Source: Pedobacter sp. PACM 27299 (GTDB taxonomy: Bacteria; Bacteroidota; Bacteroidia; Sphingobacteriales; Sphingobacteriaceae). From it: a DNA stretch of 64,000 nucleotides. Within the stretch, counting starts at the first letter, position 1. Each line of letters opens with the position of its first letter. A model generated the notes under the pieces. That model was not told the origin of the DNA. It saw only the letters and a list, made by a program, of their open reading frames with translations, and made no database searches. The stretch is taken from NCBI RefSeq assembly GCF_001412655.1, contig NZ_CP012996.1, positions 1,798,001-1,862,000 on the forward strand, written 5' to 3'. This document shows, in pieces, positions 1-64,000 of the stretch. The translations under genes and the position numbers were made by a program.

Positions 1-471
1 CAATTGTGCACCAGTAATTTTGAAGTTGTTTTCTACGGTAGCATTGATAAATACGGTTTCGCCTTCCGCAAGTTTGATCATTTCTGAGTAAGATACCCAG
101 TAAGGAGTAGGTACAATTACCTCTTCTCCAGGGTTCACCAGACACATGACAGCATTGGCCAAAGATTGTTTTGCGCCAGTAGATACTACGATCTGATCAA
201 AACCGTAGTTTAGTCCATTTTCTCTCAATAACTTATCAGCAATCGCCTTACGTAATTCAGGATAACCTGATACAGGAGTGTAGTAAGAGTAGTTTTCGTC
301 CACAGCGATCTTCGCTGCATCCTTCACAAACTCTGGAGTAAAGAAGTCGGGCTCACCGAAGCTCAGGTTGATTACATCTATTCCTTTTGAGGATAGTTCT
401 CTACCTAACTTTGCCATTTTAATGGTCTGAGACTCTGAAAGGTTATTGATTCTGTTGGATAAAAATGTCAT
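1..471 (-). CDS. Pyridoxal-phosphate aspartate aminotransferase (class I/II), 5' part only
   Basis: The first 157 codons of a fold-type I PLP aminotransferase are present; the gene continues past the left edge. Visible signatures are the N-terminal NLSFGEPDF segment (residues about 36-44) that contacts the substrate carboxylate, the YTPVSGYPELR segment, STGAKQS (about residue 99), which holds the cofactor phosphate, and PYWVSY (about residue 127). This pattern is that of the AspB-like (I-gamma) aspartate aminotransferases, which make aspartate from oxaloacetate and glutamate. The catalytic lysine lies outside the window, so activity cannot be confirmed. The ATG at 469-471 is the natural start because the protein begins a few residues before the conserved SESQTIKM segment. 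CAAATATA at 489-496, read on the minus strand, is a possible TAnnTTTG promoter element. The neighbouring CDF gene is divergent. Confidence 0.9.
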   Translation of the reverse strand, partial: MTFLSNRINNLSESQTIKMAKLGRELSSKGIDVINLSFGEPDFFTPEFVKDAAKIAVDENYSYYTPVSGYPELRKAIADKLLRENGLNYGFDQIVVSTGAKQSLANAVMCLVNPGEEVIVPTPYWVSYSEMIKLAEGETVFINATVENNFKITGAQL

Positions 472-585
472 AATATTTTGTGCGCAAGCAAATATAATTT
501 TGTGAGAAGGCAAATATATAAACCTAACGGAATTTTAAACTAAAAAAAATACTTTTTAATGTAATTCGCAGGTTAAAATGTACTT

Positions 586-1584
586 TTGACGGCTAAACTC
601 TGCCAATTGTTACCTCAGAAAAAAGCAATACTCGTTTCTTTATGTATCAGCATCCTGCTGATGCTGGCTAAGTTTGTGGCCTACTTTATTACACATTCGA
701 ATGCCATCCTTACGGATGCAGCAGAAAGTATTGTCAATGTGCTGGCGAGTTCTTTTGCTTTTTACAGTATTTATCTCGCCACTTTACCGAAAGATGAAAA
801 CCACCCCTATGGGCACGGGAAAGTAGAATTCTTCTCTGCTTTTGTAGAGGGAATCCTAATCGCTATTGCCGGTGTCATCATCGTTTTTAAATCTAGTTAT
901 GATTTGGTTTTTCCTAAGGAAATCACTCAGCTATATGAAGGTGCAGCTATTATAGGCCTGACCGGAGTGCTGAATCTGCTGGTAGGGCTTTACCTGATCA
1001 ACACGGGTAAAAAACACCGTTCTATTACTTTGGAGGCCGACGGTAAGCACCTGATGACCGACGCGATTACCAGTGCGGGGCTGGTGATTGGAATTATTCT
1101 GATACAGATTACCCAGATATTTTGGCTGGATAGCGCGATCTCTATTGCACTGGGCTGCTATATTGTTTATAATGGCTATAAGCTCACTAGAAGGTCGGTA
1201 GGAGGCTTGATGGATGAGAGTAATGTAGAATTGGTGAAAGATATTGTCGCCATTTTACAGAATAATAGAGAAGAAACCTGGATTGATGTCCATAATTTAA
1301 GGGCGCAGCAATATGGTGCCGATCTGCACATCGATTGTCACATTACTTTACCATACTATTTTGACCTGAACCAGGTACATCATGAAATATCTGCCATTGA
1401 TCAGTTGATCAATGTGAAAGCAGAACATACTACAGAACTTTTTATTCATGCAGACCCTTGTCTACCGGCATGTTGCAATTATTGCAAGATGAGTAATTGT
1501 AACGTCAGGAAGGAAGCTTTTCAAAAGGAGATTCCATGGACGGTGGAAAATGCAACAAAAAACCAAAAACATTTCGATCAATGA
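586..1584 (+). CDS. Cation diffusion facilitator (CDF) metal/proton antiporter
   Basis: This is an inner-membrane cation diffusion facilitator, expected to export divalent metals (Zn, Fe, Mn or Co) against protons. It has about six membrane helices followed by a cytoplasmic C-terminal domain. Conserved pieces are ILTDAAES (residues 41-48) in TM2, HPYGHGKVE (73-81) after it, and the H155-x3-D159 pair in TM5 that binds metal in FieF-type proteins. The TM2 position matching the second FieF aspartate is S48, so the metal site is not the plain FieF type. The C-terminus (about 290-315) has six cysteines in a short span, a likely extra metal-binding tail. There is no ATG in a sensible place. The TTG at 586 is used here; TTG at 607 is the alternative, and TACTTTTG at 581-588 looks like a promoter -7 box, which would favour 607. 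The stop overlaps the next start as ATGA. Confidence 0.85.
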   Translation: MTAKLCQLLPQKKAILVSLCISILLMLAKFVAYFITHSNAILTDAAESIVNVLASSFAFYSIYLATLPKDENHPYGHGKVEFFSAFVEGILIAIAGVIIVFKSSYDLVFPKEITQLYEGAAIIGLTGVLNLLVGLYLINTGKKHRSITLEADGKHLMTDAITSAGLVIGIILIQITQIFWLDSAISIALGCYIVYNGYKLTRRSVGGLMDESNVELVKDIVAILQNNREETWIDVHNLRAQQYGADLHIDCHITLPYYFDLNQVHHEISAIDQLINVKAEHTTELFIHADPCLPACCNYCKMSNCNVRKEAFQKEIPWTVENATKNQKHFDQ

Positions 1585-2018
1585 GTTATTTTAACGTAAG
1601 GGTATACGGCCTGCTTATCAATGCCGACAATCAAGTTTTGATTAGTGATGAGCAGTCTGGAGGGAAGATTTTTACTAAATTTCCTGGTGGTGGACTGGAG
1701 CTGGGTGAAGGCCTGATCGACGCCCTCAAAAGAGAGTTCATGGAAGAGTGTAACGCGGAGGTGGAAGTACTCGATCATATTTATACCACCGATTTCTATG
1801 AGAAATCATCTTTTAACGACAGCCAGATTTTAAGTATTTATTATATGGTAAAAGAGGTACATCCCCTGGAACTAAATTTTAAAACTATCCCATTTGATTT
1901 TGATGGAGATAGTCTGCAATCGTTCAGATGGATGGATTTAAAAGACCTTAAAGTAACGGATGTGACTTTCAAAACAGATCAAAAAGTAGTCGAACTACTC
2001 CTACATAAAAATATTTAA
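1581..2018 (+). CDS. Nudix hydrolase
   Basis: A 145-residue Nudix-family pyrophosphohydrolase; such enzymes cleave X-linked nucleoside diphosphates such as oxidised nucleotides or nucleotide sugars. The Nudix box is complete around residues 37-59, with the G-x5-E spacing followed by seven residues and then REFMEE; the usual glycine near its end is Asn here. The substrate cannot be read from sequence. I chose the ATG at 1581, giving MSYFNVRVYG, because it overlaps the CDF stop codon in an ATGA arrangement and gives a normal N-terminal strand; an upstream start at 1536 would merely read through the 3' end of the CDF gene. bioA follows after 2 bases, so CDF, Nudix and bioA look like one transcript. 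Confidence 0.88.
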   Translation: MSYFNVRVYGLLINADNQVLISDEQSGGKIFTKFPGGGLELGEGLIDALKREFMEECNAEVEVLDHIYTTDFYEKSSFNDSQILSIYYMVKEVHPLELNFKTIPFDFDGDSLQSFRWMDLKDLKVTDVTFKTDQKVVELLLHKNI

Positions 2019-2020
2019 AC

Positions 2021-3289
2021 ATGACTTTAGCAGAGAGAGATCAGAAGGTCATCTGGCACCCTTATACCCAGATGAAGAACGCCTTGCCGCATATACCTAT
2101 TGTAAGTGGATCAGGTGCGTATCTTTTCGATGAGGATGGAAAGAAATATATTGATGCAGTTTCCAGCTGGTGGGTGAACATTCACGGACATTCACATCCC
2201 CATATTGCCAAAAAAGTATCCGAGCAATTGAGTGTATTAGAGCATGCGATTTTCGCAGGATTTACCCATGAACCGGCCGTACTATTGGCGGAAAGGCTTT
2301 TGGAAATCCTCCCTGCAGGTCAGGAAAAGGTGTTTTATACCGATAATGGCTCTACGGCTGTAGAAGTGGCCCTTAAAATGTGTCTGCAGTTCTGGTCTAA
2401 TACTGGAAGTACGGCACGTACTAAGATCATCGCTTTTAAAGATGCCTATCATGGGGATACTTTTGGAGCAATGTCTGTAAGTGGTAGAAGTATTTTTACC
2501 GGACCTTTCAGCTCCATGCTCTTTGATGTGGAATTTATTGAGCTTCCTAATGCGGAGAATATCGCGCAGATCAAGTCGAAAATCAATTATCTGAGTAATG
2601 AAGTGGCTTGTTTCATCTTTGAACCGATGGTGCTTGGCGCCGGAGGGATGCTGATGTATGAAGCAGAATACCTGGATCAGCTGATAGAAACATGTCAGAA
2701 ACATGGTATTTTAACAATTGCAGATGAAGTGATGACCGGATTCGGTCGTACAGGTACTTTGTTTGCCTGTGAGTCATTAACGACCACTCCGGATATTTTC
2801 TGCCTTTCGAAAGGCCTTACCGGTGGTACCATGCCTTTAGGCGTAACGACTTGTAATGAAAAGGTGTTTGAAGCTTTTATGAGTGAAGATAAACTGAAAA
2901 CCCTGTACCATGGACATTCCTTTACCGCGAATCCAGTGGCTTGTGCAGCTTCTTTAGCCAGTATGGACATCCTGATGAGTCCGGAGACTTTGCCAAACAT
3001 TCAAAGAGTACAAGCCAAACATGAAGCTTTTGCCGCGCAGATAAAAGACCATCCTAAGCTTAAAGACGTACGCCAAAAGGGCACTATTCTGGTCATGGAA
3101 TGGGAAACAGGAACCGATACCTCTTATTTAAGCGGATTGAGAAATCAATTGTATTCCTATTTTCTGGAAAGAGGGATTATTTTAAGACCATTAGGAAATA
3201 TCATTTACATTTTGCCTCCATATATCATCAGCGATGAGGACCTGGACTATATTTATAAAACCATTACTCAGGCTTTAAACGATATTTAA
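2021..3289 (+). CDS. bioA: Adenosylmethionine--8-amino-7-oxononanoate aminotransferase
   Basis: BioA catalyses the transamination of 7-keto-8-aminopelargonate to 7,8-diaminopelargonate with S-adenosylmethionine as amino donor, the antepenultimate step of biotin synthesis in the cytoplasm. The 422-residue length fits the family. Diagnostic pieces are WHPYTQM (12-18), the SSWWVN substrate segment (W50-W51), the phosphate-binding NGST (109-112), AYHGDT (142-147), DEVMTGFGRTG (235-245) and SKGLTGG with the PLP lysine K264. These separate BioA from general class III aminotransferases. No other biotin gene is in the window, so bioA is detached from bioBFDC here and shares a probable transcript with the CDF and Nudix genes. 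It converges on the pdeM gene with 36 bases between stop codons. Confidence 0.95.
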   Translation: MTLAERDQKVIWHPYTQMKNALPHIPIVSGSGAYLFDEDGKKYIDAVSSWWVNIHGHSHPHIAKKVSEQLSVLEHAIFAGFTHEPAVLLAERLLEILPAGQEKVFYTDNGSTAVEVALKMCLQFWSNTGSTARTKIIAFKDAYHGDTFGAMSVSGRSIFTGPFSSMLFDVEFIELPNAENIAQIKSKINYLSNEVACFIFEPMVLGAGGMLMYEAEYLDQLIETCQKHGILTIADEVMTGFGRTGTLFACESLTTTPDIFCLSKGLTGGTMPLGVTTCNEKVFEAFMSEDKLKTLYHGHSFTANPVACAASLASMDILMSPETLPNIQRVQAKHEAFAAQIKDHPKLKDVRQKGTILVMEWETGTDTSYLSGLRNQLYSYFLERGIILRPLGNIIYILPPYIISDEDLDYIYKTITQALNDI

Positions 3290-3325
3290 AAACCTGATTT
3301 TTATTGTGATCGTCATCAAATCGGC

Positions 3326-3961
3326 TTAAACTTCCACAATATGACTGGGTGTGATCGCATAAAAGCGGTCACCTTCCTCTGGTTTTATCCTACTTAAACC
3401 GGTAAAAGCGCTAAAAGCAGGTAAAACTGCGTACGATGTTCCAAAATAAAAGCAAGGCAGACTTAACCTTTGTCTTGCTTTTCCATATATGGTGACTCCT
3501 GGATGGATGTGTCCGGAAATTGTGTAATATTCATCCTCAGCTTTCGGACGATCATGGATAAATCGGAATGGCCAGCAGGTCAATTCTTTTTCATAAACTT
3601 CAATCCCTAAATCCTTGTAATCTTTAGTCAGCAGTCTATCGTGATTTCCTTTGATCAGCAGAAATTTCAGGTCTGTAAATTCAGCTCTCCATTGAGAAAA
3701 TACGGTGATGTCACTATTGAGCTGGTGGTGAAATAAATCTCCGGTGATCAGTAATGTCTTTGGATGATACTGTTCGGTGAGCCCTTTAAGGCGTGTCAGA
3801 TCCTGGTCGCCGATGGTAGAAGGAACTTGAATGCCATGTTTTCTAAAATGCGCCGGCTTGCCAATATGGAGGTCACTGATGATCAGCATTTCCTGTGCGG
3901 GCCAATAAATAGCCCTTTCTTTGTTTAATATTAATATTTCTCCCCGACAGGTAATTTGCAT
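3326..3961 (-). CDS. pdeM: Ligase-associated DNA damage response endonuclease PdeM
   Basis: A 211-residue calcineurin-like metallophosphoesterase, the fourth gene of the ligase-associated repair cluster. The metal-binding motifs are all present: SDLHIG (D30, H32), GDLFHH (D75), GNHD (about 106-109) and GHIHPG toward the middle of the chain. Family members are Mn-dependent phosphodiesterases or endonucleases that travel with an Lhr-type helicase, an ATP-dependent ligase and an MBL-fold exonuclease. Its ATG lies 2 bases after the helicase stop, so translation is probably coupled. The protein is expected in the cytoplasm; the N-terminus (MQITCRGEIL) has no signal peptide. The call relies on both sequence motifs and context. 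Confidence 0.92.
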   Translation of the reverse strand: MQITCRGEILILNKERAIYWPAQEMLIISDLHIGKPAHFRKHGIQVPSTIGDQDLTRLKGLTEQYHPKTLLITGDLFHHQLNSDITVFSQWRAEFTDLKFLLIKGNHDRLLTKDYKDLGIEVYEKELTCWPFRFIHDRPKAEDEYYTISGHIHPGVTIYGKARQRLSLPCFYFGTSYAVLPAFSAFTGLSRIKPEEGDRFYAITPSHIVEV

Positions 3962-3963
3962 GG

Positions 3964-6495
3964 TTAAGCTCTATTTTTTTTGTTCTTTTTGTCCGCCTCC
4001 AGGGTCATTCTTTCAATCCTTTGTCCCAGTTCTTCTGTGCTCATGTTTTCCCTTAGACTGTCTACTTTGATTGGGAAACAGAGTGGCGTATAACTTTCTG
4101 GCCGTTTCAGGATAATGGTGCTTTGCTGGATGCGCTGTAAGGCTGCCAGTAACCTGGGTTCTTCAATTTGCTGGTAAAAAGCTTCTTCATAAGCCTGACG
4201 CAATAATAAGTTCCTCGGGTCGTAATCCGTAAAAACATTGAAAAATAAAGAAGCCGAAGATTGTAAATGTTTATTGGCGGTATATTTTCCAGGGAATCCC
4301 TGGAAAACCAGTCCGGAGATACAGGCGATATCTCTAAATTTCCTTCTGGCCATTTCCGTAGCATTGATACTGCTCACGATGTCTTCTCCTAGTTGTGCAG
4401 GACTGAATAAAGTCCGGATTTCTGCTTCATCCAAAGGAATTGGATGTTCGGACAGCAATTCAAATCCATAGTCATTCATGGCGATCGAAAAACTGATCGG
4501 GGTATGGCGACTCAGGCGGTAGGCGATTAATGCGGCTAAAGCCTCATGTACCATACGGCCTTCAAATGGGTAAGCAAAAATATGGTAGCCGTCTTTCGTA
4601 TGAATCAATTCTACCAGAAACTCGTCGCTTTTTGGAACATGGGATACGGCGGCCTGTCTTTCAAAAAGAGGAAAGACGATGTCCAGCTCTTCATCTTCAT
4701 GTGTTTTATCCAGCGTTTCATTGTATTTTTTCCTTAAGATGCTGCCCAGATTGGCACTTAATGAGATCCGACCACCCATCCAGCTCGGACTAATCGCCTT
4801 TTTCGCCTTGCTGCGCCTCACTAAGGCTGTCATTTCTTTGACCATAATAAATTCTAACACCCTTCCTGCAAGCGTAAAGCTATTTCCTGCTTTTAATTTA
4901 GAGAGGAAAGATTCTTCCACCATCCCTATATATCCACCACCAAGATATTTTACTTTGATCATGGCATCGCTGACGATCGTACCGATATGAAGGCGGTGGC
5001 GCATAGCGATTTGCCTGCTTTCCACTTTCCATAGCCCATCCTCGCTTTTAACCACTTTTTTAAATTCATTATAGGCCGTCAGACTGTCGCCGCCAGTGGT
5101 GATAAACTGCATCATCCATCCCCATTCTGAAGGCAGCAATTCCTGGAAAGCATGGGTTTCTTTTACTTCCTGATGGATTTGATCTTCCTTGAAACCATCG
5201 CCTACTGCAAGTGTAACCAGATATTGGATGAGTGTGTCAAAAGCCATCACTACTGGCTCCCGACTTTCTATCTGCTGTGTTTTTGCAGCTTCCTTAATGG
5301 CTGCGGCTTCTACGAGTTCCAGGGCATGGGTAGGAAGGAAGTAGATCTTTGAAGTCTCATTTGGAGAATGTCCACTTCTTCCGGCGCGCTGTAAAAACCG
5401 GGCAACTCCTTTCGGGGAGCCAATTTGAACCACCGTGTCTACCGGCTTAAAATCGACACCCAGATCAAGGGAAGAAGTACTGATGACTGCTTTTAATACC
5501 CCTGAATGCAATGCATCTTCAATCCAATTGCGCAATTCATAATCTATAGAACCATGATGAATGGCCAATACGCCTGCCAGGCTTTCATCTAGCGCCAGCA
5601 GGTTTTGGTACCATAATTCTGCCTGTCCTCTGGTATTCGTGAAAATCAGGGTAGTCTTGCTCTTATGGATAATGGGTAACAGTTTATGCGCCAGTTTATG
5701 ACCTAAATGCCCTGCCCATGGCAGCATATCGATATGGTCAGGCAGGATAGACTTGATCAGGATCTTCTTTTTTACCTCAGCCCTGACAATTATTTTCAGC
5801 AGATCAGGGTAGGGAACCAGCACTTCCATCGCCTGTTCCAGGTTTCCTATAGTGGCCGAAATTCCCCATATTCTAAGCAGCCGCTCCGGATGTTTTTCTT
5901 TTAAAATACCTTTAATCCTGGAAATTGCCAGCTCTGCCATCACGCCCCTTTTACTTCCGATCAATTCATGCCATTCATCGGCAACAATACATCGCAGCGG
6001 ATAAAAATGGGCAGAATTATTCTTCTGAGCCAGCAATAAATGCATGCTTTCAGGTGTAATGATCAATACCTCTGGCATTTGTTTCTTTTGTTTCAGCTTT
6101 TCTGAGGCGGTCGTATCTCCATTTCTAACGGAAACTTGCCAGTCCAACTCTAGTTCTGCACAAACTTCCCGCATGGCGCGGGCAAGGTCCTTTGCTAAGG
6201 AACGTAGGGGCGTAATCCAGATCAACTTTAAACCCTTGCTCGCTTTTACAGGTTTCTTCAATCCCTTTTTTCGAGGCAATTTCGAATTGTTCTCAGCTTG
6301 TTCATTCAGTTCTTCAATGACCACGGCCAGAAAAAGAGAGAATGTTTTTCCAAAACCTGTGGGCGCATTGATCAATCCACTGTATCCTTCCGCGTAATAT
6401 TGCCAGGCATCACTTTGAAATTGGAAAGGTTTTCTTTTCCCAGATTTCAGCCATTTTATGACCTGCCGATAGCCACTGCTCTTTTCTATGCCCAT
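3964..6495 (-). CDS. Ligase-associated DNA damage response DEXH-box helicase (Lhr-Core type)
   Basis: An 843-residue superfamily 2 helicase of the Lhr-Core type, expected to translocate 3' to 5' on single-stranded DNA and unwind nucleic-acid duplexes. Motif I is APTGFGKT (about 40-47), motif II is the DEWH box, motif III is SATIG, and motif VI is QRAGRSGHSP. The part after the two RecA domains (from about residue 400) corresponds to the winged-helix and beta-barrel modules of Lhr. The long C-terminal extension of full-length enterobacterial Lhr is absent, as expected for the ligase-associated subgroup. The gene starts 5 bases after the ligase stop and ends 2 bases before pdeM. The C-terminus is strongly basic (DKKNKKNRA). 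Confidence 0.93.
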   Translation of the reverse strand: MGIEKSSGYRQVIKWLKSGKRKPFQFQSDAWQYYAEGYSGLINAPTGFGKTFSLFLAVVIEELNEQAENNSKLPRKKGLKKPVKASKGLKLIWITPLRSLAKDLARAMREVCAELELDWQVSVRNGDTTASEKLKQKKQMPEVLIITPESMHLLLAQKNNSAHFYPLRCIVADEWHELIGSKRGVMAELAISRIKGILKEKHPERLLRIWGISATIGNLEQAMEVLVPYPDLLKIIVRAEVKKKILIKSILPDHIDMLPWAGHLGHKLAHKLLPIIHKSKTTLIFTNTRGQAELWYQNLLALDESLAGVLAIHHGSIDYELRNWIEDALHSGVLKAVISTSSLDLGVDFKPVDTVVQIGSPKGVARFLQRAGRSGHSPNETSKIYFLPTHALELVEAAAIKEAAKTQQIESREPVVMAFDTLIQYLVTLAVGDGFKEDQIHQEVKETHAFQELLPSEWGWMMQFITTGGDSLTAYNEFKKVVKSEDGLWKVESRQIAMRHRLHIGTIVSDAMIKVKYLGGGYIGMVEESFLSKLKAGNSFTLAGRVLEFIMVKEMTALVRRSKAKKAISPSWMGGRISLSANLGSILRKKYNETLDKTHEDEELDIVFPLFERQAAVSHVPKSDEFLVELIHTKDGYHIFAYPFEGRMVHEALAALIAYRLSRHTPISFSIAMNDYGFELLSEHPIPLDEAEIRTLFSPAQLGEDIVSSINATEMARRKFRDIACISGLVFQGFPGKYTANKHLQSSASLFFNVFTDYDPRNLLLRQAYEEAFYQQIEEPRLLAALQRIQQSTIILKRPESYTPLCFPIKVDSLRENMSTEELGQRIERMTLEADKKNKKNRA

Positions 6496-6500
6496 ATTTA

Positions 6501-8096
6501 CTATGCTAATGTAGAATTTAACAATTGCCTTAAATCGGCTAAAGTATTGATCTCTTCCGCTTTTTTATCCTTTCTCCACCTGGCGATCCTGGGGAAGCGC
6601 AGGGCGAGACCGGCTTTGTGTCTTTTACTTTCGGCAATACCTTCAAAAGCAATTTCAAATACCAATTCTGGTTTAACGGTACGTACGGGGCCAAATTTCT
6701 CTATGGAATTTTTCTTTACAAAAGCATCAACCTGTTTGATTTCTGCATCTGTTAATCCGGAATAAGCCTTGGCAATGGTAATCAGCTGTTCGCCATCGCG
6801 AACAGCAAAAGTATAATCTGTGAAAAAGCCGGCTCTTCTGCCGCTTCCTTTTTGTGCATAAATCATGACCGCATCAACGGTATAAGGGTTGATTTTCCAT
6901 TTCCACCAATCGCCTCTTTTTCGGCCGCTATGGTATAGAGAATCTAGTTTTTTGAGCATCAATCCCTCACTGTTCATCGCCCTGGAGTCCATTCTTATTT
7001 CCGCAAGTTCAGCCCAGGATTTCGCTTCCACCACTGGAGAAAGTAAGAGGTTTTCCTGTGCTGGAATTTTAGAAATGAGTAGTTCCAGTTTTTTCCTTCT
7101 GTTTTTTAGGGGCTCCCCACGCTGATCTGCTCCCTGGTATTCGAGCAGGTCGTAACAGTAAAAACCTATAGGTGCGTTTTCCAATTGGTTTTTAGCAATG
7201 GTTTTCCGGTTTAATCGCTGCTGCAATATGGCAAATGGCAATACTTTACCCGATTTGACTGCAAGAATCTCTCCATCCAGAACAGTTCCATCCGGTAATT
7301 CCGCAGCTAAGAAATGAAGCTCCGGAAATTGATCTGTGACCAGTTCTTCTCCTCTTGACCAGATGAAAAGTTCTCCGCCACGCTTTACAATTTGTCCGCG
7401 GATGCCATCCCATTTCCATTCTGCCTGCCATTCTTGTATTGCTCCCAAAGCTTCCGGTGCTTGCTCCAGCGCGTAGGCCAGGCAAAATGGATAAGGCCAG
7501 GAATGGTCTGTATTCACATGCGCACCCGCAATCAACTCAGGGTAAGTAATTTCTTCCGGCTTCCATTTGCCCATGATGCTGTGCATGATCTGATTGGCAG
7601 GAATATTACTTTGTTTGGCTAAAGCGTTGACCAGCATTTTTCCAGAGACCCCAATCCTGAAGTTTCCTGAAATCAGTTTATTGAAAATAAAGCGTTCAGG
7701 AGTGTTCAGACGGTCCCAGGAATCAGTGATGAAACTTTTTTTAGCCGCATCATCCTTTCCATTGAGGGCTGCCAAAGCCTTGATCCACTCGCTCAGCTTC
7801 AGATCACTGGCTTGCGATGGAGGAGGTAAAATCAGGGCAATTGTTTCGCTCAGGTCTCCTACGTTATGGTAGCTTTCGGCAAAAAGCCAGGCGGGAATCC
7901 CACTCTTTTCAATGGCCCATTCCTTAAGCAGTGCGGTGCTGACCGGACGCTTTGGTTTTTTGCCCGTAAACATGGCGATCACGTAAGGCTTGTCCTGCTC
8001 TTCTGCCTCATTAAAATAGGACACCAATGCGGCCATCTTATCATTGGTTTTATTGCTGCTTTCCAGCTGGGCGATCAATTCTGTGAAGCGTTTCAA
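6501..8096 (-). CDS. ATP-dependent DNA ligase of the repair cassette
   Basis: A 531-residue ATP-dependent DNA ligase, distinct from the NAD-dependent replicative LigA that bacteria also carry. The adenylation motif KWDGIR supplies the lysine nucleophile K228; further nucleotidyltransferase motifs are WSRGEE (III), SEGLMLKK (IV) and WWKWK (V), followed by an OB-fold domain. The N-terminal about 200 residues form the DNA-binding domain usual for this subgroup. The start is a TTG (8094-8096) that overlaps the exonuclease stop by four bases (TTGA), so it is likely translated by coupling; the first internal Met, at residue 21, would cut into the DNA-binding domain. It is second in the operon, where its job would be to seal breaks processed by the nuclease and helicase partners. 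Confidence 0.94.
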   Translation of the reverse strand: MKRFTELIAQLESSNKTNDKMAALVSYFNEAEEQDKPYVIAMFTGKKPKRPVSTALLKEWAIEKSGIPAWLFAESYHNVGDLSETIALILPPPSQASDLKLSEWIKALAALNGKDDAAKKSFITDSWDRLNTPERFIFNKLISGNFRIGVSGKMLVNALAKQSNIPANQIMHSIMGKWKPEEITYPELIAGAHVNTDHSWPYPFCLAYALEQAPEALGAIQEWQAEWKWDGIRGQIVKRGGELFIWSRGEELVTDQFPELHFLAAELPDGTVLDGEILAVKSGKVLPFAILQQRLNRKTIAKNQLENAPIGFYCYDLLEYQGADQRGEPLKNRRKKLELLISKIPAQENLLLSPVVEAKSWAELAEIRMDSRAMNSEGLMLKKLDSLYHSGRKRGDWWKWKINPYTVDAVMIYAQKGSGRRAGFFTDYTFAVRDGEQLITIAKAYSGLTDAEIKQVDAFVKKNSIEKFGPVRTVKPELVFEIAFEGIAESKRHKAGLALRFPRIARWRKDKKAEEINTLADLRQLLNSTLA

Positions 8097-9097
8097 TGGA
8101 TTACCTCCTCCTCATCTTCTACACCGTATTGTGTTTTCACCTCTTCAGAATCAATGCCGATTTCATTTAAATACTTAGAGAAGGTGGCGGTATAGCCATG
8201 TGTTACATATACTTTTTCTGCGGATGTGGCTTTAATGGCGGATAGCAAGCCTGGCCAATCGGCATGGTCGCTGAGGGCAAATCCTGCATCCGAACTTCTC
8301 CACCTGCGCCCGGCGCGTACCTGCATCCAGCCGGAACAAACCCCAGTTGCCGGATGGACTAAGGTTTTAATCCAGCGACCATCAGCTACTGCGGGTGGAA
8401 CAATCACAATCCCTTCCTGAAGTTCGGATTTGCTGATTTCAGGACTGATTCTGATCGTTTCCGGAAGTTCAACTCCAGCTTTGATAAAGGCTTCATTCAA
8501 GTTTGCTATAGCGGAGTGGACATATATTTTTTGCTGGAGAGTACTCAGGCCTTTGACCAGTCTTTGAGCCTTACCGAGGCTATAAGCGGTTAATACGCTG
8601 GTTTTTTGCTGCTGCTGATTGTTACTGTGCCAATGGCTGATCTGGTCGAAAATCTCTTGCTGAGGCAACCAATTGTAGATTGGCAGCCCAAAAGTACTTT
8701 CTGAAACAAAAGTATGGCATTTTACAGGTTCAAAGGCGGTACTGATGCCATCATACTCCACCTTATAATCACCGGAAACCACACAAACTTCCCCTTTATA
8801 CTCCAGTCTTATTTGGGCAGAGCCAATCACATGACCTGCGGGAAATAAGCTCAGCTGGACACCATTGATCAGCAGGCTTTCCCCATAAGCAAGGGTTTGT
8901 ATCTTTAAATCAGCCCCCAAACGATGGAGGAGGATAGGTTTGGTCAGCTCATGACATAAATAAGCATCATTGCCTGATTTTACATGGTCGGCATGGCCAT
9001 GGGTAGTTACCGCAAGCCGTACAGGTTTCCAGGGATCAATGTAAAAATCACCTTTGGGGCAGTATATGCCTTTGTTTGTAAATTTGATTAAAGCCAT
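8093..9097 (-). CDS. Ligase-associated DNA damage response exonuclease (MBL fold)
   Basis: A 334-residue metallo-beta-lactamase-fold nuclease related to the SNM1/CPSF73 group. It shows the metal motif THGHADH near the N-terminus, GHVIGSA, SGDYK, and the late SDHADWPG motif typical of the DNA/RNA-processing branch. Members of this subgroup are the exonuclease component of the Lhr-Core/ligase/PdeM cluster. I start it at the ATG at 9095-9097 (MALIKFTNKGIYCPKGDF), which matches the usual N-terminus; an in-frame ATG at 9139 would add a poorly supported 14-residue extension. It is the first gene of the four-gene operon, transcribed divergently from the TonB receptor at 9234. Confidence 0.92.
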   Translation of the reverse strand: MALIKFTNKGIYCPKGDFYIDPWKPVRLAVTTHGHADHVKSGNDAYLCHELTKPILLHRLGADLKIQTLAYGESLLINGVQLSLFPAGHVIGSAQIRLEYKGEVCVVSGDYKVEYDGISTAFEPVKCHTFVSESTFGLPIYNWLPQQEIFDQISHWHSNNQQQQKTSVLTAYSLGKAQRLVKGLSTLQQKIYVHSAIANLNEAFIKAGVELPETIRISPEISKSELQEGIVIVPPAVADGRWIKTLVHPATGVCSGWMQVRAGRRWRSSDAGFALSDHADWPGLLSAIKATSAEKVYVTHGYTATFSKYLNEIGIDSEEVKTQYGVEDEEEVIH

Positions 9098-9233
9098 CTC
9101 ATTCAGAACAATTGCAAAGAAGATAAAGTTTGCTGGCATTATTTCCGTGGAAAATACTTAGCATTCAGTATATTTAGCCATTCGTGTTTGTATTTAAAGC
9201 ATGATTTAAGGAATATTATACCCTATTTTTTAT

Positions 9234-11564
9234 ATGCCTAATACCTTTAGACTAGTACTGATACTTTTATTGAGTATAACATTCCAGTATTCCATAGCCC
9301 AAACTAAAAGAACCATTAGTGGGAATGTGACTGACGCAAAAACAGGGGAAACGCTGATTGGCGCCAGTATTAAAGTCAGTGGTGAGCATAATGCTTCCAG
9401 CCTGACAAATGCTTACGGCTTTTATTCCCTCATTATCCCTGTAGGGAAATATGAAGTAGCAGTTAGTTTTATTGGTTATAAAACCACGGTCAGACAAGTG
9501 GAAGTATCCTCAAAAGATCTGCGCCTCAATGTGGCTTTAGAGGAAGACAATCAATTGAATGAAGTCGTCATTTCAGCAACTAAAAAGAACGAAAACGTAA
9601 GCAGTCCACAAATGGGATTACAGAAGCTGAGTGTTCGGGAAATCAATGATGTCCCGGTGCTGCTTGGCGAACGCGATGTACTGAAAACCTTGCAGCTCCT
9701 GCCGGGAATTAAATCCGCAGGAGAAGGAAATAGCGGCTTTTATGTTAGGGGAGGGGCTACAGATCAGAATTTGATCCTCCTAGATGAAGCACCAGTCTAT
9801 AATGCTTCCCATTTATTGGGTTTTTTCTCCACCTTCAATTCCGACGCCATTAAAGATGTGAGTGTCTATAAAGGAGGGATGCCTGCACAATATGGCGGAC
9901 GATTGGCCTCGGTGCTTGACCTTAAAATGAACGACGGAAACCGCAAAGAATTTACTGCGGAAGGGGGCATCGGCCTGATCTCTTCCAGACTTAAAGTAGA
10001 GGGACCGATCGTAAAAGACAAAGGTTCTTTTATGGTCAGTGCAAGAAGAACCTATATGGATCTTTTCTTTAAGCTTTCACCGGATAGCTCAATCAACAAC
10101 AATACCTTATATTTTTATGATTTAAATGCCAAGGCAAATTACCAGCTGGACGATAAAAATACCTTGTATATATCCGGTTATTTTGGCCGCGATAAGCTCG
10201 GCCTTGCCGACACATTTGGCTTCAATTGGGGCAATGCCACAGTTACCTTGCGTTGGAACCACTTGTACAGCAGTAAATTGTTCTCCAATACTTCCCTGAT
10301 CTACAGCAATTACAATTATGTGATTCAGAATATGATGGAAGACAATAACTTTAAAGTGAATTCTTCTATTAAAGATTTTAACCTGAAGCAGGATTTTGAT
10401 TATCGCTTGAGCAACAACCATAGTCTGAAGTTTGGGCTCAATGTGATCCACCACACGATCGCGCCGGGTAAGCTTAGTGCTGACGAGAGTTCCAGCGTAA
10501 ACCCAACCACTTATGAGAACAGAAAAGGCCTCGAATCTGCCATGTATGTGTCTGACGAATGGGCCGTTAATGAGCGTTTTAATCTGGTATATGGATTGAG
10601 ACTGAGTAATTTTTCTTTACTGGGGCCGGGAAATTTCAAGACCTATGATGAAGAAGGAAATACACTTTCTAGTACCTACTATAGCTCCGGAGCACTGGTT
10701 AAAACTTATTTCAATCTGGAACCGAGAGTGTCTGCCAGTTACCAGCTGAACCCTTCCAGCGCTATAAAAGCTGCTTATACCAGGAATGTTCAAAACATTC
10801 ACCTGATGTCTAATTCTACCTCAACTTCGCCGACAGACCTGTACATTATGAATAGCAATAATGTGAAACCGGAAATTGCGGATCAGGTAGCAACCGGTTA
10901 TTTCAGGAACTTTAACGATGATAAATACGAGTTCTCAGCAGAGATTTACTACAAATGGATGCAAAACCAAATCGAGTACCGAAGTGGGACAGATTTGAGA
11001 GGAAACAGCAATGTGGAAGCCGATTTATTATATGGTGATGGCCGTGCTTATGGAATAGAATTGTTCTTAAAGAAAAGGTTTGGCAAGTTCAATGGCTGGA
11101 TTGGCTATACTTATTCCAGAACTGAACGCCAGTTTGATGCGATCAATGAAGGAAAATGGTTTTATGCGAAACAAGACAGAACGCATGACATTTCGTTGGT
11201 AGGGATTTATAAAGCGAGTACACGCTGGACCTTCTCTTCTGTTTTTGTTTACAATACCGGAAATGCAGTGACTTATCCAAGTGGTAAATATGAAATCAAT
11301 GGTAAAACTGCTTTTTATTATAAAGAGAAGAATGCTTATCGGACACCGGCCTATCACCGTTTAGATGTGGCGGCTACATTGGAAGGAAAACCAGGTAAGA
11401 AATTACAGTCCAGCTGGTCTTTTGGAATTTACAATGTATACAACCGACAAAATGCTTTTGCAATTGATTTTAAGGATAATGAGAATGACCCTAGTCGGAC
11501 AGAAGTGGTCAGAACGACCTTGTTTGGCATTATTCCTTCGGTTACCTGGAACTTCAAATTTTAA
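9234..11564 (+). CDS. TonB-dependent outer-membrane receptor with carboxypeptidase-regulatory-like domain
   Basis: A 776-residue outer-membrane active transporter. It has a signal peptide (about 1-22, ending in SIAQ), a carboxypeptidase-regulatory-like beta-sandwich domain (about 25-110, with SGNVTDAKTGETLIGASI), a plug domain (about 120-235, containing FYVRGGATDQNLILLDE) and a beta-barrel ending in the aromatic WNFKF. It is shorter than SusC-type glycan importers and no SusD gene follows. Instead a DUF4249 lipoprotein gene lies 12 bases downstream, a pairing common in Bacteroidota. The substrate is unknown; siderophore, metal or peptide uptake are all possible, and no tonB/exbB genes are nearby. 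Confidence 0.93.
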   Translation: MPNTFRLVLILLLSITFQYSIAQTKRTISGNVTDAKTGETLIGASIKVSGEHNASSLTNAYGFYSLIIPVGKYEVAVSFIGYKTTVRQVEVSSKDLRLNVALEEDNQLNEVVISATKKNENVSSPQMGLQKLSVREINDVPVLLGERDVLKTLQLLPGIKSAGEGNSGFYVRGGATDQNLILLDEAPVYNASHLLGFFSTFNSDAIKDVSVYKGGMPAQYGGRLASVLDLKMNDGNRKEFTAEGGIGLISSRLKVEGPIVKDKGSFMVSARRTYMDLFFKLSPDSSINNNTLYFYDLNAKANYQLDDKNTLYISGYFGRDKLGLADTFGFNWGNATVTLRWNHLYSSKLFSNTSLIYSNYNYVIQNMMEDNNFKVNSSIKDFNLKQDFDYRLSNNHSLKFGLNVIHHTIAPGKLSADESSSVNPTTYENRKGLESAMYVSDEWAVNERFNLVYGLRLSNFSLLGPGNFKTYDEEGNTLSSTYYSSGALVKTYFNLEPRVSASYQLNPSSAIKAAYTRNVQNIHLMSNSTSTSPTDLYIMNSNNVKPEIADQVATGYFRNFNDDKYEFSAEIYYKWMQNQIEYRSGTDLRGNSNVEADLLYGDGRAYGIELFLKKRFGKFNGWIGYTYSRTERQFDAINEGKWFYAKQDRTHDISLVGIYKASTRWTFSSVFVYNTGNAVTYPSGKYEINGKTAFYYKEKNAYRTPAYHRLDVAATLEGKPGKKLQSSWSFGIYNVYNRQNAFAIDFKDNENDPSRTEVVRTTLFGIIPSVTWNFKF

Positions 11565-11576
11565 CCTAAAAGCGTC

Positions 11577-12374
11577 ATGAAGAAAATGAAATTATATAGA
11601 GGATGGAGTTTAGGATTGCTGATCATTTGTCTTTTCTCCGCCTGTGAAAAGGTGATAGAACTCAAACTAGACGATGCTCCGGCAGTAGTCGTGATAGATG
11701 GCGGTGTGAGCGATCAGAACGAGGTGCAGCGCATTAAGATTTCCAAAACTTACAGCTTTACCGAGCCGAACAAATTTAATGGACTGAGTGGTGCAAAAGT
11801 AGTACTCGCAGTGGATGGTACCGGTGCTATCGCTTTTAATGAAGTGTCTCCAGGGGTATACCAGAGCATAAAGTTTAAGGGGAAATCGGGTTCCAAATAC
11901 GATATTTCAGTAACGGTGGAGGGGCAGACCTATAAAGCCAGTTCCACCATGCCGGCTCGTGTGCCTATGGATTCGCTTACCTTTAAGAGCTTTACGTTTT
12001 TTGGAGAAACGAAGAATTACGTGGCTGTGAACTTTAGAGATCCTGCAGGAGTAGCCAATCAGTACCGCTATATCCTGAAGTTTAAAGGGGTGGTAGAAAA
12101 AGATGTGGTTTCCGAAGACCGCTTTGATGATGGCAGTAAAGTAACCAATGTGATCTTTTATGAGTTGAATGACCTGATTAAAGGAGATAGTGTTCAGGTA
12201 GAAATTCAATGTATTGATCGAAATGTGTACCGGTATTTCTACAGCCTGGGTCAGAATACAGGAGGAAGCGGGCCACCGGTTTCCCCGGCTAATCCACCCT
12301 CTAACTTTAGTAATGGTGCTTTAGGGGTGTTCAGTGCGCATACTTCCAGTATTAGAACGGCATTGATTAAGTAA
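11577..12374 (+). CDS. DUF4249-type outer-membrane lipoprotein, partner of the TonB receptor
   Basis: A 265-residue lipoprotein. The signal sequence ends in the lipobox LFSAC with C23 as the lipidated cysteine, and mature residues begin CEKVIELKL, the typical DUF4249 opening. The remainder is predicted to be beta-rich with immunoglobulin-like or transthyretin-like stretches. The family has no defined biochemical role, but it is regularly encoded directly after TonB-dependent receptors, suggesting a surface or periplasmic accessory to substrate capture. The start ATG lies 12 bases past the receptor stop, consistent with one transcript. The C-terminus is rich in Pro, Gly and Ser and ends SSIRTALIK. 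Confidence 0.85.
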   Translation: MKKMKLYRGWSLGLLIICLFSACEKVIELKLDDAPAVVVIDGGVSDQNEVQRIKISKTYSFTEPNKFNGLSGAKVVLAVDGTGAIAFNEVSPGVYQSIKFKGKSGSKYDISVTVEGQTYKASSTMPARVPMDSLTFKSFTFFGETKNYVAVNFRDPAGVANQYRYILKFKGVVEKDVVSEDRFDDGSKVTNVIFYELNDLIKGDSVQVEIQCIDRNVYRYFYSLGQNTGGSGPPVSPANPPSNFSNGALGVFSAHTSSIRTALIK

Positions 12375-12416
12375 AGCAACGTTGTGTCATCTTTCTGTTT
12401 TATTGTTGCAATTATG

Positions 12417-12446
12417 TTGCATTACTTCTGCGGGTTTCTAACTTTG
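12417..12446 (+). promoter_or_regulatory. Bacteroidota-type promoter for the flavoprotein gene
   Basis: TTG at 12417-12419 and TAACTTTG at 12439-12446 are separated by 19 bases, matching the -33/-7 arrangement of Bacteroidota primary promoters (TTTG, about 19 bases, TAnnTTTG). The inferred start of transcription near 12453 leaves a 5' UTR of about 55 bases before the ATG at 12509. A TGCAA-N5-TTGCA inverted repeat overlaps the -33 element and could be an operator. Inferred from motif match only. Confidence 0.5.
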
Positions 12447-12508
12447 TTTTCAACTGGTAGTCAGTGTGGGAATTCCTTTGTACTGTCTTGCCCTAAATTT
12501 TAAACCAA

Positions 12509-13417
12509 ATGGAAAAAGAAACGATACAAGAAGTGATCATTATTGGAGGAAGTTATGCAGGTCTTTCTGCGGCAATGACCTTAGGCAGGGCAGGACGAAA
12601 AGTGCTGGTAGTAGATAGCGGGAAGCCCTGTAATGCGCAGACGCCACATGCTCATAACTTCCTGACACAGGATGGCGAAACACCGGCCGCAATTGCCGAA
12701 AAAGGATGGGCAGATGCTTTAAAATATCCTACCGTAACACATTTAAATGATTTCGTGACTGCTGCCGTAAAAGTCAATGGCTATTTTGAGCTGAAGACGG
12801 CAACCGGTAAATCTTTGAAAGCGAAAAAGCTATTGTTTGCCACAGGTGTTAAAGACCTGATGCCAGAGATCAAGGGCTTTGCCGAATGCTGGGGGATTTC
12901 TGTAATCCATTGTCCGTATTGTCATGGTTATGAAGTAGCGGGTCAAAAAACAGCATTACTAGCCAATGGAGAAATTGCATTTCATTTTATTCAGGTGCTG
13001 AGCCAGTGGAGCAAAGATTTGGTTTTATATACCAATGGTCCGGTACATCTGAGCGAAGAGCAGCTTTTACAGCTCAAAAATCATGACATACCAGTCAATG
13101 AAGTCCCTCTAAAAGAACTTTCGCAGGAAAATGGACAGCTAAAAAGCTTGCTGCTGGAAGATGGACAGGAGCATTTCTTCAAAGTGATGTATGGGAAATT
13201 TGGTTTTGAACAGCATTCTTCAGTTCCTGAAAGCCTGGGCTGTGAAATTAATGAGCAGGGTTATCTGGTGATTGACGACAAAAAGGAAACCAGCATTTCC
13301 GGGGTGTATGCGGCCGGTGATAATACAACTATGGCCAGGTCCGTTTCCATGGCTGTGGCATCAGGCACATTATCAGGGGTTTCGATTAATTCTGCATTGA
13401 TTTCTGAAAGCTGGTGA
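12509..13417 (+). CDS. Thioredoxin-reductase-like FAD oxidoreductase
   Basis: A 302-residue flavoprotein related to thioredoxin reductases and to GliT-like dithiol oxidases. The N-terminal FAD-binding motif is IIGGSYAGLS (11-20). The redox pair is C135-P-Y-C138, where thioredoxin reductases usually have CATC, and the second FAD motif (GVYAAGDNTT) is near the C-terminus. The position where thioredoxin reductases carry the NADPH-binding GxGxxA fingerprint reads ALLANGEIAFHF, which has lost the glycines. The enzyme may therefore not use NADPH in the standard way and could instead oxidise or reduce a small dithiol with another partner. It is monocistronic, with its own promoter, and no thioredoxin gene is next to it. 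Confidence 0.85.
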   Translation: MEKETIQEVIIIGGSYAGLSAAMTLGRAGRKVLVVDSGKPCNAQTPHAHNFLTQDGETPAAIAEKGWADALKYPTVTHLNDFVTAAVKVNGYFELKTATGKSLKAKKLLFATGVKDLMPEIKGFAECWGISVIHCPYCHGYEVAGQKTALLANGEIAFHFIQVLSQWSKDLVLYTNGPVHLSEEQLLQLKNHDIPVNEVPLKELSQENGQLKSLLLEDGQEHFFKVMYGKFGFEQHSSVPESLGCEINEQGYLVIDDKKETSISGVYAAGDNTTMARSVSMAVASGTLSGVSINSALISESW

Positions 13418-13577
13418 AACTAAATTTTTTCTCCACAAGGAAATATTTTTAGGCAAAACAGATCTTTTTTAGAATAGCTATTTAAAGGCGTAAAACTTTA
13501 TCTTGTGTCCTATTGTTTATATATAAATGATCGTAATTTGTTTTCTGCTAGAAACATTGCTAACTTTATAATTCTTA

Positions 13578-14786
13578 ATGGTAATCTCAATGGCGACTCA
13601 AATAGATCTGGATACTGCAACATTAGAAGAAGAAAGAATAAAAGCTTTAAAAAGGTACAGTATTCTTGATACACCACCAGATGGTTCATTTGACAAGCTG
13701 ACCAAGCTTGCCGCCAGCCTTTTAAAAGTACCGATTGCGATTGTGAGTCTCGTGGATACCGATCGCATCTGGTTTAAATCGAAATACGGAATTGATTCCC
13801 AGCAAATTGACAGAGATGAAGGCCTTTGTGCTTCTGTGATTTTTTCTGAGGACCTGTATCTTGTAGAAGACGCAGCCATAGATCCCAGAACGCTGTCAAA
13901 TCCATTGGTAGCAGGTAGTTTTGGATTGAGGTTTTATGCTGCTGTACCACTTCGTACCCGTGATGGCTTCAATCTGGGGACTTTTTGTGTGATCGATAAG
14001 GCGCCAAGATCATTAAACGAAGAAGAGGAGCAGATCCTTAAAGATTTAAGAGACATTGTGATGGATCAGATCGAACTGCGTCTGGCCTCCAGAGTGAGTA
14101 TGGCTCAGCACAACCAGATCTTAAATACAACGGCCCATGACCTTAAGAATCCATTGACCACAATTCCTGTGCGTGCGGATCTGATCAAGATGAAGAAAAA
14201 CAATCCTGAAATGGTGGATACTCTTTGTGATCAGATAAAAATCGCCAGTCTCAATATGGTGCGCATCATTGATGAACTCCTACAGGTTGGGAGTATGGAG
14301 GCAGGAAAGATCCATTTGATGTTAATCAAAGTAAATGTCTCCTTTTTGGTGAGTAATGTGGTCTCTATGAACCAGCCATTGGCAGAAAGGAAAAACCAGA
14401 CCCTGCATTTTAGCTATGAAAAAGACCTGTATGTCAATGCCGATGAAGGGAAGCTGACGGAAATTATAGACAACCTGATCAATAATGCGATTAAATATTC
14501 CCCGGTAGATAAACAGATCTTTATTCGTGTAAAGGAACGATCAGGAATGGTAATGATTGAAGTAGAAGACCAGGGATTAGGGCTTACCCTGGAAGATAAA
14601 AGTAAATTATACCAGCGGTTTACGCGCTTAAGTGCGCAGCCAACCGCTGGAGAAAACTCAACCGGCCTGGGGCTGTCCATTGTAAAAGTATTGGTAGAAG
14701 CACATCATGGAGCCATTCGCGCCGAAAGCGAGGGCAAAGATAAAGGCTGTAAATTTATTGTGGAGTTGCCGGGCAGGAATGGCTAG
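13578..14786 (+). CDS. GAF-domain sensor histidine kinase (orphan)
   Basis: A 402-residue soluble histidine kinase. An N-terminal GAF domain covers about residues 25-165 (ALKRYSILDTPP to the DIVMDQIE helix), in the arrangement often linked to sensing small ligands or redox state. The dimerisation/phosphoacceptor helix has TAHDLKNPL with H187, followed by the N box (LINNAIKYSP), G1 (EDQGLGL) and G2 (TGLGLSIVK) of the ATPase domain. There is no membrane segment and no receiver domain, and no response regulator is adjacent. An in-frame ATG at 13590 is an alternative start. It converges on the aldose-epimerase gene with only 2 bases between the stops. TTG at 13513 and TAATTTG at 13534 may be its promoter. 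Confidence 0.9.
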   Translation: MVISMATQIDLDTATLEEERIKALKRYSILDTPPDGSFDKLTKLAASLLKVPIAIVSLVDTDRIWFKSKYGIDSQQIDRDEGLCASVIFSEDLYLVEDAAIDPRTLSNPLVAGSFGLRFYAAVPLRTRDGFNLGTFCVIDKAPRSLNEEEEQILKDLRDIVMDQIELRLASRVSMAQHNQILNTTAHDLKNPLTTIPVRADLIKMKKNNPEMVDTLCDQIKIASLNMVRIIDELLQVGSMEAGKIHLMLIKVNVSFLVSNVVSMNQPLAERKNQTLHFSYEKDLYVNADEGKLTEIIDNLINNAIKYSPVDKQIFIRVKERSGMVMIEVEDQGLGLTLEDKSKLYQRFTRLSAQPTAGENSTGLGLSIVKVLVEAHHGAIRAESEGKDKGCKFIVELPGRNG

Positions 14787-14788
14787 CT

Positions 14789-15658
14789 TTAAAAACAGGT
14801 AACTTCCCAATATCTGGACCAATCTTTTCCAGGCGCCAGCTGAACAATCCCTTCTTTCTTGCTGAACTCCTGATCATGATCAACGCCATCAGCGATGCCG
14901 CACCAAGGCTCCAGACAGACAAAGTCAGCATCTTTAGCTGCCCAGATGCCGAAAAATGGGAAACCATGGAAATGGAAATCCAGTCCATGTTTGTCTTTTA
15001 TGCTTTTTAAACTGATCTTATTACTTTTCAGGTCTTTCAATACCAGGGCATCCTGATAGAACAAATGATGTGTTAAAGGCAGTTTTCCTCCCTCTAAATG
15101 AATAGGCTGAGTTTCTTCTTCAATCAGGTTATCCGTTACCTGATGTACATTTAATTGCGTATCCTCATTAAATTCCAGGTAATAATCGTCATAATTTAAG
15201 CCAGATTGAAGTGGCAAACGGAAGGCTGGGTGACCGCCAATAGAAAACCACAAATCTTTATTTCCGCTGTTGAACACCTCGTAACTACAGCTCAGTGTAT
15301 TTCCAGTCAATCGGTAACGCAGGCCCAGCTGATATTTAAAAGGATATACTTTTAAGCTTTCCTGATCTTCTTTTAGCAGGAATAACACTTCCTCGGAGCT
15401 AATTTGATGGGCCTCAAATTCCCGGTCTCTGGCAAAACCATGCCTGGGCAGCTGATAGGATGCTCCCTCAAAAAAGTAAGTGTCTTCTTTTAATCCCCCA
15501 ACAATGGGAAATAAAATCGGGCTAAACTTCCCCCAGAAATTGGCATCTCCAGTCCATAAATATTCCAAGGCAGTTTCCTTGTTTTCTAAACGTTGTAATT
15601 CTCCACCTTTAGTGGAGAAAGTAGCAGAAATTTGTGCGTTTTCCAGAGAAATGATCAT
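14789..15658 (-). CDS. Aldose 1-epimerase family protein
   Basis: A 289-residue member of the galactose-mutarotase-like fold, closest in style to the LacX/YihR type rather than GalM. The segment LPRHGFARDREFE (about 75-87) carries the conserved His and Arg, and a second histidine occurs in the GGHPAFRLPL segment (about 143-152). Members interconvert alpha and beta anomers of hexoses or sugar phosphates, but the precise sugar is unknown. The C-terminus includes FVCLEPWCGIADG, also family-typical. The protein has no signal peptide. It is monocistronic and divergent from the CHASE/PAS kinase gene, with only 50 bases between the start codons. Confidence 0.88.
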   Translation of the reverse strand: MIISLENAQISATFSTKGGELQRLENKETALEYLWTGDANFWGKFSPILFPIVGGLKEDTYFFEGASYQLPRHGFARDREFEAHQISSEEVLFLLKEDQESLKVYPFKYQLGLRYRLTGNTLSCSYEVFNSGNKDLWFSIGGHPAFRLPLQSGLNYDDYYLEFNEDTQLNVHQVTDNLIEEETQPIHLEGGKLPLTHHLFYQDALVLKDLKSNKISLKSIKDKHGLDFHFHGFPFFGIWAAKDADFVCLEPWCGIADGVDHDQEFSKKEGIVQLAPGKDWSRYWEVTCF

Positions 15659-15708
15659 AGATAAAAGTAAAAATTAAATATTACATTTAGGCTCCGCTTG
15701 GCAACAAA

Positions 15709-18066
15709 ATGAACTTAGAGAAAAAACTATCTTCCAGTACCAATATTTTATTTAAAAAACCCAAAATTACCGGCGCGGTAATTTCCTTATTACTCATCTC
15801 TCTGATCCTTTATGTCTCTAATCAGCGCTATCGGATGGTTAAAGACGACCAGCGGATGGAAATGAACCGCGTTCTGGAAGTGGTGCGGTACAATGTGGAC
15901 CAGTCGCTCAAAAACAGCTATACTGCAACTTTGACGCTGGGTTTAACGATCAATACAGATGGAGTACCTAAAAATTTCGATGCTGTTGCTGCACAGCTGA
16001 TGAGTTCTAATCCCAATTTACAGGCAGTAGAGATGGTGCCGGACGGGGTAATTAAATATATCTATCCTTTAAAAGGGAATGAAGCAGCGTTAAATCTGAA
16101 TATTTTTAAACTCTCTAAAGAAATCAGTGAAGAAGCCAAGAAATCTGTGACAGATCGAAAGATGTATTTTGCTGGCCCTTTAAAGCTCAAACAGGGAGGA
16201 TTAGGGATTGTTGGACGGATGCCTTTGTTTTTTAACAACAAATTTTGGGGCTTTTCAGCTGTTGTGATTAAGCTGGATACCTTTTTAAAGGAGGCAGGAG
16301 TAAAAGGAGCAGCTGATAATCGCTATGCCTTTCAGCTGTCGAAGGTTAATCCTGCAACTGGTAAGGAAGAGTTTTTTCTGCCGAAAATTAAAACTACAGC
16401 TGATGCAGTGGAGGAAAGTGTCACTTTTTCTGATGGCAATTGGAAATTGTATATGATGAGCATTCCAAGCTACAAACCTTACCTGAAAATTATATTCCCT
16501 ACGATATTCGCTATTTTTCTTGCTGGACTAAGTGGTTTTCTGGTCTCCATGGTATTTAAAAGGCCTGCTGAATTGGAGCAACTGGTGCATGATCAGGCTG
16601 ATAAGTTATTGGAAAATGAGCTTAAATTCAAAACGATATTCGATCAGGCAGCGATTGGGATCATGGAGGTGGATTCTAATACCGGAGCCTTACTTCATGT
16701 CAATTCAAGGCTCTGTAAAATCCTTGGGTATTCAGCTGAAGAATTATTCATGAAGCATTTTCATACACTGAGCCATCCTGATGATCTGGATAGCGGCCTC
16801 AACTATTTTGAGCGAATGGAGAGCGGTGAAATTTCTGAGTTCGAACTCCTGAAAAGGTATTTACATAAAGATGGAACAGTGGTTTGGGCAAACCTGATGA
16901 TCACGCCATTGTGGTTGCCCGGAACAAAACCAACCAGTCATATCGCTATTGTAGAGGATGTGACGGCAAGAATGGAGGCAGAGCGCATTGCCGTTGAGTA
17001 CAGTCAACGCATCGAGTCGCTGATCAATACCATTGATGGAATTGTTTGGGAAGCCAACCCTTTCACCTTTGAATTTGCTTTTATCAGTGGAAAATCGAAA
17101 GATATTCTGGGCTATACGAGTGAAGAATGGCTGGCTTCGCCCACATTCTGGGTAGACCATATCCATCCAGACGACAGGCAATACCGTCTCCATTATTGTT
17201 ATTCCTTTGCGGATAAGCTGGAACAGCATGATTTTGAATACCGTATGATCTCCAAAGATGGCAGTGTGGTCTGGTTGAGAGACATTGTGAACGTGGTGGT
17301 GGTCGATGGAAAGGTGGTGATGCTGAGAGGAATTATGATTGATATCACCAAGAATAAACAGGCGGAGAGAGATTTAAACCACTCTTTTGACCTGGTCAAT
17401 GAGCAAAATAAAAGGTTGCTGAATTTCTCTTATATTGTGTCTCATAACCTCCGTTCTCATACCAGCAACATTCAATCTATTTCTGCCTTGATTGAATCAG
17501 CTACTTCTAATGAAGAGAGAAATGAAATGGTAGCCCTATTGAAAACAGTGTCGAATTCTTTGAATGAAACATTACTGAATTTAAATAAGGTGGTCAATAT
17601 CCAAACAAACATCAATGTAATTGTAGAACCGTTAGTGCTTTATGAATATATCAATAGGACGCTGAGTGTACTGCATGACCAGATTGTGCTGAAAAAAGCC
17701 TGTATCCTGAATAAAGTGCCGCAAACGGTATTGGTGAATTATAACCCTGCTTATCTGGAAAGTATTTTGCTCAATTTCATCTTTAATGCCATTCGATATA
17801 GTCACCCGGAACGACCACCGCTAATCGAACTGACTTGTCAGCAGGAAGGACAAGTGGTACTGAAAATCAAGGATAATGGCATTGGAATGGACCTGGAGAA
17901 GCACGGTGCAGAGTTGTTTGGGATGTATAAAACCTTTAATGGAAATGCAGATTCAAGAGGAGTGGGGTTGTTTATCTCTAAAAACCAGATCGATGCCATG
18001 GGAGGAAAGGTGACGGTAAGCAGTGAATTTGGTACGGGAACGACCTTTGAAATTTACTTCAAATAG
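15709..18066 (+). CDS. CHASE-PAS-PAS sensor histidine kinase (orphan)
   Basis: A 785-residue membrane sensor kinase. A first membrane helix (about 20-37) and a second (about 262-284) flank a periplasmic CHASE-type ligand-binding domain (about 45-255). Two cytoplasmic PAS/PAC units follow (about 300-420 and 430-555; each contains the HPDD motif). The phosphoacceptor H579 lies in VSHNLRSHTSN, the variant seen in HisKA-like kinases of Bacteroidota, and the ATPase domain has FIFNAIRYS, DNGIGM and RGVGLFISKN. No receiver domain is fused and no response regulator is adjacent, so its partner must be elsewhere. The ligand is not predictable. The gene starts at an ATG just 50 bases from the divergent epimerase gene. 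Confidence 0.9.
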   Translation: MNLEKKLSSSTNILFKKPKITGAVISLLLISLILYVSNQRYRMVKDDQRMEMNRVLEVVRYNVDQSLKNSYTATLTLGLTINTDGVPKNFDAVAAQLMSSNPNLQAVEMVPDGVIKYIYPLKGNEAALNLNIFKLSKEISEEAKKSVTDRKMYFAGPLKLKQGGLGIVGRMPLFFNNKFWGFSAVVIKLDTFLKEAGVKGAADNRYAFQLSKVNPATGKEEFFLPKIKTTADAVEESVTFSDGNWKLYMMSIPSYKPYLKIIFPTIFAIFLAGLSGFLVSMVFKRPAELEQLVHDQADKLLENELKFKTIFDQAAIGIMEVDSNTGALLHVNSRLCKILGYSAEELFMKHFHTLSHPDDLDSGLNYFERMESGEISEFELLKRYLHKDGTVVWANLMITPLWLPGTKPTSHIAIVEDVTARMEAERIAVEYSQRIESLINTIDGIVWEANPFTFEFAFISGKSKDILGYTSEEWLASPTFWVDHIHPDDRQYRLHYCYSFADKLEQHDFEYRMISKDGSVVWLRDIVNVVVVDGKVVMLRGIMIDITKNKQAERDLNHSFDLVNEQNKRLLNFSYIVSHNLRSHTSNIQSISALIESATSNEERNEMVALLKTVSNSLNETLLNLNKVVNIQTNINVIVEPLVLYEYINRTLSVLHDQIVLKKACILNKVPQTVLVNYNPAYLESILLNFIFNAIRYSHPERPPLIELTCQQEGQVVLKIKDNGIGMDLEKHGAELFGMYKTFNGNADSRGVGLFISKNQIDAMGGKVTVSSEFGTGTTFEIYFK

Positions 18067-18082
18067 GATTTTTGATAGCCAT

Positions 18083-18114
18083 AAAAAACTGCGACGCTTT
18101 AAGGGCATCGCAGT
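18083..18114 (-). terminator. Rho-independent terminator of the RND efflux operon
   Basis: Read on the minus strand, the 10-bp stem ACTGCGATGC/GCGTCGCAGT (one T-G pair) with a 7-base loop is followed by TTTTTTATGG. It lies 45 bases past the stop codon of the TolC-type gene. The convergent kinase gene ends at 18066, so it may also limit read-through from that side. Confidence 0.8.
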
Positions 18115-18158
18115 CAGGTTATTCAATTTTTGTTTGGTAAACGATGGCTAGGGTTAAC

Positions 18159-19577
18159 CTAGGGGTTGATTCCACCACCTAATGCGGTGTAAAGTTCCAC
18201 ATCCGCAGCCAGTCGCTGGCGTTTCAGATCGCTCAGTTCCAATTCGCTTTGCAGCAGGCTTCCCTGGGCAAGAATCACTTCCAAATAAGTAGCCATACCG
18301 CTTTTATACAGCATGTCCGCATTTTTGATGGCCGAACGTAAGGTGTTTACGCGACGCTCTGCCAATATCAGCTGTTCTTTTAATCGGGTCGATTTGGTTA
18401 AAGCATCAGACACTTCAGTCACTGCTAAAAGCAGGGTTTGTCTGAACTGTAATACCGATTTCTCTCTTTCTACTTTAGCAATTTCGAACCTGGTTTTTAA
18501 CAGTCGGCGCTGAAACAAGGGTTGGGTAACTGATCCGGCAAGTGTGCCAAACAGCGAACCCGGAATGTTAAACCAGTTGCTGGATTTAAAGGAATTCACG
18601 CCACCCTGTGCGGTAATATTTAATGCCGGATACATGCTGGCTTGTGCAATGCCAACTGATTCATTGGCGGCACGCAGGGCATATTCGCTGGCTTTTACAT
18701 CTGCACGATTGTTCAGTAATGCCACTGGATAACCAGCAGGGATTTGGACTGCCGGGCTAATTTCATTCAGTTTTTTTACGCGGTAAACTGATGCTGGAAG
18801 TGTCCCTGTCAGCTGACTTAACGCGTTTTCCTGAATACTGATTCCTTGCTGCAAGGTAGGTACCAGTTGCTCTGAACTGAGTTTTTGTGCTTCTGCCTGC
18901 TGAACAGCGAGGATGGTGGTTAAACCAGCATCCCATTGCAGTTTTGTCATTTGTAAGGTGCTGTCATTTAAAGCAACCGTACGGTTGGCAATGCGCAGTT
19001 GTTCATCTAACATCAGCAGGTTATAATAACCTGTAGCCACACTAGCAACCAGTTTGCTGCGGATCAGTTTGGAGGCTTCCTGAGTTTGAAGGTATTCAGC
19101 GAGTGCTTTGCCTTTCATGCGGTTCAGTTTTCCCCATAAGCCAATTTCCCAGGACAGATTTAAAGCTGCATTGTAATCCTGAATGGTGCTGGAACTAAAA
19201 AACTGCCCCATACTCAAGCCATTCAAACTGTTTTTAGAGGGTCTGTTGGTGTTGGCCTGGATGTTTAAACCCAGTTCCGGTAAGAAATTGACTTTTGCTT
19301 CCCGCAAACTTTGGTTGGCACTCTCGATGTTTTTCATCGCGATCAGCAGGTCATAATTCTTAGTGTTGGCACTGTCAATCAGCTGCTGTAGCGCATCGTC
19401 GTTAAAGAAGGCTTTTGTACTCAATGTGGCTACGCTACTGGAGTCCGCAGATTGCTGTACCGCAGAATATTCTGTCGGTAATCCGGTAGCCGGGCGCACA
19501 TATTCTTTGCCCACCTTGCATCCTGTAATCAGGATGGCAAGGGCGGCGCAGGTATATAATTTATGAGGGTAATTCAT
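18159..19577 (-). CDS. Outer-membrane efflux lipoprotein, TolC/NodT family
   Basis: A 472-residue outer-membrane channel of the NodT/OprM type, the exit duct of a tripartite efflux pump. The signal peptide ends with the lipobox ITGC (C20), so the mature protein is lipidated, and the next residues (KVGKEYVRPA) are the usual opening of this family. Two long repeated OEP halves rich in alpha-helix heptads follow. It is the last gene of the operon: the RND pump gene ends 2 bases upstream of its start, and a strong terminator follows. It would work with the adjacent RND pump and adaptor. Confidence 0.92.
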   Translation of the reverse strand: MNYPHKLYTCAALAILITGCKVGKEYVRPATGLPTEYSAVQQSADSSSVATLSTKAFFNDDALQQLIDSANTKNYDLLIAMKNIESANQSLREAKVNFLPELGLNIQANTNRPSKNSLNGLSMGQFFSSSTIQDYNAALNLSWEIGLWGKLNRMKGKALAEYLQTQEASKLIRSKLVASVATGYYNLLMLDEQLRIANRTVALNDSTLQMTKLQWDAGLTTILAVQQAEAQKLSSEQLVPTLQQGISIQENALSQLTGTLPASVYRVKKLNEISPAVQIPAGYPVALLNNRADVKASEYALRAANESVGIAQASMYPALNITAQGGVNSFKSSNWFNIPGSLFGTLAGSVTQPLFQRRLLKTRFEIAKVEREKSVLQFRQTLLLAVTEVSDALTKSTRLKEQLILAERRVNTLRSAIKNADMLYKSGMATYLEVILAQGSLLQSELELSDLKRQRLAADVELYTALGGGINP

Positions 19578-19579
19578 GA

Positions 19580-22500
19580 TTAATGAGATTTGACCTGTGG
19601 GTCGGTTTCTATTCCCGGTTTCCCGGTTATTTTTTCCTGTAGAGATTGGAATACCACAAAGAGTACTGGAATGATAAACAGTCCCAGGACTACCCCTGCA
19701 AGCATCCCACCAGCAGCACCAGTACTGATAGAGCGGTTCCCCATTGCTGATCCACCAGTAGCAATCATCAATGGGATCATACCCGCAATGAAGGCCAGGG
19801 AAGTCATCAGGATCGGTCTCAAACGTAGTCTTGATCCTTCTAATGCAGCAGGGATCAGGTCCATACCTTCTTTTCGGCGCTGTAAAGCAAACTCAATGAT
19901 CAGAATCGCATTTTTAGCCAATAAACCTATCAGCATAATCAATCCGATCTGTACATAAATGTTGTTGTCGATACCGGCAATCTTAATGGCAATAAATACA
20001 CCCAGTAGACCAGTAGGGATGGATAACATCACTGCTAATGGTAGGATATAACTCTCATATTGAGCTGCCAGCAAGAAGTATACAAACAATAAGCTCAAGG
20101 CAAGGATAAATACGGTTTGCGATCCAGAAGATTTCTCTTCTCTGGAAAGTCCGTTCCACTCATAGCTATAGCCGTTTGGTAGTTTTTCTGCTAGTAATTT
20201 CTCTACTTCATCCATGATCTTTCCATTGCTCACTCCAGGTTTGGCGATCGCATTGATGGTGATGGAATTGAACAGGTTGTAACGGTCTACAGATTCCGGA
20301 CCGTATACTTTTCTCACGGATACCAGCTCACTTGCAGGCACCATATCACCTTTGGCATTCTTTACAAACACCATATTCAGTGATTCTTTATCCGTTCTGT
20401 AAATGCCGTCTGCTTTCACATTGACACGGTAGTATTTACCGAAACGGTTGAAATCTGAAGCTTGAGAGCCACCATAATATACTTGTATCGTGCTCAGTAA
20501 ACCTCTTACGCTCACGCCCAGCTGCTTGGCTTTTTGGTCGTTTACTTCCAGTTCAAATTGCGGGTAATCCGCTTTAAAGGTGGTAAATGCGACAGCAACG
20601 CCATCCACACCAAATAATTCGCCGACAATCTTGTTGGCTACCTGGCTGAATTTCTGCAGATCGCCGCCTGTACGGTCCTGCAATACGAATTCTACACCAC
20701 CAATGGCACCGTATCCGGCAACTGGAGGCATGCGGAACACACTCACTGTTCCTTCTTTCAGGGTGGCCATTTTTGCATTAACCATCCCTAATACCGCGTC
20801 CATATTCTGTACTTCACCTCTTTCTTTTGGTGCTTTCAGTTTCACAAAACCCAGTCCATAAGCAGGACTTGCAGAGTTGCTCATGATGTTAAATCCAGAT
20901 ACACTGGTGGTAGTTTTTACCGATTCAAAGCTTTTGAAGGTAGAGTCTACCTTTTTAATGAACTTGGTGGTACGGTCTAAACCAGTACCGGAAGGCATTG
21001 TTAAGGAGTAAATCATGAAACTATCGTCCTCCATGGGTACAAATCCTTTAGGCGTTGTATTCAGCATCCAAAGGGTAATTCCGGTTACTACTGCCAAACC
21101 GCCTAAACTTACCCATTTGAACCTGATCAGCCATTTTAGGCTGCCAATGTACTTTGCCGTCATTCGGTCAAATGAAGTGTTGAAAGCCTGGAAAAAACGT
21201 TGAGAAAAACCTGTTTTCTTACCTTCTTTTTCCGCATGCGGATTCTTTAAGAACAGTGCACACAATGCCGGACTTAAAGTCAGGGCGTTTACCGCAGAAA
21301 TCAGAATCGCAATGGCCAGTGTAAAGGCAAATTGTTTATAGAAAATCCCTGAAGAACCTTCCATGAAGCCAATTGGCAGGAATACTGCCGCCATGACCAG
21401 GGTAATCGATACAATCGCTCCCGTAATTTCACTCATAGCGGAATAGGTTGCTTCGCGGGCAGTTAAATCGGAGCCTTCCATTTTCGCATGAACGGCCTCC
21501 ACCACTACAATCGCATCATCGACTACAATACCGATGGCCAGTACCAATGCAAATAAGGTCAGTACGTTCACAGTAAAACCGATCAGCTGCAAAAAGAAAA
21601 ATGTACCAATAATCGCTACCGGAACGGCAATCGCCGGGATCAGGGTAGACCTGAAATCCTGCAGGAAAATGAATACCACAATAAACACCAGGATAAAGGC
21701 CTCAATCAAGGTCGTTTTTACCTGGCTGATGGATTCGTCTAATCTTTCTTTTGTACTTTGAATGATTTCATACTTGATACCTTTAGGGAAATCTTTCGCT
21801 GCTTTAATCAAAGACTTACGAACTGCAATTTCAATTTCATTGGCATTGGAACCACTGGCTTGTAAAATCCCTAATGTGACGGCATCCATGCCATCCATTT
21901 TGGTGTCACTGGAATAACTGGCGGCACCAAATTCGATCCTCGCAACGTCTTTTAAGCGGAGTACACCACCATCGGCAGTAGATTTGATGATCAGATCCTC
22001 ATATTGCTCCGGTAAGTTTAACTTTCCTTTGTATTTTACGACATATTCAATTGCTTCTTTGGATTCTTCTCCGAATTTTCCCGGAGCAGTCTCTAAACTC
22101 TGATCTGAAATCGCTTCCGTAACTTCTCTCGGCGTTAAATTGTTGGCCGCCATTTTCTGCGGATTTAACCAAACGCGCATCGAGTAATCTTTGGAGCCGA
22201 ACATCTGTACCTGACCTACACCCTGAATCCTTTTTAGCTCAGGAACAAGGTTGATCTTGATGTAATTTTGCAGGAATTTCTCATCATATTTTGCGCGGTC
22301 TTCACTATAAACGTTGAAGTACATCACATTACTGTTTTGCTGTTTGGAGGTACTGATCCCTGCCTGCAGTACTTCTGGTGGCATCTGACTGTTGATCTGG
22401 GCTACGCGGTTTTGTACGTTTACTGCCGCCTGATCTGGGTCTGTACCTTGCTTAAACACAATGGATACTGAAAAGGAACCGTCATTACTGGCGGAAGATT

Positions 22501-22735
22501 TCATGTAGTCCATGTTTTCTACCCCATTGATGGATTCTTCCAGCGGGGTGATGACAGAACGGATGACCGCCTCAGAGTTTCCTCCAGGGTATACACCGGA
22601 TACGAAAATGGTAGGCGGGGCAATGTCGGGAAACTGGGTAATCGGCAAACGGGTAAGGCCTACTATCCCCAGGAGTACCAGGAGGACAGAGATCACCGTT
22701 GCCAATACCGGCCTTCTTATAATAGATTGTAACAT
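19580..22735 (-). CDS. RND multidrug efflux transporter, HAE1 family
   Basis: A 1051-residue inner-membrane proton-driven pump of the hydrophobe/amphiphile efflux family (AcrB/MexB type). The start MLQSIIRRPVLATVISVLLV is the classical first helix. The proton-relay aspartates are in VVDDAIVVVEAV of TM4 (about residues 405-416) and the relay lysine is in AKNAILIIEFA of TM10. Two large periplasmic porter domains lie between TM1/TM2 and TM7/TM8. Drugs, bile salts or similar amphiphiles are the usual substrates. Gene order is adaptor, pump, outer-membrane channel, spaced by 25 and 2 bases, with a LytTR regulator gene upstream in the same direction. Confidence 0.96.
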   Translation of the reverse strand: MLQSIIRRPVLATVISVLLVLLGIVGLTRLPITQFPDIAPPTIFVSGVYPGGNSEAVIRSVITPLEESINGVENMDYMKSSASNDGSFSVSIVFKQGTDPDQAAVNVQNRVAQINSQMPPEVLQAGISTSKQQNSNVMYFNVYSEDRAKYDEKFLQNYIKINLVPELKRIQGVGQVQMFGSKDYSMRVWLNPQKMAANNLTPREVTEAISDQSLETAPGKFGEESKEAIEYVVKYKGKLNLPEQYEDLIIKSTADGGVLRLKDVARIEFGAASYSSDTKMDGMDAVTLGILQASGSNANEIEIAVRKSLIKAAKDFPKGIKYEIIQSTKERLDESISQVKTTLIEAFILVFIVVFIFLQDFRSTLIPAIAVPVAIIGTFFFLQLIGFTVNVLTLFALVLAIGIVVDDAIVVVEAVHAKMEGSDLTAREATYSAMSEITGAIVSITLVMAAVFLPIGFMEGSSGIFYKQFAFTLAIAILISAVNALTLSPALCALFLKNPHAEKEGKKTGFSQRFFQAFNTSFDRMTAKYIGSLKWLIRFKWVSLGGLAVVTGITLWMLNTTPKGFVPMEDDSFMIYSLTMPSGTGLDRTTKFIKKVDSTFKSFESVKTTTSVSGFNIMSNSASPAYGLGFVKLKAPKERGEVQNMDAVLGMVNAKMATLKEGTVSVFRMPPVAGYGAIGGVEFVLQDRTGGDLQKFSQVANKIVGELFGVDGVAVAFTTFKADYPQFELEVNDQKAKQLGVSVRGLLSTIQVYYGGSQASDFNRFGKYYRVNVKADGIYRTDKESLNMVFVKNAKGDMVPASELVSVRKVYGPESVDRYNLFNSITINAIAKPGVSNGKIMDEVEKLLAEKLPNGYSYEWNGLSREEKSSGSQTVFILALSLLFVYFLLAAQYESYILPLAVMLSIPTGLLGVFIAIKIAGIDNNIYVQIGLIMLIGLLAKNAILIIEFALQRRKEGMDLIPAALEGSRLRLRPILMTSLAFIAGMIPLMIATGGSAMGNRSISTGAAGGMLAGVVLGLFIIPVLFVVFQSLQEKITGKPGIETDPQVKSH

Positions 22736-22760
22736 GTGGTTTTTATATTAATATGGTAAA

Positions 22761-23945
22761 TTATTGAGCGCGGTAAACGCTATCGGCATTTAATGGTTTT
22801 GGCTTAATTTCAGCCTCTTCCGTTAAACCATCCAGGCCTGAATACACAATGGTTTCTCCTTTTTTAAGGCCATCTTTAACCAGGTAATTGTTGCCGCTTT
22901 TGCCAGAAATAAGGATTGCTCTACGTTCTAACTTATTTCCTTTTCCGACCAGGTAGACGAAAATCTTATCCTGAACATCCATTGTAGCAGCTTTAGGGAC
23001 CATCACTACTTGTTCATGCTGCTCTTCCAAACGGATTTTTCCGGTGTTTCCAGAACGTAGTAATCCCTGAGGATTCGGGAACATTGCCCTAAGACTGATC
23101 GATCCGGTGTTTTTGTCGAACTGACCATCTACCAGTTGAATTCTTCCTTTTTGAGGATAAGTAGTTCCATCGGCAAGCAGCAGGGTTACCGGAGGAAGTT
23201 TTTTCAGCTTCTCCGTCATGTTTGCACCTTTAATTTGTGCATTGAACTGAAGAAAAGCAGGTTCACTCATGGAGAAATAAGCATACACATCTTTCGTGTC
23301 GGAAAGGGTAGTCATGGGTTCCTGATCGCCTTTGCTGATCAGGTTGCCCACTCTTTTTGGAATTTTACCAATAAAGCCAGAGATCGGGGCTTTAATCAAT
23401 GTGAAACCGATATTGATCTTTGCCGAGGCAATGGTTGATTTTGCTTGTGATACCGCAGCCTGTGCCTGATTGTAATTTGCTTCTGCGGTACTCAACTGTA
23501 CCTCCGAAACCACTTTGTTTTGCACTAAAGGTTTGATTTTATTCACTTCAATCTGAGCAGTACGCAAGGTCGCTTTTGCGGCTTCCATAGCTGCGTTGGC
23601 AGTATTCAGCTGTTCCTGATACACACGATCGTTGATTTTGAACAAAGGCTGACCAGCTTTTACGTAGGCACCTTCATCCACAAAGATTTTGTCCAGGTAA
23701 CCATCTACCTGCGGGCGAATGTCTACATTTACCCTGCCTTCAATGGCAGCACTATATTCATTAAAGGTAACCGCAGCTTGTTCCAGCACAGCGATCACCG
23801 GGATTTCCGGTGCTGGAGGCGGAGTTCCGCCGGCTTGTTCCTGTCCGGCTTTCGATCCGCAGCTGCTTAAAAACAATGCAGGGAAAAGCAGGGACAATAG
23901 CAAGAAATATCGGGTATTGTTTCTAAGATTTTGGGGGAAAAACAT
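22761..23945 (-). CDS. RND efflux periplasmic adaptor (membrane fusion protein)
   Basis: A 394-residue adaptor lipoprotein. The lipobox LSSC places the lipid anchor at about C29 after a hydrophobic signal segment. Then come the barrel-sandwich half (EGRVNVDIRPQVDGYLDKIFV, split across about residues 68-89), an alpha-helical hairpin with coiled coil (about 110-175), the second lipoyl half (LIKAPISGFIGKI) and beta-barrel/membrane-proximal domains. This is the AcrA/MexA architecture, linking the RND pump to the outer-membrane channel. It is the first gene of the efflux operon, with CAAACATA at 23980-23987 (TATGTTTG on the minus strand) as a candidate -7 promoter element. Confidence 0.95.
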   Translation of the reverse strand: MFFPQNLRNNTRYFLLLSLLFPALFLSSCGSKAGQEQAGGTPPPAPEIPVIAVLEQAAVTFNEYSAAIEGRVNVDIRPQVDGYLDKIFVDEGAYVKAGQPLFKINDRVYQEQLNTANAAMEAAKATLRTAQIEVNKIKPLVQNKVVSEVQLSTAEANYNQAQAAVSQAKSTIASAKINIGFTLIKAPISGFIGKIPKRVGNLISKGDQEPMTTLSDTKDVYAYFSMSEPAFLQFNAQIKGANMTEKLKKLPPVTLLLADGTTYPQKGRIQLVDGQFDKNTGSISLRAMFPNPQGLLRSGNTGKIRLEEQHEQVVMVPKAATMDVQDKIFVYLVGKGNKLERRAILISGKSGNNYLVKDGLKKGETIVYSGLDGLTEEAEIKPKPLNADSVYRAQ

Positions 23946-23979
23946 CTCTTTTATAATTTATGTTTATTTAAAATGTCTG

Positions 23980-24041
23980 CAAACATAAAATGTATCCCGC
24001 GCGAAAATGCCATTACTTGACCGAAATGGATATATTAGTCG
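23980..24041 (-). promoter_or_regulatory. Candidate promoter and LytTR site upstream of the RND operon
   Basis: On the minus strand TATGTTTG (23980-23987) fits the TAnnTTTG -7 element for the adaptor gene at 23945. On the plus strand, CCGAAATGG (24021-24029) and ATTAGTCG (24034-24041) sit further upstream; they resemble AATGG and ATTCGTCG in the stronger inverted repeat at 53862-53890, which also lies between a LytTR system and an efflux operon. The spacing differs by one base, so the link is tentative. Confidence 0.35.
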
Positions 24042-24069
24042 CTGAAACGTAGAAAATCAATAACCGAAA

Positions 24070-24828
24070 TTATCGGTCGAGCCAGGCCTTAAACTGCCCG
24101 GACTTTTCTTTGCTGATGATGATTTCACCGGAAAGCGGGTTTTTCAGAATGACTTTCAGTTTGCCATTGAAATAGTTATGGATGGAGTAGATGCTGTTGA
24201 TGTGAATCATGTGCTGACGGTTGGCGCGGAAAAAGCAAACGGGGTCTAACTGATCTTCCAGTTCATCCATCGTGAAGGGGACAATCAGATCTGTCTGGTC
24301 GTCCAATACCAGGTGTGTGATTTTGTGTTCAGAATAAATGTAATCAATGGAAGAAACGAGAATGGTTTTGTAGCCATCTTTATAAGGTAAAAGAAACCTG
24401 GAGCGGTATATTACTGATTTTGATTTGATGTAATCTACCAATTGATCCAAAGCTTTATTGGGATTTGTTTCCTGTATAATATGATCGTACATACTCAAAG
24501 CTTCCTTTAATTCGGCCTTTTCTACGGGCTTAAGCAAGTAGGCAAGGCTGTAAATTTTAAAGGCACGAAGTGCATATTCGTCATAGGCTGTGGTGAAAAT
24601 TACCGGGCAGTGGAGCTCTACTTTCGGGAAGATTTCGAAGCATAAACCATCTCCCAATCTGATGTCCATCAGAATTAAATCTGGATGCGGATGCTGGGTC
24701 AGGAAGTTCACGCTTTCTTCTACACTGCCCAATACGCCCATAATATGCACGTCTTCTCTCAATTCCGCCAGTAATTTAATCAGTCTGTTGGCATTGGGCT
24801 TTTCGTCTTCGATGATTAGAATATTCAT
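24070..24828 (-). CDS. LytTR-family response regulator
   Basis: A 252-residue response regulator: an N-terminal receiver (about 1-120) with acidic pocket E7/D8, phosphoacceptor D55 in LILMDIRLGD, and the switch lysine in LLKPVEK, then a C-terminal LytTR DNA-binding domain (about 145-252) with FFRANRQHMIHINSI. LytTR domains bind short repeated sites in the major groove. The gene follows the LytS-type kinase by 10 bases, so the pair is co-transcribed. It sits 124 bases upstream of the RND efflux operon on the same strand, making that operon the obvious candidate target. Confidence 0.94.
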   Translation of the reverse strand: MNILIIEDEKPNANRLIKLLAELREDVHIMGVLGSVEESVNFLTQHPHPDLILMDIRLGDGLCFEIFPKVELHCPVIFTTAYDEYALRAFKIYSLAYLLKPVEKAELKEALSMYDHIIQETNPNKALDQLVDYIKSKSVIYRSRFLLPYKDGYKTILVSSIDYIYSEHKITHLVLDDQTDLIVPFTMDELEDQLDPVCFFRANRQHMIHINSIYSIHNYFNGKLKVILKNPLSGEIIISKEKSGQFKAWLDR

Positions 24829-24838
24829 ATTTCAGGGA

Positions 24839-25933
24839 CTACAATGGAAGTAAAGGTAAATAAACGGCAAAAGACTCTTCATTTTCTAGAATGTAAGGCA
24901 GGTCTTCCGACAATAAGGCATACCTGCTTCGTATATTTTGTAAGCCGATACGGGCAGAAGGAATGGAAAGTTTAATTCTCTGCAGGTTATTACTCACCAC
25001 AATATGGGAATCGGTATTGTAAATTTCTATGAGTAAAGGGTTGCTTTTAGTGGCTGCATTGTGTTTGATCGCATTTTCAATCAGCAGCTGTAAGGTGATG
25101 GGCGGGATACCGCGGTCGTCATCATTGTTAATGTCTACGGAGACAATCACATTTTCTCCATAGCGGATCCTGATGAGGTATAAATAGGCATCTACAAATT
25201 TGAGTTCTTCTTCCAGGGAAACGATGTCTTTTTTAAGATTGGCAATCATGTATCGATACACCCTTGATAAGTTTCTCAGGAAAACCTCTGCTTTTAACTG
25301 ATCTTCAGAAATCAGTTCCGAAAGTGTACTGAAGTTATTGAACATGAAATGTGGATCGAGCTGCAGCTTTAGGGATTGAAGCTCTGCCTGCATGGCAATT
25401 TCTTTGAATTCTGCCGTTTTTAATTTCAATTCTGTAGCTTCCATCATGGTGGCGGTCCACTTTTGTAAAAGGAAGTTTCCAGTAGTTACAGCACTGATCA
25501 GGATTCCCATAATCACACATACGTAGACGAATTGAATGCTGTTCAGCTCCTCTTCGAAGGTAGGTTTTTCTTTATACGTATACACCAATGATCCGATATA
25601 ATATAACAGGACCATCAAAATGATGACAAATACAATTTGGGTGAGCAGCTGGATGCTGAAACGCATAAACGGACGCTCTGTCCAGGGAATTACTTTATCT
25701 AGCATGGAAGAATTAAACACACTCAGCTCAAAAATCAGCACGCAGAAAAGCAGCGTTAAACTTGCGTCTGTAATGATTTCCAGGGCAGGTCTTTCAAAAT
25801 AGAGTTGGTAATAAGGGCTGTAGGGATTGAGGAAATAAGACAATAAGTTCAGCACCACAAAGATCAAAGGAATCGTAATGAAACGAAGGTGTCTGTTTAG
25901 GGGTTTAGAAAGAATTGTACGGGGTTTCAGCAT
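24839..25933 (-). CDS. LytS/YehU-type membrane sensor histidine kinase
   Basis: A 364-residue kinase with four predicted membrane helices (about 17-35, 50-70, 90-118 and 133-155), a short coiled linker and a His_kinase domain with H195 in LDPHFMFNNF. The ATPase part shows LLIENAIKHN and RIGLQNIRSRY. This is the standard Bacteroidota partner of LytTR regulators. No extracytoplasmic sensor domain of any size is present, so the signal is probably membrane-borne. CAAACTTA (25959-25966) read on the minus strand gives TAAGTTTG, a candidate -7 element 25 bases before the start. Confidence 0.93.
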   Translation of the reverse strand: MLKPRTILSKPLNRHLRFITIPLIFVVLNLLSYFLNPYSPYYQLYFERPALEIITDASLTLLFCVLIFELSVFNSSMLDKVIPWTERPFMRFSIQLLTQIVFVIILMVLLYYIGSLVYTYKEKPTFEEELNSIQFVYVCVIMGILISAVTTGNFLLQKWTATMMEATELKLKTAEFKEIAMQAELQSLKLQLDPHFMFNNFSTLSELISEDQLKAEVFLRNLSRVYRYMIANLKKDIVSLEEELKFVDAYLYLIRIRYGENVIVSVDINNDDDRGIPPITLQLLIENAIKHNAATKSNPLLIEIYNTDSHIVVSNNLQRIKLSIPSARIGLQNIRSRYALLSEDLPYILENEESFAVYLPLLPL

Positions 25934-26126
25934 ATTTCACATTGGTGATTTTAATCGGCAAACTTACATAAAATGCGCTTTATAATAGAGGAGGGGCTCG
26001 GTTGCTTGCTTGGTTTTGGAACAAAAATAATAAATACACTGGGAGGTATATGCTGAATTTTACCCAAGCTGACCAAATAGGCAACTCAAGCGGAGAAATG
26101 AATTCCCCAACTGCCGGAAAAAGCAA

Positions 26127-26153
26127 AATCCACTAGTGTTAAAGTAGTGGATT
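26127..26153 (-). terminator. Rho-independent terminator after the small YtxH-like gene
   Basis: A perfect 9-bp stem (AATCCACTA/TAGTGGATT) with a 9-base loop lies 27 bases past the stop of the small gene. On the minus strand it is followed by TTGCTTTTT, an interrupted U tract, so efficiency may be moderate. Confidence 0.6.
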
Positions 26154-26179
26154 CCGTTGATTTTTAGAGTTAAGGCTGT

Positions 26180-26377
26180 TTATTCCTGATAAGGATCTGT
26201 AGTTTGACGGTATTGCTGTTTCAGGTCATTTCCAAATTCTTTCGCCTTATCCAGCCATTCCGGAGCCTGTTCTGTCAATTCGTCGACAAGAGATTTTCCG
26301 TTGGTACCTTTTTTTGTGGCATATTTTACAGCGCCATAAACTGCTGCACCGATAAGTAGAGATTTGAGTAGGCCCAT
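26180..26377 (-). CDS. Small membrane-anchored protein, YtxH-like
   Basis: A 65-residue protein. The N-terminus MGLLKSLLIGAAVYGAVKYA forms one short membrane helix, followed by a charged helix with LVDELTEQAPEWLDKAKEFG and a polar tail. This glycine/alanine-rich helix plus amphipathic tail recalls the YtxH family of general stress-associated small membrane proteins, but similarity by eye is weak and the function is unknown. I take the ATG at 26375-26377 as the start; an in-frame ATG at 26425 would put a polar 16-residue piece before the membrane helix. It lies alone between two terminators. Confidence 0.65.
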   Translation of the reverse strand: MGLLKSLLIGAAVYGAVKYATKKGTNGKSLVDELTEQAPEWLDKAKEFGNDLKQQYRQTTDPYQE

Positions 26378-26474
26378 AATGGTATGTAATTTAGGATTAA
26401 TTGCTTCCCTATAAAAACAATACAATCGTCCAATAGTTTTGGCTTTTACAAAACAATAGATTTATCGATTACAG

Positions 26475-26520
26475 AAAAGGCCTGTTCTAGCTGTTTGAAA
26501 ACAACAGAAACAGGCCTTTT
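26475..26520 (-). terminator. Terminator after mlaD
   Basis: A perfect 12-bp stem AAAAGGCCTGTT (26475-26486) / AACAGGCCTTTT (26509-26520) with a 22-base loop starts 19 bases past the mlaD stop. U-rich tracts flank both sides (TTTTCTGT on the minus strand, TTTTTATTTTT on the plus), so it could act in both directions. Confidence 0.75.
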
Positions 26521-26538
26521 TATTTTTAGGAACCTGAT

Positions 26539-27534
26539 TTAAGGTTGTACTGGCGTTTTTGCGGCCTCAGCTTCTGCTTTCGCTTTTTTCTTGAAGAAAC
26601 CTCTCAACAAAAAGTTATGCTGTAAAGCTTCCATGTTTTGATCCAGTTTCTTGCTGCTTCCTTCCAGATTTTGCATGATCACTCTGATTTGATCTGCTGC
26701 TTTCTGGTCGTTTAATAACAGGCCAGCGGCATTGTCACTCTGGTTTAATTTCGAGCTGGCTTTATTCAGGTTATCTGTTAAAGCTGCGGCAGAACTTGCT
26801 GTTTTCTTCAACTCATTAACTGAAGCCTGTAACTGTGAGAAAACCATAGTATCGGTCAGCATCTTATCTGCTAATCCGCCTTTAGTATTCATCTTTCTGG
26901 TGAAAGTGTTCAGGTCTAAGGCCATTTTATTGGCTGCTTCTGTCGTCACTTTTAAATTCTGTACAATCGCTTTAAAGTTATCAGCAATCTGCTGATCTGC
27001 TAGTAAAGCACCTGCAGCACCTTTTCCTTCTACCAGATTTTTAGCAAGAATTTTAAAGTCTGAAGTTACATCTACCAGGTTTTTATTGTTCACCTGGAAA
27101 GTTTTCATAATGTCATCCGTAGAAAGTGCATTGCTGGCTTTTAAGCGGTCTCCTTCTTCCACGAATGGAAATTTTGGCGTACCACCGGTCACAACAATGA
27201 TTTTATTACCAATCAAACCGTCAGAACTGATGGTTGCGGTGGCATCTTTATGGATGTATTTATGTGCTTCTTCTTCAATACTTAAAAATACCTGTACCTG
27301 TGAAGTGCCAAAGAACTGGATCTTTTTGATGGTTCCGACTTTTACGCCTGAAAACCAAACATTGTTTCCTGCCTTTAATCCCTGGATATCATTAAAAACA
27401 ACATCAACAGTAAAGCTTTTTACAAATGTCTTTTTCTGGCCTCCCAACGTAAAAACTCCTAATACAAAAATGAGTAGTCCAAGGAATACGAATACTCCTA
27501 CTGTTACTTTGCGACGCGTGTCTGTTACCTGCAT
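26539..27534 (-). CDS. mlaD: MlaD-family MCE domain lipid-binding protein
   Basis: A 331-residue protein anchored by one N-terminal membrane helix (about 9-30), followed by one MCE domain (about 36-115: VVFNDIQGLKAGNNVWFSG and KVGTIKKI are characteristic). A long alpha-helical, Asn- and Lys-rich region (about 140-305) and a basic, Ala-rich tail follow. In E. coli MlaD forms a hexamer between the MlaFE transporter and periplasmic MlaC and passes phospholipids. The extended C-terminal helix here is longer than in E. coli MlaD and resembles the Mce-type and PqiB-like tunnels. The gene follows mlaF by 4 bases. Confidence 0.9.
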   Translation of the reverse strand: MQVTDTRRKVTVGVFVFLGLLIFVLGVFTLGGQKKTFVKSFTVDVVFNDIQGLKAGNNVWFSGVKVGTIKKIQFFGTSQVQVFLSIEEEAHKYIHKDATATISSDGLIGNKIIVVTGGTPKFPFVEEGDRLKASNALSTDDIMKTFQVNNKNLVDVTSDFKILAKNLVEGKGAAGALLADQQIADNFKAIVQNLKVTTEAANKMALDLNTFTRKMNTKGGLADKMLTDTMVFSQLQASVNELKKTASSAAALTDNLNKASSKLNQSDNAAGLLLNDQKAADQIRVIMQNLEGSSKKLDQNMEALQHNFLLRGFFKKKAKAEAEAAKTPVQP

Positions 27535-27538
27535 ATTG

Positions 27539-28312
27539 TTATTGTATAAAATTATAATCGTAAAATGGTTTTACCCGTTCATCATTGGTATTGAATACCT
27601 CATCAAAAGTTCCCTGACGTTCAAATTTGCCATCAAGTAACATGGCCACCCGGTTTCCTACTGCTTTTGCGCAGGTAAGGTCGTGGGTGATAACGATAGA
27701 ACTGGTATGGAATCTTTCCTGTACTTCATTGATCAGGTTATTGATCTCTAAACAGGTAATTGGGTCTAGTCCTGCGGTAGGTTCATCATATAACATCACT
27801 TCCGGTTGAAGAATCAATGTTCTGGCAATGCCCACCCTTTTTCTTTGTCCACCGGAAAGTTCTGATGGCATTTGATTGATGGTTTGAAGCAAACCTACGG
27901 CATCAAGCACACGCTCAACCGCAATATTCACTTCTCCTTTGGTCAGGTTTCGCTGGTTCCTCACTAAAGGGAATTCCAGGTTTTGCCTCACGGTCATACT
28001 GTCGTACAGCGCGCTGTTTTGAAAAGAGAAACCAACTTTCAGCCTTAAGGCCAACAGTTCTTTGTAACTAATTTCATCCACCATCTGGCCGAGCACCTTT
28101 ACTGCACCCTGATCTGGTGTCAGCAGGCCGACAATAATCTTAATCAATACTGATTTTCCTGTTCCTGATTTCCCAAGAACGACTAAGTTTTCTCCTCTGT
28201 ACAAATCCAGGTCGACGCCTTTAAGGACGTCATAGGTGCCAAAAGACTTGTATAGTCCTTTGATCTCTATTACCTTTTCCAGATCCATATTTGTGGGTTT
28301 CTTTTGTTCCAT
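27539..28312 (-). CDS. mlaF: Phospholipid ABC transporter ATP-binding protein (MlaF)
   Basis: A 257-residue ABC ATPase. Walker A is GKSGTGKS (about 49-56), the signature is LSGGQRKR, Walker B is VMLYDEPTAGLD and the switch His is in ITHD. The position between mlaE and mlaD and the GLLTPDQGAVKVLGQ segment place it with MlaF/Mkl ATPases that energise lipid transport between the membranes. An internal ATG (28288, MDLEK) is an alternative start; the 28312 ATG lies 11 bases after the mlaE stop. No MlaB (STAS) gene is present, as is common outside Proteobacteria. Confidence 0.93.
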   Translation of the reverse strand: MEQKKPTNMDLEKVIEIKGLYKSFGTYDVLKGVDLDLYRGENLVVLGKSGTGKSVLIKIIVGLLTPDQGAVKVLGQMVDEISYKELLALRLKVGFSFQNSALYDSMTVRQNLEFPLVRNQRNLTKGEVNIAVERVLDAVGLLQTINQMPSELSGGQRKRVGIARTLILQPEVMLYDEPTAGLDPITCLEINNLINEVQERFHTSSIVITHDLTCAKAVGNRVAMLLDGKFERQGTFDEVFNTNDERVKPFYDYNFIQ

Positions 28313-28323
28313 TATTTATAAGA

Positions 28324-29133
28324 TCAAGACCTGAATAAACCAAAAAATTGTACCGAAATTACCTCTTCAATAAAGATGAGGAACATCCCGATCACTACTG
28401 CGGAGTTGGCCGCTTTACCTACGCCCTCTGTTCCTTTGGAAGAATTATAGCCCTGGTAACAGCCGACAATTCCAATAGTAAAACCAAAAAGAATGGCTTT
28501 AACGGTGGATGCGGTAATGTCTAAAAAGGTAATCTGTTCTAAAGAAGCCTGGAAAAATGCTCTTGCACTGGTATCCTCGAATAAGGAAACGTTGAGCAGG
28601 GCACCTAACATACCTACCATTGCGGTATAAAAAGTAAGAATAGGAATGGTAATTGTAGAGGCGAGGACTCTGGTTGTGACTAAAAATTTAAAAGGGTTGG
28701 TGGCCGATACTTCCATGGCGTCTATTTGTTCCGTAACACGCATAGATCCCAGCTCTGCACCAATACTGGAGCCTACTTTTCCCGCTGCAATGAGCGAGGT
28801 CAGGAGGGGAGCAAGGGTTCTGAGTAAGGCAATTCCGACTAAGGAAGGCAGCCATGAAGTGGCACCAAATTCTGCCAGTGAGGGTCTCGACTGCTTTGTA
28901 AATACAATTCCTGTGATAAATCCGGTTAGGGAGATTAAAGCCAGGGAACGATATCCGATGTCGTAACATTGGCGCATCAGTTCTTTTCCTTCATAAGGAG
29001 GAAGAAATCCTTCTCTGAAAAACCGCGTGACGAACTGACATACGTCATAAAGTGTCAGGAACATCCTGGTGATCTTTCCAGGTGGCTTGGCTTGTTTTTG
29101 TAAAATGGCTGGATTTTCAGCTTTGTTATCCAT
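28324..29133 (-). CDS. mlaE: Phospholipid ABC transporter permease (MlaE)
   Basis: A 269-residue permease with about five membrane helices. The diagnostic MlaE segment is AGKVGSSIGAELGSMRVTEQ (near residues 117-136), the cytoplasmic loop that couples to the ATPase, followed by IDAMEV. An N-terminal cytosolic tail of about 50 residues (KPPGKITRMFLTLY) precedes the first helix. It is first in the mlaE-mlaF-mlaD operon. The MlaA lipoprotein and MlaC shuttle are absent from the window. Confidence 0.93.
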   Translation of the reverse strand: MDNKAENPAILQKQAKPPGKITRMFLTLYDVCQFVTRFFREGFLPPYEGKELMRQCYDIGYRSLALISLTGFITGIVFTKQSRPSLAEFGATSWLPSLVGIALLRTLAPLLTSLIAAGKVGSSIGAELGSMRVTEQIDAMEVSATNPFKFLVTTRVLASTITIPILTFYTAMVGMLGALLNVSLFEDTSARAFFQASLEQITFLDITASTVKAILFGFTIGIVGCYQGYNSSKGTEGVGKAANSAVVIGMFLIFIEEVISVQFFGLFRS

Positions 29134-29240
29134 TAATGTGTATCGATGTGTTCAGATAATAGGTGTTATAACAGAGATGTGCAACGCTTATCAAAATTTG
29201 CGCCATATTAACGATATTATCCCGATTATGGTGTTTTAGT

Positions 29241-29271
29241 AAAAAAAAATGGCCTGTAAATTACAGACCAT
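29241..29271 (-). terminator. Rho-independent terminator of the LTA-synthase-like/DPP4 operon
   Basis: On the minus strand a 9-bp stem ATGGTCTGT/ACAGGCCAT (one T-G pair, 5-base loop) runs into eight or nine consecutive T residues. It lies 17 bases after the DPP4 stop codon, a textbook intrinsic terminator. Confidence 0.88.
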
Positions 29272-29288
29272 CCTTTAGATTATATGAA

Positions 29289-31463
29289 TTATTTTCCTCC
29301 TGGAGGACAGTTTTTCTTTAGAAAGTCGGTGTAAGTCAGTGATAAATGCTGGAAAGTTCCATCTCCTTCACTAATGCTGTGCGTACGGTTAGGGTAAGAC
29401 ATCATTTGAAAAATTTTACCATATCTGATCAGCTCATTGACTAGCATTTCGGCATTCTGGTAATGCACATTGTCATCTCCTGTACCATGAATGTACAATA
29501 AGTTGCCTTTGAGATTTTTTGCATAGCTGATCGGTGAACCTTTTACGTAGGCTTCTGTAGTTTTCAAAGGAGAACCCATATAACGCTCCTGGTATACATT
29601 GTCATAAGTCAGCTGATTGGCTACTGCTGCAATGGCAATTCCTGTTTTGTAAATCTCAGGATATTGGAAAAGCAGGTTTAAGGTGGATGATCCACCACCA
29701 CTCCATCCCCAAACGGCAACCCTGTCTTTGTCGACAAAATTCCATTCCAGGATTTTCTTAGCTGCCATAGCCTGATCACGGATGTTTAATGTACCAATAG
29801 ATTTATAAATGCTTTTACGCCATTCTCTGCCTTTTGGAGCAGGTGCACCACGGTTTTCTACAGAAATATAGATATAACCGTCTTTTGCCATATCTCCATT
29901 GTACAAGAAATTGCGTCCTGCACCATAAGTGTCTGTTACGGTTTGTGAAGCAGGTTCGCCATAAACATAAAATACTACCGGGTATTTTTTTGTACGGTCG
30001 AAGTTGTCTGGTTTTTTCATCCAGCCATCCATCGTCACGCCATCTTCAGTCGTTACTTTAAAGAATTCTACTGGATTTTTCTGCGCCCTGATTCTACCCA
30101 GCTGGTTGGTGATGCTGCCTTCCATTGTGAAAGGATTTAAAGTAGTCAGTTTCATCCATTCCGTAATGGTAGGTACGGTTGCACTTCCATAACTGTGGCG
30201 TGCAAACATTCCATTCGGAGAGATTTCATAATTGTGTGTTCCTGGAAGGATAGATGGAGTTACCATTTCTGCCTTGCCGCCACCACTTAATTTGGTTTTA
30301 TATAAATACTTCTGAGTGGCATTATCCGGAGAAGCCATGTAATAATACCAATTGTTTTTCTCATCCACCACAGCAGTTTCGATCACATCAAAATTGCCTT
30401 TTGTGATCAGCGTTTCTTTTTTACCATCTTTACTGATGCGGTATTGATGTCTCCAGCCGTCTTTTTCACTCGACCACAGGAATTCCTTTCCATCATTTAC
30501 CCAATTCCATCCCTGACCAACGTCGATCCAGGCTTTATCAGTTTCGGTATAAATGTTTTTTACTGCTCCAGATTGTGCATTGGCAACAAATAGTTTACTT
30601 TCATTTTGTTCTCTATTCAGTTGCTGAAGAATCACCTCATTGGTATTAGGAATCCAGTCCATTCTAGGGATGTAATTTTGAACCTCAGAACCTGGAATGC
30701 TCAGCCATTTGGTAGCTGCGGTATTAATATCTACGATACCAACTTTACAAGCTGATGGATTTTGTCCTACTTTAGGGTATTCTATTGGTACATTGAACGA
30801 ATAAATGGAATCTGTATTATTGATCATCAAAAAGTTCCTGATGTCGCGGGCATCTAACTGCCAATACGCAATTGTAGTACCGTCAGGGCTCCATCTGAAT
30901 CCATCTCTGCAGTCAAACTCTTCTTCATACACCCAGTCGAATGTACCATTAATGATGCGGGCTGTACCATCAGTAGTCAGTGCTTTTGTGCTGCGGGTAG
31001 CCAAATCATCTACGTAGATGTTGTGCTTGCTGACATAAGCCACTTTATTTCCATCTGGTGAGAATTTCGCAAACATCAGAGAAGATGCAGGCTGGTCCTT
31101 ACCGATTTTAATCATTTCTTTTGTTTTCAGATCAGCTACGAAATAATCACCGCGGGTTTCATATCTCCATACTTTTTTGCTATTCGTATACAATAGGATT
31201 TTAGTCCCATCGGCAGAAATCTCAAAATCTTTAATGGCGCCTAAACCTTTATTGGCATTGGCATATAAGAAACTCGGATCCAGGATGAGTTTTTCCTCAT
31301 TTTTAGGAAGGGTAATGGCTACAATACCCGATTCCTTGATCTGGTAATAGGAATTGCCATCTTTGGCCCATCTAATGTCCGATAGTTTTTGTGCATAGCT
31401 TTGTCCGAAACTTCCCAGAACAAGGAGGACTGCCAGTTTAAAAAAGAGGTTTTTTAGGTTCAT
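29289..31463 (-). CDS. Dipeptidyl peptidase IV (S9 family), secreted
   Basis: A 724-residue serine exopeptidase that removes X-Pro/X-Ala dipeptides from peptide N-termini. A signal peptide (1-24, ending SYAQ) sends it to the periplasm. The beta-propeller covers about 40-470 and contains DWVYEEEF, the double-Glu motif that anchors the substrate N-terminus and defines DPP4. The C-terminal alpha/beta-hydrolase domain has the nucleophile elbow GWSGGGS (mammalian DPP4 has GWSYGGY), the acid in GTGDDNVH and the histidine in NRTHSI. It follows the LTA-synthase-like gene by 3 bases and ends at a strong terminator. The role is probably peptide catabolism. Confidence 0.94.
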   Translation of the reverse strand: MNLKNLFFKLAVLLVLGSFGQSYAQKLSDIRWAKDGNSYYQIKESGIVAITLPKNEEKLILDPSFLYANANKGLGAIKDFEISADGTKILLYTNSKKVWRYETRGDYFVADLKTKEMIKIGKDQPASSLMFAKFSPDGNKVAYVSKHNIYVDDLATRSTKALTTDGTARIINGTFDWVYEEEFDCRDGFRWSPDGTTIAYWQLDARDIRNFLMINNTDSIYSFNVPIEYPKVGQNPSACKVGIVDINTAATKWLSIPGSEVQNYIPRMDWIPNTNEVILQQLNREQNESKLFVANAQSGAVKNIYTETDKAWIDVGQGWNWVNDGKEFLWSSEKDGWRHQYRISKDGKKETLITKGNFDVIETAVVDEKNNWYYYMASPDNATQKYLYKTKLSGGGKAEMVTPSILPGTHNYEISPNGMFARHSYGSATVPTITEWMKLTTLNPFTMEGSITNQLGRIRAQKNPVEFFKVTTEDGVTMDGWMKKPDNFDRTKKYPVVFYVYGEPASQTVTDTYGAGRNFLYNGDMAKDGYIYISVENRGAPAPKGREWRKSIYKSIGTLNIRDQAMAAKKILEWNFVDKDRVAVWGWSGGGSSTLNLLFQYPEIYKTGIAIAAVANQLTYDNVYQERYMGSPLKTTEAYVKGSPISYAKNLKGNLLYIHGTGDDNVHYQNAEMLVNELIRYGKIFQMMSYPNRTHSISEGDGTFQHLSLTYTDFLKKNCPPGGK

Positions 31464-31466
31464 TTT

Positions 31467-33332
31467 TTATAGTGCTATAAATTGCTGATATACTTTTTGA
31501 AGGTAAGCTTTCGCCAGGTCTAACCGTTTCTCGGTACCTTCCTTGTCCTTGTCGTTACTGTTGAATAAGGTCATCTTTCCTACATTATCAAAGGTAACAC
31601 ATTGTTCATTGTCAATAAAGCCCATGCCATTGTCCCAGCTAAAATAAGCGAAAGGTTTGGCATAAGGGTTCAATAGGTTTTTACTCCAGTTGAATTCTTT
31701 AGCGGGAATGTTTAATTGTGCGAGTAAAGTGGCGGCAATATCTACCTGTGAGCCAACGTTACTGTATTTCTTTCCCTGGAATTCTTTTTTGATGACCTCC
31801 CCAAAAAACAAGAGTGGAATGTGGTAACGGCCAGGTGTAGAAATATCATGACTTTGCTTAGGCAATAAATGGCCATGATCCGCCACAAATACAAATAAGG
31901 TATTGCTATACCAAGGCTGTTTTTTAGCATTGTTTATAAAGGCATTGATACAGGAATCTGTGTAATAAGCGGTACTTTTAAACTGCTCCACATTATTGGC
32001 ACTGCCAAATTTTGATTTCCCGGGTAAAGTATAAGGTTCGTGATTGGTCAGCGTCAGCATGGTAGAATAGAAAGGTTGTTTTTCTTTATTCAGATCTTGC
32101 AGTTGCCTGTCAAAAACGGCTTCATCATATTGTCCCCAGAAGGATTTAGGGGCATTCCCTGTAAAATTATTTTTATCGATGAGCTTTTGATAATCATGAC
32201 TGAGGATAAAAGCTTTGTAATTGTCGAATTCGGACTCCCCTCCATAATAGAAAGAAGTATGGTAACCATTTTTGGCAAGCGAGCTGGAAATAGCAGGGAG
32301 TTTCTGCAATTTCTCCGGCCATTTTACAATGCTGCCTGCAGCAAGGGTAGGGAAACCCGCCAGACTGGCAATAAGGCCTTTATCGGTGCGGCTTCCAGAA
32401 GCAAATAAATTGTCAAATAATACCCCTTTATTTATTAAAGAATCGAAATGAGGGGTAATGCCGGGTTCATTGCCGAGTGTTTGTGTAAGATCAGCAGTGA
32501 AACTTTCAATAATCACCATGACTACATTGGGCCTTTTGGTGGTTAAAATAGCCGTAGTACTGTCTTTTTCTACCGTATACAGGTTTTGAATCAGCTCATC
32601 TGCTTTTTTAGGATCCAGGTATAAATAAGGGTTATGACTGGCCATTTTTTCAGAAAGTGCACTTCTAAGCAAGTTCCATTCTGTATTTACAGCAGCATGG
32701 TTGAGCAGTTGCTCTTTTGAAAAGTACGCCATACTCTGTGTAATCGGTGAGCCTCTAAAGCCCCCTCGAATAAACATAAAAGTAAGTGTAAGAATCAATA
32801 CTGAAATTAGGCTGCGCAGCCAGATCGGGGATTTCTGAAAAGAAAGTTGTCTGGGAATCAATTGCTTTTGTAAGAAATATCCGCCTCCGATGAGCAGTAT
32901 CAATATAAATAATGATAAGGCAATAGGGGAGGAAGCGCCAGAAGCCATAGCCTCTCCGGGCGAAGAAAAAGCAAAACCAACAGCTTTGGCATTCACTTTA
33001 GTTCCCCATTCGCGATAAATGTTAAAATTGACAATAGAAAGGATGCTGAATATCACCAGCAATACTAAATTATAAACAGAAATCCATTTGATGTTTACGG
33101 ATTTCCAACCACTAAACAGCAATACGATATAGCCTAAAAGCGGAATGACAGCCAGGTATGCCGTCATCGATAGGTCTAATAGTAGGGCGTGGTAGAAAGT
33201 AGCCATGGTTTCCGATAAAGGAACCATGGCTAGCTTTTTATGATAAATTAGAAGAAATATCAACCGGTCTGTAAAGAAAAATAACAACCAGAAAATATAA
33301 AATCTGAGAAAAAAAATAAGGCTTCTAAACAT
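31467..33332 (-). CDS. LTA synthase-like sulfatase-fold phosphotransferase
   Basis: A 621-residue polytopic membrane protein with five N-terminal helices (to about residue 190) and a C-terminal alkaline-phosphatase/sulfatase-type domain in the periplasm. Metal and catalytic features seen are VVMVIIESF (Glu ligand), the Thr nucleophile candidate in GSRTDKG, and VFVADHGHLLP (Asp-His ligands). The family includes Gram-positive LtaS and Gram-negative MdoB/OpgB-type phosphoglycerol transferases. The organism lacks lipoteichoic acid, so modification of a glycan or lipid head group is the likely task, but donor and acceptor are unknown. It lies 11 bases downstream of the frameshifted secreted-protein gene and 3 upstream of DPP4. 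Confidence 0.88.
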   Translation of the reverse strand: MFRSLIFFLRFYIFWLLFFFTDRLIFLLIYHKKLAMVPLSETMATFYHALLLDLSMTAYLAVIPLLGYIVLLFSGWKSVNIKWISVYNLVLLVIFSILSIVNFNIYREWGTKVNAKAVGFAFSSPGEAMASGASSPIALSLFILILLIGGGYFLQKQLIPRQLSFQKSPIWLRSLISVLILTLTFMFIRGGFRGSPITQSMAYFSKEQLLNHAAVNTEWNLLRSALSEKMASHNPYLYLDPKKADELIQNLYTVEKDSTTAILTTKRPNVVMVIIESFTADLTQTLGNEPGITPHFDSLINKGVLFDNLFASGSRTDKGLIASLAGFPTLAAGSIVKWPEKLQKLPAISSSLAKNGYHTSFYYGGESEFDNYKAFILSHDYQKLIDKNNFTGNAPKSFWGQYDEAVFDRQLQDLNKEKQPFYSTMLTLTNHEPYTLPGKSKFGSANNVEQFKSTAYYTDSCINAFINNAKKQPWYSNTLFVFVADHGHLLPKQSHDISTPGRYHIPLLFFGEVIKKEFQGKKYSNVGSQVDIAATLLAQLNIPAKEFNWSKNLLNPYAKPFAYFSWDNGMGFIDNEQCVTFDNVGKMTLFNSNDKDKEGTEKRLDLAKAYLQKVYQQFIAL

Positions 33333-33343
33333 TTTTGCGAATG

Positions 33344-34020
33344 CTATTGACCCCCACCTTGCATTTGCAGGATTTCTTCCATAGTTTTCACTTCATATCC
33401 TTTAGGAACATCTAAGCTGAAAGGACCTGTTTTTTCTTCTACCAGACTTTTTAAAGTAGCGGTAGATTTTACGCCTCTATTGAAGCTGGTAAATTTAACT
33501 GGAGTACCTTTAACACCGACGAAATCACGACCTACTAAACCTGCAGGAAGTTCAATGTCGTTGGTTGACCATAATTCATAGGTATTACCTTTGTCATCTT
33601 TGTAAGTATATTTCTCGGTATTGTAGTTTAAGATCATTTTCTTCTCACCAGTAGCTTTGAAGTCACTGAACTTAGGGTTGTTTTCTTTCTCTTTTTCGTA
33701 ATCTGCTTTAGTGCCCTTTACAGCAAATTGCATTTGTGCAACCGGAACATCAATCAGTACCAGAGAATTTAGGTCTACAACATTGGCTAATACTGTAATA
33801 GTAGCTGGACCTTGCTGCATTTCCATTCTGGATATGTTGCCACTGAACTTGATTTTAGATTCCGTAGGAAGCATGGCCGCCATAGGCTCCTGTTCTGGAG
33901 TAAGTGCATACTCCATTCCGAAAGTAACAGTTCCTTCGGTGATTTTCTTTGAGCGTTTGCGAAGATAGCTGAACTTACAAGAATTGCAGCTAAAACTCCG
34001 GTTTTGATAGATTTTAACAT
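33344..34020 (-). pseudogene. Secreted DUF4412/GLPGLI-like protein gene split by a one-base frameshift
   Basis: From the ATG at 34018-34020 a signal peptide is read (MLKSIKTGVLAAILVSSAIF, then ANAQ), but that frame soon departs from the family. The -1 frame, entered at about 33943-33951, continues as KKITEGTVTFGMEY and then a beta-rich mature domain to the stop at 33344. The ITEGTVTFGMEY strand right after the signal peptide is what DUF4412/GLPGLI-like periplasmic proteins have, so one adenine appears to be missing in the run of As. Restored, the protein would have about 225 residues. An ATG at 33916 would give a protein without a signal peptide. Possible explanations are a true mutation, a sequencing error in a homopolymer, or slippage at A-AAA. 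It leads the LTA-synthase-like/DPP4 gene group. Confidence 0.75.
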
Positions 34021-34080
34021 ATAATAGTTTTTAGTGTTTGTACTGATTTGATACGTGTTCTGATGAATTGAATGATTTGA

Positions 34081-34860
34081 TTACCATTGTATTTTCTCTT
34101 TGCTGATAAAGGCAGCAATACCTTTTTTGAAATCTTCACTGTCTCTCACCCTGGCATTGATCTGAACCGCCAGCGACAGACAGCTCTCTAATTGAGGATT
34201 AGTGGTCTGACCAATCAGTTGCTTCGTTACCATTAACGAATTGGCGGAAGTTTCCGTACACAAACTTAGTGCAAATTCTTTTACCTTCTGATGAATGTTC
34301 TCTTTGTTTGTTACAAAAGTGATCAATCCATAGTCCAGTGCCTGTTGTGCACTGAACAATTCTCCTGTTAACAGGATTCTTTTGGCAATTGTTTCAGAAG
34401 TTTTTCTAAGTAAAAAACAGGAGACAATTGCAGGTACAAATCCAAGTTTTACTTCCGTATAACCGAAATTGGCTTCCGGTACTGCGAAAGTAATGTCGCA
34501 TACGGTAGCCAGCCCGCATCCACCGGCAATGGCATGTCCCTCTACCTGGGCAATCACTACCTTGGGCAAGTAATAGATGGTAGTGAATAAGCGCTTTAAA
34601 TTTTCAGAGTCGGCCAGGTTTTCTTCATAACTGTTTTGCTGGAGCTGCTGTAGATAAGTGAGATCGGCCCCTGCACTAAAGGTATTCCCGTTTGCTTTTA
34701 AAATGATGACTTTTACCTCATCGTCTTCTGAAGCCTCGATTAAGGTTTCCCTAAGCAGCGTTACCAATTCCGGATTTAAAGCATTTCGCTTTTCCGGGCG
34801 ATTAATCGAAATGGTAGCAATGCGTTGCTCAACAGAATATAAAACTAATGGCGCTGTCAT
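34081..34860 (-). CDS. Enoyl-CoA hydratase/isomerase family protein
   Basis: A 259-residue crotonase-fold enzyme. The oxyanion-hole segments are FSAGADLTYL (about 62-71) and HAIAGGCGLA (about 109-118), and the NFGYTEVKLGFVPA segment follows as in hydratases. Glu is present at the TEVKLG position that supplies one catalytic acid. Members hydrate enoyl-CoA or act as methylglutaconyl-CoA hydratases in leucine degradation; the substrate cannot be fixed. The protein is cytoplasmic. It is the first gene on its strand in this group, 60 bases upstream of the frameshifted gene, and may be transcribed separately. Confidence 0.9.
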   Translation of the reverse strand: MTAPLVLYSVEQRIATISINRPEKRNALNPELVTLLRETLIEASEDDEVKVIILKANGNTFSAGADLTYLQQLQQNSYEENLADSENLKRLFTTIYYLPKVVIAQVEGHAIAGGCGLATVCDITFAVPEANFGYTEVKLGFVPAIVSCFLLRKTSETIAKRILLTGELFSAQQALDYGLITFVTNKENIHQKVKEFALSLCTETSANSLMVTKQLIGQTTNPQLESCLSLAVQINARVRDSEDFKKGIAAFISKEKIQW

Positions 34861-34941
34861 AGGTCTAGGGGTAAGTTTCTTTTGCTTTTCTAATCAAAAG
34901 TAAATAAAAAGCAAATCATTGTGGTTAAAACGGGTGGAAAT

Positions 34942-35018
34942 GAATGAAGAACTAAGGTGGAAGTGGAATGAAGAAGCAAGGAGAGAGCGAATGAAAGACT
35001 AAGGTGGGAGCGGAATGA
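34942..35018. repeat. Two imperfect 30-bp direct repeats at the 3' end of comEC
   Basis: The 30-base unit at 34942-34971 recurs at 34989-35018 with four mismatches, a period of 47 bases. The core is ACTAAGGTGG. The second copy contains the comEC stop codon (34999-35001), so the repeat overlaps the last codons of the gene. The intervening sequence is purine-rich. It may be a local duplication without function. Confidence 0.7.
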
Positions 35019-36855
35019 TTTTTAAAAACCGGATTTGATGGTACGCCAATACAGGCTGAATGAAATACTGAAAAGCATCATCTTCTTGTTTTAAATGTGT
35101 GTAAACGGTAGCTTGCTGCGCAAAAATATAAGCGATGGCTTTCTGTTTTGGAATCTCAAAACGGATGATTTCCTGCTGATGATATCGTATGACTGCCGTC
35201 CTGCTCAACGAAAACTGCAGGGCTAAGAGAAAGGAAAAAGCGGTCATCAATAATCTCCAGCTGCTATTTACAATGGCCATAGTACCTAAAGTTAAAAAAA
35301 TAGATAACAGCAGTAACTCTACTTTATTGATCCAAATCCCTGACAAAACCGAATAAGGAATTGCCGCAATAAATTTCAATCCAGTATTGTTGACCTGAAT
35401 TACCCAGCTGAGCACAGGAGCCAGAAAATCCAGACCTGGAATCAGCAGTAAAATCCCAAAGTACATGATCAAAGTGACGGGAATCAAAATAAACAGGTTG
35501 CCCAGCAGGAATAAAAAGGGAAATTGATGGAAGTAATAAATAGACAGCGGGAAGGTGAACAGCTGTGCAGCTAATGACATAGAAATGATTCCCCATAATT
35601 TTCGGGCCCATTTATTTTGTATAGGCCAGCAGTTCTGGAGCTTGGGCTGCAAATATAAGAGACCAAAAACAGCTAGAAAGGAAAGCTGAAATCCGACATC
35701 CCAGATTAAAAAAGGATCATACAGGAGCATAGCAAAAGCAGCAAAGGATAAGATGTTATATTTATTTGCAGGCCTGGAGTATGTTTTTCCAACTAAGAAT
35801 ATAGAGATCATGATGACTGAGCGTAATACGGAAGGACTGCAACCTGTTAATAAGGCATAAAACCACAATAAGCCAAGAATGAGGAATAGCTTTATATATT
35901 GCGAATTCCTTTTTTGGTTAAGGAATGCCAGGGCGTAGTTTAAAATGAAATAAATCAAACCTACATGCATTCCAGAAACTGATAAAGCATGTATGGTTCC
36001 CGTTTTGGAATAAATGGCCAGTGTCTCCTTATTAAGATCTGCCCGATAACCAAGGATTAGTGTAGAGGCCATGGCCACAGCATCATTGTCCTGTAGCAAG
36101 GTTTGGTAACGCTCCACTTGTTTGGTTCTGAGGGCAATTGCAAATTTAAATAATTCATTTCCAGATTGCAGACCGAGTTTTAATACCTGATTTTGACGTA
36201 AGAAACTTTGGTGTCTAATATTTTGTGCGGCCAGCCAGGCCTGATAATCAAATTCTGCAGGATGAAAAGAGGACTTGATTGGGGTGTAACTGGCTGGAAT
36301 CAGCAGCTCTTCCCCATAGTTGATGGCTAAAGGTTGCCTGGGATCTAGTTTAACAGCGACGATTATTTTTCCAGATGCCGTTTTGGCCCGTAGCTTTTGA
36401 GAAGGGGAAACTTTACCTATGTGCTTTCCTCGCTGTTCTTGTTGTCGTTGCTTTTCTTGCTGTTCGGTAAAATAAACCGACTGGATCTGTCCTTTGAATC
36501 TAAGTATCCCTGCTCTTTGGTAGGGTTCGTTCATCACCTGGATCCTTAAATAAAGGTTTGATGATTTAGAGAAATCATCTGATTTTAAATCATTTTGATG
36601 GTGGTAGCACAATAAGCCACCGAAAAAGAAGAAAAACAATTGAAAAAGCAAGCCGGTTCCCGATTTGAAGCGATAGACTTTAATAATGATATAATAATTG
36701 TTCAGGAGCAGCAGCAGGCTGAGTAAGCTTAGATTGATTCCGATCAATAAAGGTAGGAAGCCGGGATATTTAAAATGATAGAAAACTACAATTCCTAAGG
36801 TGTAGGGTAGGAGAATTCTGGGGAATACCTGTTCCGGCTGCGCTGAAATATCCAT
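34999..36855 (-). CDS. comEC: ComEC/Rec2-family DNA uptake channel protein
   Basis: A 618-residue polytopic inner-membrane protein. The N-terminal DUF4131-type region with an OB-like fold covers about 80-240. The competence domain begins near residue 265 and includes the motif ALSVSGMHVGLIY, with about eight further helices. The C-terminal metallo-beta-lactamase domain of Bacillus-type ComEC is absent, as in many Bacteroidota homologues. In competent bacteria ComEC carries single-stranded DNA across the inner membrane. Its start is 3 bases after the stop of the upstream HhH/outer-membrane-like gene, so the two are translationally linked. The C-terminal codons lie in a 30-bp direct repeat. Confidence 0.85.
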   Translation of the reverse strand: MDISAQPEQVFPRILLPYTLGIVVFYHFKYPGFLPLLIGINLSLLSLLLLLNNYYIIIKVYRFKSGTGLLFQLFFFFFGGLLCYHHQNDLKSDDFSKSSNLYLRIQVMNEPYQRAGILRFKGQIQSVYFTEQQEKQRQQEQRGKHIGKVSPSQKLRAKTASGKIIVAVKLDPRQPLAINYGEELLIPASYTPIKSSFHPAEFDYQAWLAAQNIRHQSFLRQNQVLKLGLQSGNELFKFAIALRTKQVERYQTLLQDNDAVAMASTLILGYRADLNKETLAIYSKTGTIHALSVSGMHVGLIYFILNYALAFLNQKRNSQYIKLFLILGLLWFYALLTGCSPSVLRSVIMISIFLVGKTYSRPANKYNILSFAAFAMLLYDPFLIWDVGFQLSFLAVFGLLYLQPKLQNCWPIQNKWARKLWGIISMSLAAQLFTFPLSIYYFHQFPFLFLLGNLFILIPVTLIMYFGILLLIPGLDFLAPVLSWVIQVNNTGLKFIAAIPYSVLSGIWINKVELLLLSIFLTLGTMAIVNSSWRLLMTAFSFLLALQFSLSRTAVIRYHQQEIIRFEIPKQKAIAYIFAQQATVYTHLKQEDDAFQYFIQPVLAYHQIRFLKIIPLPP

Positions 36856-36858
36856 GTC

Positions 36859-38898
36859 TTAAAATTGATGACGGATTAATAATTTAACCGCAGATTTCAT
36901 GTTTCCATTAATTTCATCCAGCCCGGAACCGATAAATGCCTGATGCGGGTAATAATAGAGGTCATAACGGCTCCAGAGGTCTAATTTTCTCCATAAACGG
37001 TACCTGAGGTTTAAAAAAGTGCGGATACCCTGGCCATAATATCCTCCGGAGCCAGAGCCATATAAAACATCAGCTTCGTAGGCATAAATTCTGGACTGAT
37101 AAGAAGTGGTATTGAAATAGGCCAGACGGATGTTCCCTGATATTTTTGAATGCATGGGCGTATAATAAATGTCCTGATAAATCAGGTATCCGAATTCTTT
37201 AAGCAGCTTTCCTTTTTGATATTGAATCAGTTCTATCCTTTGTGCTGTGCTGAATTTTTTATGGAATTTCCAGTTACAGTCTAGTCTGAAACTAGTATTT
37301 AGGAGGTTTTCTAAGGAGCGAACTGTATGTCCTGCTGCTGGATTTTGCTGTTTCCTTTCAGTTTTAAAGCGGGCCGTTAGTTTAAACTGTTTAATCGGGC
37401 TATAAACCAATTGTGCCAGCGTTTCATAGCCTCCGGAAGCCGTATCTACCCGGTACTTCTTTTCTGGGAATTTAAAATAATCCAGATAGAGGGCGAATTT
37501 CCAATGAGGATGCGGCTGGTAATTGATACCGAGGTAAAGCCCTTTTTCATTGCTGCTTGTGGTGTTTTCTCCAATTGCCTGGCTAAAGAAATTTACATAA
37601 TCTTTGTCGTATTTTCGATAAAGCAGCACCATGGAAATCGATCTGGAAAGGTTGGTCATTGCCCCTTGTAATACTGCCCATCCACCGGGAAAGCTTTTCG
37701 CCAGTTCTCCATAAAAGTAAATATTTTGAAAAGCTACATTATAGTGGAGGCCGAAGTTGCCTAGCTTTCTTCCTTCAAAGCCATATTTTTGGTAACTGCT
37801 GCTGTCTCTGCTGAAAGTCTGATCAAAGCGGGTGTGATTAGCAGAAATGCCTATGTTTAAGAAATTACTGAGGTATTGCAAAGTAGCTCCATATACCTCC
37901 TGAGCAAGGCGCTTCCTGTTTCTGATCTCAGCAGTATTACGGTGCAATCCGCTTTCTGAAATACTGCTTAAGGTATACTGGCCGTCCTGATCGGTTTTTA
38001 AACTTGCATCGCGTTTTCTGAAAGAATAGAAAGGGCTAAAGTAAAGGTGTTTGGGTAATCTAAAGGTACTGGCAATGCCCCGAAAAAAGGTGCTTTCATT
38101 AGAGGAGGTATAAGGTTTTAAGCCCAGGTCTTTACTGGCCAGGCTAGTTACATCAGGACCTTTTCCTAATGAAAATCCAGACCAAAGCGTCAGTCCTTGT
38201 CCGAATTGTAAGGTGTAATCTCCTATGACCAGCTTTTCAATACTTCGATAATTAAACAGGGCGAAATTTCCGGAAACAAAATCAATGGGTACCGGCTTTG
38301 TCCCGATGGTTTCACCGGCATCTTTTTTCATTAACAGCGAAAATGCACCAATTTTAGGATACTGGTATTTATAACTCAGCAGCAGTTTATCGGCGGAGCC
38401 CAGGTACCTGCTGCCCGGTAAATCCCGGAAGCCTTTTTGCCGTTCAAGCGTTCTTCCATATCGAAATAGCAGTTGCTGTTCCGCTTGCTGGTAAAGGTCT
38501 TTAAATTTCAAAGAAGCAAAGCGATTTACTGGGATAAGGGTAACAAATGGAAGCATCTTTTCAATTGTGATCAGATCGAAACCAGTAATTGCTTGTAGTT
38601 CCAGCAGATCCAATAATTTCCCATTGAGCAGTAGGTGCTCAAAAAAATTGCTGACCTGCAAAGGAGATAGCCAGAATAGTTTTTTCAACTCTTCTGCATT
38701 CGTATGATTTAAGTCTATCGGATGTTTCCTGAAAAAATCAAGCTGTTCTTGAAAGGCAGAAAGATCTTCCTCTTCCTTTCCGTTTTCAGCCAGGTTTTCC
38801 CTAAGCTCCATCACTTGTTCTTCTTCCTGTGCCTGGACAGGTAGCCATGGATAGCTGAGTAAGAGGAGTAAATAGAAGAATAGTGAGTAGGACATCAT
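36859..38898 (-). CDS. Secreted helix-hairpin-helix protein with barrel-like C-terminus
   Basis: A 679-residue exported protein. A signal peptide (1-23, ending PVQAQ) precedes an acidic segment. Helix-hairpin-helix-like units follow (about 55-120), with IDLNHTNAEELKKLFWLSP and LLELQAITGFDL, which are ComEA-like DNA-binding motifs. From about 170 on the chain has alternating aromatic and polar residues in beta-strands (for example FNLRYRLWRKLDLWSRYDLY), ending in Phe, so it looks like an outer-membrane barrel. The role is not established. Overlap-style spacing with comEC (3 bases) suggests a shared role in DNA handling at the envelope, which is inference. The upstream MerR gene is 53 bases away. 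Confidence 0.75.
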   Translation of the reverse strand: MMSYSLFFYLLLLLSYPWLPVQAQEEEQVMELRENLAENGKEEEDLSAFQEQLDFFRKHPIDLNHTNAEELKKLFWLSPLQVSNFFEHLLLNGKLLDLLELQAITGFDLITIEKMLPFVTLIPVNRFASLKFKDLYQQAEQQLLFRYGRTLERQKGFRDLPGSRYLGSADKLLLSYKYQYPKIGAFSLLMKKDAGETIGTKPVPIDFVSGNFALFNYRSIEKLVIGDYTLQFGQGLTLWSGFSLGKGPDVTSLASKDLGLKPYTSSNESTFFRGIASTFRLPKHLYFSPFYSFRKRDASLKTDQDGQYTLSSISESGLHRNTAEIRNRKRLAQEVYGATLQYLSNFLNIGISANHTRFDQTFSRDSSSYQKYGFEGRKLGNFGLHYNVAFQNIYFYGELAKSFPGGWAVLQGAMTNLSRSISMVLLYRKYDKDYVNFFSQAIGENTTSSNEKGLYLGINYQPHPHWKFALYLDYFKFPEKKYRVDTASGGYETLAQLVYSPIKQFKLTARFKTERKQQNPAAGHTVRSLENLLNTSFRLDCNWKFHKKFSTAQRIELIQYQKGKLLKEFGYLIYQDIYYTPMHSKISGNIRLAYFNTTSYQSRIYAYEADVLYGSGSGGYYGQGIRTFLNLRYRLWRKLDLWSRYDLYYYPHQAFIGSGLDEINGNMKSAVKLLIRHQF

Positions 38899-38951
38899 GA
38901 TGCCTAATCACTATATTATTTATTTAATAAAAGAATTAGTTAATACTTAAA

Positions 38952-39287
38952 TTATATTTCTTCGTTTAACTTTAACAAGAAGTCCTTTAACTTCTCCAGA
39001 GATGCAATGATCTTTTGGTTTTCTTTTACTTCAGAAGTGTTGTTTTTTAAGTGCTCTTTAGCGCCTTTAAGGGTGAATCCTTTATCATCTACCAGGTGGA
39101 AAATGATCTTTAGATTTTCAATGTCTTCAGGAGTGAATAAACGATTCCCTTTTTTGTTTTTCTTAGGCTGCAGTACATCAAATTCTTTCTCATAAAAGCG
39201 GATCTGAGATGCATTTACGTTAAACATTTCGGTCACTTCGCCCATCGTATAATACATTTTATTAATTTCCCGTTCTTTGTAAGGCAT
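38952..39287 (-). CDS. MerR-family transcriptional regulator
   Basis: A 111-residue regulator with an N-terminal winged-helix MerR domain (about 11-80), including YYTMGEVTEMF, SQIRFYEKEF and GNRLFTPEDIENL, then a short helical tail that would form the dimer coiled coil. No cysteine-based metal site or large ligand domain is present, so it resembles the small HTH-type MerR proteins widespread in Bacteroidota. It is divergent from alaS, and a shared 11-base motif sits just upstream of both start codons. A target is not known. Confidence 0.9.
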   Translation of the reverse strand: MPYKEREINKMYYTMGEVTEMFNVNASQIRFYEKEFDVLQPKKNKKGNRLFTPEDIENLKIIFHLVDDKGFTLKGAKEHLKNNTSEVKENQKIIASLEKLKDFLLKLNEEI

Positions 39288-39300
39288 AGTTTGATCTTGA

Positions 39301-39397
39301 TTATTAGTGGTTTACGGCATTTATATAAAGTGTTCAAATGTAAAGGGATTTTAGTAGAATACCGCAATAAAATTTTAATTTTGTTCACCACTAATAA
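39301..39397. promoter_or_regulatory. Divergent merR/alaS regulatory region with a matched 11-mer before each gene
   Basis: TTATTAGTGGT (39301-39311) and ACCACTAATAA (39387-39397) are exact reverse complements. Each therefore reads ACCACTAATAA in the direction of the gene it precedes, 13 bases before the merR ATG and 8 bases before the alaS ATG. TAATTTTG (39376-39383) is a -7 element for alaS, so the motif lies at or just after its transcription start. A strong Shine-Dalgarno-like AAGGAGAAGG lies directly before the alaS ATG, unusual for this phylum. Symmetry suggests a shared regulator or shared mRNA leader element. Confidence 0.5.
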
Positions 39398-39405
39398 GGA
39401 GAAGG

Positions 39406-42108
39406 ATGACAGCTAAGGAAATCAGACAGGCATACTTAAATTTTTTTGAATCAAAACAACATCATATTGTTCCATCTGCACCAATTGTAGTAAAGAACGA
39501 TCCTACTTTGATGTTCACCAATGCGGGAATGAACCAGTTTAAGGATTTGTTTCTGGGTGAAGCACCGATTAAATATCCACGTGTAACAGATACACAACGT
39601 TGTTTACGTGTTTCTGGTAAACATAACGACCTGGAAGAAGTAGGTATTGATACCTATCACCATACCATGTTTGAGATGTTAGGGAACTGGAGCTTTGGAG
39701 ATTACTTTAAGAAAGAAGCCATTTCCTGGAGCTGGGAGCTTTTAACCGAAGTATACAAAATCCCTAAGGATAAGTTATATGTATCCATCTTTGAAGGAGA
39801 CGAAAAAGAAGGACTGCCAAGAGATACTGAAGCTTACGAGCTTTGGAAACAATTTGTTCCGGAAGACCGCATCATATTAGGAAATAAAAAAGACAACTTC
39901 TGGGAAATGGGAGATATGGGACCTTGCGGTCCATGTTCAGAGATTCATGTGGATTGTCGTTCAGCAGAAGAACGTGAGGCAGTAAGCGGAAAAGATCTTG
40001 TAAATGCCGATCACCCTCAGGTGATTGAAATCTGGAACAATGTATTTATGCAGTTTAATCGTCTTAAAGATGGTTCATTGCAGCCTTTACCGGCGCAGCA
40101 CGTAGATACAGGAATGGGCTTTGAGCGTTTGGTTCGTGTATTACAGGAGAAATCTTCTAACTATGATACCGATGTTTTCCAGCCAATGATTCAGGTGATC
40201 GCTAGACATTCTGGTGTGGTATATGGTACAGAAGAGAAAACCGACATCGCCATGCGCGTAATGGCAGATCATATCCGTGCGATATCTTTTGTAATTGCGG
40301 ATGGTCAGCTGCCTTCAAATAATAAGGCTGGTTATGTGATTCGCCGAATTCTTCGTCGTGCAGTTCGATATGCTTATACTTTCTTAAACCTGAAAGAACC
40401 ATTTCTAAACCAATTGGTACCAGTTCTGGCCGAGCAGTTTAAAGGTGTATTTGATGAGCTTTATTTGCAGCAGGATTTTGTGCAGAAAGTAGTATTGGAG
40501 GAAGAAGTTTCCTTCCTGAGAACTTTAGCCACAGGAATTCAGCGCTTTGAAAACTTTACGAAAAAACAAGGAGAGCTGTTGATGTCTGAAAATGCCATTG
40601 AATCTGAGAAATCATTCGATGACAATTGGGTATACAGCATCTTAAAAGACCAGATGGTCATTCCTGGAGAATTTGCTTTCGAACTGAATGATACTTATGG
40701 CTTCCCAATCGACTTAACCGAATTGATGGCCAGAGAGAAACGTTGGTTGGTGGATATGGAAGGGTATAATAAGGCCTTAACCTTACAGAAAGAAAGATCA
40801 AGAGCGGCAACTGCAGTAGATACCGGCGACTGGATCATGGTGAATTCCGATCTGGAAACGGATTTTGTAGGTTATGACGATTTCGAAGTAGAAACGAAAA
40901 TTATAAAATACCGTAAAGTGAATGCGAAAGGAAAAGATCAATACCAGATTGTATTGAGCAAAACACCTTTCTATGCAGAAAGCGGCGGACAAGTTGGTGA
41001 TACCGGCAGATTAGAAGACCATAGCAGATTGTTCTTTGTTGAAGTAACTGATACTAAGAAAGAGAATGGCGTGATCGTTCATTATACCGATACTTTACCA
41101 GAAGATTTAGACGGTTTATTCTGGGCAGTGATAGACGAAGACAAGCGTTTATTATCTCAGGACAATCATACGGCAACTCACTTACTGCATGCAGCTTTGA
41201 AAAAAGTGCTGGGCAGTCATGTGAATCAAAAAGGTTCCCTGGTTAATCCTGATTACTTACGCTTTGACTTTTCTCATTTCGCGAAGATCAGCGAAGAAGA
41301 TCTGGCGCAGATAGAACATCTGGTAAATCAAAAGATCAGAGAGAATATTCCTTTGAAAGAACAAAGAGATGTGCCTTATGAACAAGCCATTTCAAGTGGG
41401 GTAACCGCTTTGTTTGGAGAGAAATATGGCGATTTCGTTCGTGTAATTACTTTTGATGACCATTATTCTAAAGAACTTTGCGGTGGTACACACGTAAAGG
41501 CTACCGGGCAGATTGGTTATTTCAAGATCATTTCTGAGAGTGCTGTAGCAGCTGGTGTGAGACGTATCGAAGCCATTACAGCGGATAAAGCCGAAGCCTT
41601 TATTTTAGAACAAAATAGAGAGCTGAACGAACTTAGGGCCTTGTTAAAAGGGAATAAAGACCTTAAAGCTGCGGTATCTTCTTTATTGGAAGAGAATGCC
41701 AAGCTGAAAAAAGAAGCGGAAAAAGCAGTAGGAGAGCAAAGTGCTAATTTGAAACATGAAATTGTTCATCACCTAAAAACCATTAATGGTGTAAATGTGA
41801 TTGCGACTCATGTAGATCTTCCGAATGCAGATGCAGTGAAAAATCTGGCTTTCTCTGTGAAAGATCTGGTAGATGATTTGTTATTGGTGTTCACCACTTT
41901 AATTGATGATAAACCTGGTATTACAGTGATGCTTTCGGAGAACCTGATTAAGAGCAAAGGTTTAAATGCCTCTAACATCGTGAGAGAACTGGCTAAAGAT
42001 ATCCAGGGTGGCGGCGGTGGCCAGCCATTTTATGCAACTGCAGGCGGTAAGAACAAGGATGGCTTAGCTACAGTGTTAACTAAGGTAGAAGCGCTGATTC
42101 CAGCATAA
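39406..42108 (+). CDS. alaS: Alanyl-tRNA synthetase
   Basis: A 900-residue class II tRNA synthetase that charges tRNA-Ala. The N-terminal catalytic core includes PTLMFTNAGMNQF (about 28-40). The editing domain carries the zinc-type ligands HTATHLLH and CGGTH, and the C-terminal glycine-rich GGGGQPFYATAGGK belongs to the C-Ala domain. Length and order match the family, with no missing segment. The ATG follows a strong AGGAG ribosome-binding site. An intrinsic terminator follows, so it forms a single-gene transcript. Confidence 0.98.
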   Translation: MTAKEIRQAYLNFFESKQHHIVPSAPIVVKNDPTLMFTNAGMNQFKDLFLGEAPIKYPRVTDTQRCLRVSGKHNDLEEVGIDTYHHTMFEMLGNWSFGDYFKKEAISWSWELLTEVYKIPKDKLYVSIFEGDEKEGLPRDTEAYELWKQFVPEDRIILGNKKDNFWEMGDMGPCGPCSEIHVDCRSAEEREAVSGKDLVNADHPQVIEIWNNVFMQFNRLKDGSLQPLPAQHVDTGMGFERLVRVLQEKSSNYDTDVFQPMIQVIARHSGVVYGTEEKTDIAMRVMADHIRAISFVIADGQLPSNNKAGYVIRRILRRAVRYAYTFLNLKEPFLNQLVPVLAEQFKGVFDELYLQQDFVQKVVLEEEVSFLRTLATGIQRFENFTKKQGELLMSENAIESEKSFDDNWVYSILKDQMVIPGEFAFELNDTYGFPIDLTELMAREKRWLVDMEGYNKALTLQKERSRAATAVDTGDWIMVNSDLETDFVGYDDFEVETKIIKYRKVNAKGKDQYQIVLSKTPFYAESGGQVGDTGRLEDHSRLFFVEVTDTKKENGVIVHYTDTLPEDLDGLFWAVIDEDKRLLSQDNHTATHLLHAALKKVLGSHVNQKGSLVNPDYLRFDFSHFAKISEEDLAQIEHLVNQKIRENIPLKEQRDVPYEQAISSGVTALFGEKYGDFVRVITFDDHYSKELCGGTHVKATGQIGYFKIISESAVAAGVRRIEAITADKAEAFILEQNRELNELRALLKGNKDLKAAVSSLLEENAKLKKEAEKAVGEQSANLKHEIVHHLKTINGVNVIATHVDLPNADAVKNLAFSVKDLVDDLLLVFTTLIDDKPGITVMLSENLIKSKGLNASNIVRELAKDIQGGGGGQPFYATAGGKNKDGLATVLTKVEALIPA

Positions 42109-42144
42109 ATTATTTTTGCCGCAAGGCGAAAAATATACTAAAGG

Positions 42145-42180
42145 AGGAGCTGTCTGAAAAGATAGCTCCTTTTTTATTTT
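42145..42180 (+). terminator. Intrinsic terminator of alaS
   Basis: A 10-bp stem AGGAGCTGTC/GATAGCTCCT (one T-G pair) with a 6-base loop is followed by TTTTTTATTTT, 36 bases after the alaS stop codon. Confidence 0.88.
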
Positions 42181-42492
42181 AGAAAGAAATGATGCTATAT
42201 AAAAAAGTTTATTGCTGTGTTGATTTTGATTGATGATGAGGAATGGTCATTAAATATGCTGACCTAAACTGAAAAAAACATTTGATTAGGCCTCTTTCTC
42301 CAATGCTTTAACTTGTGTTGAGTGGCCTATCTGTTTTGCTATTGTTTTGCTGTTTTTTTGCTATTGTTTTGCTCAGCGCTTGCTCCAGCAAAAGAAAAGA
42401 AATAGCGTAGTAAAATGATGACAAACGTATTTTTGAAGAAAATAAAGTCTGAGTCAGACCTTATTAATAGTTAAGGAGCTCAGCCTTTACAT

Positions 42493-42530
42493 AAAAAAAC
42501 TCCTTGTACAGTAAGGACTGTACAAGGAGT
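42493..42530 (-). terminator. Intrinsic terminator of the small acidic protein gene
   Basis: A perfect 14-bp stem (ACTCCTTGTACAGT/ACTGTACAAGGAGT) with an AAGG loop lies 17 bases past the stop codon; on the minus strand it is followed by seven T residues. It is among the strongest hairpins in the window. Confidence 0.88.
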
Positions 42531-42547
42531 AGTATGGATTGATGCTT

Positions 42548-42793
42548 TTACTTAGGATCTTTTTTTGGGGCAATCCCCTTATCTACATCCAGTGTAAAAG
42601 ATGCTTCTGAAGCATCAAATGCTTGTTTGAGTAAATCAATTGGCGGTTGTTCAATCTCCTGCTCTGTGGGTTGATCAAAATTTTCATCAAAACCATTGGA
42701 GTGAATGTCTTTCTGACTTTGTTGATCATCTACTTCCGAATTTAGCGCATCATCTAGAGGAACATTGTCTTCTGGGTTTTCTGGGATAGCCAT
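42548..42793 (-). CDS. Small acidic protein of unknown function
   Basis: An 81-residue, strongly acidic and Gln/Asn-rich protein (DNVPLDDALNSEVDD, PTEQEIEQPPID) without cysteine, membrane segment or signal peptide, probably disordered with a basic KKDPK end. No family was recognised. The support for a real gene is the clear ATG, normal codon use and a very strong terminator directly behind it. It is a single-gene unit upstream (on the minus strand) of nothing else. Confidence 0.7.
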   Translation of the reverse strand: MAIPENPEDNVPLDDALNSEVDDQQSQKDIHSNGFDENFDQPTEQEIEQPPIDLLKQAFDASEASFTLDVDKGIAPKKDPK

Positions 42794-42871
42794 AGTTTAA
42801 TATTTAAGTATATAGGCATAACAGTATATCTTTCTGCTTGTTTCACCAATTGAGGCAAAATTTAAGAAAGA

Positions 42872-43303
42872 TTAGGCTTCCGGCCAGTGAAATACCAGGG
42901 GGAATCCATCAGGATCTCTGACATATAATGCCTTATAACCATAAGAAGTACTGGATGGTACGGTTACATCTACACCATTAGACTGGAGATATTGGTAAAC
43001 ATGCTCTAATTCTGAACAGCCAAAATGGATAGACATGTCATGACGCTCCAGCCAATCATGAGCTGTGGCAGGTTTAGGACAGGTTTTTTCTCCACGGGGT
43101 TCTAGCAGCAGTTCGGTTCCATTTAAGCCCAATCGTGCCCATTTGAAATTATCTGGCTTTTCGGGAGCTTCAGAAGTTTCTATGAGGTCAAAACCGAGTA
43201 AATCCCGGTAAAAACGTACGGATGCAGGCATATTGAAAACCGAAAGCAGAGGTGTAAATCCCTGGATTTTTATCGGTTTTACTGAAGTCGTATCATTTGA
43301 CAT
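42872..43303 (-). CDS. VOC (glyoxalase/bleomycin-resistance fold) protein
   Basis: A 143-residue vicinal-oxygen-chelate protein with two beta-alpha-beta-beta-beta units: PLLSVFNMPASVRFYRDLLGF at the start of the first and the second including HFGCSELEHVYQYL and VRDPDGFPLVFHW at the end. The Glu/His metal ligand positions are suggested by the HFG His and the C-terminal H, though metal use is uncertain. Members include bleomycin-binding proteins, dioxygenases and lyases, and the specific role here is unknown. A second VOC gene is divergent from it, at 43450. Confidence 0.82.
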   Translation of the reverse strand: MSNDTTSVKPIKIQGFTPLLSVFNMPASVRFYRDLLGFDLIETSEAPEKPDNFKWARLGLNGTELLLEPRGEKTCPKPATAHDWLERHDMSIHFGCSELEHVYQYLQSNGVDVTVPSSTSYGYKALYVRDPDGFPLVFHWPEA

Positions 43304-43418
43304 AAAATTCTCCTTTTTTGCTGGTTAACAGATCATTCCATTAAGATAATAGAATATTTGGAATCGAACAATGATATATGAATTATTTATTGTGCTATAT
43401 TTCCTAACCATTAAGCCT

Positions 43419-43426
43419 TAGCTTTG
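43419..43426 (+). promoter_or_regulatory. -7 promoter element of the two-domain VOC gene
   Basis: TAGCTTTG matches TAnnTTTG. Transcription would start near 43433, which excludes an upstream TTG start at 43429 and supports the ATG at 43450. No good -33 element was seen at the right distance. Confidence 0.45.
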
Positions 43427-43449
43427 TTTTGTACAAAAAGCTACGTGTT

Positions 43450-44106
43450 ATGGAGATTAGAGAATTACAGCTCATTACAAATCAGTTAGAAGAAACGGAA
43501 ACGTTTTACAATCAAATATTAAACATCCCTACTCAAGATAAAAACGAAAATGAGCGGTCTTTTCTCATTGGAAAAACCAAATTGTCATTTGTATTGGGAT
43601 CGGAAGATCATCCGGTTTATCACCTTGCCTTTGATATTCCTAAAAATCAGCTGATGGAAGCTTATCAATGGTTAAAACAAAGGACCTCAATCATTCCGGT
43701 AACGCCGGAAACAGACTTTTCTAATTTCGAATTGTGGAATTCAAAATCCTTTTATTTCCATGATAACAATGAGAACCTTTTGGAACTGATTTGCCGTTAC
43801 GATCTTGATAATGAAGCAACGAAACCATTTGATGGTGCTGCTATATTATCTGTTTCTGAAATCGGATTGGTATCTGAGGATGTTCCATTTTTGGCGGAGA
43901 CTTTAATGAGCAAATACAGCCTGGATATCTATGAAAAACAACCTGCACAAGATAATTTTACTGTACTGGGCGATGAGCAGGGCTTATTGATCCTGGTCAA
44001 TGAAGATAGAAACTGGTATCCTACCGAGCAAAAAGCAAAACCTTTTCCGCTAAAAGTGATTTTAAACAATGGGACTGGAGAGGATCTGGAGCTGAGCTTT
44101 TCTTAA
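43450..44106 (+). CDS. Two-domain VOC (glyoxalase-like) protein
   Basis: A 218-residue protein with an N-terminal VOC unit (about 1-125; ELQLITNQLEETETFYNQIL, HLAFDIP, FYFHDNNENLLELICR) and a weaker second unit (about 130-215; ILSVSEIGLVSEDV). The N-terminal unit has both candidate metal ligands (HLAF, and the Glu in LLELIC). The enzyme activity is not known. The start is the ATG at 43450; codons from 43429 would precede the likely transcript. Its stop directly abuts the stop of the convergent histidine kinase gene, with no intervening base. Confidence 0.75.
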   Translation: MEIRELQLITNQLEETETFYNQILNIPTQDKNENERSFLIGKTKLSFVLGSEDHPVYHLAFDIPKNQLMEAYQWLKQRTSIIPVTPETDFSNFELWNSKSFYFHDNNENLLELICRYDLDNEATKPFDGAAILSVSEIGLVSEDVPFLAETLMSKYSLDIYEKQPAQDNFTVLGDEQGLLILVNEDRNWYPTEQKAKPFPLKVILNNGTGEDLELSFS

Positions 44107-45423
44107 TTAAGTACCGATATAAAGGGGGAGGGATACATAAAAAACAGTTCCCTCGCCTTTTTGGCTTTCGAACCATATCTTTCCTCCCTGTGCATGTGTA
44201 TATTCTTTACAAAGAAATAGCCCCAGACCAATGCCTTTTTCATTGTCTGTACCATAAGTAGACTGGGCTTTCAGCGAAAATATTTCCGGCTTGTTTTCAT
44301 CAGGAATGCCGTTTCCAGTGTCACGAACCGCAATCAGGCAATCTTGTCCATACCGGCTGGCATTCAGTTCTATCAATCCCTCAGAAGGCGTGAACTTGAT
44401 GGCATTGCCAATAATGTTCCTGACAATCAATTGCAGCATGTGTACGTTTGAAAATAATTCCAGAGAAGTATCTATGTCTGCAGTAAAAGTGATTTTTTTT
44501 TCTTTAGAGGCGGCTTTTTGAGTGATAATTACCGAATCCAGGGCTTCATGTAATTTGTTGATTTCCATCGCCGTTTTTCCATTGTTGAGTTCTGCACGAG
44601 ACCAGGAAAGCATATTGTCCAACATTTCCTGAGTTCCACTCAAGGCATTGGTCAGCTTTTTATCCATCATTTCTTTCTCTTCAGTACTGAGAATATCCAT
44701 GCGGAAAAGATCCATATAACTTTGTATTGAGGCTAGTGGAGCGCGAAGATCATGGGCGATAATGGAAAAGAATTTCGTTTTCTCGTGGTTCATCCGTTCT
44801 AAGACGGCAGTTTTCGCAGCAGCATCTTGTTTTTCTTTAAAATAAGCAGTTTTAAGGTAAAATAACCCAAGGAAAGTCACCAGAATGGTGATGATATAGG
44901 TGGAAGCAATGTCTGCGAAAACAGCTGCTCTGTCCTGATAAGCATCCTTAATGTATCCTGGGTTTTTGTATTCAAAAAAGAGCAAACCTAATCCTGTAGT
45001 CAAACAAAGTATGGACCATAGCCAGTACTGACCTCTTGGCGATATGATCATGATCATAAAGAAAGCAATAGATAGAGAGAGCAGGGAAGGGCCTTTTATG
45101 CCATTATTGAAGAAATAAATACTCCCTAATGCTAATAATACCATTAGGGAAGAGAGAATGATGCTGTATTTAAACTGTTTTTTGAATCTGGAAAGATAGT
45201 ATGTAAAACACAATACAACTAATAAGAAGGCAAACAGAACGGAAATGGTTTGCATGCCGTTGTAGTAATTAAAAGGGACATCATACCCTATAATGAGGAT
45301 AGCAATGAGGCTAATGCCATTAAAAACCTGATTTTCAAGGTTAAAATGGGCACTTGGTCCAACCAATTTGTAGACCAGTTTTTTTAGGCCGTCAACGACG
45401 TGGGAGATCCTTTCTGGTATCAT
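44107..45423 (-). CDS. Membrane histidine kinase with polytopic N-terminal sensor (orphan)
   Basis: A 438-residue kinase with about six or seven N-terminal helices in residues 30-195, no large periplasmic loop, and a short coiled linker. The phosphoacceptor is H224 in IIAHDLRAPLASI, followed by NIIGNAIKFTP (N box), RDTGNGIPDEN and KGIGLGLFLCKEYTHAQGG. The N-terminal part is reminiscent of MASE-type membrane sensors. No receiver domain or response regulator is next to it. It is divergent from another orphan kinase at 45544, 120 bases away. Confidence 0.88.
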   Translation of the reverse strand: MIPERISHVVDGLKKLVYKLVGPSAHFNLENQVFNGISLIAILIIGYDVPFNYYNGMQTISVLFAFLLVVLCFTYYLSRFKKQFKYSIILSSLMVLLALGSIYFFNNGIKGPSLLSLSIAFFMIMIISPRGQYWLWSILCLTTGLGLLFFEYKNPGYIKDAYQDRAAVFADIASTYIITILVTFLGLFYLKTAYFKEKQDAAAKTAVLERMNHEKTKFFSIIAHDLRAPLASIQSYMDLFRMDILSTEEKEMMDKKLTNALSGTQEMLDNMLSWSRAELNNGKTAMEINKLHEALDSVIITQKAASKEKKITFTADIDTSLELFSNVHMLQLIVRNIIGNAIKFTPSEGLIELNASRYGQDCLIAVRDTGNGIPDENKPEIFSLKAQSTYGTDNEKGIGLGLFLCKEYTHAQGGKIWFESQKGEGTVFYVSLPLYIGT

Positions 45424-45543
45424 TACCTAAAAATAAGCAAAGTATTTGATGATGTGGAAAATATTAGCGCAATTGGGAATGATTTTGAAATATAGGCTAG
45501 CTGCTATTCGTGGTATGAGTCTTGTACGGATTAATATTAGATT

Positions 45544-47061
45544 ATGGAACAATTAGTTGAACTGCCTGCTGCCCTTTTAAAAACTTATGAAAGCCTGCCT
45601 GGTCTTTATTTAGTACTGTCTCCAGAATTGGTGGTACTTACTGCCAGTGATGATTATTTAGCAGCACAGGCGCTGACAAGGGAGGATCTGAAGGGTAAAG
45701 ATGTATTTGAACCTGGTCTTTTGCCGGTACTTCATCATATTATAGAGACATCTAAGTCCTATCAATTGCCCATTTTGAGAACAGAGCTGCCGGATCCTAA
45801 TCTTAAAGACCATATCGTTTCAAGATATTGGGATACTACATATACGCCATTTTTCGATGAAAATGGCATCATGCAGTACATTATTCAGTACAGTTATGAT
45901 GTGACCAATTTTGTTTCTGCAGGGAAAAAGGTAGAACAGCATGAAAAAGAGATTGGTGCCAGTGAAAAACACCTGGAATATTTGCTGAATTCTATGCCCC
46001 AACAGGTCTGGACTGCTACTGCAACGGGAATCATCAGTTATGTGAATGAGATTTGCTGCCGGGATTTTGGAAAAACAAAAGAAGAATTGAGAGGAGAAGG
46101 ATGGCAATCATTTGTACACCCAGACGATCTTCCGATTTGTATCAGAGCCTGGAGTTATGCCTTGAGTCAAAATTCTGAATACAGTGTGCAATTTCGGCTT
46201 AGAATGGCCGATGGGCAATATAAATGGCATTTGGGAAAAGCCATTCCATTGATAGAAAGTGGTGAATTGAAAATGTGGATGGGAACCAATACAAATATTG
46301 ACATTCAGAAATCAAATGAGCAGCGTAAGGATGAGTTTCTGGCAATTGCCAGTCATGAGTTAAAAACTCCATTAACTTCTATAAAGGCCTTTAATCAGTT
46401 GATGAAAAGGTCTAAGGACCCTGAAAAACTACAGGGATTTGTAGAGAAGTCAGCCAGTCAGATCATTCGTTTGGAGCAGTTGATTACTGATTTATTAGAT
46501 GTAACGAAGATCAATTCTGGAAACATGGTCTTTGAGAAAGACGCGTTCCAGTTTAGTGAAATTATAGCAACAGCAGTTCAAACTGTTCAGGCAATGTCGC
46601 CAGATCATGAATTGCTATTGGAAAACAGCATAGATGTTTCCTATCATGGAGATCGGTTGAGGATTGAACAGGTTTTAATGAACTTTTTAACCAATGCGGT
46701 GAAGTACTCGCCAAATGGAGGAAAAGTGATCATTAGTGTTGAAATTCAGTCAGACAATATTGTCGTTTCCGTGCAGGATTTTGGGATAGGTATTGCCGAA
46801 TTCGAAATGCAGCGGTTATTTGAACGGTACTACCGTGTGGATAATGAGGATTTACGTTATGAAGGACTGGGCTTAGGTCTTTTCATTTGTTCAGAAATCT
46901 TGAAAGCCCATCATGGTAGCTTTTGGTTGGAAAGTAAGCTAGAGGTCGGTTCTACTTTTTATTTCAGGCTTCCTCTAAAACAGCATGCAGCAGTACCACA
47001 TGGTGATGATGGCTATGTTAAAAGCCAATGGATGTACGATGATCTTAAACAACAACCTTGA
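45544..47061 (+). CDS. PAS-PAS histidine kinase, cytoplasmic (orphan)
   Basis: A 505-residue soluble kinase with two PAS units (about 15-125 and 140-260; the second shows FVHPDDLP and YKWHLGKAIPL). The phosphoacceptor H271 is in ASHELKTPLTSIKAF, then LMNFLTNAVKYSPNGG, QDFGIGI and EGLGLGLFICSEILKAHHG. It has no membrane segment and no receiver. Its 5' neighbour is another orphan kinase, divergent, so both may feed an unlinked regulator. The short interval after it (47062-47184) has no supportable gene. Confidence 0.88.
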   Translation: MEQLVELPAALLKTYESLPGLYLVLSPELVVLTASDDYLAAQALTREDLKGKDVFEPGLLPVLHHIIETSKSYQLPILRTELPDPNLKDHIVSRYWDTTYTPFFDENGIMQYIIQYSYDVTNFVSAGKKVEQHEKEIGASEKHLEYLLNSMPQQVWTATATGIISYVNEICCRDFGKTKEELRGEGWQSFVHPDDLPICIRAWSYALSQNSEYSVQFRLRMADGQYKWHLGKAIPLIESGELKMWMGTNTNIDIQKSNEQRKDEFLAIASHELKTPLTSIKAFNQLMKRSKDPEKLQGFVEKSASQIIRLEQLITDLLDVTKINSGNMVFEKDAFQFSEIIATAVQTVQAMSPDHELLLENSIDVSYHGDRLRIEQVLMNFLTNAVKYSPNGGKVIISVEIQSDNIVVSVQDFGIGIAEFEMQRLFERYYRVDNEDLRYEGLGLGLFICSEILKAHHGSFWLESKLEVGSTFYFRLPLKQHAAVPHGDDGYVKSQWMYDDLKQQP

Positions 47062-47184
47062 GGTATTGGGCACCTGGTCCGATGCTTTAGAATGGGTAGG
47101 TAAAAGATATGGCAATTGGAGATGTAGTGCTGCAGTTTTTTTCAGAGATCCAGTCTGCGGAAGACTGGATCAAGAATCAATAAT

Positions 47185-48573
47185 TTATTGTCCGGCTAAG
47201 GAAGGCCTAGGCACTGAAACGTGTCTTTTTGTATAAGAGGCCAGCCAAACCAGTGCAGCAATCGCATAAGCACACAGTACCAGGATCGAGATGGTGCTCA
47301 CTGAATTTCCACTTTGATGACTGCTGATGAATAAGGAAAGGATGGATAGTCCGATTCCACCACCCAGAAAATAGGAGGTTGAAGCCAGGCTGGATGCCAA
47401 TCCATAATGCTGTGGCGGTATGCCCTGCACAGAAATCACCGATAAACTGGTATAGCAGATGGTCATGCCCAATCCAGATACACAGCATGCAGAACATAAT
47501 AATAAGATCAGGTTATGGTCCATCAATACAGAAGCCAGTAAAAATCCTGCACCCCCTACCATTAAAGACATCCCAAAAACACCGGTTTGCCATACATTCA
47601 GTCTTCTCATTAATGGAGGAAGTACAAATTTCGCAAATAAGGCAGAGATGATACTGAATGGAACCAGGGTAACCCCGGCTTTGGCTGCACTGAAATTCAT
47701 GTCTTTTTGAATCAGTAAAGACAGCAGGAACATATATCCGGTAAAATAAGCGCCTAGTAAAAAGAATACGCCAATACCGGTAGTGGTGGCTTTAGAACGG
47801 AATAAGGACATGTCTATTAAAGGCTCTTTCTGAACTTTCAAACGGTGCTGAATGAGTTTAAAACCAGCAATTACAGCGATAGTGAGGCCGATTAACATCA
47901 GGTAATGTTCGCGGATTCTGCCCAGTTCATGTACGCCATAGCTCAACATTAACAGCACCAATACCAATAATACACCAGATAATAAATCCGGTCTGGATTT
48001 CGATTTCGTCAATTCATCAGGAGCAAGGTAATACCAGGCAAGGCCAATAATGACAAATAAAACAGGTACATTAACGAAGAAAATCCAGTGCCATCCCCAA
48101 TAAGTGGTAATAATCCCACCTAAGGCCAGGCCGCTGCCAGAGCCGATGGCTGCAAATGAACTGAAAATACCGATGGCTTTTGCACGTTCCCGGGTTTCTG
48201 TAAAAGTATGAGTTACAATAGAAAAAGCGGAAGGCATAATTAAGGCGGCACCAATTCCCTGTGCGGCACGGAAAAAGGCCAGCATCTCAAAAGAGCTGGA
48301 AAGACCTGCGCCCAGAGAGGTCAGCAGAAAAATTGCAGAACCGGCCATGAAAATATTTTTCTTTCCTACAAGGTCTGATAATTTACCCCCGATGATCAAA
48401 AATCCCCCGTATAACAACACATAGAGTGTTTGCAACCATTGTACTTTGTCGCTGCTTAGCCCGTAATCAGATTGAATAGATGGGATGGCAAGGTTGACAA
48501 TGGCTATGTCCAATGCTTCTATAAAAATACCAATAGAAGCAATGGCGAGGATCAGGTTTTTTCTTTGAGTCAT
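47185..48573 (-). CDS. MFS drug exporter, DHA2 (14-helix) type
   Basis: A 462-residue major-facilitator protein with the DHA2 pattern: N-terminal IEALDIAIVNLAIPSI in TM1, motif A GKLSDLVGKK in the first cytoplasmic loop, FFRAAQGIGAALIMPSA in the TM4 region, and motif C-like GSGSGLALGGII in TM5. Such antiporters export drugs or amphiphilic compounds with proton exchange. It is divergent from an Lrp/AsnC-type regulator, whose gene lies 131 bases away and is the likely controller. CAAAGGTA (48600-48607) read on the minus strand is TACCTTTG, a good -7 box. Confidence 0.9.
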   Translation of the reverse strand: MTQRKNLILAIASIGIFIEALDIAIVNLAIPSIQSDYGLSSDKVQWLQTLYVLLYGGFLIIGGKLSDLVGKKNIFMAGSAIFLLTSLGAGLSSSFEMLAFFRAAQGIGAALIMPSAFSIVTHTFTETRERAKAIGIFSSFAAIGSGSGLALGGIITTYWGWHWIFFVNVPVLFVIIGLAWYYLAPDELTKSKSRPDLLSGVLLVLVLLMLSYGVHELGRIREHYLMLIGLTIAVIAGFKLIQHRLKVQKEPLIDMSLFRSKATTTGIGVFFLLGAYFTGYMFLLSLLIQKDMNFSAAKAGVTLVPFSIISALFAKFVLPPLMRRLNVWQTGVFGMSLMVGGAGFLLASVLMDHNLILLLCSACCVSGLGMTICYTSLSVISVQGIPPQHYGLASSLASTSYFLGGGIGLSILSLFISSHQSGNSVSTISILVLCAYAIAALVWLASYTKRHVSVPRPSLAGQ

Positions 48574-48599
48574 AAATGTATTTGGGGAAATTTTCCTTA

Positions 48600-48687
48600 C
48601 AAAGGTAGCTTTAGTAACACAGACTAAAAATAAGTTCTGCTTATTTAGAACAAATGATTAATATTTACTAATTTGACAGAACAAATG
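48600..48687. promoter_or_regulatory. Divergent MFS/lrp promoter region with repeated AGAACAAATG sites
   Basis: On the minus strand TACCTTTG (48600-48607) with TTTT 19 bases upstream forms the MFS promoter. GTTCT (48634-48638) and AGAAC (48647-48651) form an inverted repeat, and the 10-mer AGAACAAATG occurs at 48647-48656 and again at 48678-48687, exactly 31 bases, about three helical turns, apart. This fits cooperative binding by an Lrp/AsnC-family protein, which wraps DNA. Inferred from sequence only. Confidence 0.5.
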
Positions 48688-48704
48688 CATTATTGATCTT
48701 AAAT

Positions 48705-49196
48705 ATGCCTACTCAAACAGAACAAGTCCGTCAGAACCCTTTGGTTTTAGATGATAAAGATTATGAAATCATGAGATTATTGCAGGAAAATGCAAAGCTC
48801 ACGATCCGGGAAATCGCGTCTCAAGTACACCTGAGCCCAACTCCAACCCACGAAAGGATCAAAAGAATGGAAAGGGAGGGCGTAATCAGGAAATATGTGG
48901 CTTTGCTGGATAACCGGAAAATCAATAAGGGCATCATCGTGATTGTACAGATCTCGTTAAAAGTTCACAATAAGAAAGCAGCACAGGAATTTATAGATGC
49001 AGTATTGAACTTCAAAGAAGTGACTGAATGTTACAATATATCTGGTGATTTTGACTTTATGCTCAAGATAGTGACGGAAAGTATGGAAAGTTTTCATTCT
49101 TTCTCCATGAACAAGCTTAGTGAAATTCCGGGGATTGCACAAACGAAGAGTATTTTTGTGATGGATACCATTAAAGATACCCATCACTTGTTGTAA
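48705..49196 (+). CDS. Lrp/AsnC-family transcriptional regulator
   Basis: A 163-residue regulator. An N-terminal winged-helix domain (about 15-75; LDDKDYEIMRLLQENAKLTIREIA, and HERIKRMEREGVIRKY) is followed by an alpha/beta RAM/effector domain (about 80-155; VQISLKVHNKKAAQEF, ECYNISGDFDFMLKIV). Members respond to amino acids or related ligands as octamers. I start at the ATG at 48705 (MPTQTEQVRQ); a TTG at 48693 adds only four residues. The gene converges with the macB-type operon (8 bases between stops) and is divergent from the DHA2 exporter it may control. Confidence 0.92.
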   Translation: MPTQTEQVRQNPLVLDDKDYEIMRLLQENAKLTIREIASQVHLSPTPTHERIKRMEREGVIRKYVALLDNRKINKGIIVIVQISLKVHNKKAAQEFIDAVLNFKEVTECYNISGDFDFMLKIVTESMESFHSFSMNKLSEIPGIAQTKSIFVMDTIKDTHHLL

Positions 49197-49204
49197 AAAT
49201 ACTT

Positions 49205-50422
49205 TTATTCGTAGTGCAGGGCTTCAATCGGATCTAACCTGGAGGCTTTTAGTGCTGGATAATAACCGAAAAATATGCCGGTTAAAGCGCAGACCAGGAA
49301 GGAAATGACGATAGAAGATTGCGAAATGACGGTTGGCCAATTGAGCATAGAAGGGATCACAATGGCTGCGGTAACGCCGAGTAATACGCCAATGATGCCA
49401 CCGGTGATACTGATCATAACGGCTTCTATTAAAAATTGAAGCAAAATATCCACGCCTCGTGCACCAATAGACATTCTTAGTCCGATTTCACGGGTGCGTT
49501 CTGTTACGGATACATACATGATGTTCATAATGCCAATCCCACCAATTAGTAGGGAAATACTGGCAACAGCAGTCAGTAGGGCGGTAAGCATGCTGCTGGT
49601 GGAATTCATCATGGTCATTAACTCTGCCTGGGTACGTACCTGAAAATCATTGTCCTGATTGTCGCGAAGGTGATGCGTTTCCCTTAATATTTGGGTGATT
49701 TCATCTACAGCCGCATCTGAAGCATCTTCCCTGATCGCGGATGCGTAAATACTTCCAAAATAAATAGTAGATAATATCCTTTTTTGTACAGTCGTATACG
49801 GCGCAATGATAATATCGTCCTGATCTTGTCCAAAATTACTGGTTCCTTTAGGCACCAGTACCCCAATGACCTGAAAAGGGATTTTACCGAATCTGATGAT
49901 TTTTCCAATCGGATCATCCCCGTTAGGAAATAGGTTGTCGACTACCGTTTTACCTAATAAACATACTTTTGCAGAGGCCCTTACATCCTGTTCGGAAAAC
50001 AGGATGCCGTCTTTAACCTCCACTTTTCTGATTTCCAGGTAATCCGGACTAACGCCCTGTATGCTGGTTGGCCAGTTGTTTGCACCATTGATTGCTTGTC
50101 CACTGGAAGAGGCCAATGGAGAAATTAAAGCAATATCCGGTGCTTTTTTTAAAGCTTCTACATCTTTAATGGTCAGGGTTTTAAGGCTGCTGCCCATCAT
50201 TCTTGCACCTCCAGGTTCGTTGCTGTAGGGTTGTATAGTGATCATATTTGAGCCCATACTGGCCAATGAAGCGTTGATACTTTGTTTGGAGCCCTCGCCG
50301 ATAGACATCATGGTGATAACAGAAGCTACGCCTATAATGATACCCAGCATGGTGAGCAGCGCGCGTAATTTATTGCGTTGTAATGCCCTTATGGCTAGTT
50401 TGATCAGATTTAAGATTTTCAT
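49205..50422 (-). CDS. MacB-like ABC transporter permease
   Basis: A 405-residue membrane protein: one N-terminal helix (about 18-40), a large periplasmic MacB-type domain (about 45-280) and three C-terminal helices with ERTREIGLRMSIGARGVDILLQF in the coupling loop. In E. coli MacB this part is fused to the ATPase; here it is separate and follows the ATPase gene by 11 bases. MacB-type proteins are mechanotransmission pumps acting on periplasmic substrates such as macrolides, toxins or lipopeptides. It is the last gene of the operon. Confidence 0.92.
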   Translation of the reverse strand: MKILNLIKLAIRALQRNKLRALLTMLGIIIGVASVITMMSIGEGSKQSINASLASMGSNMITIQPYSNEPGGARMMGSSLKTLTIKDVEALKKAPDIALISPLASSSGQAINGANNWPTSIQGVSPDYLEIRKVEVKDGILFSEQDVRASAKVCLLGKTVVDNLFPNGDDPIGKIIRFGKIPFQVIGVLVPKGTSNFGQDQDDIIIAPYTTVQKRILSTIYFGSIYASAIREDASDAAVDEITQILRETHHLRDNQDNDFQVRTQAELMTMMNSTSSMLTALLTAVASISLLIGGIGIMNIMYVSVTERTREIGLRMSIGARGVDILLQFLIEAVMISITGGIIGVLLGVTAAIVIPSMLNWPTVISQSSIVISFLVCALTGIFFGYYPALKASRLDPIEALHYE

Positions 50423-50433
50423 CGGCTTATCAT

Positions 50434-51183
50434 TTAATAATCATCGGAAACTGGCAATTCGCTTAAAGCTGTTTTTGCAGAACGCGGGTTGGGATTGAGG
50501 GTGTCTTTTTGTACCCTGCCATCTTTTAACATCACCGTTCGACTGGTAAATGCAGCGATATCTGGCTCGTGCGTTACAAAAATAATGGTTTTGCCATTCT
50601 GATTGAGCTCCTGCATCAGCGACATGATTTCATAGGAAGTCCGGGTATCCAGGTTTCCTGTGGCCTCATCGGCCAAAATCATTACAGGTTCATTCACGAG
50701 TGCTCTTGCAATCGCCACCCTTTGCTGCTGTCCACCGGAAAGCTGATTGGGTGTATGGTCAAAACGACCATCTAATTTTACCGCCTGCAAGGCTGCAATC
50801 GCCCTTTCTTTACGCTCTTTGGTCGAAATAGTTGGATTATATAATAATGGGAGTTCTACATTTTCCAGGGCAGTTGTTCTCGGCAAGAGGTTATAAGCCT
50901 GAAAGACGAAACCAATTTTAGTGTTTCTCATCTTGGCCAGTTCATCTCTGCTCAGTTCCTTAACATTTACACCATCTAATATATAGCTGCCTTCTGTCGG
51001 TTTATCCAGGCAGCCCAGCATATTGAGTAAAGTGGTTTTTCCAGATCCACTGCTGCCCATGATAGTCAGAAATTCGCCTTTATTCACGTCAAAAGAAACA
51101 CCTTTTAAGGCACGAACGATTTGATCACCCATAATAAACTCCCGTTTTACGTTCTGGATTTCCAGGATTTTTTGTCCGGTCAT
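50434..51183 (-). CDS. MacB-like ABC transporter ATP-binding protein
   Basis: A 249-residue ABC ATPase of the LolD/MacB group. Walker A is GSSGSGKTT (about 43-51), the signature is [15 protein letters not shown], Walker B is [12 protein letters not shown] and the switch is VTHE. The ATPase start overlaps the MacA-type stop as ATGA (51180-51183), so translation is coupled. It powers the adjacent permease in the MacA-MacB-TolC export system. Confidence 0.94.
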
Positions 51184-52421
51184 CTTTTACCTCCTCTTTT
51201 TGGCATAAATGGACTACTGGCTGCGGCAGTAGGGGTACCCGCTGAAGGGCCTGAGGCGCTGGTTACGACTACTTCGTTTTCTGAGAGTCCCGATAATACC
51301 TGTACATGCGTATTGTCATTCAAGCCGGTTTTTATTTTCTTTTGAAGGAGTTTATTCCCTGCTAATACCCATACATAAGCAGTAGGATTGGCTACTACAT
51401 CTCCATCGATCGGTTTTTTAGCTTGGTTTTTTTGATTTCCTTTTCCCTCATTACCATTTCCTTTTTTATGTCCCGGAGCGGGAACAATTTCATATTTTTT
51501 GGAAAGTGAAGAGTCTGGATGGAACTTCAAAGCCTGTGCAGAAACAAGTAAAGCATTATTAACTTCTTTCGTGTAGATGATAATATTAGCGGTCATTCCC
51601 GGTTTTAACTTTTTATCATCGTTAGGTGCATCGATTAAAGTGGCATAAGTGACCACATTGGCAGAAATGGAAGGCTGCAAGCGGATTTCCTTAACGGTAC
51701 CATTAAAGGTATCATCAATAAAAGCATCTACAGTAAAGGTGGATCTTTGTCCGGTCCGCACATTCCCTATATCTGCTTCATCTACTTTGGCCTGTACCTG
51801 CATTTTCGTGATGTCTTTGGCGATGGTGAAGAGGGTAGGCGTACTAAAACTGGCTGCTACTGTTTGCCCGATGCTCACACTTCTGCTCAATACTACGCCA
51901 TCAATTGGGGAATAGATCTGTGTGAAGGAAAGGTTTCTTTCGGCTGCCCTTAATTGTGCTTTTACATTATTTACATTGGCTTTTGCTACCTGTAAGGTAT
52001 TTAAAGCAAGGTCATAATCCGCTTTACTGATAGACCCGGTTTGGAATAATTGCTGCTGCCGGTTGAAATTAGCCTCCTGATAAGTTTGGTTACTCTGTGC
52101 CTGTATCAGGTTTGCCTTTGCTTGATCTACAGTAGATTGAATCAATACTTTATCCAGTTCTGCCAGTAGTTCACCCTTTTTAACGGTAGAATTGAAATCA
52201 GCATATAATGCGGAAATTGTTCCTGAAACTTGTGTACCTACCGTTACCGTATCCACTGGCTGTACCGTGCCGGTTGCAGTGACACTAGTAGAAATCGGCC
52301 CAATAACCGGTTTTTCCGTCGTCAGGTTGATGACTTGCTCTTTAGTCCTTAGAAAGAAATACCAGATACCGAATAACACGATGACAGCGGCAAGGATGAG
52401 GAAGATTTTTTTCGGTTTCAT
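51180..52421 (-). CDS. MacA-like periplasmic adaptor
   Basis: A 413-residue adaptor with an N-terminal membrane anchor (about 5-25), barrel-sandwich (TATGTVQPVDTVTVGTQVSG), an alpha-hairpin coiled coil (about 90-165), the second lipoyl half (YSPIDGVVLSRSV), a beta-barrel and a Lys/Asn/Gly-rich insertion near residues 320-345 (KKGNGNEGKGNQKN), which is a low-complexity segment not typical of MacA. It sits between tolC (2 bases upstream) and the ATPase gene (4-base overlap) and would join the inner-membrane pump to the TolC duct. Confidence 0.93.
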   Translation of the reverse strand: MKPKKIFLILAAVIVLFGIWYFFLRTKEQVINLTTEKPVIGPISTSVTATGTVQPVDTVTVGTQVSGTISALYADFNSTVKKGELLAELDKVLIQSTVDQAKANLIQAQSNQTYQEANFNRQQQLFQTGSISKADYDLALNTLQVAKANVNNVKAQLRAAERNLSFTQIYSPIDGVVLSRSVSIGQTVAASFSTPTLFTIAKDITKMQVQAKVDEADIGNVRTGQRSTFTVDAFIDDTFNGTVKEIRLQPSISANVVTYATLIDAPNDDKKLKPGMTANIIIYTKEVNNALLVSAQALKFHPDSSLSKKYEIVPAPGHKKGNGNEGKGNQKNQAKKPIDGDVVANPTAYVWVLAGNKLLQKKIKTGLNDNTHVQVLSGLSENEVVVTSASGPSAGTPTAAASSPFMPKRGGKR

Positions 52422-52423
52422 GG

Positions 52424-53776
52424 TTATAGTTTTATAGGTGTTCCAAGGTAGAATTCGTAGATTTTTGCGGCCAGTAAAGCATTGTATTTGGCTTGTATAT
52501 AAGCTTGCATGGCCTGTACATATAGATTTCTTTGCTGATAAAAGTCGACTATGTTAGCAGCGCCAATCTTTAGTTCCTGATTCGCAATGCGATAAATTTC
52601 TGTATTGTACTTTAACTGCTCCGTAGCAGAAAGAAGTTGGTTTTTACTGTTTTGTGCAGAGATGAGTGCTTTTTCCGTCGTTAATGCCAAAGTAGTTCTG
52701 GTGTTTTCCAGGCTTAGCCTAGATTGTTCCAGATTGATCCTGGCCTTAGCCACATTGGTTTTATTGAGCCTATTGGTGAAAATGGGTACGGAAAGTGTTA
52801 ATCCAGCTTGTTGGTTGAAATTGTTATCCAGCTGTTTAAATACATTGTAGTTTGGATCATTGGCGTAATTAGAGCCAATCCCAGCACCTAAGGTCAGAGT
52901 AGGTAAGTATCCTGATTTGGCTTTACTCAGATTGAGATCTGAAATTTGGATCCCTAATTCTGCATTTTTTACTTCCGGACGGTTCTTCAGTGCATATTGC
53001 TGTACGGTTTCCAAATCAGGGATATTGCTTTCAGCGATCAGCGTATCAGGTTTTACAATATCGAAATCCCTGCTATCCGGAAGTTGAAGCAATTGTTTTA
53101 AGGTGATTTTGTCCTGGCGTTCTGCATTTTGTGAGGCGGTCAGGTTGTAATTGTCGGTGGCAAGCTGCGCTTCGAACTGCACCACTTCTTTTTGAGCCGC
53201 AGAACCAACTTTAAAGCGATTTCTTGATTGTGCGAGTTGTGCTTCAGAGGTTTTAACCAGGTCTTGATTGTAGACAATACTTTCTTTATCCACCAGAATA
53301 CTAAGGTAGGCTTGTGTAATTTGTAAAGTAATATCGTTCTCTGTTTCTAAAACGGTTAGTCCGGCAGACTGTACAGAAAGCTCTTTTTGCTTGATGTCTG
53401 TCTTTAAATATCCTCCTTTATATAAGGTCCAGGAAGAATTTAACCCATAAGAGCCTGAAGTATTGATCGCATTGCTTCCTGTGGTCTGTGTGACATTATA
53501 GTGGTTGAAGGATTGAGAAGCAGTGCTATAAAGATTTGGCAGCAAGGCGGATTTAGCTTGCAGCTGATCTTCTATGGCATTTTTTTTATCAAGGATCAGT
53601 CCTCTGATCTGTAGGTTGTTGATTTTTGCGTATTGTAAACAACTGGCGAGGTCCCATACCGGAGGGATCACTTTTAATGCGGAATCCTGGAGGCTGTTTC
53701 GATCTTGTCCAAATCCCTTTATACTGGAAATGCCAAGCGCGGAGAAGAGCAGGATTTTTAAAGTAAGTCGTAACAT
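52424..53776 (-). CDS. TolC-family outer-membrane efflux protein
   Basis: A 450-residue outer-membrane channel. A signal peptide (about 1-23, ending KGFGQ) precedes two OEP repeats (LASCLQYAKINNLQIRGL is the first conserved segment, TTGSNAINTSGSYGLNSSW the first strand region). It lacks the lipobox of the NodT type. It is the first gene of tolC-macA-NBD-TMD, an order in which the outer-membrane channel precedes the adaptor. It is divergent from the LytS kinase gene, with an inverted repeat between them. Confidence 0.93.
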   Translation of the reverse strand: MLRLTLKILLFSALGISSIKGFGQDRNSLQDSALKVIPPVWDLASCLQYAKINNLQIRGLILDKKNAIEDQLQAKSALLPNLYSTASQSFNHYNVTQTTGSNAINTSGSYGLNSSWTLYKGGYLKTDIKQKELSVQSAGLTVLETENDITLQITQAYLSILVDKESIVYNQDLVKTSEAQLAQSRNRFKVGSAAQKEVVQFEAQLATDNYNLTASQNAERQDKITLKQLLQLPDSRDFDIVKPDTLIAESNIPDLETVQQYALKNRPEVKNAELGIQISDLNLSKAKSGYLPTLTLGAGIGSNYANDPNYNVFKQLDNNFNQQAGLTLSVPIFTNRLNKTNVAKARINLEQSRLSLENTRTTLALTTEKALISAQNSKNQLLSATEQLKYNTEIYRIANQELKIGAANIVDFYQQRNLYVQAMQAYIQAKYNALLAAKIYEFYLGTPIKL

Positions 53777-53861
53777 TATGATGCGTTTAAACTGCTAATA
53801 ACATTCAAATCAACGCTTCTTTATGCGGTTAAAAAAACAGAATAGACGGGGAGGGCAAACA

Positions 53862-53890
53862 CGCCGACGAATGGGTCGAATTCGTCGACG
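53862..53890. promoter_or_regulatory. Inverted repeat between the macAB operon and a LytS/LytTR pair, candidate operator
   Basis: CGCCGACGAAT (53862-53872) and ATTCGTCGACG (53880-53890) are reverse complements in 10 of 11 positions, separated by GGGTCGA. The GC-rich CGTCG core stands out in an AT-rich spacer. TAAGATTTG (53891-53899), directly next to the right arm, could be the -7 region of the kinase promoter, so a bound protein could act on both divergent units. LytTR binding is inferred from context. Confidence 0.55.
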
Positions 53891-53960
53891 GTAAGATTTG
53901 GACTTTCTTTTAGCCTTTAAGTACCTTGGACTATCCAATTTGTACCTAATTCTAAACCAA

Positions 53961-55052
53961 ATGGTTTCTTTAAAAAGCCGTTCCTATATTACCGTGCTAT
54001 TGCATTTCCTGCTTTGGGGGTTGTTTGCTTTCATTTTGCTTTTTTATCACCCTTTGTCCTGGAATATCCGCCTGCCTTTACAGTTTTGGATTAAACAAGG
54101 ACTCGTATTGGTGATTCTGATGCTGGTGTTTTACCTAAATAGTGGTGTGCTGGTGCCGCGATTGTTGCTGAAAAATAAGAATATCTTATTCATCGTTATT
54201 GTGCTGGCGATTGCTGTGCTTGCCGGCCCTTTGGTGAAAGGCCTTGAAAACATATTAGACCTGCCATTTCTGATGGAAAAGGCTGCTCAAAAGATTGGTA
54301 TTCCACGTTTGCCAAGAAGAGACGATGGAATAGACCTTTTCTTAGTCATGATGATTTTGCTCATTGTTGGCATCAGCACCAGCCTAACCTTAATTCAGAA
54401 ATGGCAAACCGATAAGCAATTAAGAGAACTATTAGAAAAGGAAAAGATCAGCTCAGAGCTCTCCTTTTTAAAGGCACAGATCAATCCACATTTCTTTTTC
54501 AATACTTTAAACAATATATATGCACTTACCCATGTGGATGTGGAAGCTTCTCGGAAAGCACTCCATAAGTTGTCAAGGATGATGCGCTACCTGCTGTATG
54601 AAACACAGCAAGGCAGTACGCCGCTGAGTAAAGAACTTTCCTTTATCAGTGACTATATTGAATTGATGCGCCTTCGTTTGAGTGATAATGTGAAAATATC
54701 TTTTGAAAAGTCGGGCCTGCAGGAGGAGCTGATGCTGGCTCCCATGCTCTTTCTTCCTTACATTGAAAACGCATTTAAACATGGGATAAGCATGCTTTCT
54801 CCTTCAGAGATTCGCATCACCATGAAAATGAATGGGCCAGTATTAGAGATGATGGTGGAGAACTCCATTTTTAAAGAGCAGCACACCTTGCCGGATGTTT
54901 ATGGTGGAATTGGATTAACCAACACAAAACGACGTTTGGATTTGTTGTATCCAGGAAAATACACCTTTTCGGCTGCAAAGACTGAATCCGGCAATGCGTT
55001 TATCGTTCACTTAACACTAATTCTTGATGGTACTGAAATGTATAGCAGTTGA
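53961..55052 (+). CDS. LytS/YehU-type sensor histidine kinase
   Basis: A 363-residue kinase with four predicted helices (about 8-30, 45-65, 70-95 and 130-152), a coiled linker and H177 in KAQINPHFFFNTLNN, then LPYIENAFKHG and GIGLTNTKRRLDLLYP. I start at the ATG at 53961 (MVSLKSRSYITVLL); the reading frame is open to 53898 but that would add a less likely N-terminal stretch. The regulator gene overlaps its end by 26 bases. It is divergent from the tolC-macAB operon, which is its likely target. Confidence 0.9.
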   Translation: MVSLKSRSYITVLLHFLLWGLFAFILLFYHPLSWNIRLPLQFWIKQGLVLVILMLVFYLNSGVLVPRLLLKNKNILFIVIVLAIAVLAGPLVKGLENILDLPFLMEKAAQKIGIPRLPRRDDGIDLFLVMMILLIVGISTSLTLIQKWQTDKQLRELLEKEKISSELSFLKAQINPHFFFNTLNNIYALTHVDVEASRKALHKLSRMMRYLLYETQQGSTPLSKELSFISDYIELMRLRLSDNVKISFEKSGLQEELMLAPMLFLPYIENAFKHGISMLSPSEIRITMKMNGPVLEMMVENSIFKEQHTLPDVYGGIGLTNTKRRLDLLYPGKYTFSAAKTESGNAFIVHLTLILDGTEMYSS

Positions 55053-55755
55053 TGATGAACCTCTGGCCCTCGGACTGGTTTGCAGTTTTGTGGAACAAAC
55101 ACCTTTTTTAGAGCTTAAAGGGTGTTTCTCCAGTGGGTTGAAGGCATTGGAAATGGTAAGGGAAGAGGAAATTGACCTCATCTTTCTGGATATTCAGATG
55201 CCTGATCTAAATGGAATTCAGGTGGCACGCTTGTTAGATCATCAGCCAGGTGGTTCAGGACCCAGGGTGATTTTTACCACTGCTTTTAATAATTTTGCAA
55301 TAGATGGCTATAAGGTAGATGCACTCGACTATCTTCTGAAACCTTTTGATTATGAAGAGTTTTTAACCGCAGCAAATAAGGCCAGGAATTATGCGGAAAT
55401 GAAAACTTCTGTTAAGCACCATGTAGAGCCTGCTGATGCATTTATCTTTCTGAAAGTAGAATACCAGTTGCTGAAGGTCGCAATTAAGGACATTCTCTAT
55501 ATTGAAGGTTTGAAAGATTATGTAAAAATATATCTGGAAAATAATGATAAACCAATACTCAGTTTAACCAGTCTTAAAGATCTGGAGGTTAAGCTTTCTC
55601 CTTCCACTTTTATGCGCGTTCACCGTTCCTATATTGTTTCACTGGATAAGATTACTGCGGTCACAAAAAGCACATTATATATCGGAGAACGTATGATCTC
55701 ACTTTCTGAGCAACATAAGGAAGCCTTCAACTCTTACCTCAAAAAATGGCTTTAA
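55027..55755 (+). CDS. LytTR-family response regulator
   Basis: A 242-residue response regulator with a receiver (acidic pocket D9/D10, phosphoacceptor D55 in LIFLDIQMPD, switch lysine in LLKPFDY) and a LytTR DNA-binding domain (about 140-242; FMRVHRSYIVSLDKI). The start is the ATG at 55027, inside the last codons of the kinase gene, giving MVLKCIAVDD; this overlap implies coupled translation. It is the second LytTR system in the window beside an efflux operon. Confidence 0.93.
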   Translation: MVLKCIAVDDEPLALGLVCSFVEQTPFLELKGCFSSGLKALEMVREEEIDLIFLDIQMPDLNGIQVARLLDHQPGGSGPRVIFTTAFNNFAIDGYKVDALDYLLKPFDYEEFLTAANKARNYAEMKTSVKHHVEPADAFIFLKVEYQLLKVAIKDILYIEGLKDYVKIYLENNDKPILSLTSLKDLEVKLSPSTFMRVHRSYIVSLDKITAVTKSTLYIGERMISLSEQHKEAFNSYLKKWL

Positions 55756-55836
55756 ATGTCTATAAAAGTGTTTTCTGGGGCTGTGTTACGTTTGTGTAGT
55801 TTTAAAATGACATTCTGAAAGCAATTTACTATTTGT

Positions 55837-55872
55837 ATTCCTTGGAATTATAATCCATGGATGATATTTTTG
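55837..55872 (+). promoter_or_regulatory. Promoter and palindromic operator of the MarR operon
   Basis: TTG at 55842-55844 and TATTTTTG at 55865-55872 are 20 bases apart, a fair -33/-7 pair. Two perfect palindromes lie inside it: ATTCCTTGGAAT (55837-55848) over the -33 element and TCCATGGA (55854-55861) in the spacer. That is where a MarR repressor would block transcription, so autoregulation is likely. Confidence 0.5.
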
Positions 55873-55909
55873 TGTCTGCCTTTTATGAGGCTGAAATAAA
55901 TTAAGAAAC

Positions 55910-56347
55910 ATGAAGATAGAAGAAGAGTTAAAACATCAATTTCTGACACCCCAGCAGCGGGCTGCCACGAATATCATTTTCACTTCTAACTGGATCCTGA
56001 ACAAGATTGCAGTTGCGTTAAAACCAACCGGTTTATCGCTGCAACAGTTTAATGTGCTGAGTATTTTACATGGACAGGAGGGACAAACCGCCACTGTCAA
56101 TCTGATCAAAGATCGTTTGATAGACCGGATGCCCAATGTTTCCAGGTTGCTCAATAAGTTGATGGATAAGGGCTTGATTGTTAAAGAGCGCAACTTGTCG
56201 GATCAACGTGTGGTGTATGTGACGCTGAGCCCTGAAGGGCTAAAGCTAAAAATGGCAGCCAGAGCGATTATCGATCAGGGGGTGCTCGACCTCAATAGTG
56301 AAGATGCTGATCTGCTGAATGACTTATTGGAAAAATTAAGAAAATAA
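55910..56347 (+). CDS. MarR-family transcriptional regulator
   Basis: A 145-residue winged-helix regulator. LSLQQFNVLSILHGQEG marks the start of the DNA-binding part, RMPNVSRLLNKLMDKGLI is the recognition helix, and RNLSDQRVVYVTLSPEGLK is the wing. MarR proteins are dimers usually released from DNA by phenolic compounds, oxidants or electrophiles. It is followed by two reductase genes (13 and 96 bases gap), suggesting it governs a detoxification operon for reactive carbonyls. Confidence 0.92.
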   Translation: MKIEEELKHQFLTPQQRAATNIIFTSNWILNKIAVALKPTGLSLQQFNVLSILHGQEGQTATVNLIKDRLIDRMPNVSRLLNKLMDKGLIVKERNLSDQRVVYVTLSPEGLKLKMAARAIIDQGVLDLNSEDADLLNDLLEKLRK

Positions 56348-56360
56348 AATTGTAAAGAAA

Positions 56361-57362
56361 ATGGCTATGAACAAAGTAATTCTTTTGAACGCAAGACCGG
56401 TAGGAAAACCAGTCATGAGTGATTTTAAATTTATAGAAGAAGCGATGCCTGTGGCCAGTGATGGGCAGCTGCTGTTGAAAACCAAATATGTTTCTGTAGA
56501 TCCGTATTTAAGGGGCAGAATGAATGACTCGGAATCTTATGTTCCACCATTTGAGCTAAATAAACCGATATCATCAGGCATAGTTGCAGAAGTAATAGAA
56601 AGTAAATTGACAGGTTTTGAAAATGGAGACTTTGTTTCCGGAAACCTGGAATGGAAAGAATATCAAAGCCATACTGGCCAGGGATTGATCAAAGTTGATC
56701 CTAAAGCAGCAGATCTAAGTGCTTATTTAGGGGTCCTTGGAATGACTGGTTTGACGGCTTATTGTGGTTTGTTAGAAATAGGAAAACCAAAAGCAGGGGA
56801 AACTATCGTTGTTTCGGGCGCTGCCGGTGCTGTTGGAACGGTGGTTGGTCAAATTGGTAAGATTTTAGGCTGTAGGGTAGTAGGAATTGCAGGTACCGAT
56901 GAAAAGGTTGCCATGCTGAAATCTAAGTTGCATTTTGATGAAGCCATCAATTATAAAACCACTACAGACATGACTGCAGCTGTAAAAGCCGCTTGCCCGA
57001 ATGGAGTAGATGTATATTTTGATAATGTTGGTGGGGCAATCTCTGACGCAGTATTGGCAAATCTGAACAGGTATGCCCGTATCCCGGTTTGTGGTGCCAT
57101 ATCACTGTATAATAATACGACAAAAGATGTTGGTCCTCGTATCCAAACCACGATGGTGATCAAAAGTGCTTTGATGCAGGGCTTTATCGTATCTGTATTT
57201 GCGGATAAATTCCCGGAAGCGATCGCGCAGATGAGTAGCTGGCTGAAAGAAGGTAAATTGACTTACACAGAAACAATAGTGGAAGGCTTTGACCAGATTC
57301 CTCAAGCTTTTATGGACCTTTTTGAAGGTAAGAATGAAGGTAAAATGATCGTTAAGATTTAA
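56361..57362 (+). CDS. NADP-dependent MDR-family reductase (CurA/PTGR type)
   Basis: A 333-residue medium-chain reductase without structural or catalytic zinc ligands. It is most like the leukotriene B4 dehydrogenase/curcumin reductase (CurA) group: VSVDPYLRGRMND (about 46-58), the nucleotide-binding GAAGAVGTVVGQIGK (about 153-167), and YFDNVGG. Such enzymes reduce the alpha,beta double bond of enones and enals with NADPH. The MarR regulator is directly upstream and the iron alcohol dehydrogenase follows. Confidence 0.9.
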   Translation: MAMNKVILLNARPVGKPVMSDFKFIEEAMPVASDGQLLLKTKYVSVDPYLRGRMNDSESYVPPFELNKPISSGIVAEVIESKLTGFENGDFVSGNLEWKEYQSHTGQGLIKVDPKAADLSAYLGVLGMTGLTAYCGLLEIGKPKAGETIVVSGAAGAVGTVVGQIGKILGCRVVGIAGTDEKVAMLKSKLHFDEAINYKTTTDMTAAVKAACPNGVDVYFDNVGGAISDAVLANLNRYARIPVCGAISLYNNTTKDVGPRIQTTMVIKSALMQGFIVSVFADKFPEAIAQMSSWLKEGKLTYTETIVEGFDQIPQAFMDLFEGKNEGKMIVKI

Positions 57363-57458
57363 TCTGATGATCTGTTATAATTAAAAGAATACTGTATTAG
57401 AGGAGCACTGATTTGAAGGCTCTGGTTAATAGTTTAATGATAAAATAATCAAATTGAG

Positions 57459-58619
57459 ATGTTAAATTTTGAATTCAAAAACCCAACCAAAATCATTTTT
57501 GGAAAAGGAGAGATAAAAAAGATAAGTAAAGAAATTCCTACAGGTGCTAAAGTATTGGTGCTTTATGGCGGAGGAAGTATCAAAACCAATGGCGTATACG
57601 ATCAGGTGATCGATGCACTAAAAGGCTTTGAAGTATTGGAGTTCTCAGGAATTCCAGCAAATCCAGAGTATGAGGTTTTGATGCAGGCACTAAAAGTGAT
57701 CAAAGATGAAAAGATTACTTATATGCTGGCAGTAGGTGGTGGTTCTGTAATAGATGGTGTAAAATTCCTTTCAGCAGCAGCGTTATACGATGGTGATATG
57801 CCATGGGATATCCTGACGCAAAATATCAGAACAGAGAAAGGTTTGCCTTTTGCTTCGGTATTGACTTTACCAGCTACAGGATCAGAAATGAACTCTGGTG
57901 CAGTAATTACACGTAAGGAAACTCAGGAAAAACTAGCTATGGGCGGCCCTGGTTTATTTCCGGAATTTTCAATTCTTGATCCTGAAGTGATCAAATCTAT
58001 TCCTAAACGCCAATTGGTAAATGGAGTAACTGATGCTTTTACGCATGTTTTAGAGCAGTATATGACCTATCCTGCAGGTGCACATCTACAGGATCGCTTT
58101 GCAGAAAGTATTTTGCAAACCTTGATTGAAGTAGGTCCAAAGGTGATTGAGAATCCGGAAGACTATGAATCTGCAGCCAACTTTATGTGGAGCTGTACGA
58201 TGGCCTTAAACGGATTGATTCAAAAAGGTGTGCCCACCGATTGGGCTGTCCATGCAATGGGGCATGAGCTGACTGCCTTATTCGGTATTGATCATGCGAG
58301 AACACTGGCGATCATTGCGCCAAGTCATTACCGTTATAATTTCGAAGCTAAGAAAGAAAAACTGGCGCAATATGGTCAGCGTGTTTGGGGAATTACCACT
58401 GGTAGTATCGATGATATCGCCAACGCAGCCATAGCCAGAACTGAAGACTTCTTCCATTCCATGGAGATTGAAACGACACTTTCTGAGTATACGGATGATT
58501 TCGAAGGAACCGCACAAAAGATTTCGAAACGTTTTACAGAAAGAGGTTGGTTAGGATTGGGTGAACATAAAACCCTTTCTCCATCTGATGTAGAGAAGAT
58601 CGTAGAAATGAGTTATTAA
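57459..58619 (+). CDS. Iron-containing alcohol dehydrogenase (YqhD/BDH type)
   Basis: A 386-residue group III alcohol dehydrogenase. The NADPH-binding region includes GGGSVIDGVKF, and the metal ligands are Asp and His in VTDAFTHVLEQY plus histidines in VHAMGHEL and GIDHARTL, the same set as YqhD. YqhD-type enzymes reduce short aldehydes, butyraldehyde and methylglyoxal with NADPH. The stop is followed by a strong terminator. Together with MarR and the enone reductase it forms a plausible aldehyde detoxification unit. Confidence 0.93.
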   Translation: MLNFEFKNPTKIIFGKGEIKKISKEIPTGAKVLVLYGGGSIKTNGVYDQVIDALKGFEVLEFSGIPANPEYEVLMQALKVIKDEKITYMLAVGGGSVIDGVKFLSAAALYDGDMPWDILTQNIRTEKGLPFASVLTLPATGSEMNSGAVITRKETQEKLAMGGPGLFPEFSILDPEVIKSIPKRQLVNGVTDAFTHVLEQYMTYPAGAHLQDRFAESILQTLIEVGPKVIENPEDYESAANFMWSCTMALNGLIQKGVPTDWAVHAMGHELTALFGIDHARTLAIIAPSHYRYNFEAKKEKLAQYGQRVWGITTGSIDDIANAAIARTEDFFHSMEIETTLSEYTDDFEGTAQKISKRFTERGWLGLGEHKTLSPSDVEKIVEMSY

Positions 58620-58642
58620 ATCGTAACTCAGTATGATATTGT

Positions 58643-58670
58643 AGCCCCGGTTCTATCCGGGGCTTTTTTT
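58643..58670 (+). terminator. Intrinsic terminator after the iron alcohol dehydrogenase
   Basis: AGCCCCGG/CCGGGGCT, an 8-bp GC-rich stem with a 6-base loop, is followed by six or more T residues, 23 bases past the stop codon. Confidence 0.88.
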
Positions 58671-58792
58671 ATGCAAGAAATTTGGCAATTCATCTTTCTA
58701 AAAAAGCTTTAAATGCGGGATTCAGAAATAATTCAGGATATTTGCCAGCAGCCTTTTTCTGAAGATTTCCAGGAAAATAAAAAAGCATAAAT

Positions 58793-59476
58793 ATGAATCT
58801 GTTATTAGTTGAGGATGATCTTCGTGTTTCTGAGCTTGTCAAAAGAGGTTTGGAAGAGCATGGGTATCAGGTAACGCTGGCTTATGATGGCCTGATGGGC
58901 AAAAAATTAATGATTGCCAATCATTACGACCTGATCATTACTGATATTGTGCTTCCACAGCTAAATGGTATAGAGCTTTGCAGGGAAATTCGGCTGGTAT
59001 GGTCAGAACTCCCTATCATCATGTTAACGGCCCTGGGAACTACAGAGGATAAACTGGATGGATTTGATGCCGGTGCAAATGACTACCTGGTGAAGCCTTT
59101 TGATTTTCGGGAACTTCATGCCCGTATTAAAGTACTGCTGAGCCGCAATGTTGGCGTTTTGCAGGCCCCAATAATCAAATTACTAAAATATGCAGATCTG
59201 GAAATGAACCTGCAAACGAATGTCGTGTGCCGGATGGGAGAGGAAATTAACCTGACACCTAAAGAGTTCAAGCTTTTGGAATATATGCTGCGCAATAAAG
59301 AAAGAATTCTGACCCGTACAGAGATCGCCGAAAAGGTTTGGGATACCCATTTTGATACCGGAACCAATTTTATTGATGTCTATATGAACTACCTGAGGAA
59401 AAAAATTGATAAGAACTTTGAAAATAAACTGATTCATACCAAAACCGGAATGGGCTTTATTTTTAAAGAAATTTAA
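58793..59476 (+). CDS. OmpR/PhoB-family response regulator
   Basis: A 227-residue regulator with a receiver (E7, D8, D9; phosphoacceptor D51 in LIITDIVLP; LVKPFDF carrying the switch lysine) and a C-terminal winged-helix OmpR/PhoB DNA-binding domain (about 130-227; ELNLTPKEF-like INLTPKEFKLL and FIDVYMNYLRKKID). It is co-directional with the HAMP kinase gene 38 bases downstream. These regulators bind direct repeats about 11 bases apart; such repeats lie at 60967-61010 in front of mgtC. Confidence 0.94.
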   Translation: MNLLLVEDDLRVSELVKRGLEEHGYQVTLAYDGLMGKKLMIANHYDLIITDIVLPQLNGIELCREIRLVWSELPIIMLTALGTTEDKLDGFDAGANDYLVKPFDFRELHARIKVLLSRNVGVLQAPIIKLLKYADLEMNLQTNVVCRMGEEINLTPKEFKLLEYMLRNKERILTRTEIAEKVWDTHFDTGTNFIDVYMNYLRKKIDKNFENKLIHTKTGMGFIFKEI

Positions 59477-59514
59477 ATTTTTGGTTTATTAAACTGCTTT
59501 AATCAGCTGCTATT

Positions 59515-60882
59515 GTGAAAATCCGCTATAAACTGACACTTCTTTTTACATTGCTTTTTACACTGCTCATCTGTGCATTTGCTTTTTTTACCTATTATTC
59601 TTCGGCAGAAAATAGAGAAGATGAGTATTACAAACGATTAAAACAGCTAGCGATTACCAAAAGTAACCTGTTATTAGATGCTAAAGTAGCACCAGATGTT
59701 TTACAGCTGATCTATAAAAATGCGCCAAATAACCTGTTTCAGGAGGAAGTAGCAGTTTATGATACTTCTTTTCACCTATTGTACCATGATGCGGTAAATA
59801 TTGACAAAATCAAGGAAACCAAAAGCATGATCGCCGAGATCGTGGCTAAAGGAGAGATTCAATTTAACCAGGGACAATTACAGGCGGTTGGCTTTCTTTA
59901 TCCTTATAAAGGAAGAAATTATGTGGTGACTGCCGCCGCAAAGGACGAATATGGCCTTGCAAAGTTGCGTCAGCTGCGGTTTATACTGCTGATTTCTGTG
60001 TTGGGCAGCGTGGTGCTGACTGTTTTTGCAGGGTATCTTTTTGCCAGGCATGCTTTAAAACATGTGGCAGAAATGGTAGATGAAATCGAAGAGATGACCG
60101 CAAATAACCTCGATCAGCGTTTAAAAGTGGAAAATGCTAAGGACGAGATTGGTGAACTGGCGATCACCTTTAACCGGATGCTGGATCGTATTGAGCATTC
60201 TTTTGATGCACAAAAAGAGTTTGTTTCTCATATTTCTCATGAATTAAGAACACCTCTGGCCACTGTAATTGCTGAATTGGAGATCTCTCAAAATAAAGAG
60301 AGAACACCTTTGGAATACCAAAACGCGATAGGGCTGGCTTTAAAAGATGCGAGGAAGCTGGCCCGGCTGTCGACCAGTTTATTAGATCTGGCCAATGCCA
60401 ATTACGACCAAACGGAGATTAGCTTCAAAGAACTTCGCCTCGATGAAGTGTTATTAGATGCTCGGATAGAGGTATTGCAGCACCAGCCAGAATATAAAGT
60501 AAACCTCATTTTTGATCAGGAAGCAGAAGATGACGATTTTATTTCTATCTATGGAAATGAGCATTTATTGAAAATCGCTTTCCTCAATTTGATGGAGAAC
60601 AACTGTAAGTTCTCTGAAGATAAACAATCCAATGTTGCAATTTCCTATTATCAGGACAAAACGATGCTCCGTTTTTCTGATCAGGGTATTGGCATCTCGG
60701 AACAAGACCGTCTGCATTTATTCGACCCGTTTTATCGAGGGGATAACCAGTATTACGCAGAGGGAAATGGCATCGGCCTGGCGCTCACAAAAAAGATCAT
60801 CACATTGCATAATGGTGAGATTTCTGTTATTTCTGAAAAAGGAGAAGGAACCACTTTTATCGTTACACTGACTCATGTTTAA
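59515..60882 (+). CDS. HAMP-domain sensor histidine kinase
   Basis: A 455-residue two-helix kinase. TM1 spans about 7-27, a small periplasmic domain of about 130 residues follows, TM2 lies around 157-178, then HAMP (about 180-232; DEIEEMTANNLDQRL), HisKA with H242 in ISHELRTPLATVI, and the ATPase domain (NLMENNCKFSE, DQGIGIS, NGIGLALTKKI). The start is a GTG at 59515-59517. It is the natural partner of the OmpR-type regulator just upstream. In view of the mgtC-mgtA genes next door, a magnesium- or envelope-sensing PhoQ-like role is possible but the periplasmic domain is small and not clearly PhoQ-like. Confidence 0.92.
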   Translation: MKIRYKLTLLFTLLFTLLICAFAFFTYYSSAENREDEYYKRLKQLAITKSNLLLDAKVAPDVLQLIYKNAPNNLFQEEVAVYDTSFHLLYHDAVNIDKIKETKSMIAEIVAKGEIQFNQGQLQAVGFLYPYKGRNYVVTAAAKDEYGLAKLRQLRFILLISVLGSVVLTVFAGYLFARHALKHVAEMVDEIEEMTANNLDQRLKVENAKDEIGELAITFNRMLDRIEHSFDAQKEFVSHISHELRTPLATVIAELEISQNKERTPLEYQNAIGLALKDARKLARLSTSLLDLANANYDQTEISFKELRLDEVLLDARIEVLQHQPEYKVNLIFDQEAEDDDFISIYGNEHLLKIAFLNLMENNCKFSEDKQSNVAISYYQDKTMLRFSDQGIGISEQDRLHLFDPFYRGDNQYYAEGNGIGLALTKKIITLHNGEISVISEKGEGTTFIVTLTHV

Positions 60883-60966
60883 GGCGTATTTATGCTTTCA
60901 TTAAGGACCTGCTTGAGGGGGTTCTTAAGGAGGATGCTTCAGCTTTTTTATAGAGGTGACTCTTCC

Positions 60967-61010
60967 TTTCTAATCACTTTCTAATGATTTTCTAATCATG
61001 CCCTAACGGC
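60967..61010 (+). promoter_or_regulatory. Four 11-bp direct repeats upstream of mgtC, candidate OmpR-family binding array
   Basis: TTTCTAAT begins at 60967, 60978 and 60989, exactly 11 bases apart, and GCCCTAAC follows at 61000 as a weaker fourth unit. OmpR/PhoB/PhoP-type regulators bind tandem half-sites with one-turn (about 11 bases) period. The array ends 19 bases before the -7 element TACTTTTG (61030-61037), overlapping the -33 position, as expected for an activator. GCCCTT/AAGGGC (61009-61023) forms a small dyad after it. Confidence 0.6.
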
Positions 61011-61029
61011 CCTTTCCAAGGGCTAGAGG

Positions 61030-61037
61030 TACTTTTG
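61030..61037 (+). promoter_or_regulatory. -7 promoter element of the mgtC-mgtA operon
   Basis: TACTTTTG matches TAnnTTTG. The inferred transcription start lies near 61043-61044. No good TTTG stands at -33; that position is occupied by the last CTAAC repeat, which fits a promoter dependent on an activator. Confidence 0.55.
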
Positions 61038-61059
61038 TGTCATCAAAAAAACAAAACGT

Positions 61060-61116
61060 ATGGACAAGCCTCCGTGTTATAAGCCATTAATTATTTACCC
61101 TCCCTATTCAGTGTAG
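61060..61116 (+). CDS. Putative proline-rich leader peptide of the mgtC-mgtA operon
   Basis: An 18-codon reading frame, MDKPPCYKPLIIYPPYSV then TAG, starts 16 or so bases after the inferred transcription start, behind an A-rich stretch that resembles Bacteroidota initiation regions. Five of 18 residues are proline, including two Pro-Pro pairs (codons 4-5 and 14-15), and there is no other gene here. In enterobacteria, short proline-rich leader peptides (MgtL, MgtP) couple magnesium level to expression of mgtA and mgtC; the analogy is one of layout and is not homology in sequence. Translation is not proven, and an ORF this short can arise by chance. Confidence 0.4.
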   Translation: MDKPPCYKPLIIYPPYSV

Positions 61117-61122
61117 TATTTC

Positions 61123-61151
61123 CGATACTTTCCTGAAAGGGAATGATATCG
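61123..61151 (+). promoter_or_regulatory. Hairpin between the leader ORF and mgtC
   Basis: CGATA (61123-61127) pairs with TATCG (61147-61151) and TTTCCT (61129-61134) with AGGGAA (61138-61143; one G-T pair) across a GAA loop, 11 pairs with a small internal loop. It begins 6 bases after the leader stop and ends 7 bases before the mgtC ATG, so it could mask initiation. AGGGA (61138-61142) can also pair with TCCCT (61101-61105), which overlaps the leader's last Pro-Pro codons, giving an alternative fold that a ribosome on those codons would prevent. Confidence 0.4.
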
Positions 61152-61158
61152 AAAAGCA

Positions 61159-61869
61159 ATGTTAAGTACACTAGACTTCAGCAGCCGTTTATTATTAGCC
61201 CTCAGTTTGGGCGCTGCGATTGGCATAGAACGCCAATGGCATCAACGTATCGCAGGATTACGCACCAATACCCTGGTCTCTTTGGGTGCCGCAATATTCA
61301 TTACCCTGGCGGTAAAAATCGGGGGCGATGCCAGTGGCAGGGTCGCTTCTTATATCGTGAGTGGTATTGGTTTTCTCGGTGCCGGAGTGATCATGAAGGA
61401 TGGAATGAATGTAAGGGGACTCAACACTGCAGCCACACTCTGGTGTTCTGCAGCGATTGGCGCACTCTCTGGAATGGGCTTTTACCCTGAAGCAGCAATT
61501 GCTACAAGTTTCATCGTACTCGCACACCTTATTTTACGCCCTATAGGTCTTAAACTAGGCAAAAACTCATTTCATCCCAAAAGTGAAACTGCTCAAACTG
61601 AGTATTTGATTTCCATCAAATGCAAAGAGCGGGTAGAAAATCACATCCGTGTTTTACTGCTCCAGCACCTTGGGAATCATGAAAAGCTCATGCTCAGGGC
61701 ACTGACCAGCAGCGATAACGGTGATCCTGCGAATGCAATCATTACTGCGGAGTTAGTTGCTGTAGGAAATCAGGATGAATTAATGGAAAAAATGGTGAGC
61801 AGGCTGACGATTGAAGCAGAAGTAATGCGGGTAAGCTGGGAATTAACAGGACAACAATCAGAGTTATGA
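61159..61869 (+). CDS. mgtC: MgtC/SapB family membrane protein
   Basis: A 236-residue protein. The N-terminal MgtC/SapB domain (about 8-135) has four or five helices and includes GAAIGIERQWHQRIAGLRTN and GIGFLGAGVIMKDG, the most conserved segments. A C-terminal ACT-like cytosolic domain (about 145-230) follows. In Salmonella MgtC supports growth at low magnesium and modulates the F1Fo ATP synthase. Here its stop overlaps the start of the magnesium ATPase gene as ATGA, so the two are translated together, like the mgtCB operon. The start ATG at 61159 sits directly after the leader hairpin. Confidence 0.93.
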   Translation: MLSTLDFSSRLLLALSLGAAIGIERQWHQRIAGLRTNTLVSLGAAIFITLAVKIGGDASGRVASYIVSGIGFLGAGVIMKDGMNVRGLNTAATLWCSAAIGALSGMGFYPEAAIATSFIVLAHLILRPIGLKLGKNSFHPKSETAQTEYLISIKCKERVENHIRVLLLQHLGNHEKLMLRALTSSDNGDPANAIITAELVAVGNQDELMEKMVSRLTIEAEVMRVSWELTGQQSEL

Positions 61870-64000
61870 AAAGACTAAAAATGAAACATCAAAAAACAGC
61901 TGCTGGTTTTGAGGAGGCAGGAGCAACAAAGTTGAAAAATGTGGCGAGAATAGCAGCAGATTTCTTCTATCCCATGCTCAATAGCGACAAGGAAGGTTTG
62001 ACAGCAGCTGCTGTAGCAGAAAAGAGAAAGTTGTTTGGCTGGAATGAAATTGAGCATGAGCGAGCTTTACCTTGGTACGTTCAGCTATTTCAAGCCTTTT
62101 TAAACCCTTTTATTGCCGTGTTGTTAATATTGGCTATTGTCTCGTTTATTGTCGATGTGGGACTCGCTGAGGAGGCTGAGCGGGATTATAAAACGGTTAT
62201 TGTAGTTGGGCTGATGGTAGTGCTGAGTTCTCTGCTTCGTTTTTGGCAGGAATTCGGCAGTAACCGGGCGGCGGAAGCACTAAAAAGTATGGTGAAAACC
62301 ACTGCTACCGTTTTGCGTAAAGAAAATGGAAAAGAAGAAGTTGAGCTGAAAGCTTTAGTACCTGGTGACCTGGTGTTTTTGAGTGCCGGTGATATGGTGC
62401 CTGCAGATCTACGCCTCATCCAGTCTAAAGATCTTTTTGTGAGTCAGGCTATGCTGACAGGTGAATCTCATCCATTGGAAAAAAGTGCCGAAGTGGTTTC
62501 CAATGCAGATCATAAATCACCATTGGAACTGGATAACATCTGTTTCATGGGGACTAATGTATTGAGCGGCACAGCTACTGCAGTGGTGGTCAATACGGGG
62601 AATCTGACTTATTTCGGTGCTGTAGGTACTGCCATCAGCGGAAAACGTTCAGAAACCAGTTTTGATAAAGGGGTGAATAAGGTGAGCTGGTTACTGATCC
62701 GATTTATGCTGGTGATGGTTCCTTTGACTTTTGTGATCAATGGTTTAACTAAAGGAGATTGGTTTGAAGCGTTGCTTTTCGGCATTGCGATGGCAGTGGG
62801 CTTAACACCAGAGATGCTGCCCATGATTGTGACTGCCAACCTGGCCAAGGGGGCGAAGAATATGAGTCAGCATAAAGTGATTGTGAAAAGATTAAATGCC
62901 ATCCAGAATATTGGGGCCATGGATATTCTTTGTACCGATAAAACCGGGACACTCACCATGGATAAGATCATTTTAGAGCGGCATTTGAATGTTTATGGAG
63001 AAGACGATGATGAAGTGCTGAAATGGGCTTATTTAAATAGTTTTCATCAAACTGGGCTAAAAAACCTCCTTGATCTGGCAGTGCTGGAACATTTGGAACT
63101 TCATGATTACCTGAATGTTGCGGAAGGTTATCATAAAGTAGATGAGATTCCTTTTGATTTTCAGCGACGAAGAATGAGTGTGATTTTGGAGCAGCAGCAT
63201 GGAAAACAGCTGCTGATCTGTAAAGGCGCAGTGGAAGAAATGCTCGACCTATGTTCTCATGCGTTTGAGCCTGGTGAAAATCACCAGTTGCACCTGGAAA
63301 AGGATGCCGTGGTAGTGATGGATGAGTGCATGCGCAATACCGTGCTGCTAACTTCCAGAAAGCTTAATGAAGATGGGCTGAGGGTATTATTGGTGGCTAT
63401 AAAGGAATATGACCCGCGTCCTTCAAACTATGGGGTCAAGGAGGAGGATAAAATGATTTTAACTGGATTCATTGGCTTTTTAGATCCCGCTAAACCTTCT
63501 GCAAGGCCTGCAATTGAAGGGCTGCAGGAACTGGGGATTACAGTTAAAGTACTGACTGGTGATAATGATGTGGTGACCAGAAAGATCTGTAAAGAAGTGG
63601 GAATTCCCTTTCAGCAGGTTTTATTGGGACATGAACTGGACCAGATGGGGGAGGAGGAGCTTGCTGCTAAGCTTCAGGATACCAGTATTTTTGCAAAATT
63701 AAGCCCTGTTCAAAAGTCCAGGATTGTCAGGTTGTTACAATCGAAAGGGCATACTGTAGGTTTTATGGGAGATGGGATCAATGATGCGGCAGCATTAAGA
63801 GTTGCTGACGTAGGCATTTCTGTAGACACTGCGGTAGACATCGCAAAAGAAAGCGCCGACATTATCCTGCTGGAAAAAGACCTGATGGTACTTCGCAAAG
63901 GGGTGATCTATGGACGGCGAACTTTTGGGAACATTATTAAATACATCAAAATGACGGCCAGCAGTAATTTTGGCAATATGTTCAGTATGTTAGGTGCAAG
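61866..64000 (+). CDS. mgtA: Magnesium-translocating P-type ATPase (MgtA/MgtB), 3' end outside the window
   Basis: The first 711 codons of a P3B-type ATPase that imports magnesium are present and the frame stays open to the right edge. Visible parts are the N-terminal cytosolic segment with NEIEHERALPWYVQLFQAF, the actuator motif LTGESHPLEK, the family-specific PEMLPMIV segment in the membrane, the phosphorylation motif DKTGTLT with D358, the nucleotide-binding KGAVEEML and the hinge MGDGINDAAAL. These are all intact. It overlaps the mgtC stop by four bases. P3B pumps are induced at low magnesium, which is consistent with the regulatory region upstream of mgtC. Confidence 0.94.
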   Translation, partial: MKRLKMKHQKTAAGFEEAGATKLKNVARIAADFFYPMLNSDKEGLTAAAVAEKRKLFGWNEIEHERALPWYVQLFQAFLNPFIAVLLILAIVSFIVDVGLAEEAERDYKTVIVVGLMVVLSSLLRFWQEFGSNRAAEALKSMVKTTATVLRKENGKEEVELKALVPGDLVFLSAGDMVPADLRLIQSKDLFVSQAMLTGESHPLEKSAEVVSNADHKSPLELDNICFMGTNVLSGTATAVVVNTGNLTYFGAVGTAISGKRSETSFDKGVNKVSWLLIRFMLVMVPLTFVINGLTKGDWFEALLFGIAMAVGLTPEMLPMIVTANLAKGAKNMSQHKVIVKRLNAIQNIGAMDILCTDKTGTLTMDKIILERHLNVYGEDDDEVLKWAYLNSFHQTGLKNLLDLAVLEHLELHDYLNVAEGYHKVDEIPFDFQRRRMSVILEQQHGKQLLICKGAVEEMLDLCSHAFEPGENHQLHLEKDAVVVMDECMRNTVLLTSRKLNEDGLRVLLVAIKEYDPRPSNYGVKEEDKMILTGFIGFLDPAKPSARPAIEGLQELGITVKVLTGDNDVVTRKICKEVGIPFQQVLLGHELDQMGEEELAAKLQDTSIFAKLSPVQKSRIVRLLQSKGHTVGFMGDGINDAAALRVADVGISVDTAVDIAKESADIILLEKDLMVLRKGVIYGRRTFGNIIKYIKMTASSNFGNMFSMLGA

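Follow-up and report, generated by a model that had tools for sequence, protein, structure and literature searches.

Conserved short leader ORFs and competing RNA folds suggest translational attenuation of Mg2+ genes in Bacteroidia

Given that mgtC and mgtA of Pedobacter sp. PACM 27299 are preceded by a short ORF and a hairpin, we asked whether this region could control the two genes through translation of a leader peptide. The stretch analyzed (64,000 nt, hereafter the window) comes from a genome of 6.15 Mb in a single contig, and the features run in the order regulator, kinase, TTTCTAAT repeats, TACTTTTG, leader ORF, hairpin, mgtC and mgtA, all on the forward (+) strand. The leader ORF, MDKPPCYKPLIIYPPYSV (61060..61116), has 18 codons, from an ATG at 61060 to a TAG at 61114-61116. 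The mgtC product (61159..61869) carries MgtC and MgtC_SapB_C domains (Pfam). The start of mgtA (61866..63998, continuing past the window end) overlaps the mgtC stop, and its product is a P-type Mg2+ ATPase (NCBIfam TIGR01524, 942.5 bits against a cut-off of 610.75) whose four top PDB sequence matches are all Mg-transporting ATPases. An initial annotation had described a TAnnTTTG box, the 18-codon ORF and an 11-pair hairpin that stops 7 nt short of the mgtC start codon, and we recovered all three at the same positions. Based on the sequence comparisons and predicted folds presented below, we consider it fairly probable that the region is a translational attenuator governed by leader-peptide translation, and one of a family of leaders of Mg2+ genes in Bacteroidia.

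The promoter-type box TACTTTTG (61030..61037), located by pattern, matches the consensus of the Bacteroidota -7 promoter element, TAnnTTTG; no -33 element was found by eye at the window locus. Farther upstream, three TTTCTAAT repeats at 11-bp spacing (60967-60974, 60978-60985 and 60989-60996) are followed by a degenerate fourth, GCCCTAAC (61000-61007), and this block (60967..61007) is a candidate site at which an OmpR-type response regulator may bind. The gene for a regulator of this type (58793..59476; Response_reg and Trans_reg_C, Pfam), a candidate transcriptional activator of the operon, is adjoined by a sensor histidine kinase gene (59515..60882; HAMP, HisKA and HATPase_c, Pfam); the top NCBIfam model for the regulator is copR/silR-like, under the cut-off (213.1 vs 279.2 bits). 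Together, the repeats and these adjacent genes look like the transcriptional control of the operon. Paired boxes at 11-bp spacing were detected 5´ of the leader in 22 of the 36 leader loci scanned, and none in the scanned loci of the f21 and f45 lineages. By eye, box pairs at this spacing were also noted upstream of two leaderless mgtC loci (L062 and L064).

Protein searches for mgtC homologues covered 145 genus genomes, 251 of the family and 395 of the class, as well as 294 genomes of the family of G710 (with one record named Chitinophagaceae) and genomes of named species. The genus gave 29 matches of at least 58% identity (L002-L030); the other listed matches, at no more than 50%, are paralogues and were kept outside the leader count. 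Since L030 begins within mgtC, 28 Pedobacter loci were assessed, and the conserved leader ORF that had been proposed to precede mgtC-mgtA is present at 26 of them, with no leader visible at L013 and L029. These leaders comprise 11 of the type MDKPPC (group 1, L002-L012), in which MDKPPC is invariant in 11/11, seven MDAGP or MDSGP leaders (group 2, L022-L028) and eight MDSGP leaders (group 3, L014-L021). Among further Sphingobacteriaceae mgtC loci, leaders were found at L055-L058 and L060 and none at 6 of the 11 (L059, L061-L065); seven lower-scoring family paralogues (L066-L072) are leaderless. The class sample added L075 (MDPEPRRKNRVSPA), L077 (MASDCSSLTHRLHL) and L074, which is the same as L037 (MTGDSRSIYYHII); none was seen at L079-L083, and L078 begins within the gene. 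In the family of G710, leaders are present at L087 (MDADPYSLNGSHPS), L088 (MDTHPPSDSSFLNYSR) and L089 (MDSQPPSCLITL), L085 and L086 are leaderless and L084 is ambiguous, and the named genomes contributed Flavobacterium L036 (MDLPPPRKQKL), L038 (MDTETAAYLQLHFIS), L039 (MTSDSHSGIQHIN) and L041 (MKSDSHSRNVHII). We also noted, at L076, a 7-codon ORF, MSISKPP-stop, which ends ~15 nt before mgtC and whose Pro-Pro-stop could stall termination.

Across the 41 mgtC-derived leaders, which are kin sequences and non-independent, with the odd ones chosen by eye, Asp2 is found in 37, Asp4 in the remaining four and Pro5 in 36. Together with the motif scans described below, they define an N-terminal motif, M-D-x-[G/P]-P, which is MDKPP in the window (61060..61074) and which places an acidic residue and/or Pro among the first five residues, as in leaders of the mgtL and mgtQ type. 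MDxGP, with one motif Pro after Gly, is the commonest form in the wider family; MDKPP, MDTHPP, MDSQPP and MDLPPP leaders exist as well, and the proline-free leaders are four of the MxSDxS type and L038 (MDTET). The motif of L075, MDPEP, is a near mirror of MgtL MEPDP and is close to the EPDP destabilizing motif of that peptide.

Within group 1, two codons vary among codons 2-6, both synonymously, and each of the 11 codons examined beyond codon 6 is variable at the amino-acid level; codons 2-6 contain two variable codons with amino-acid change in group 2 and one in group 3. The synonymous-type substitution that had been anticipated for the leader was seen in group 1, at two codons, and the changes in codons 2-6 of groups 2 and 3 are not all silent. 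Gaps internal to the group-3 leaders are multiples of three in seven of eight rows (0, 3, 3, 15, 15, 27 and 27 bases), a gap of 4 bases in L019 being the sole exception. A frame broken in relatives had been named as evidence against the proposal; the frame is intact in 10 of the 11 group-1 loci and broken in one, L006, which is frameshifted after codon 12. Judged by these patterns, the leader start behaves as coding sequence, the N-terminus being kept while the rest varies; position before a Mg2+ transporter gene and conservation both hold for this short ORF, and its translation is predicted. Conservation of Pro-Pro codons, likewise anticipated, applies to the first pair, which is kept along with Asp2 among close relatives, and not to the second: YPPYS is present in 3/11 group-1 loci and lost in eight, one of them by the frameshift, with sequences such as HLPSS, HLLLS, YPSLS and HPSFW found elsewhere. 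The region of the lost YPPYS is retained as pairing sequence instead.

We also searched for such leaders without reference to mgtC, using the pattern TAnnTTTG, a gap, and ATG-Asp-x-[G/P/A/R]-Pro. This pattern has exactly one match in the 6.15 Mb genome of the window, and a backward-pattern control gave 0. It was found in 107 of 395 Bacteroidia genomes, mostly within genes; 124 distinct sites were classified, 73 of which have an ORF of at most 40 aa, and 25 of those lie outside any ORF of at least 120 aa. Fourteen of the 25 intergenic short ORFs are MDxGP, and 11 of these precede Mg genes: mgtA (L120-L125), mgtE (L108) and MgtE_N-CBS genes (L090, L092-L094); for the MgtE_N-CBS kind, an NRAMP gene lies next in the single locus checked (L253). 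The 11 span three family-level lineages (f45, f29 and f21). The connection to Mg2+ suggested by the initial annotation is supported, and a search by motif alone reached mgtA and mgtE in other lineages. MDxGP behind TAnnTTTG also arises by chance, given that 3 of the 14 sites adjoin non-Mg genes, as do 4 of 13 in the Sphingobacteriaceae scan below. The MDxPP form alone was rejected as a search key for being non-specific, since of six intergenic short ORFs of this form only the one in the window is located before a Mg gene. A further three MDHPP sites, all at mgtE in one genus, were removed by the filter. In these three genomes (L154, L155 and L158), MDHPP starts ~17 nt upstream of the mgtE start and out of frame, and the motif codons differ at third positions only, a possible case of overlapping uORF control.

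For 201 Sphingobacteriaceae, the MDxGP pattern gave 40 sites, of which 38 were classified, the other two being L055 and L057. Eight of the 13 intergenic sites with an ORF of at most 45 aa precede mgtC, mgtA or mgtE, five of them already known through mgtC and three new (two mgtA, one mgtE); the mgtA leaders are L231 and L235 and the mgtE leaders L238 and L256. The ninth of the 13, L232, has MDAGP before an OprB porin gene and an NRAMP gene and is only a candidate, being a 45-codon ORF with no clear hairpins. Whole-family scans detected an mgtA leader in 6/11 genomes of f45, a MgtE_N-CBS leader in 5/36 genomes of f21 (L250 being new) and an mgtE leader in 1/16 genomes of f29. Among 247 genomes sampled across the phylum, the pattern occurred in 12, with none resembling such a leader (one, L264, a 59-aa ORF, fell outside the comparison with Mg proteins). 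The leader has a patchy distribution and, as far as these samples go, is limited to Bacteroidia. Several candidates were discarded: L116 (MDTGP) lies within a transporter gene, and the MDYGP sites at L210, L236, L275 and L276, along with MDHGPW at L209, derive from ATGGACyATGGACC-type repeats. Other features of individual loci include a leader that overlaps the mgtE start out of frame (L108), an MDTGP leader after which the MgtE N/CBS and membrane domains occupy two overlapping frames (L256:2107-3452, minus strand), possibly a split gene, a frameshift or an assembly error, and an MntP-like (PF02659) gene between mgtC and mgtA (L251:7777-8391, minus strand).

Two mutually exclusive pairings with bases in common are predicted for the window. 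Pairing A has its 5´ arm over the last leader codons and the stop (61101..61120; TCCCT 61101-61105, TTCAG 61107-61111 and AGTATT 61115-61120) and its 3´ arm, identified by folding and comparison, at 61124..61142 (GATACT, CTGAA and AGGGA). Its core joins 61101-61105 with 61138-61142, the alternative pairing of AGGGA with TCCCT over the last Pro-Pro codons that the initial annotation had pointed out, and is extended by 61107-61111:61133-61137 and 61115-61120:61124-61129. Hairpin B (61123..61151), obtained upon folding with the leader end masked, has 11 pairs, leaves 7 nt between its end and the mgtC ATG, and can be extended by UUU 61119-61121 with AAA 61152-61154. By fold energy alone the window is unremarkable (z -1.48; 15 of 200 shuffles equally stable), and the question thus becomes a comparative one. 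In groups 1-3, B ends close to, or spans, the next start codon, and A links the last leader codons and stop, or bases just beyond, to the loop and one arm of B. The scheme of two exclusive pairings, one of them predicted to hide the next start, recurs with different sequences across lineages, as would be expected from the original proposal. The 5´ arm of B, as chosen automatically, begins 0-15 nt past the stop in 32/36 loci. B is the stable fold even with a free leader in several group-2 loci, where A could therefore act only during transcription.

Formal pair counting was confined to A, as MAFFT alignments mis-register B in group 1; group-2 and group-3 pairs were inspected and vary little. 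The outer A helix of group 1 has 85.3% standard pairs, compared to 39.4-64.2% with slid partners. The covariation of the stems that had been anticipated was borne out in part: 3 of 10 pairs in group-1 A are changed on both sides, but the covariation score was reached by 27/500 shuffles, the percentage paired by 154/500, and L008 and L011 break the pairing. The group-1 covariation alone is modest. One position is shared by both folds: the partner of column 84 is column 42 in A but column 73 in B. These columns change from T,T,A in L002-L004 to C,C,G in L005, L006 and L009, preserving both pairings, and the B pair is broken in L008 and the A pair in L011. In group 3, GCTA or GTTA at the leader end lies opposite TAGC or TAAC of the B loop (L015, L017); four rows miss one base there, and L018 and L021 are mismatched. 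To assess A only, the 27 nt before B were paired against B in 36 loci. This gave p<0.05 in 15/36 loci and in 10 of 24 lineage representatives, which were picked after viewing the sequences (Fisher 3.8e-8 over the 24), and A beats the stretch 27 nt further upstream in 26/36. Singly, 21/36 miss p<0.05, including L010, L057, L074, L077, L036, L038, L039, L124 and the f21 loci; for L010 and the f21 group, the automated procedure probably selected the wrong B, and these rows were retained. The same pairing test on other stretches gave 16/31 loci below 0.05. A third version of the test (19/36) extended 12 nt beyond the stop, mixing A with B, and was discarded as unusable for A. Collectively, these data indicate that A is preserved beyond chance.

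We also noted a further hairpin within the leader coding region of L014-L016 and L019-L021 (leader bases 24-41), at about mRNA-entry distance from codon 5. It is present in 6/8 group-3 leaders and is absent from L017 and L018, which miss 27 nt. Compensatory changes in its pairs are TA/CG, AT/GC and TA/GC, whereas L015 and L021 contain mismatches.

These features can be combined in a model of how the switch would operate. With enough Mg2+, ribosomes would clear the motif, translate to the stop and cover the 5´ arm of A, so that B would form and mgtC, with mgtA behind it, would be poorly translated. At low Mg2+, a ribosome with a chain of 4 or 5 residues, carrying Asp2 and with Pro5 incoming, would dissociate or stall, by intrinsic ribosome destabilization as on MgtL and MgtQ. 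Such early loss would leave the leader end free, so that A would form, break B and expose the start codon; the net effect would be that low Mg2+ turns the importers on. The motif (Asp2 and Pro5 with a 4-residue chain) fits, by analogy, the published determinants of intrinsic ribosome destabilization. The footprint of a ribosome at codons 4-5 extends ~12-15 nt past the P site. By this geometry such a ribosome would be too far upstream to melt B, and the motif would act only via the number of ribosomes that reach the leader end. The direction of the switch is an inference, as equilibrium folding leaves the sign undecided: comparing the free leader with one masked to the stop, the start region was more open in 14 and less open in 15 of 47 loci, and the attempt to predict the sign from equilibrium accessibility failed. 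Masking to stop+9 opened the start region in 27/47 loci and closed it in 7/47, and a terminating ribosome could thus also open B, the 5´ arm of which is so near the stop.

This last possibility is the basis of the main rival explanation, translational coupling after complete translation of the leader, in which the sign is opposite: a ribosome completing the leader would unwind B and turn the next ORF on, and drop-off at the motif would lower expression. The proximity of B to the stop and the effect of masking to stop+9 are both in line with coupling, and bacteria including Bacteroidetes have been suggested to reinitiate downstream of leader ORFs (parts of PMC4833913). However, the reinitiation peak given in those parts lies at 11-14 bp, compared to 36-106 nt here; coupling leaves A without a role, though A is kept beyond chance; and, if the motif aborts translation at low Mg2+, coupling would switch importers off under Mg2+ scarcity. 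Moreover, in the portions of the mgtL and mgtQ literature on Salmonella and E. coli that we consulted, efficient leader translation reduces expression. We regard coupling as unlikely. An attenuator sensing proline or charged tRNA-Pro through the Pro-Pro codons, as in Salmonella mgtP, is suggested by the five prolines of the window leader and by the Pro-Pro and Pro-Pro-Pro forms listed above. Most leaders, however, have a single motif Pro after Gly and five lack any, group 1 does not retain the second Pro-Pro, and the downstream genes are Mg genes rather than proline genes. Sensing by prolines as such, part of the initial annotation, is not supported either, Asp2 being as constant (37/41) as Pro5 (36/41). 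We consider an attenuator of the mgtP type very improbable.

Could the RNA itself bind Mg2+ as a riboswitch, with the leader ORF a mere passenger? The hairpins are strong, and M-box riboswitches govern Mg genes elsewhere (parts of PMC12810186), but no Rfam family matched at gathering score in 18 leader loci, the window matches are all below gathering scores with none credible, and the known Mg2+ RNAs in Rfam (M-box, mgtA leader) were absent at gathering threshold from the leader loci scanned. The RNA sequences, in addition, diverge between groups while M-D-x-[G/P]-P is retained, and neither A nor B includes the motif codons; a riboswitch seems as improbable as proline sensing. Least likely in our estimation is true nascent-chain arrest at x-[G/P]-P, with Gly or Pro in the P site and Pro in the A site, a state that a factor such as EF-P or an ABC-F protein would relieve and that is distinct from Mg2+-dependent subunit dissociation. 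Both x-G-P and x-P-P are sites of slow translation, and the hairpin within six of the eight group-3 leaders is suitably placed relative to codon 5. At the entry of Pro5, though, the chain has only 4-5 residues, favoring drop-off, and arrest would make the conservation of Asp2 needless.

Attenuation by early ribosome loss, the reading we prefer, has its closest counterpart in Salmonella mgtQ, an 8-aa uORF before mgtB with Asp2/Glu5, where, according to the parts of the report available to us (PMC8092293), drop-off frees a sequestered transporter RBS. The two share an Asp2 close to the start, stems that exclude each other (1:2 and 3:4 vs 2:3 in mgtQ), a sequestered Mg2+ transporter RBS, control at the level of translation and an increase in expression upon drop-off, the last three being proposed for the Bacteroidia leaders. 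As described in the same parts, mgtQ is intergenic between mgtC and mgtB and has Asp2/Glu5 and a strong SD, whereas the Bacteroidia leader is 5´-terminal, has Asp2/Pro5 and other sequences, belongs to another phylum and heads mgtC, mgtA and mgtE alike. In E. coli and Salmonella mgtL, which controls mgtA, an N-terminal EPDP destabilizes ribosomes at low Mg2+ (parts of PMC11282234 and PMC11552253). Shared with mgtL are a short leader with N-terminal acidic and Pro residues, two exclusive folds and control of mgtA; mgtL, in these accounts, works by Rho-dependent transcription termination, while the Bacteroidia fold sits at the start codon. The likeness is one of a short motif only, and we claim no descent. 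The 17-codon leader mgtP before Salmonella mgtCBR senses proline supply with Pro10-Pro11, kept in relatives (parts of PMC3641672). As in the window, this leader contains Pro, precedes mgtC and has its last codons in a stem arm, and its stem D is able to hide both the RBS and the start of mgtC, similar to the position of B near the mgtC start. In contrast to the conserved Pro10-Pro11, it is Pro5 and Asp2 that are kept here and the C-terminal Pro-Pro that is lost; adjoining Pro codons at the stem-arm base, the arrangement of mgtP, are retained in only 3/11 group-1 loci. Transcriptome papers on Bacteroidota suggest leader ORFs in 5´ regions (PMC9723704, PMC7366714), which, in the parts consulted, belong to operons for amino-acid biosynthesis in Flavobacterium or are unvalidated sORFs of Bacteroides, and do not involve Mg genes.

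We found no report of a Mg2+ leader peptide in Bacteroidota in the open-access literature, surveyed in part, in agreement with the initial annotation, which knew of no leader-peptide control of this type in the phylum. A Mg2+ leader peptide with alternative folds is of a known kind; the family, the motif and the phylum are new as far as we could see. To our knowledge, ribosome destabilization as a Mg2+ sensor is known from enterobacterial leaders only. Whether Bacteroidia have, independently of enterobacteria, a ribosomal Mg2+ sensor of five codons (M-D-x-[G/P]-P) before mgtC-mgtA, mgtA, mgtE, and MgtE_N-CBS with NRAMP, each with its own pair of hairpins, is in our view an evenly balanced question. 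If so, a Bacteroidia Mg2+ regulon would have as its sensor the ribosome itself, through its stability when carrying a minimal nascent chain. This would help to account for Mg2+ control in Bacteroidota, and MDxGP ORFs could be used as markers and as a search motif for new Mg genes. A second family, located in a distant phylum, identifiable by five codons and heading Mg2+ genes of three kinds, would show the principle to be general and tunable, and the natural variants SGP, AGP, TGP, EGP, KPP, ADP and PEP would help to map what the ribosome senses.

In several lineages, the ORF that would be gated by the attenuator is a second small ORF overlapping or preceding the transporter start. Such an ORF overlaps or precedes the main gene in group 3, L055, L056, L060, L036, L231, L235 and the f45 loci checked. 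At L014, L017, L021, L055, L056, L060, L036, L231 and L235, we noted it between the attenuator and mgtC or mgtA as an ORF of 53-83 aa (e.g. MFNF..YDYPVGMDTRP..), which in several of these loci overlaps the next start. The second small ORF may encode an unannotated small protein or be a coupling device.
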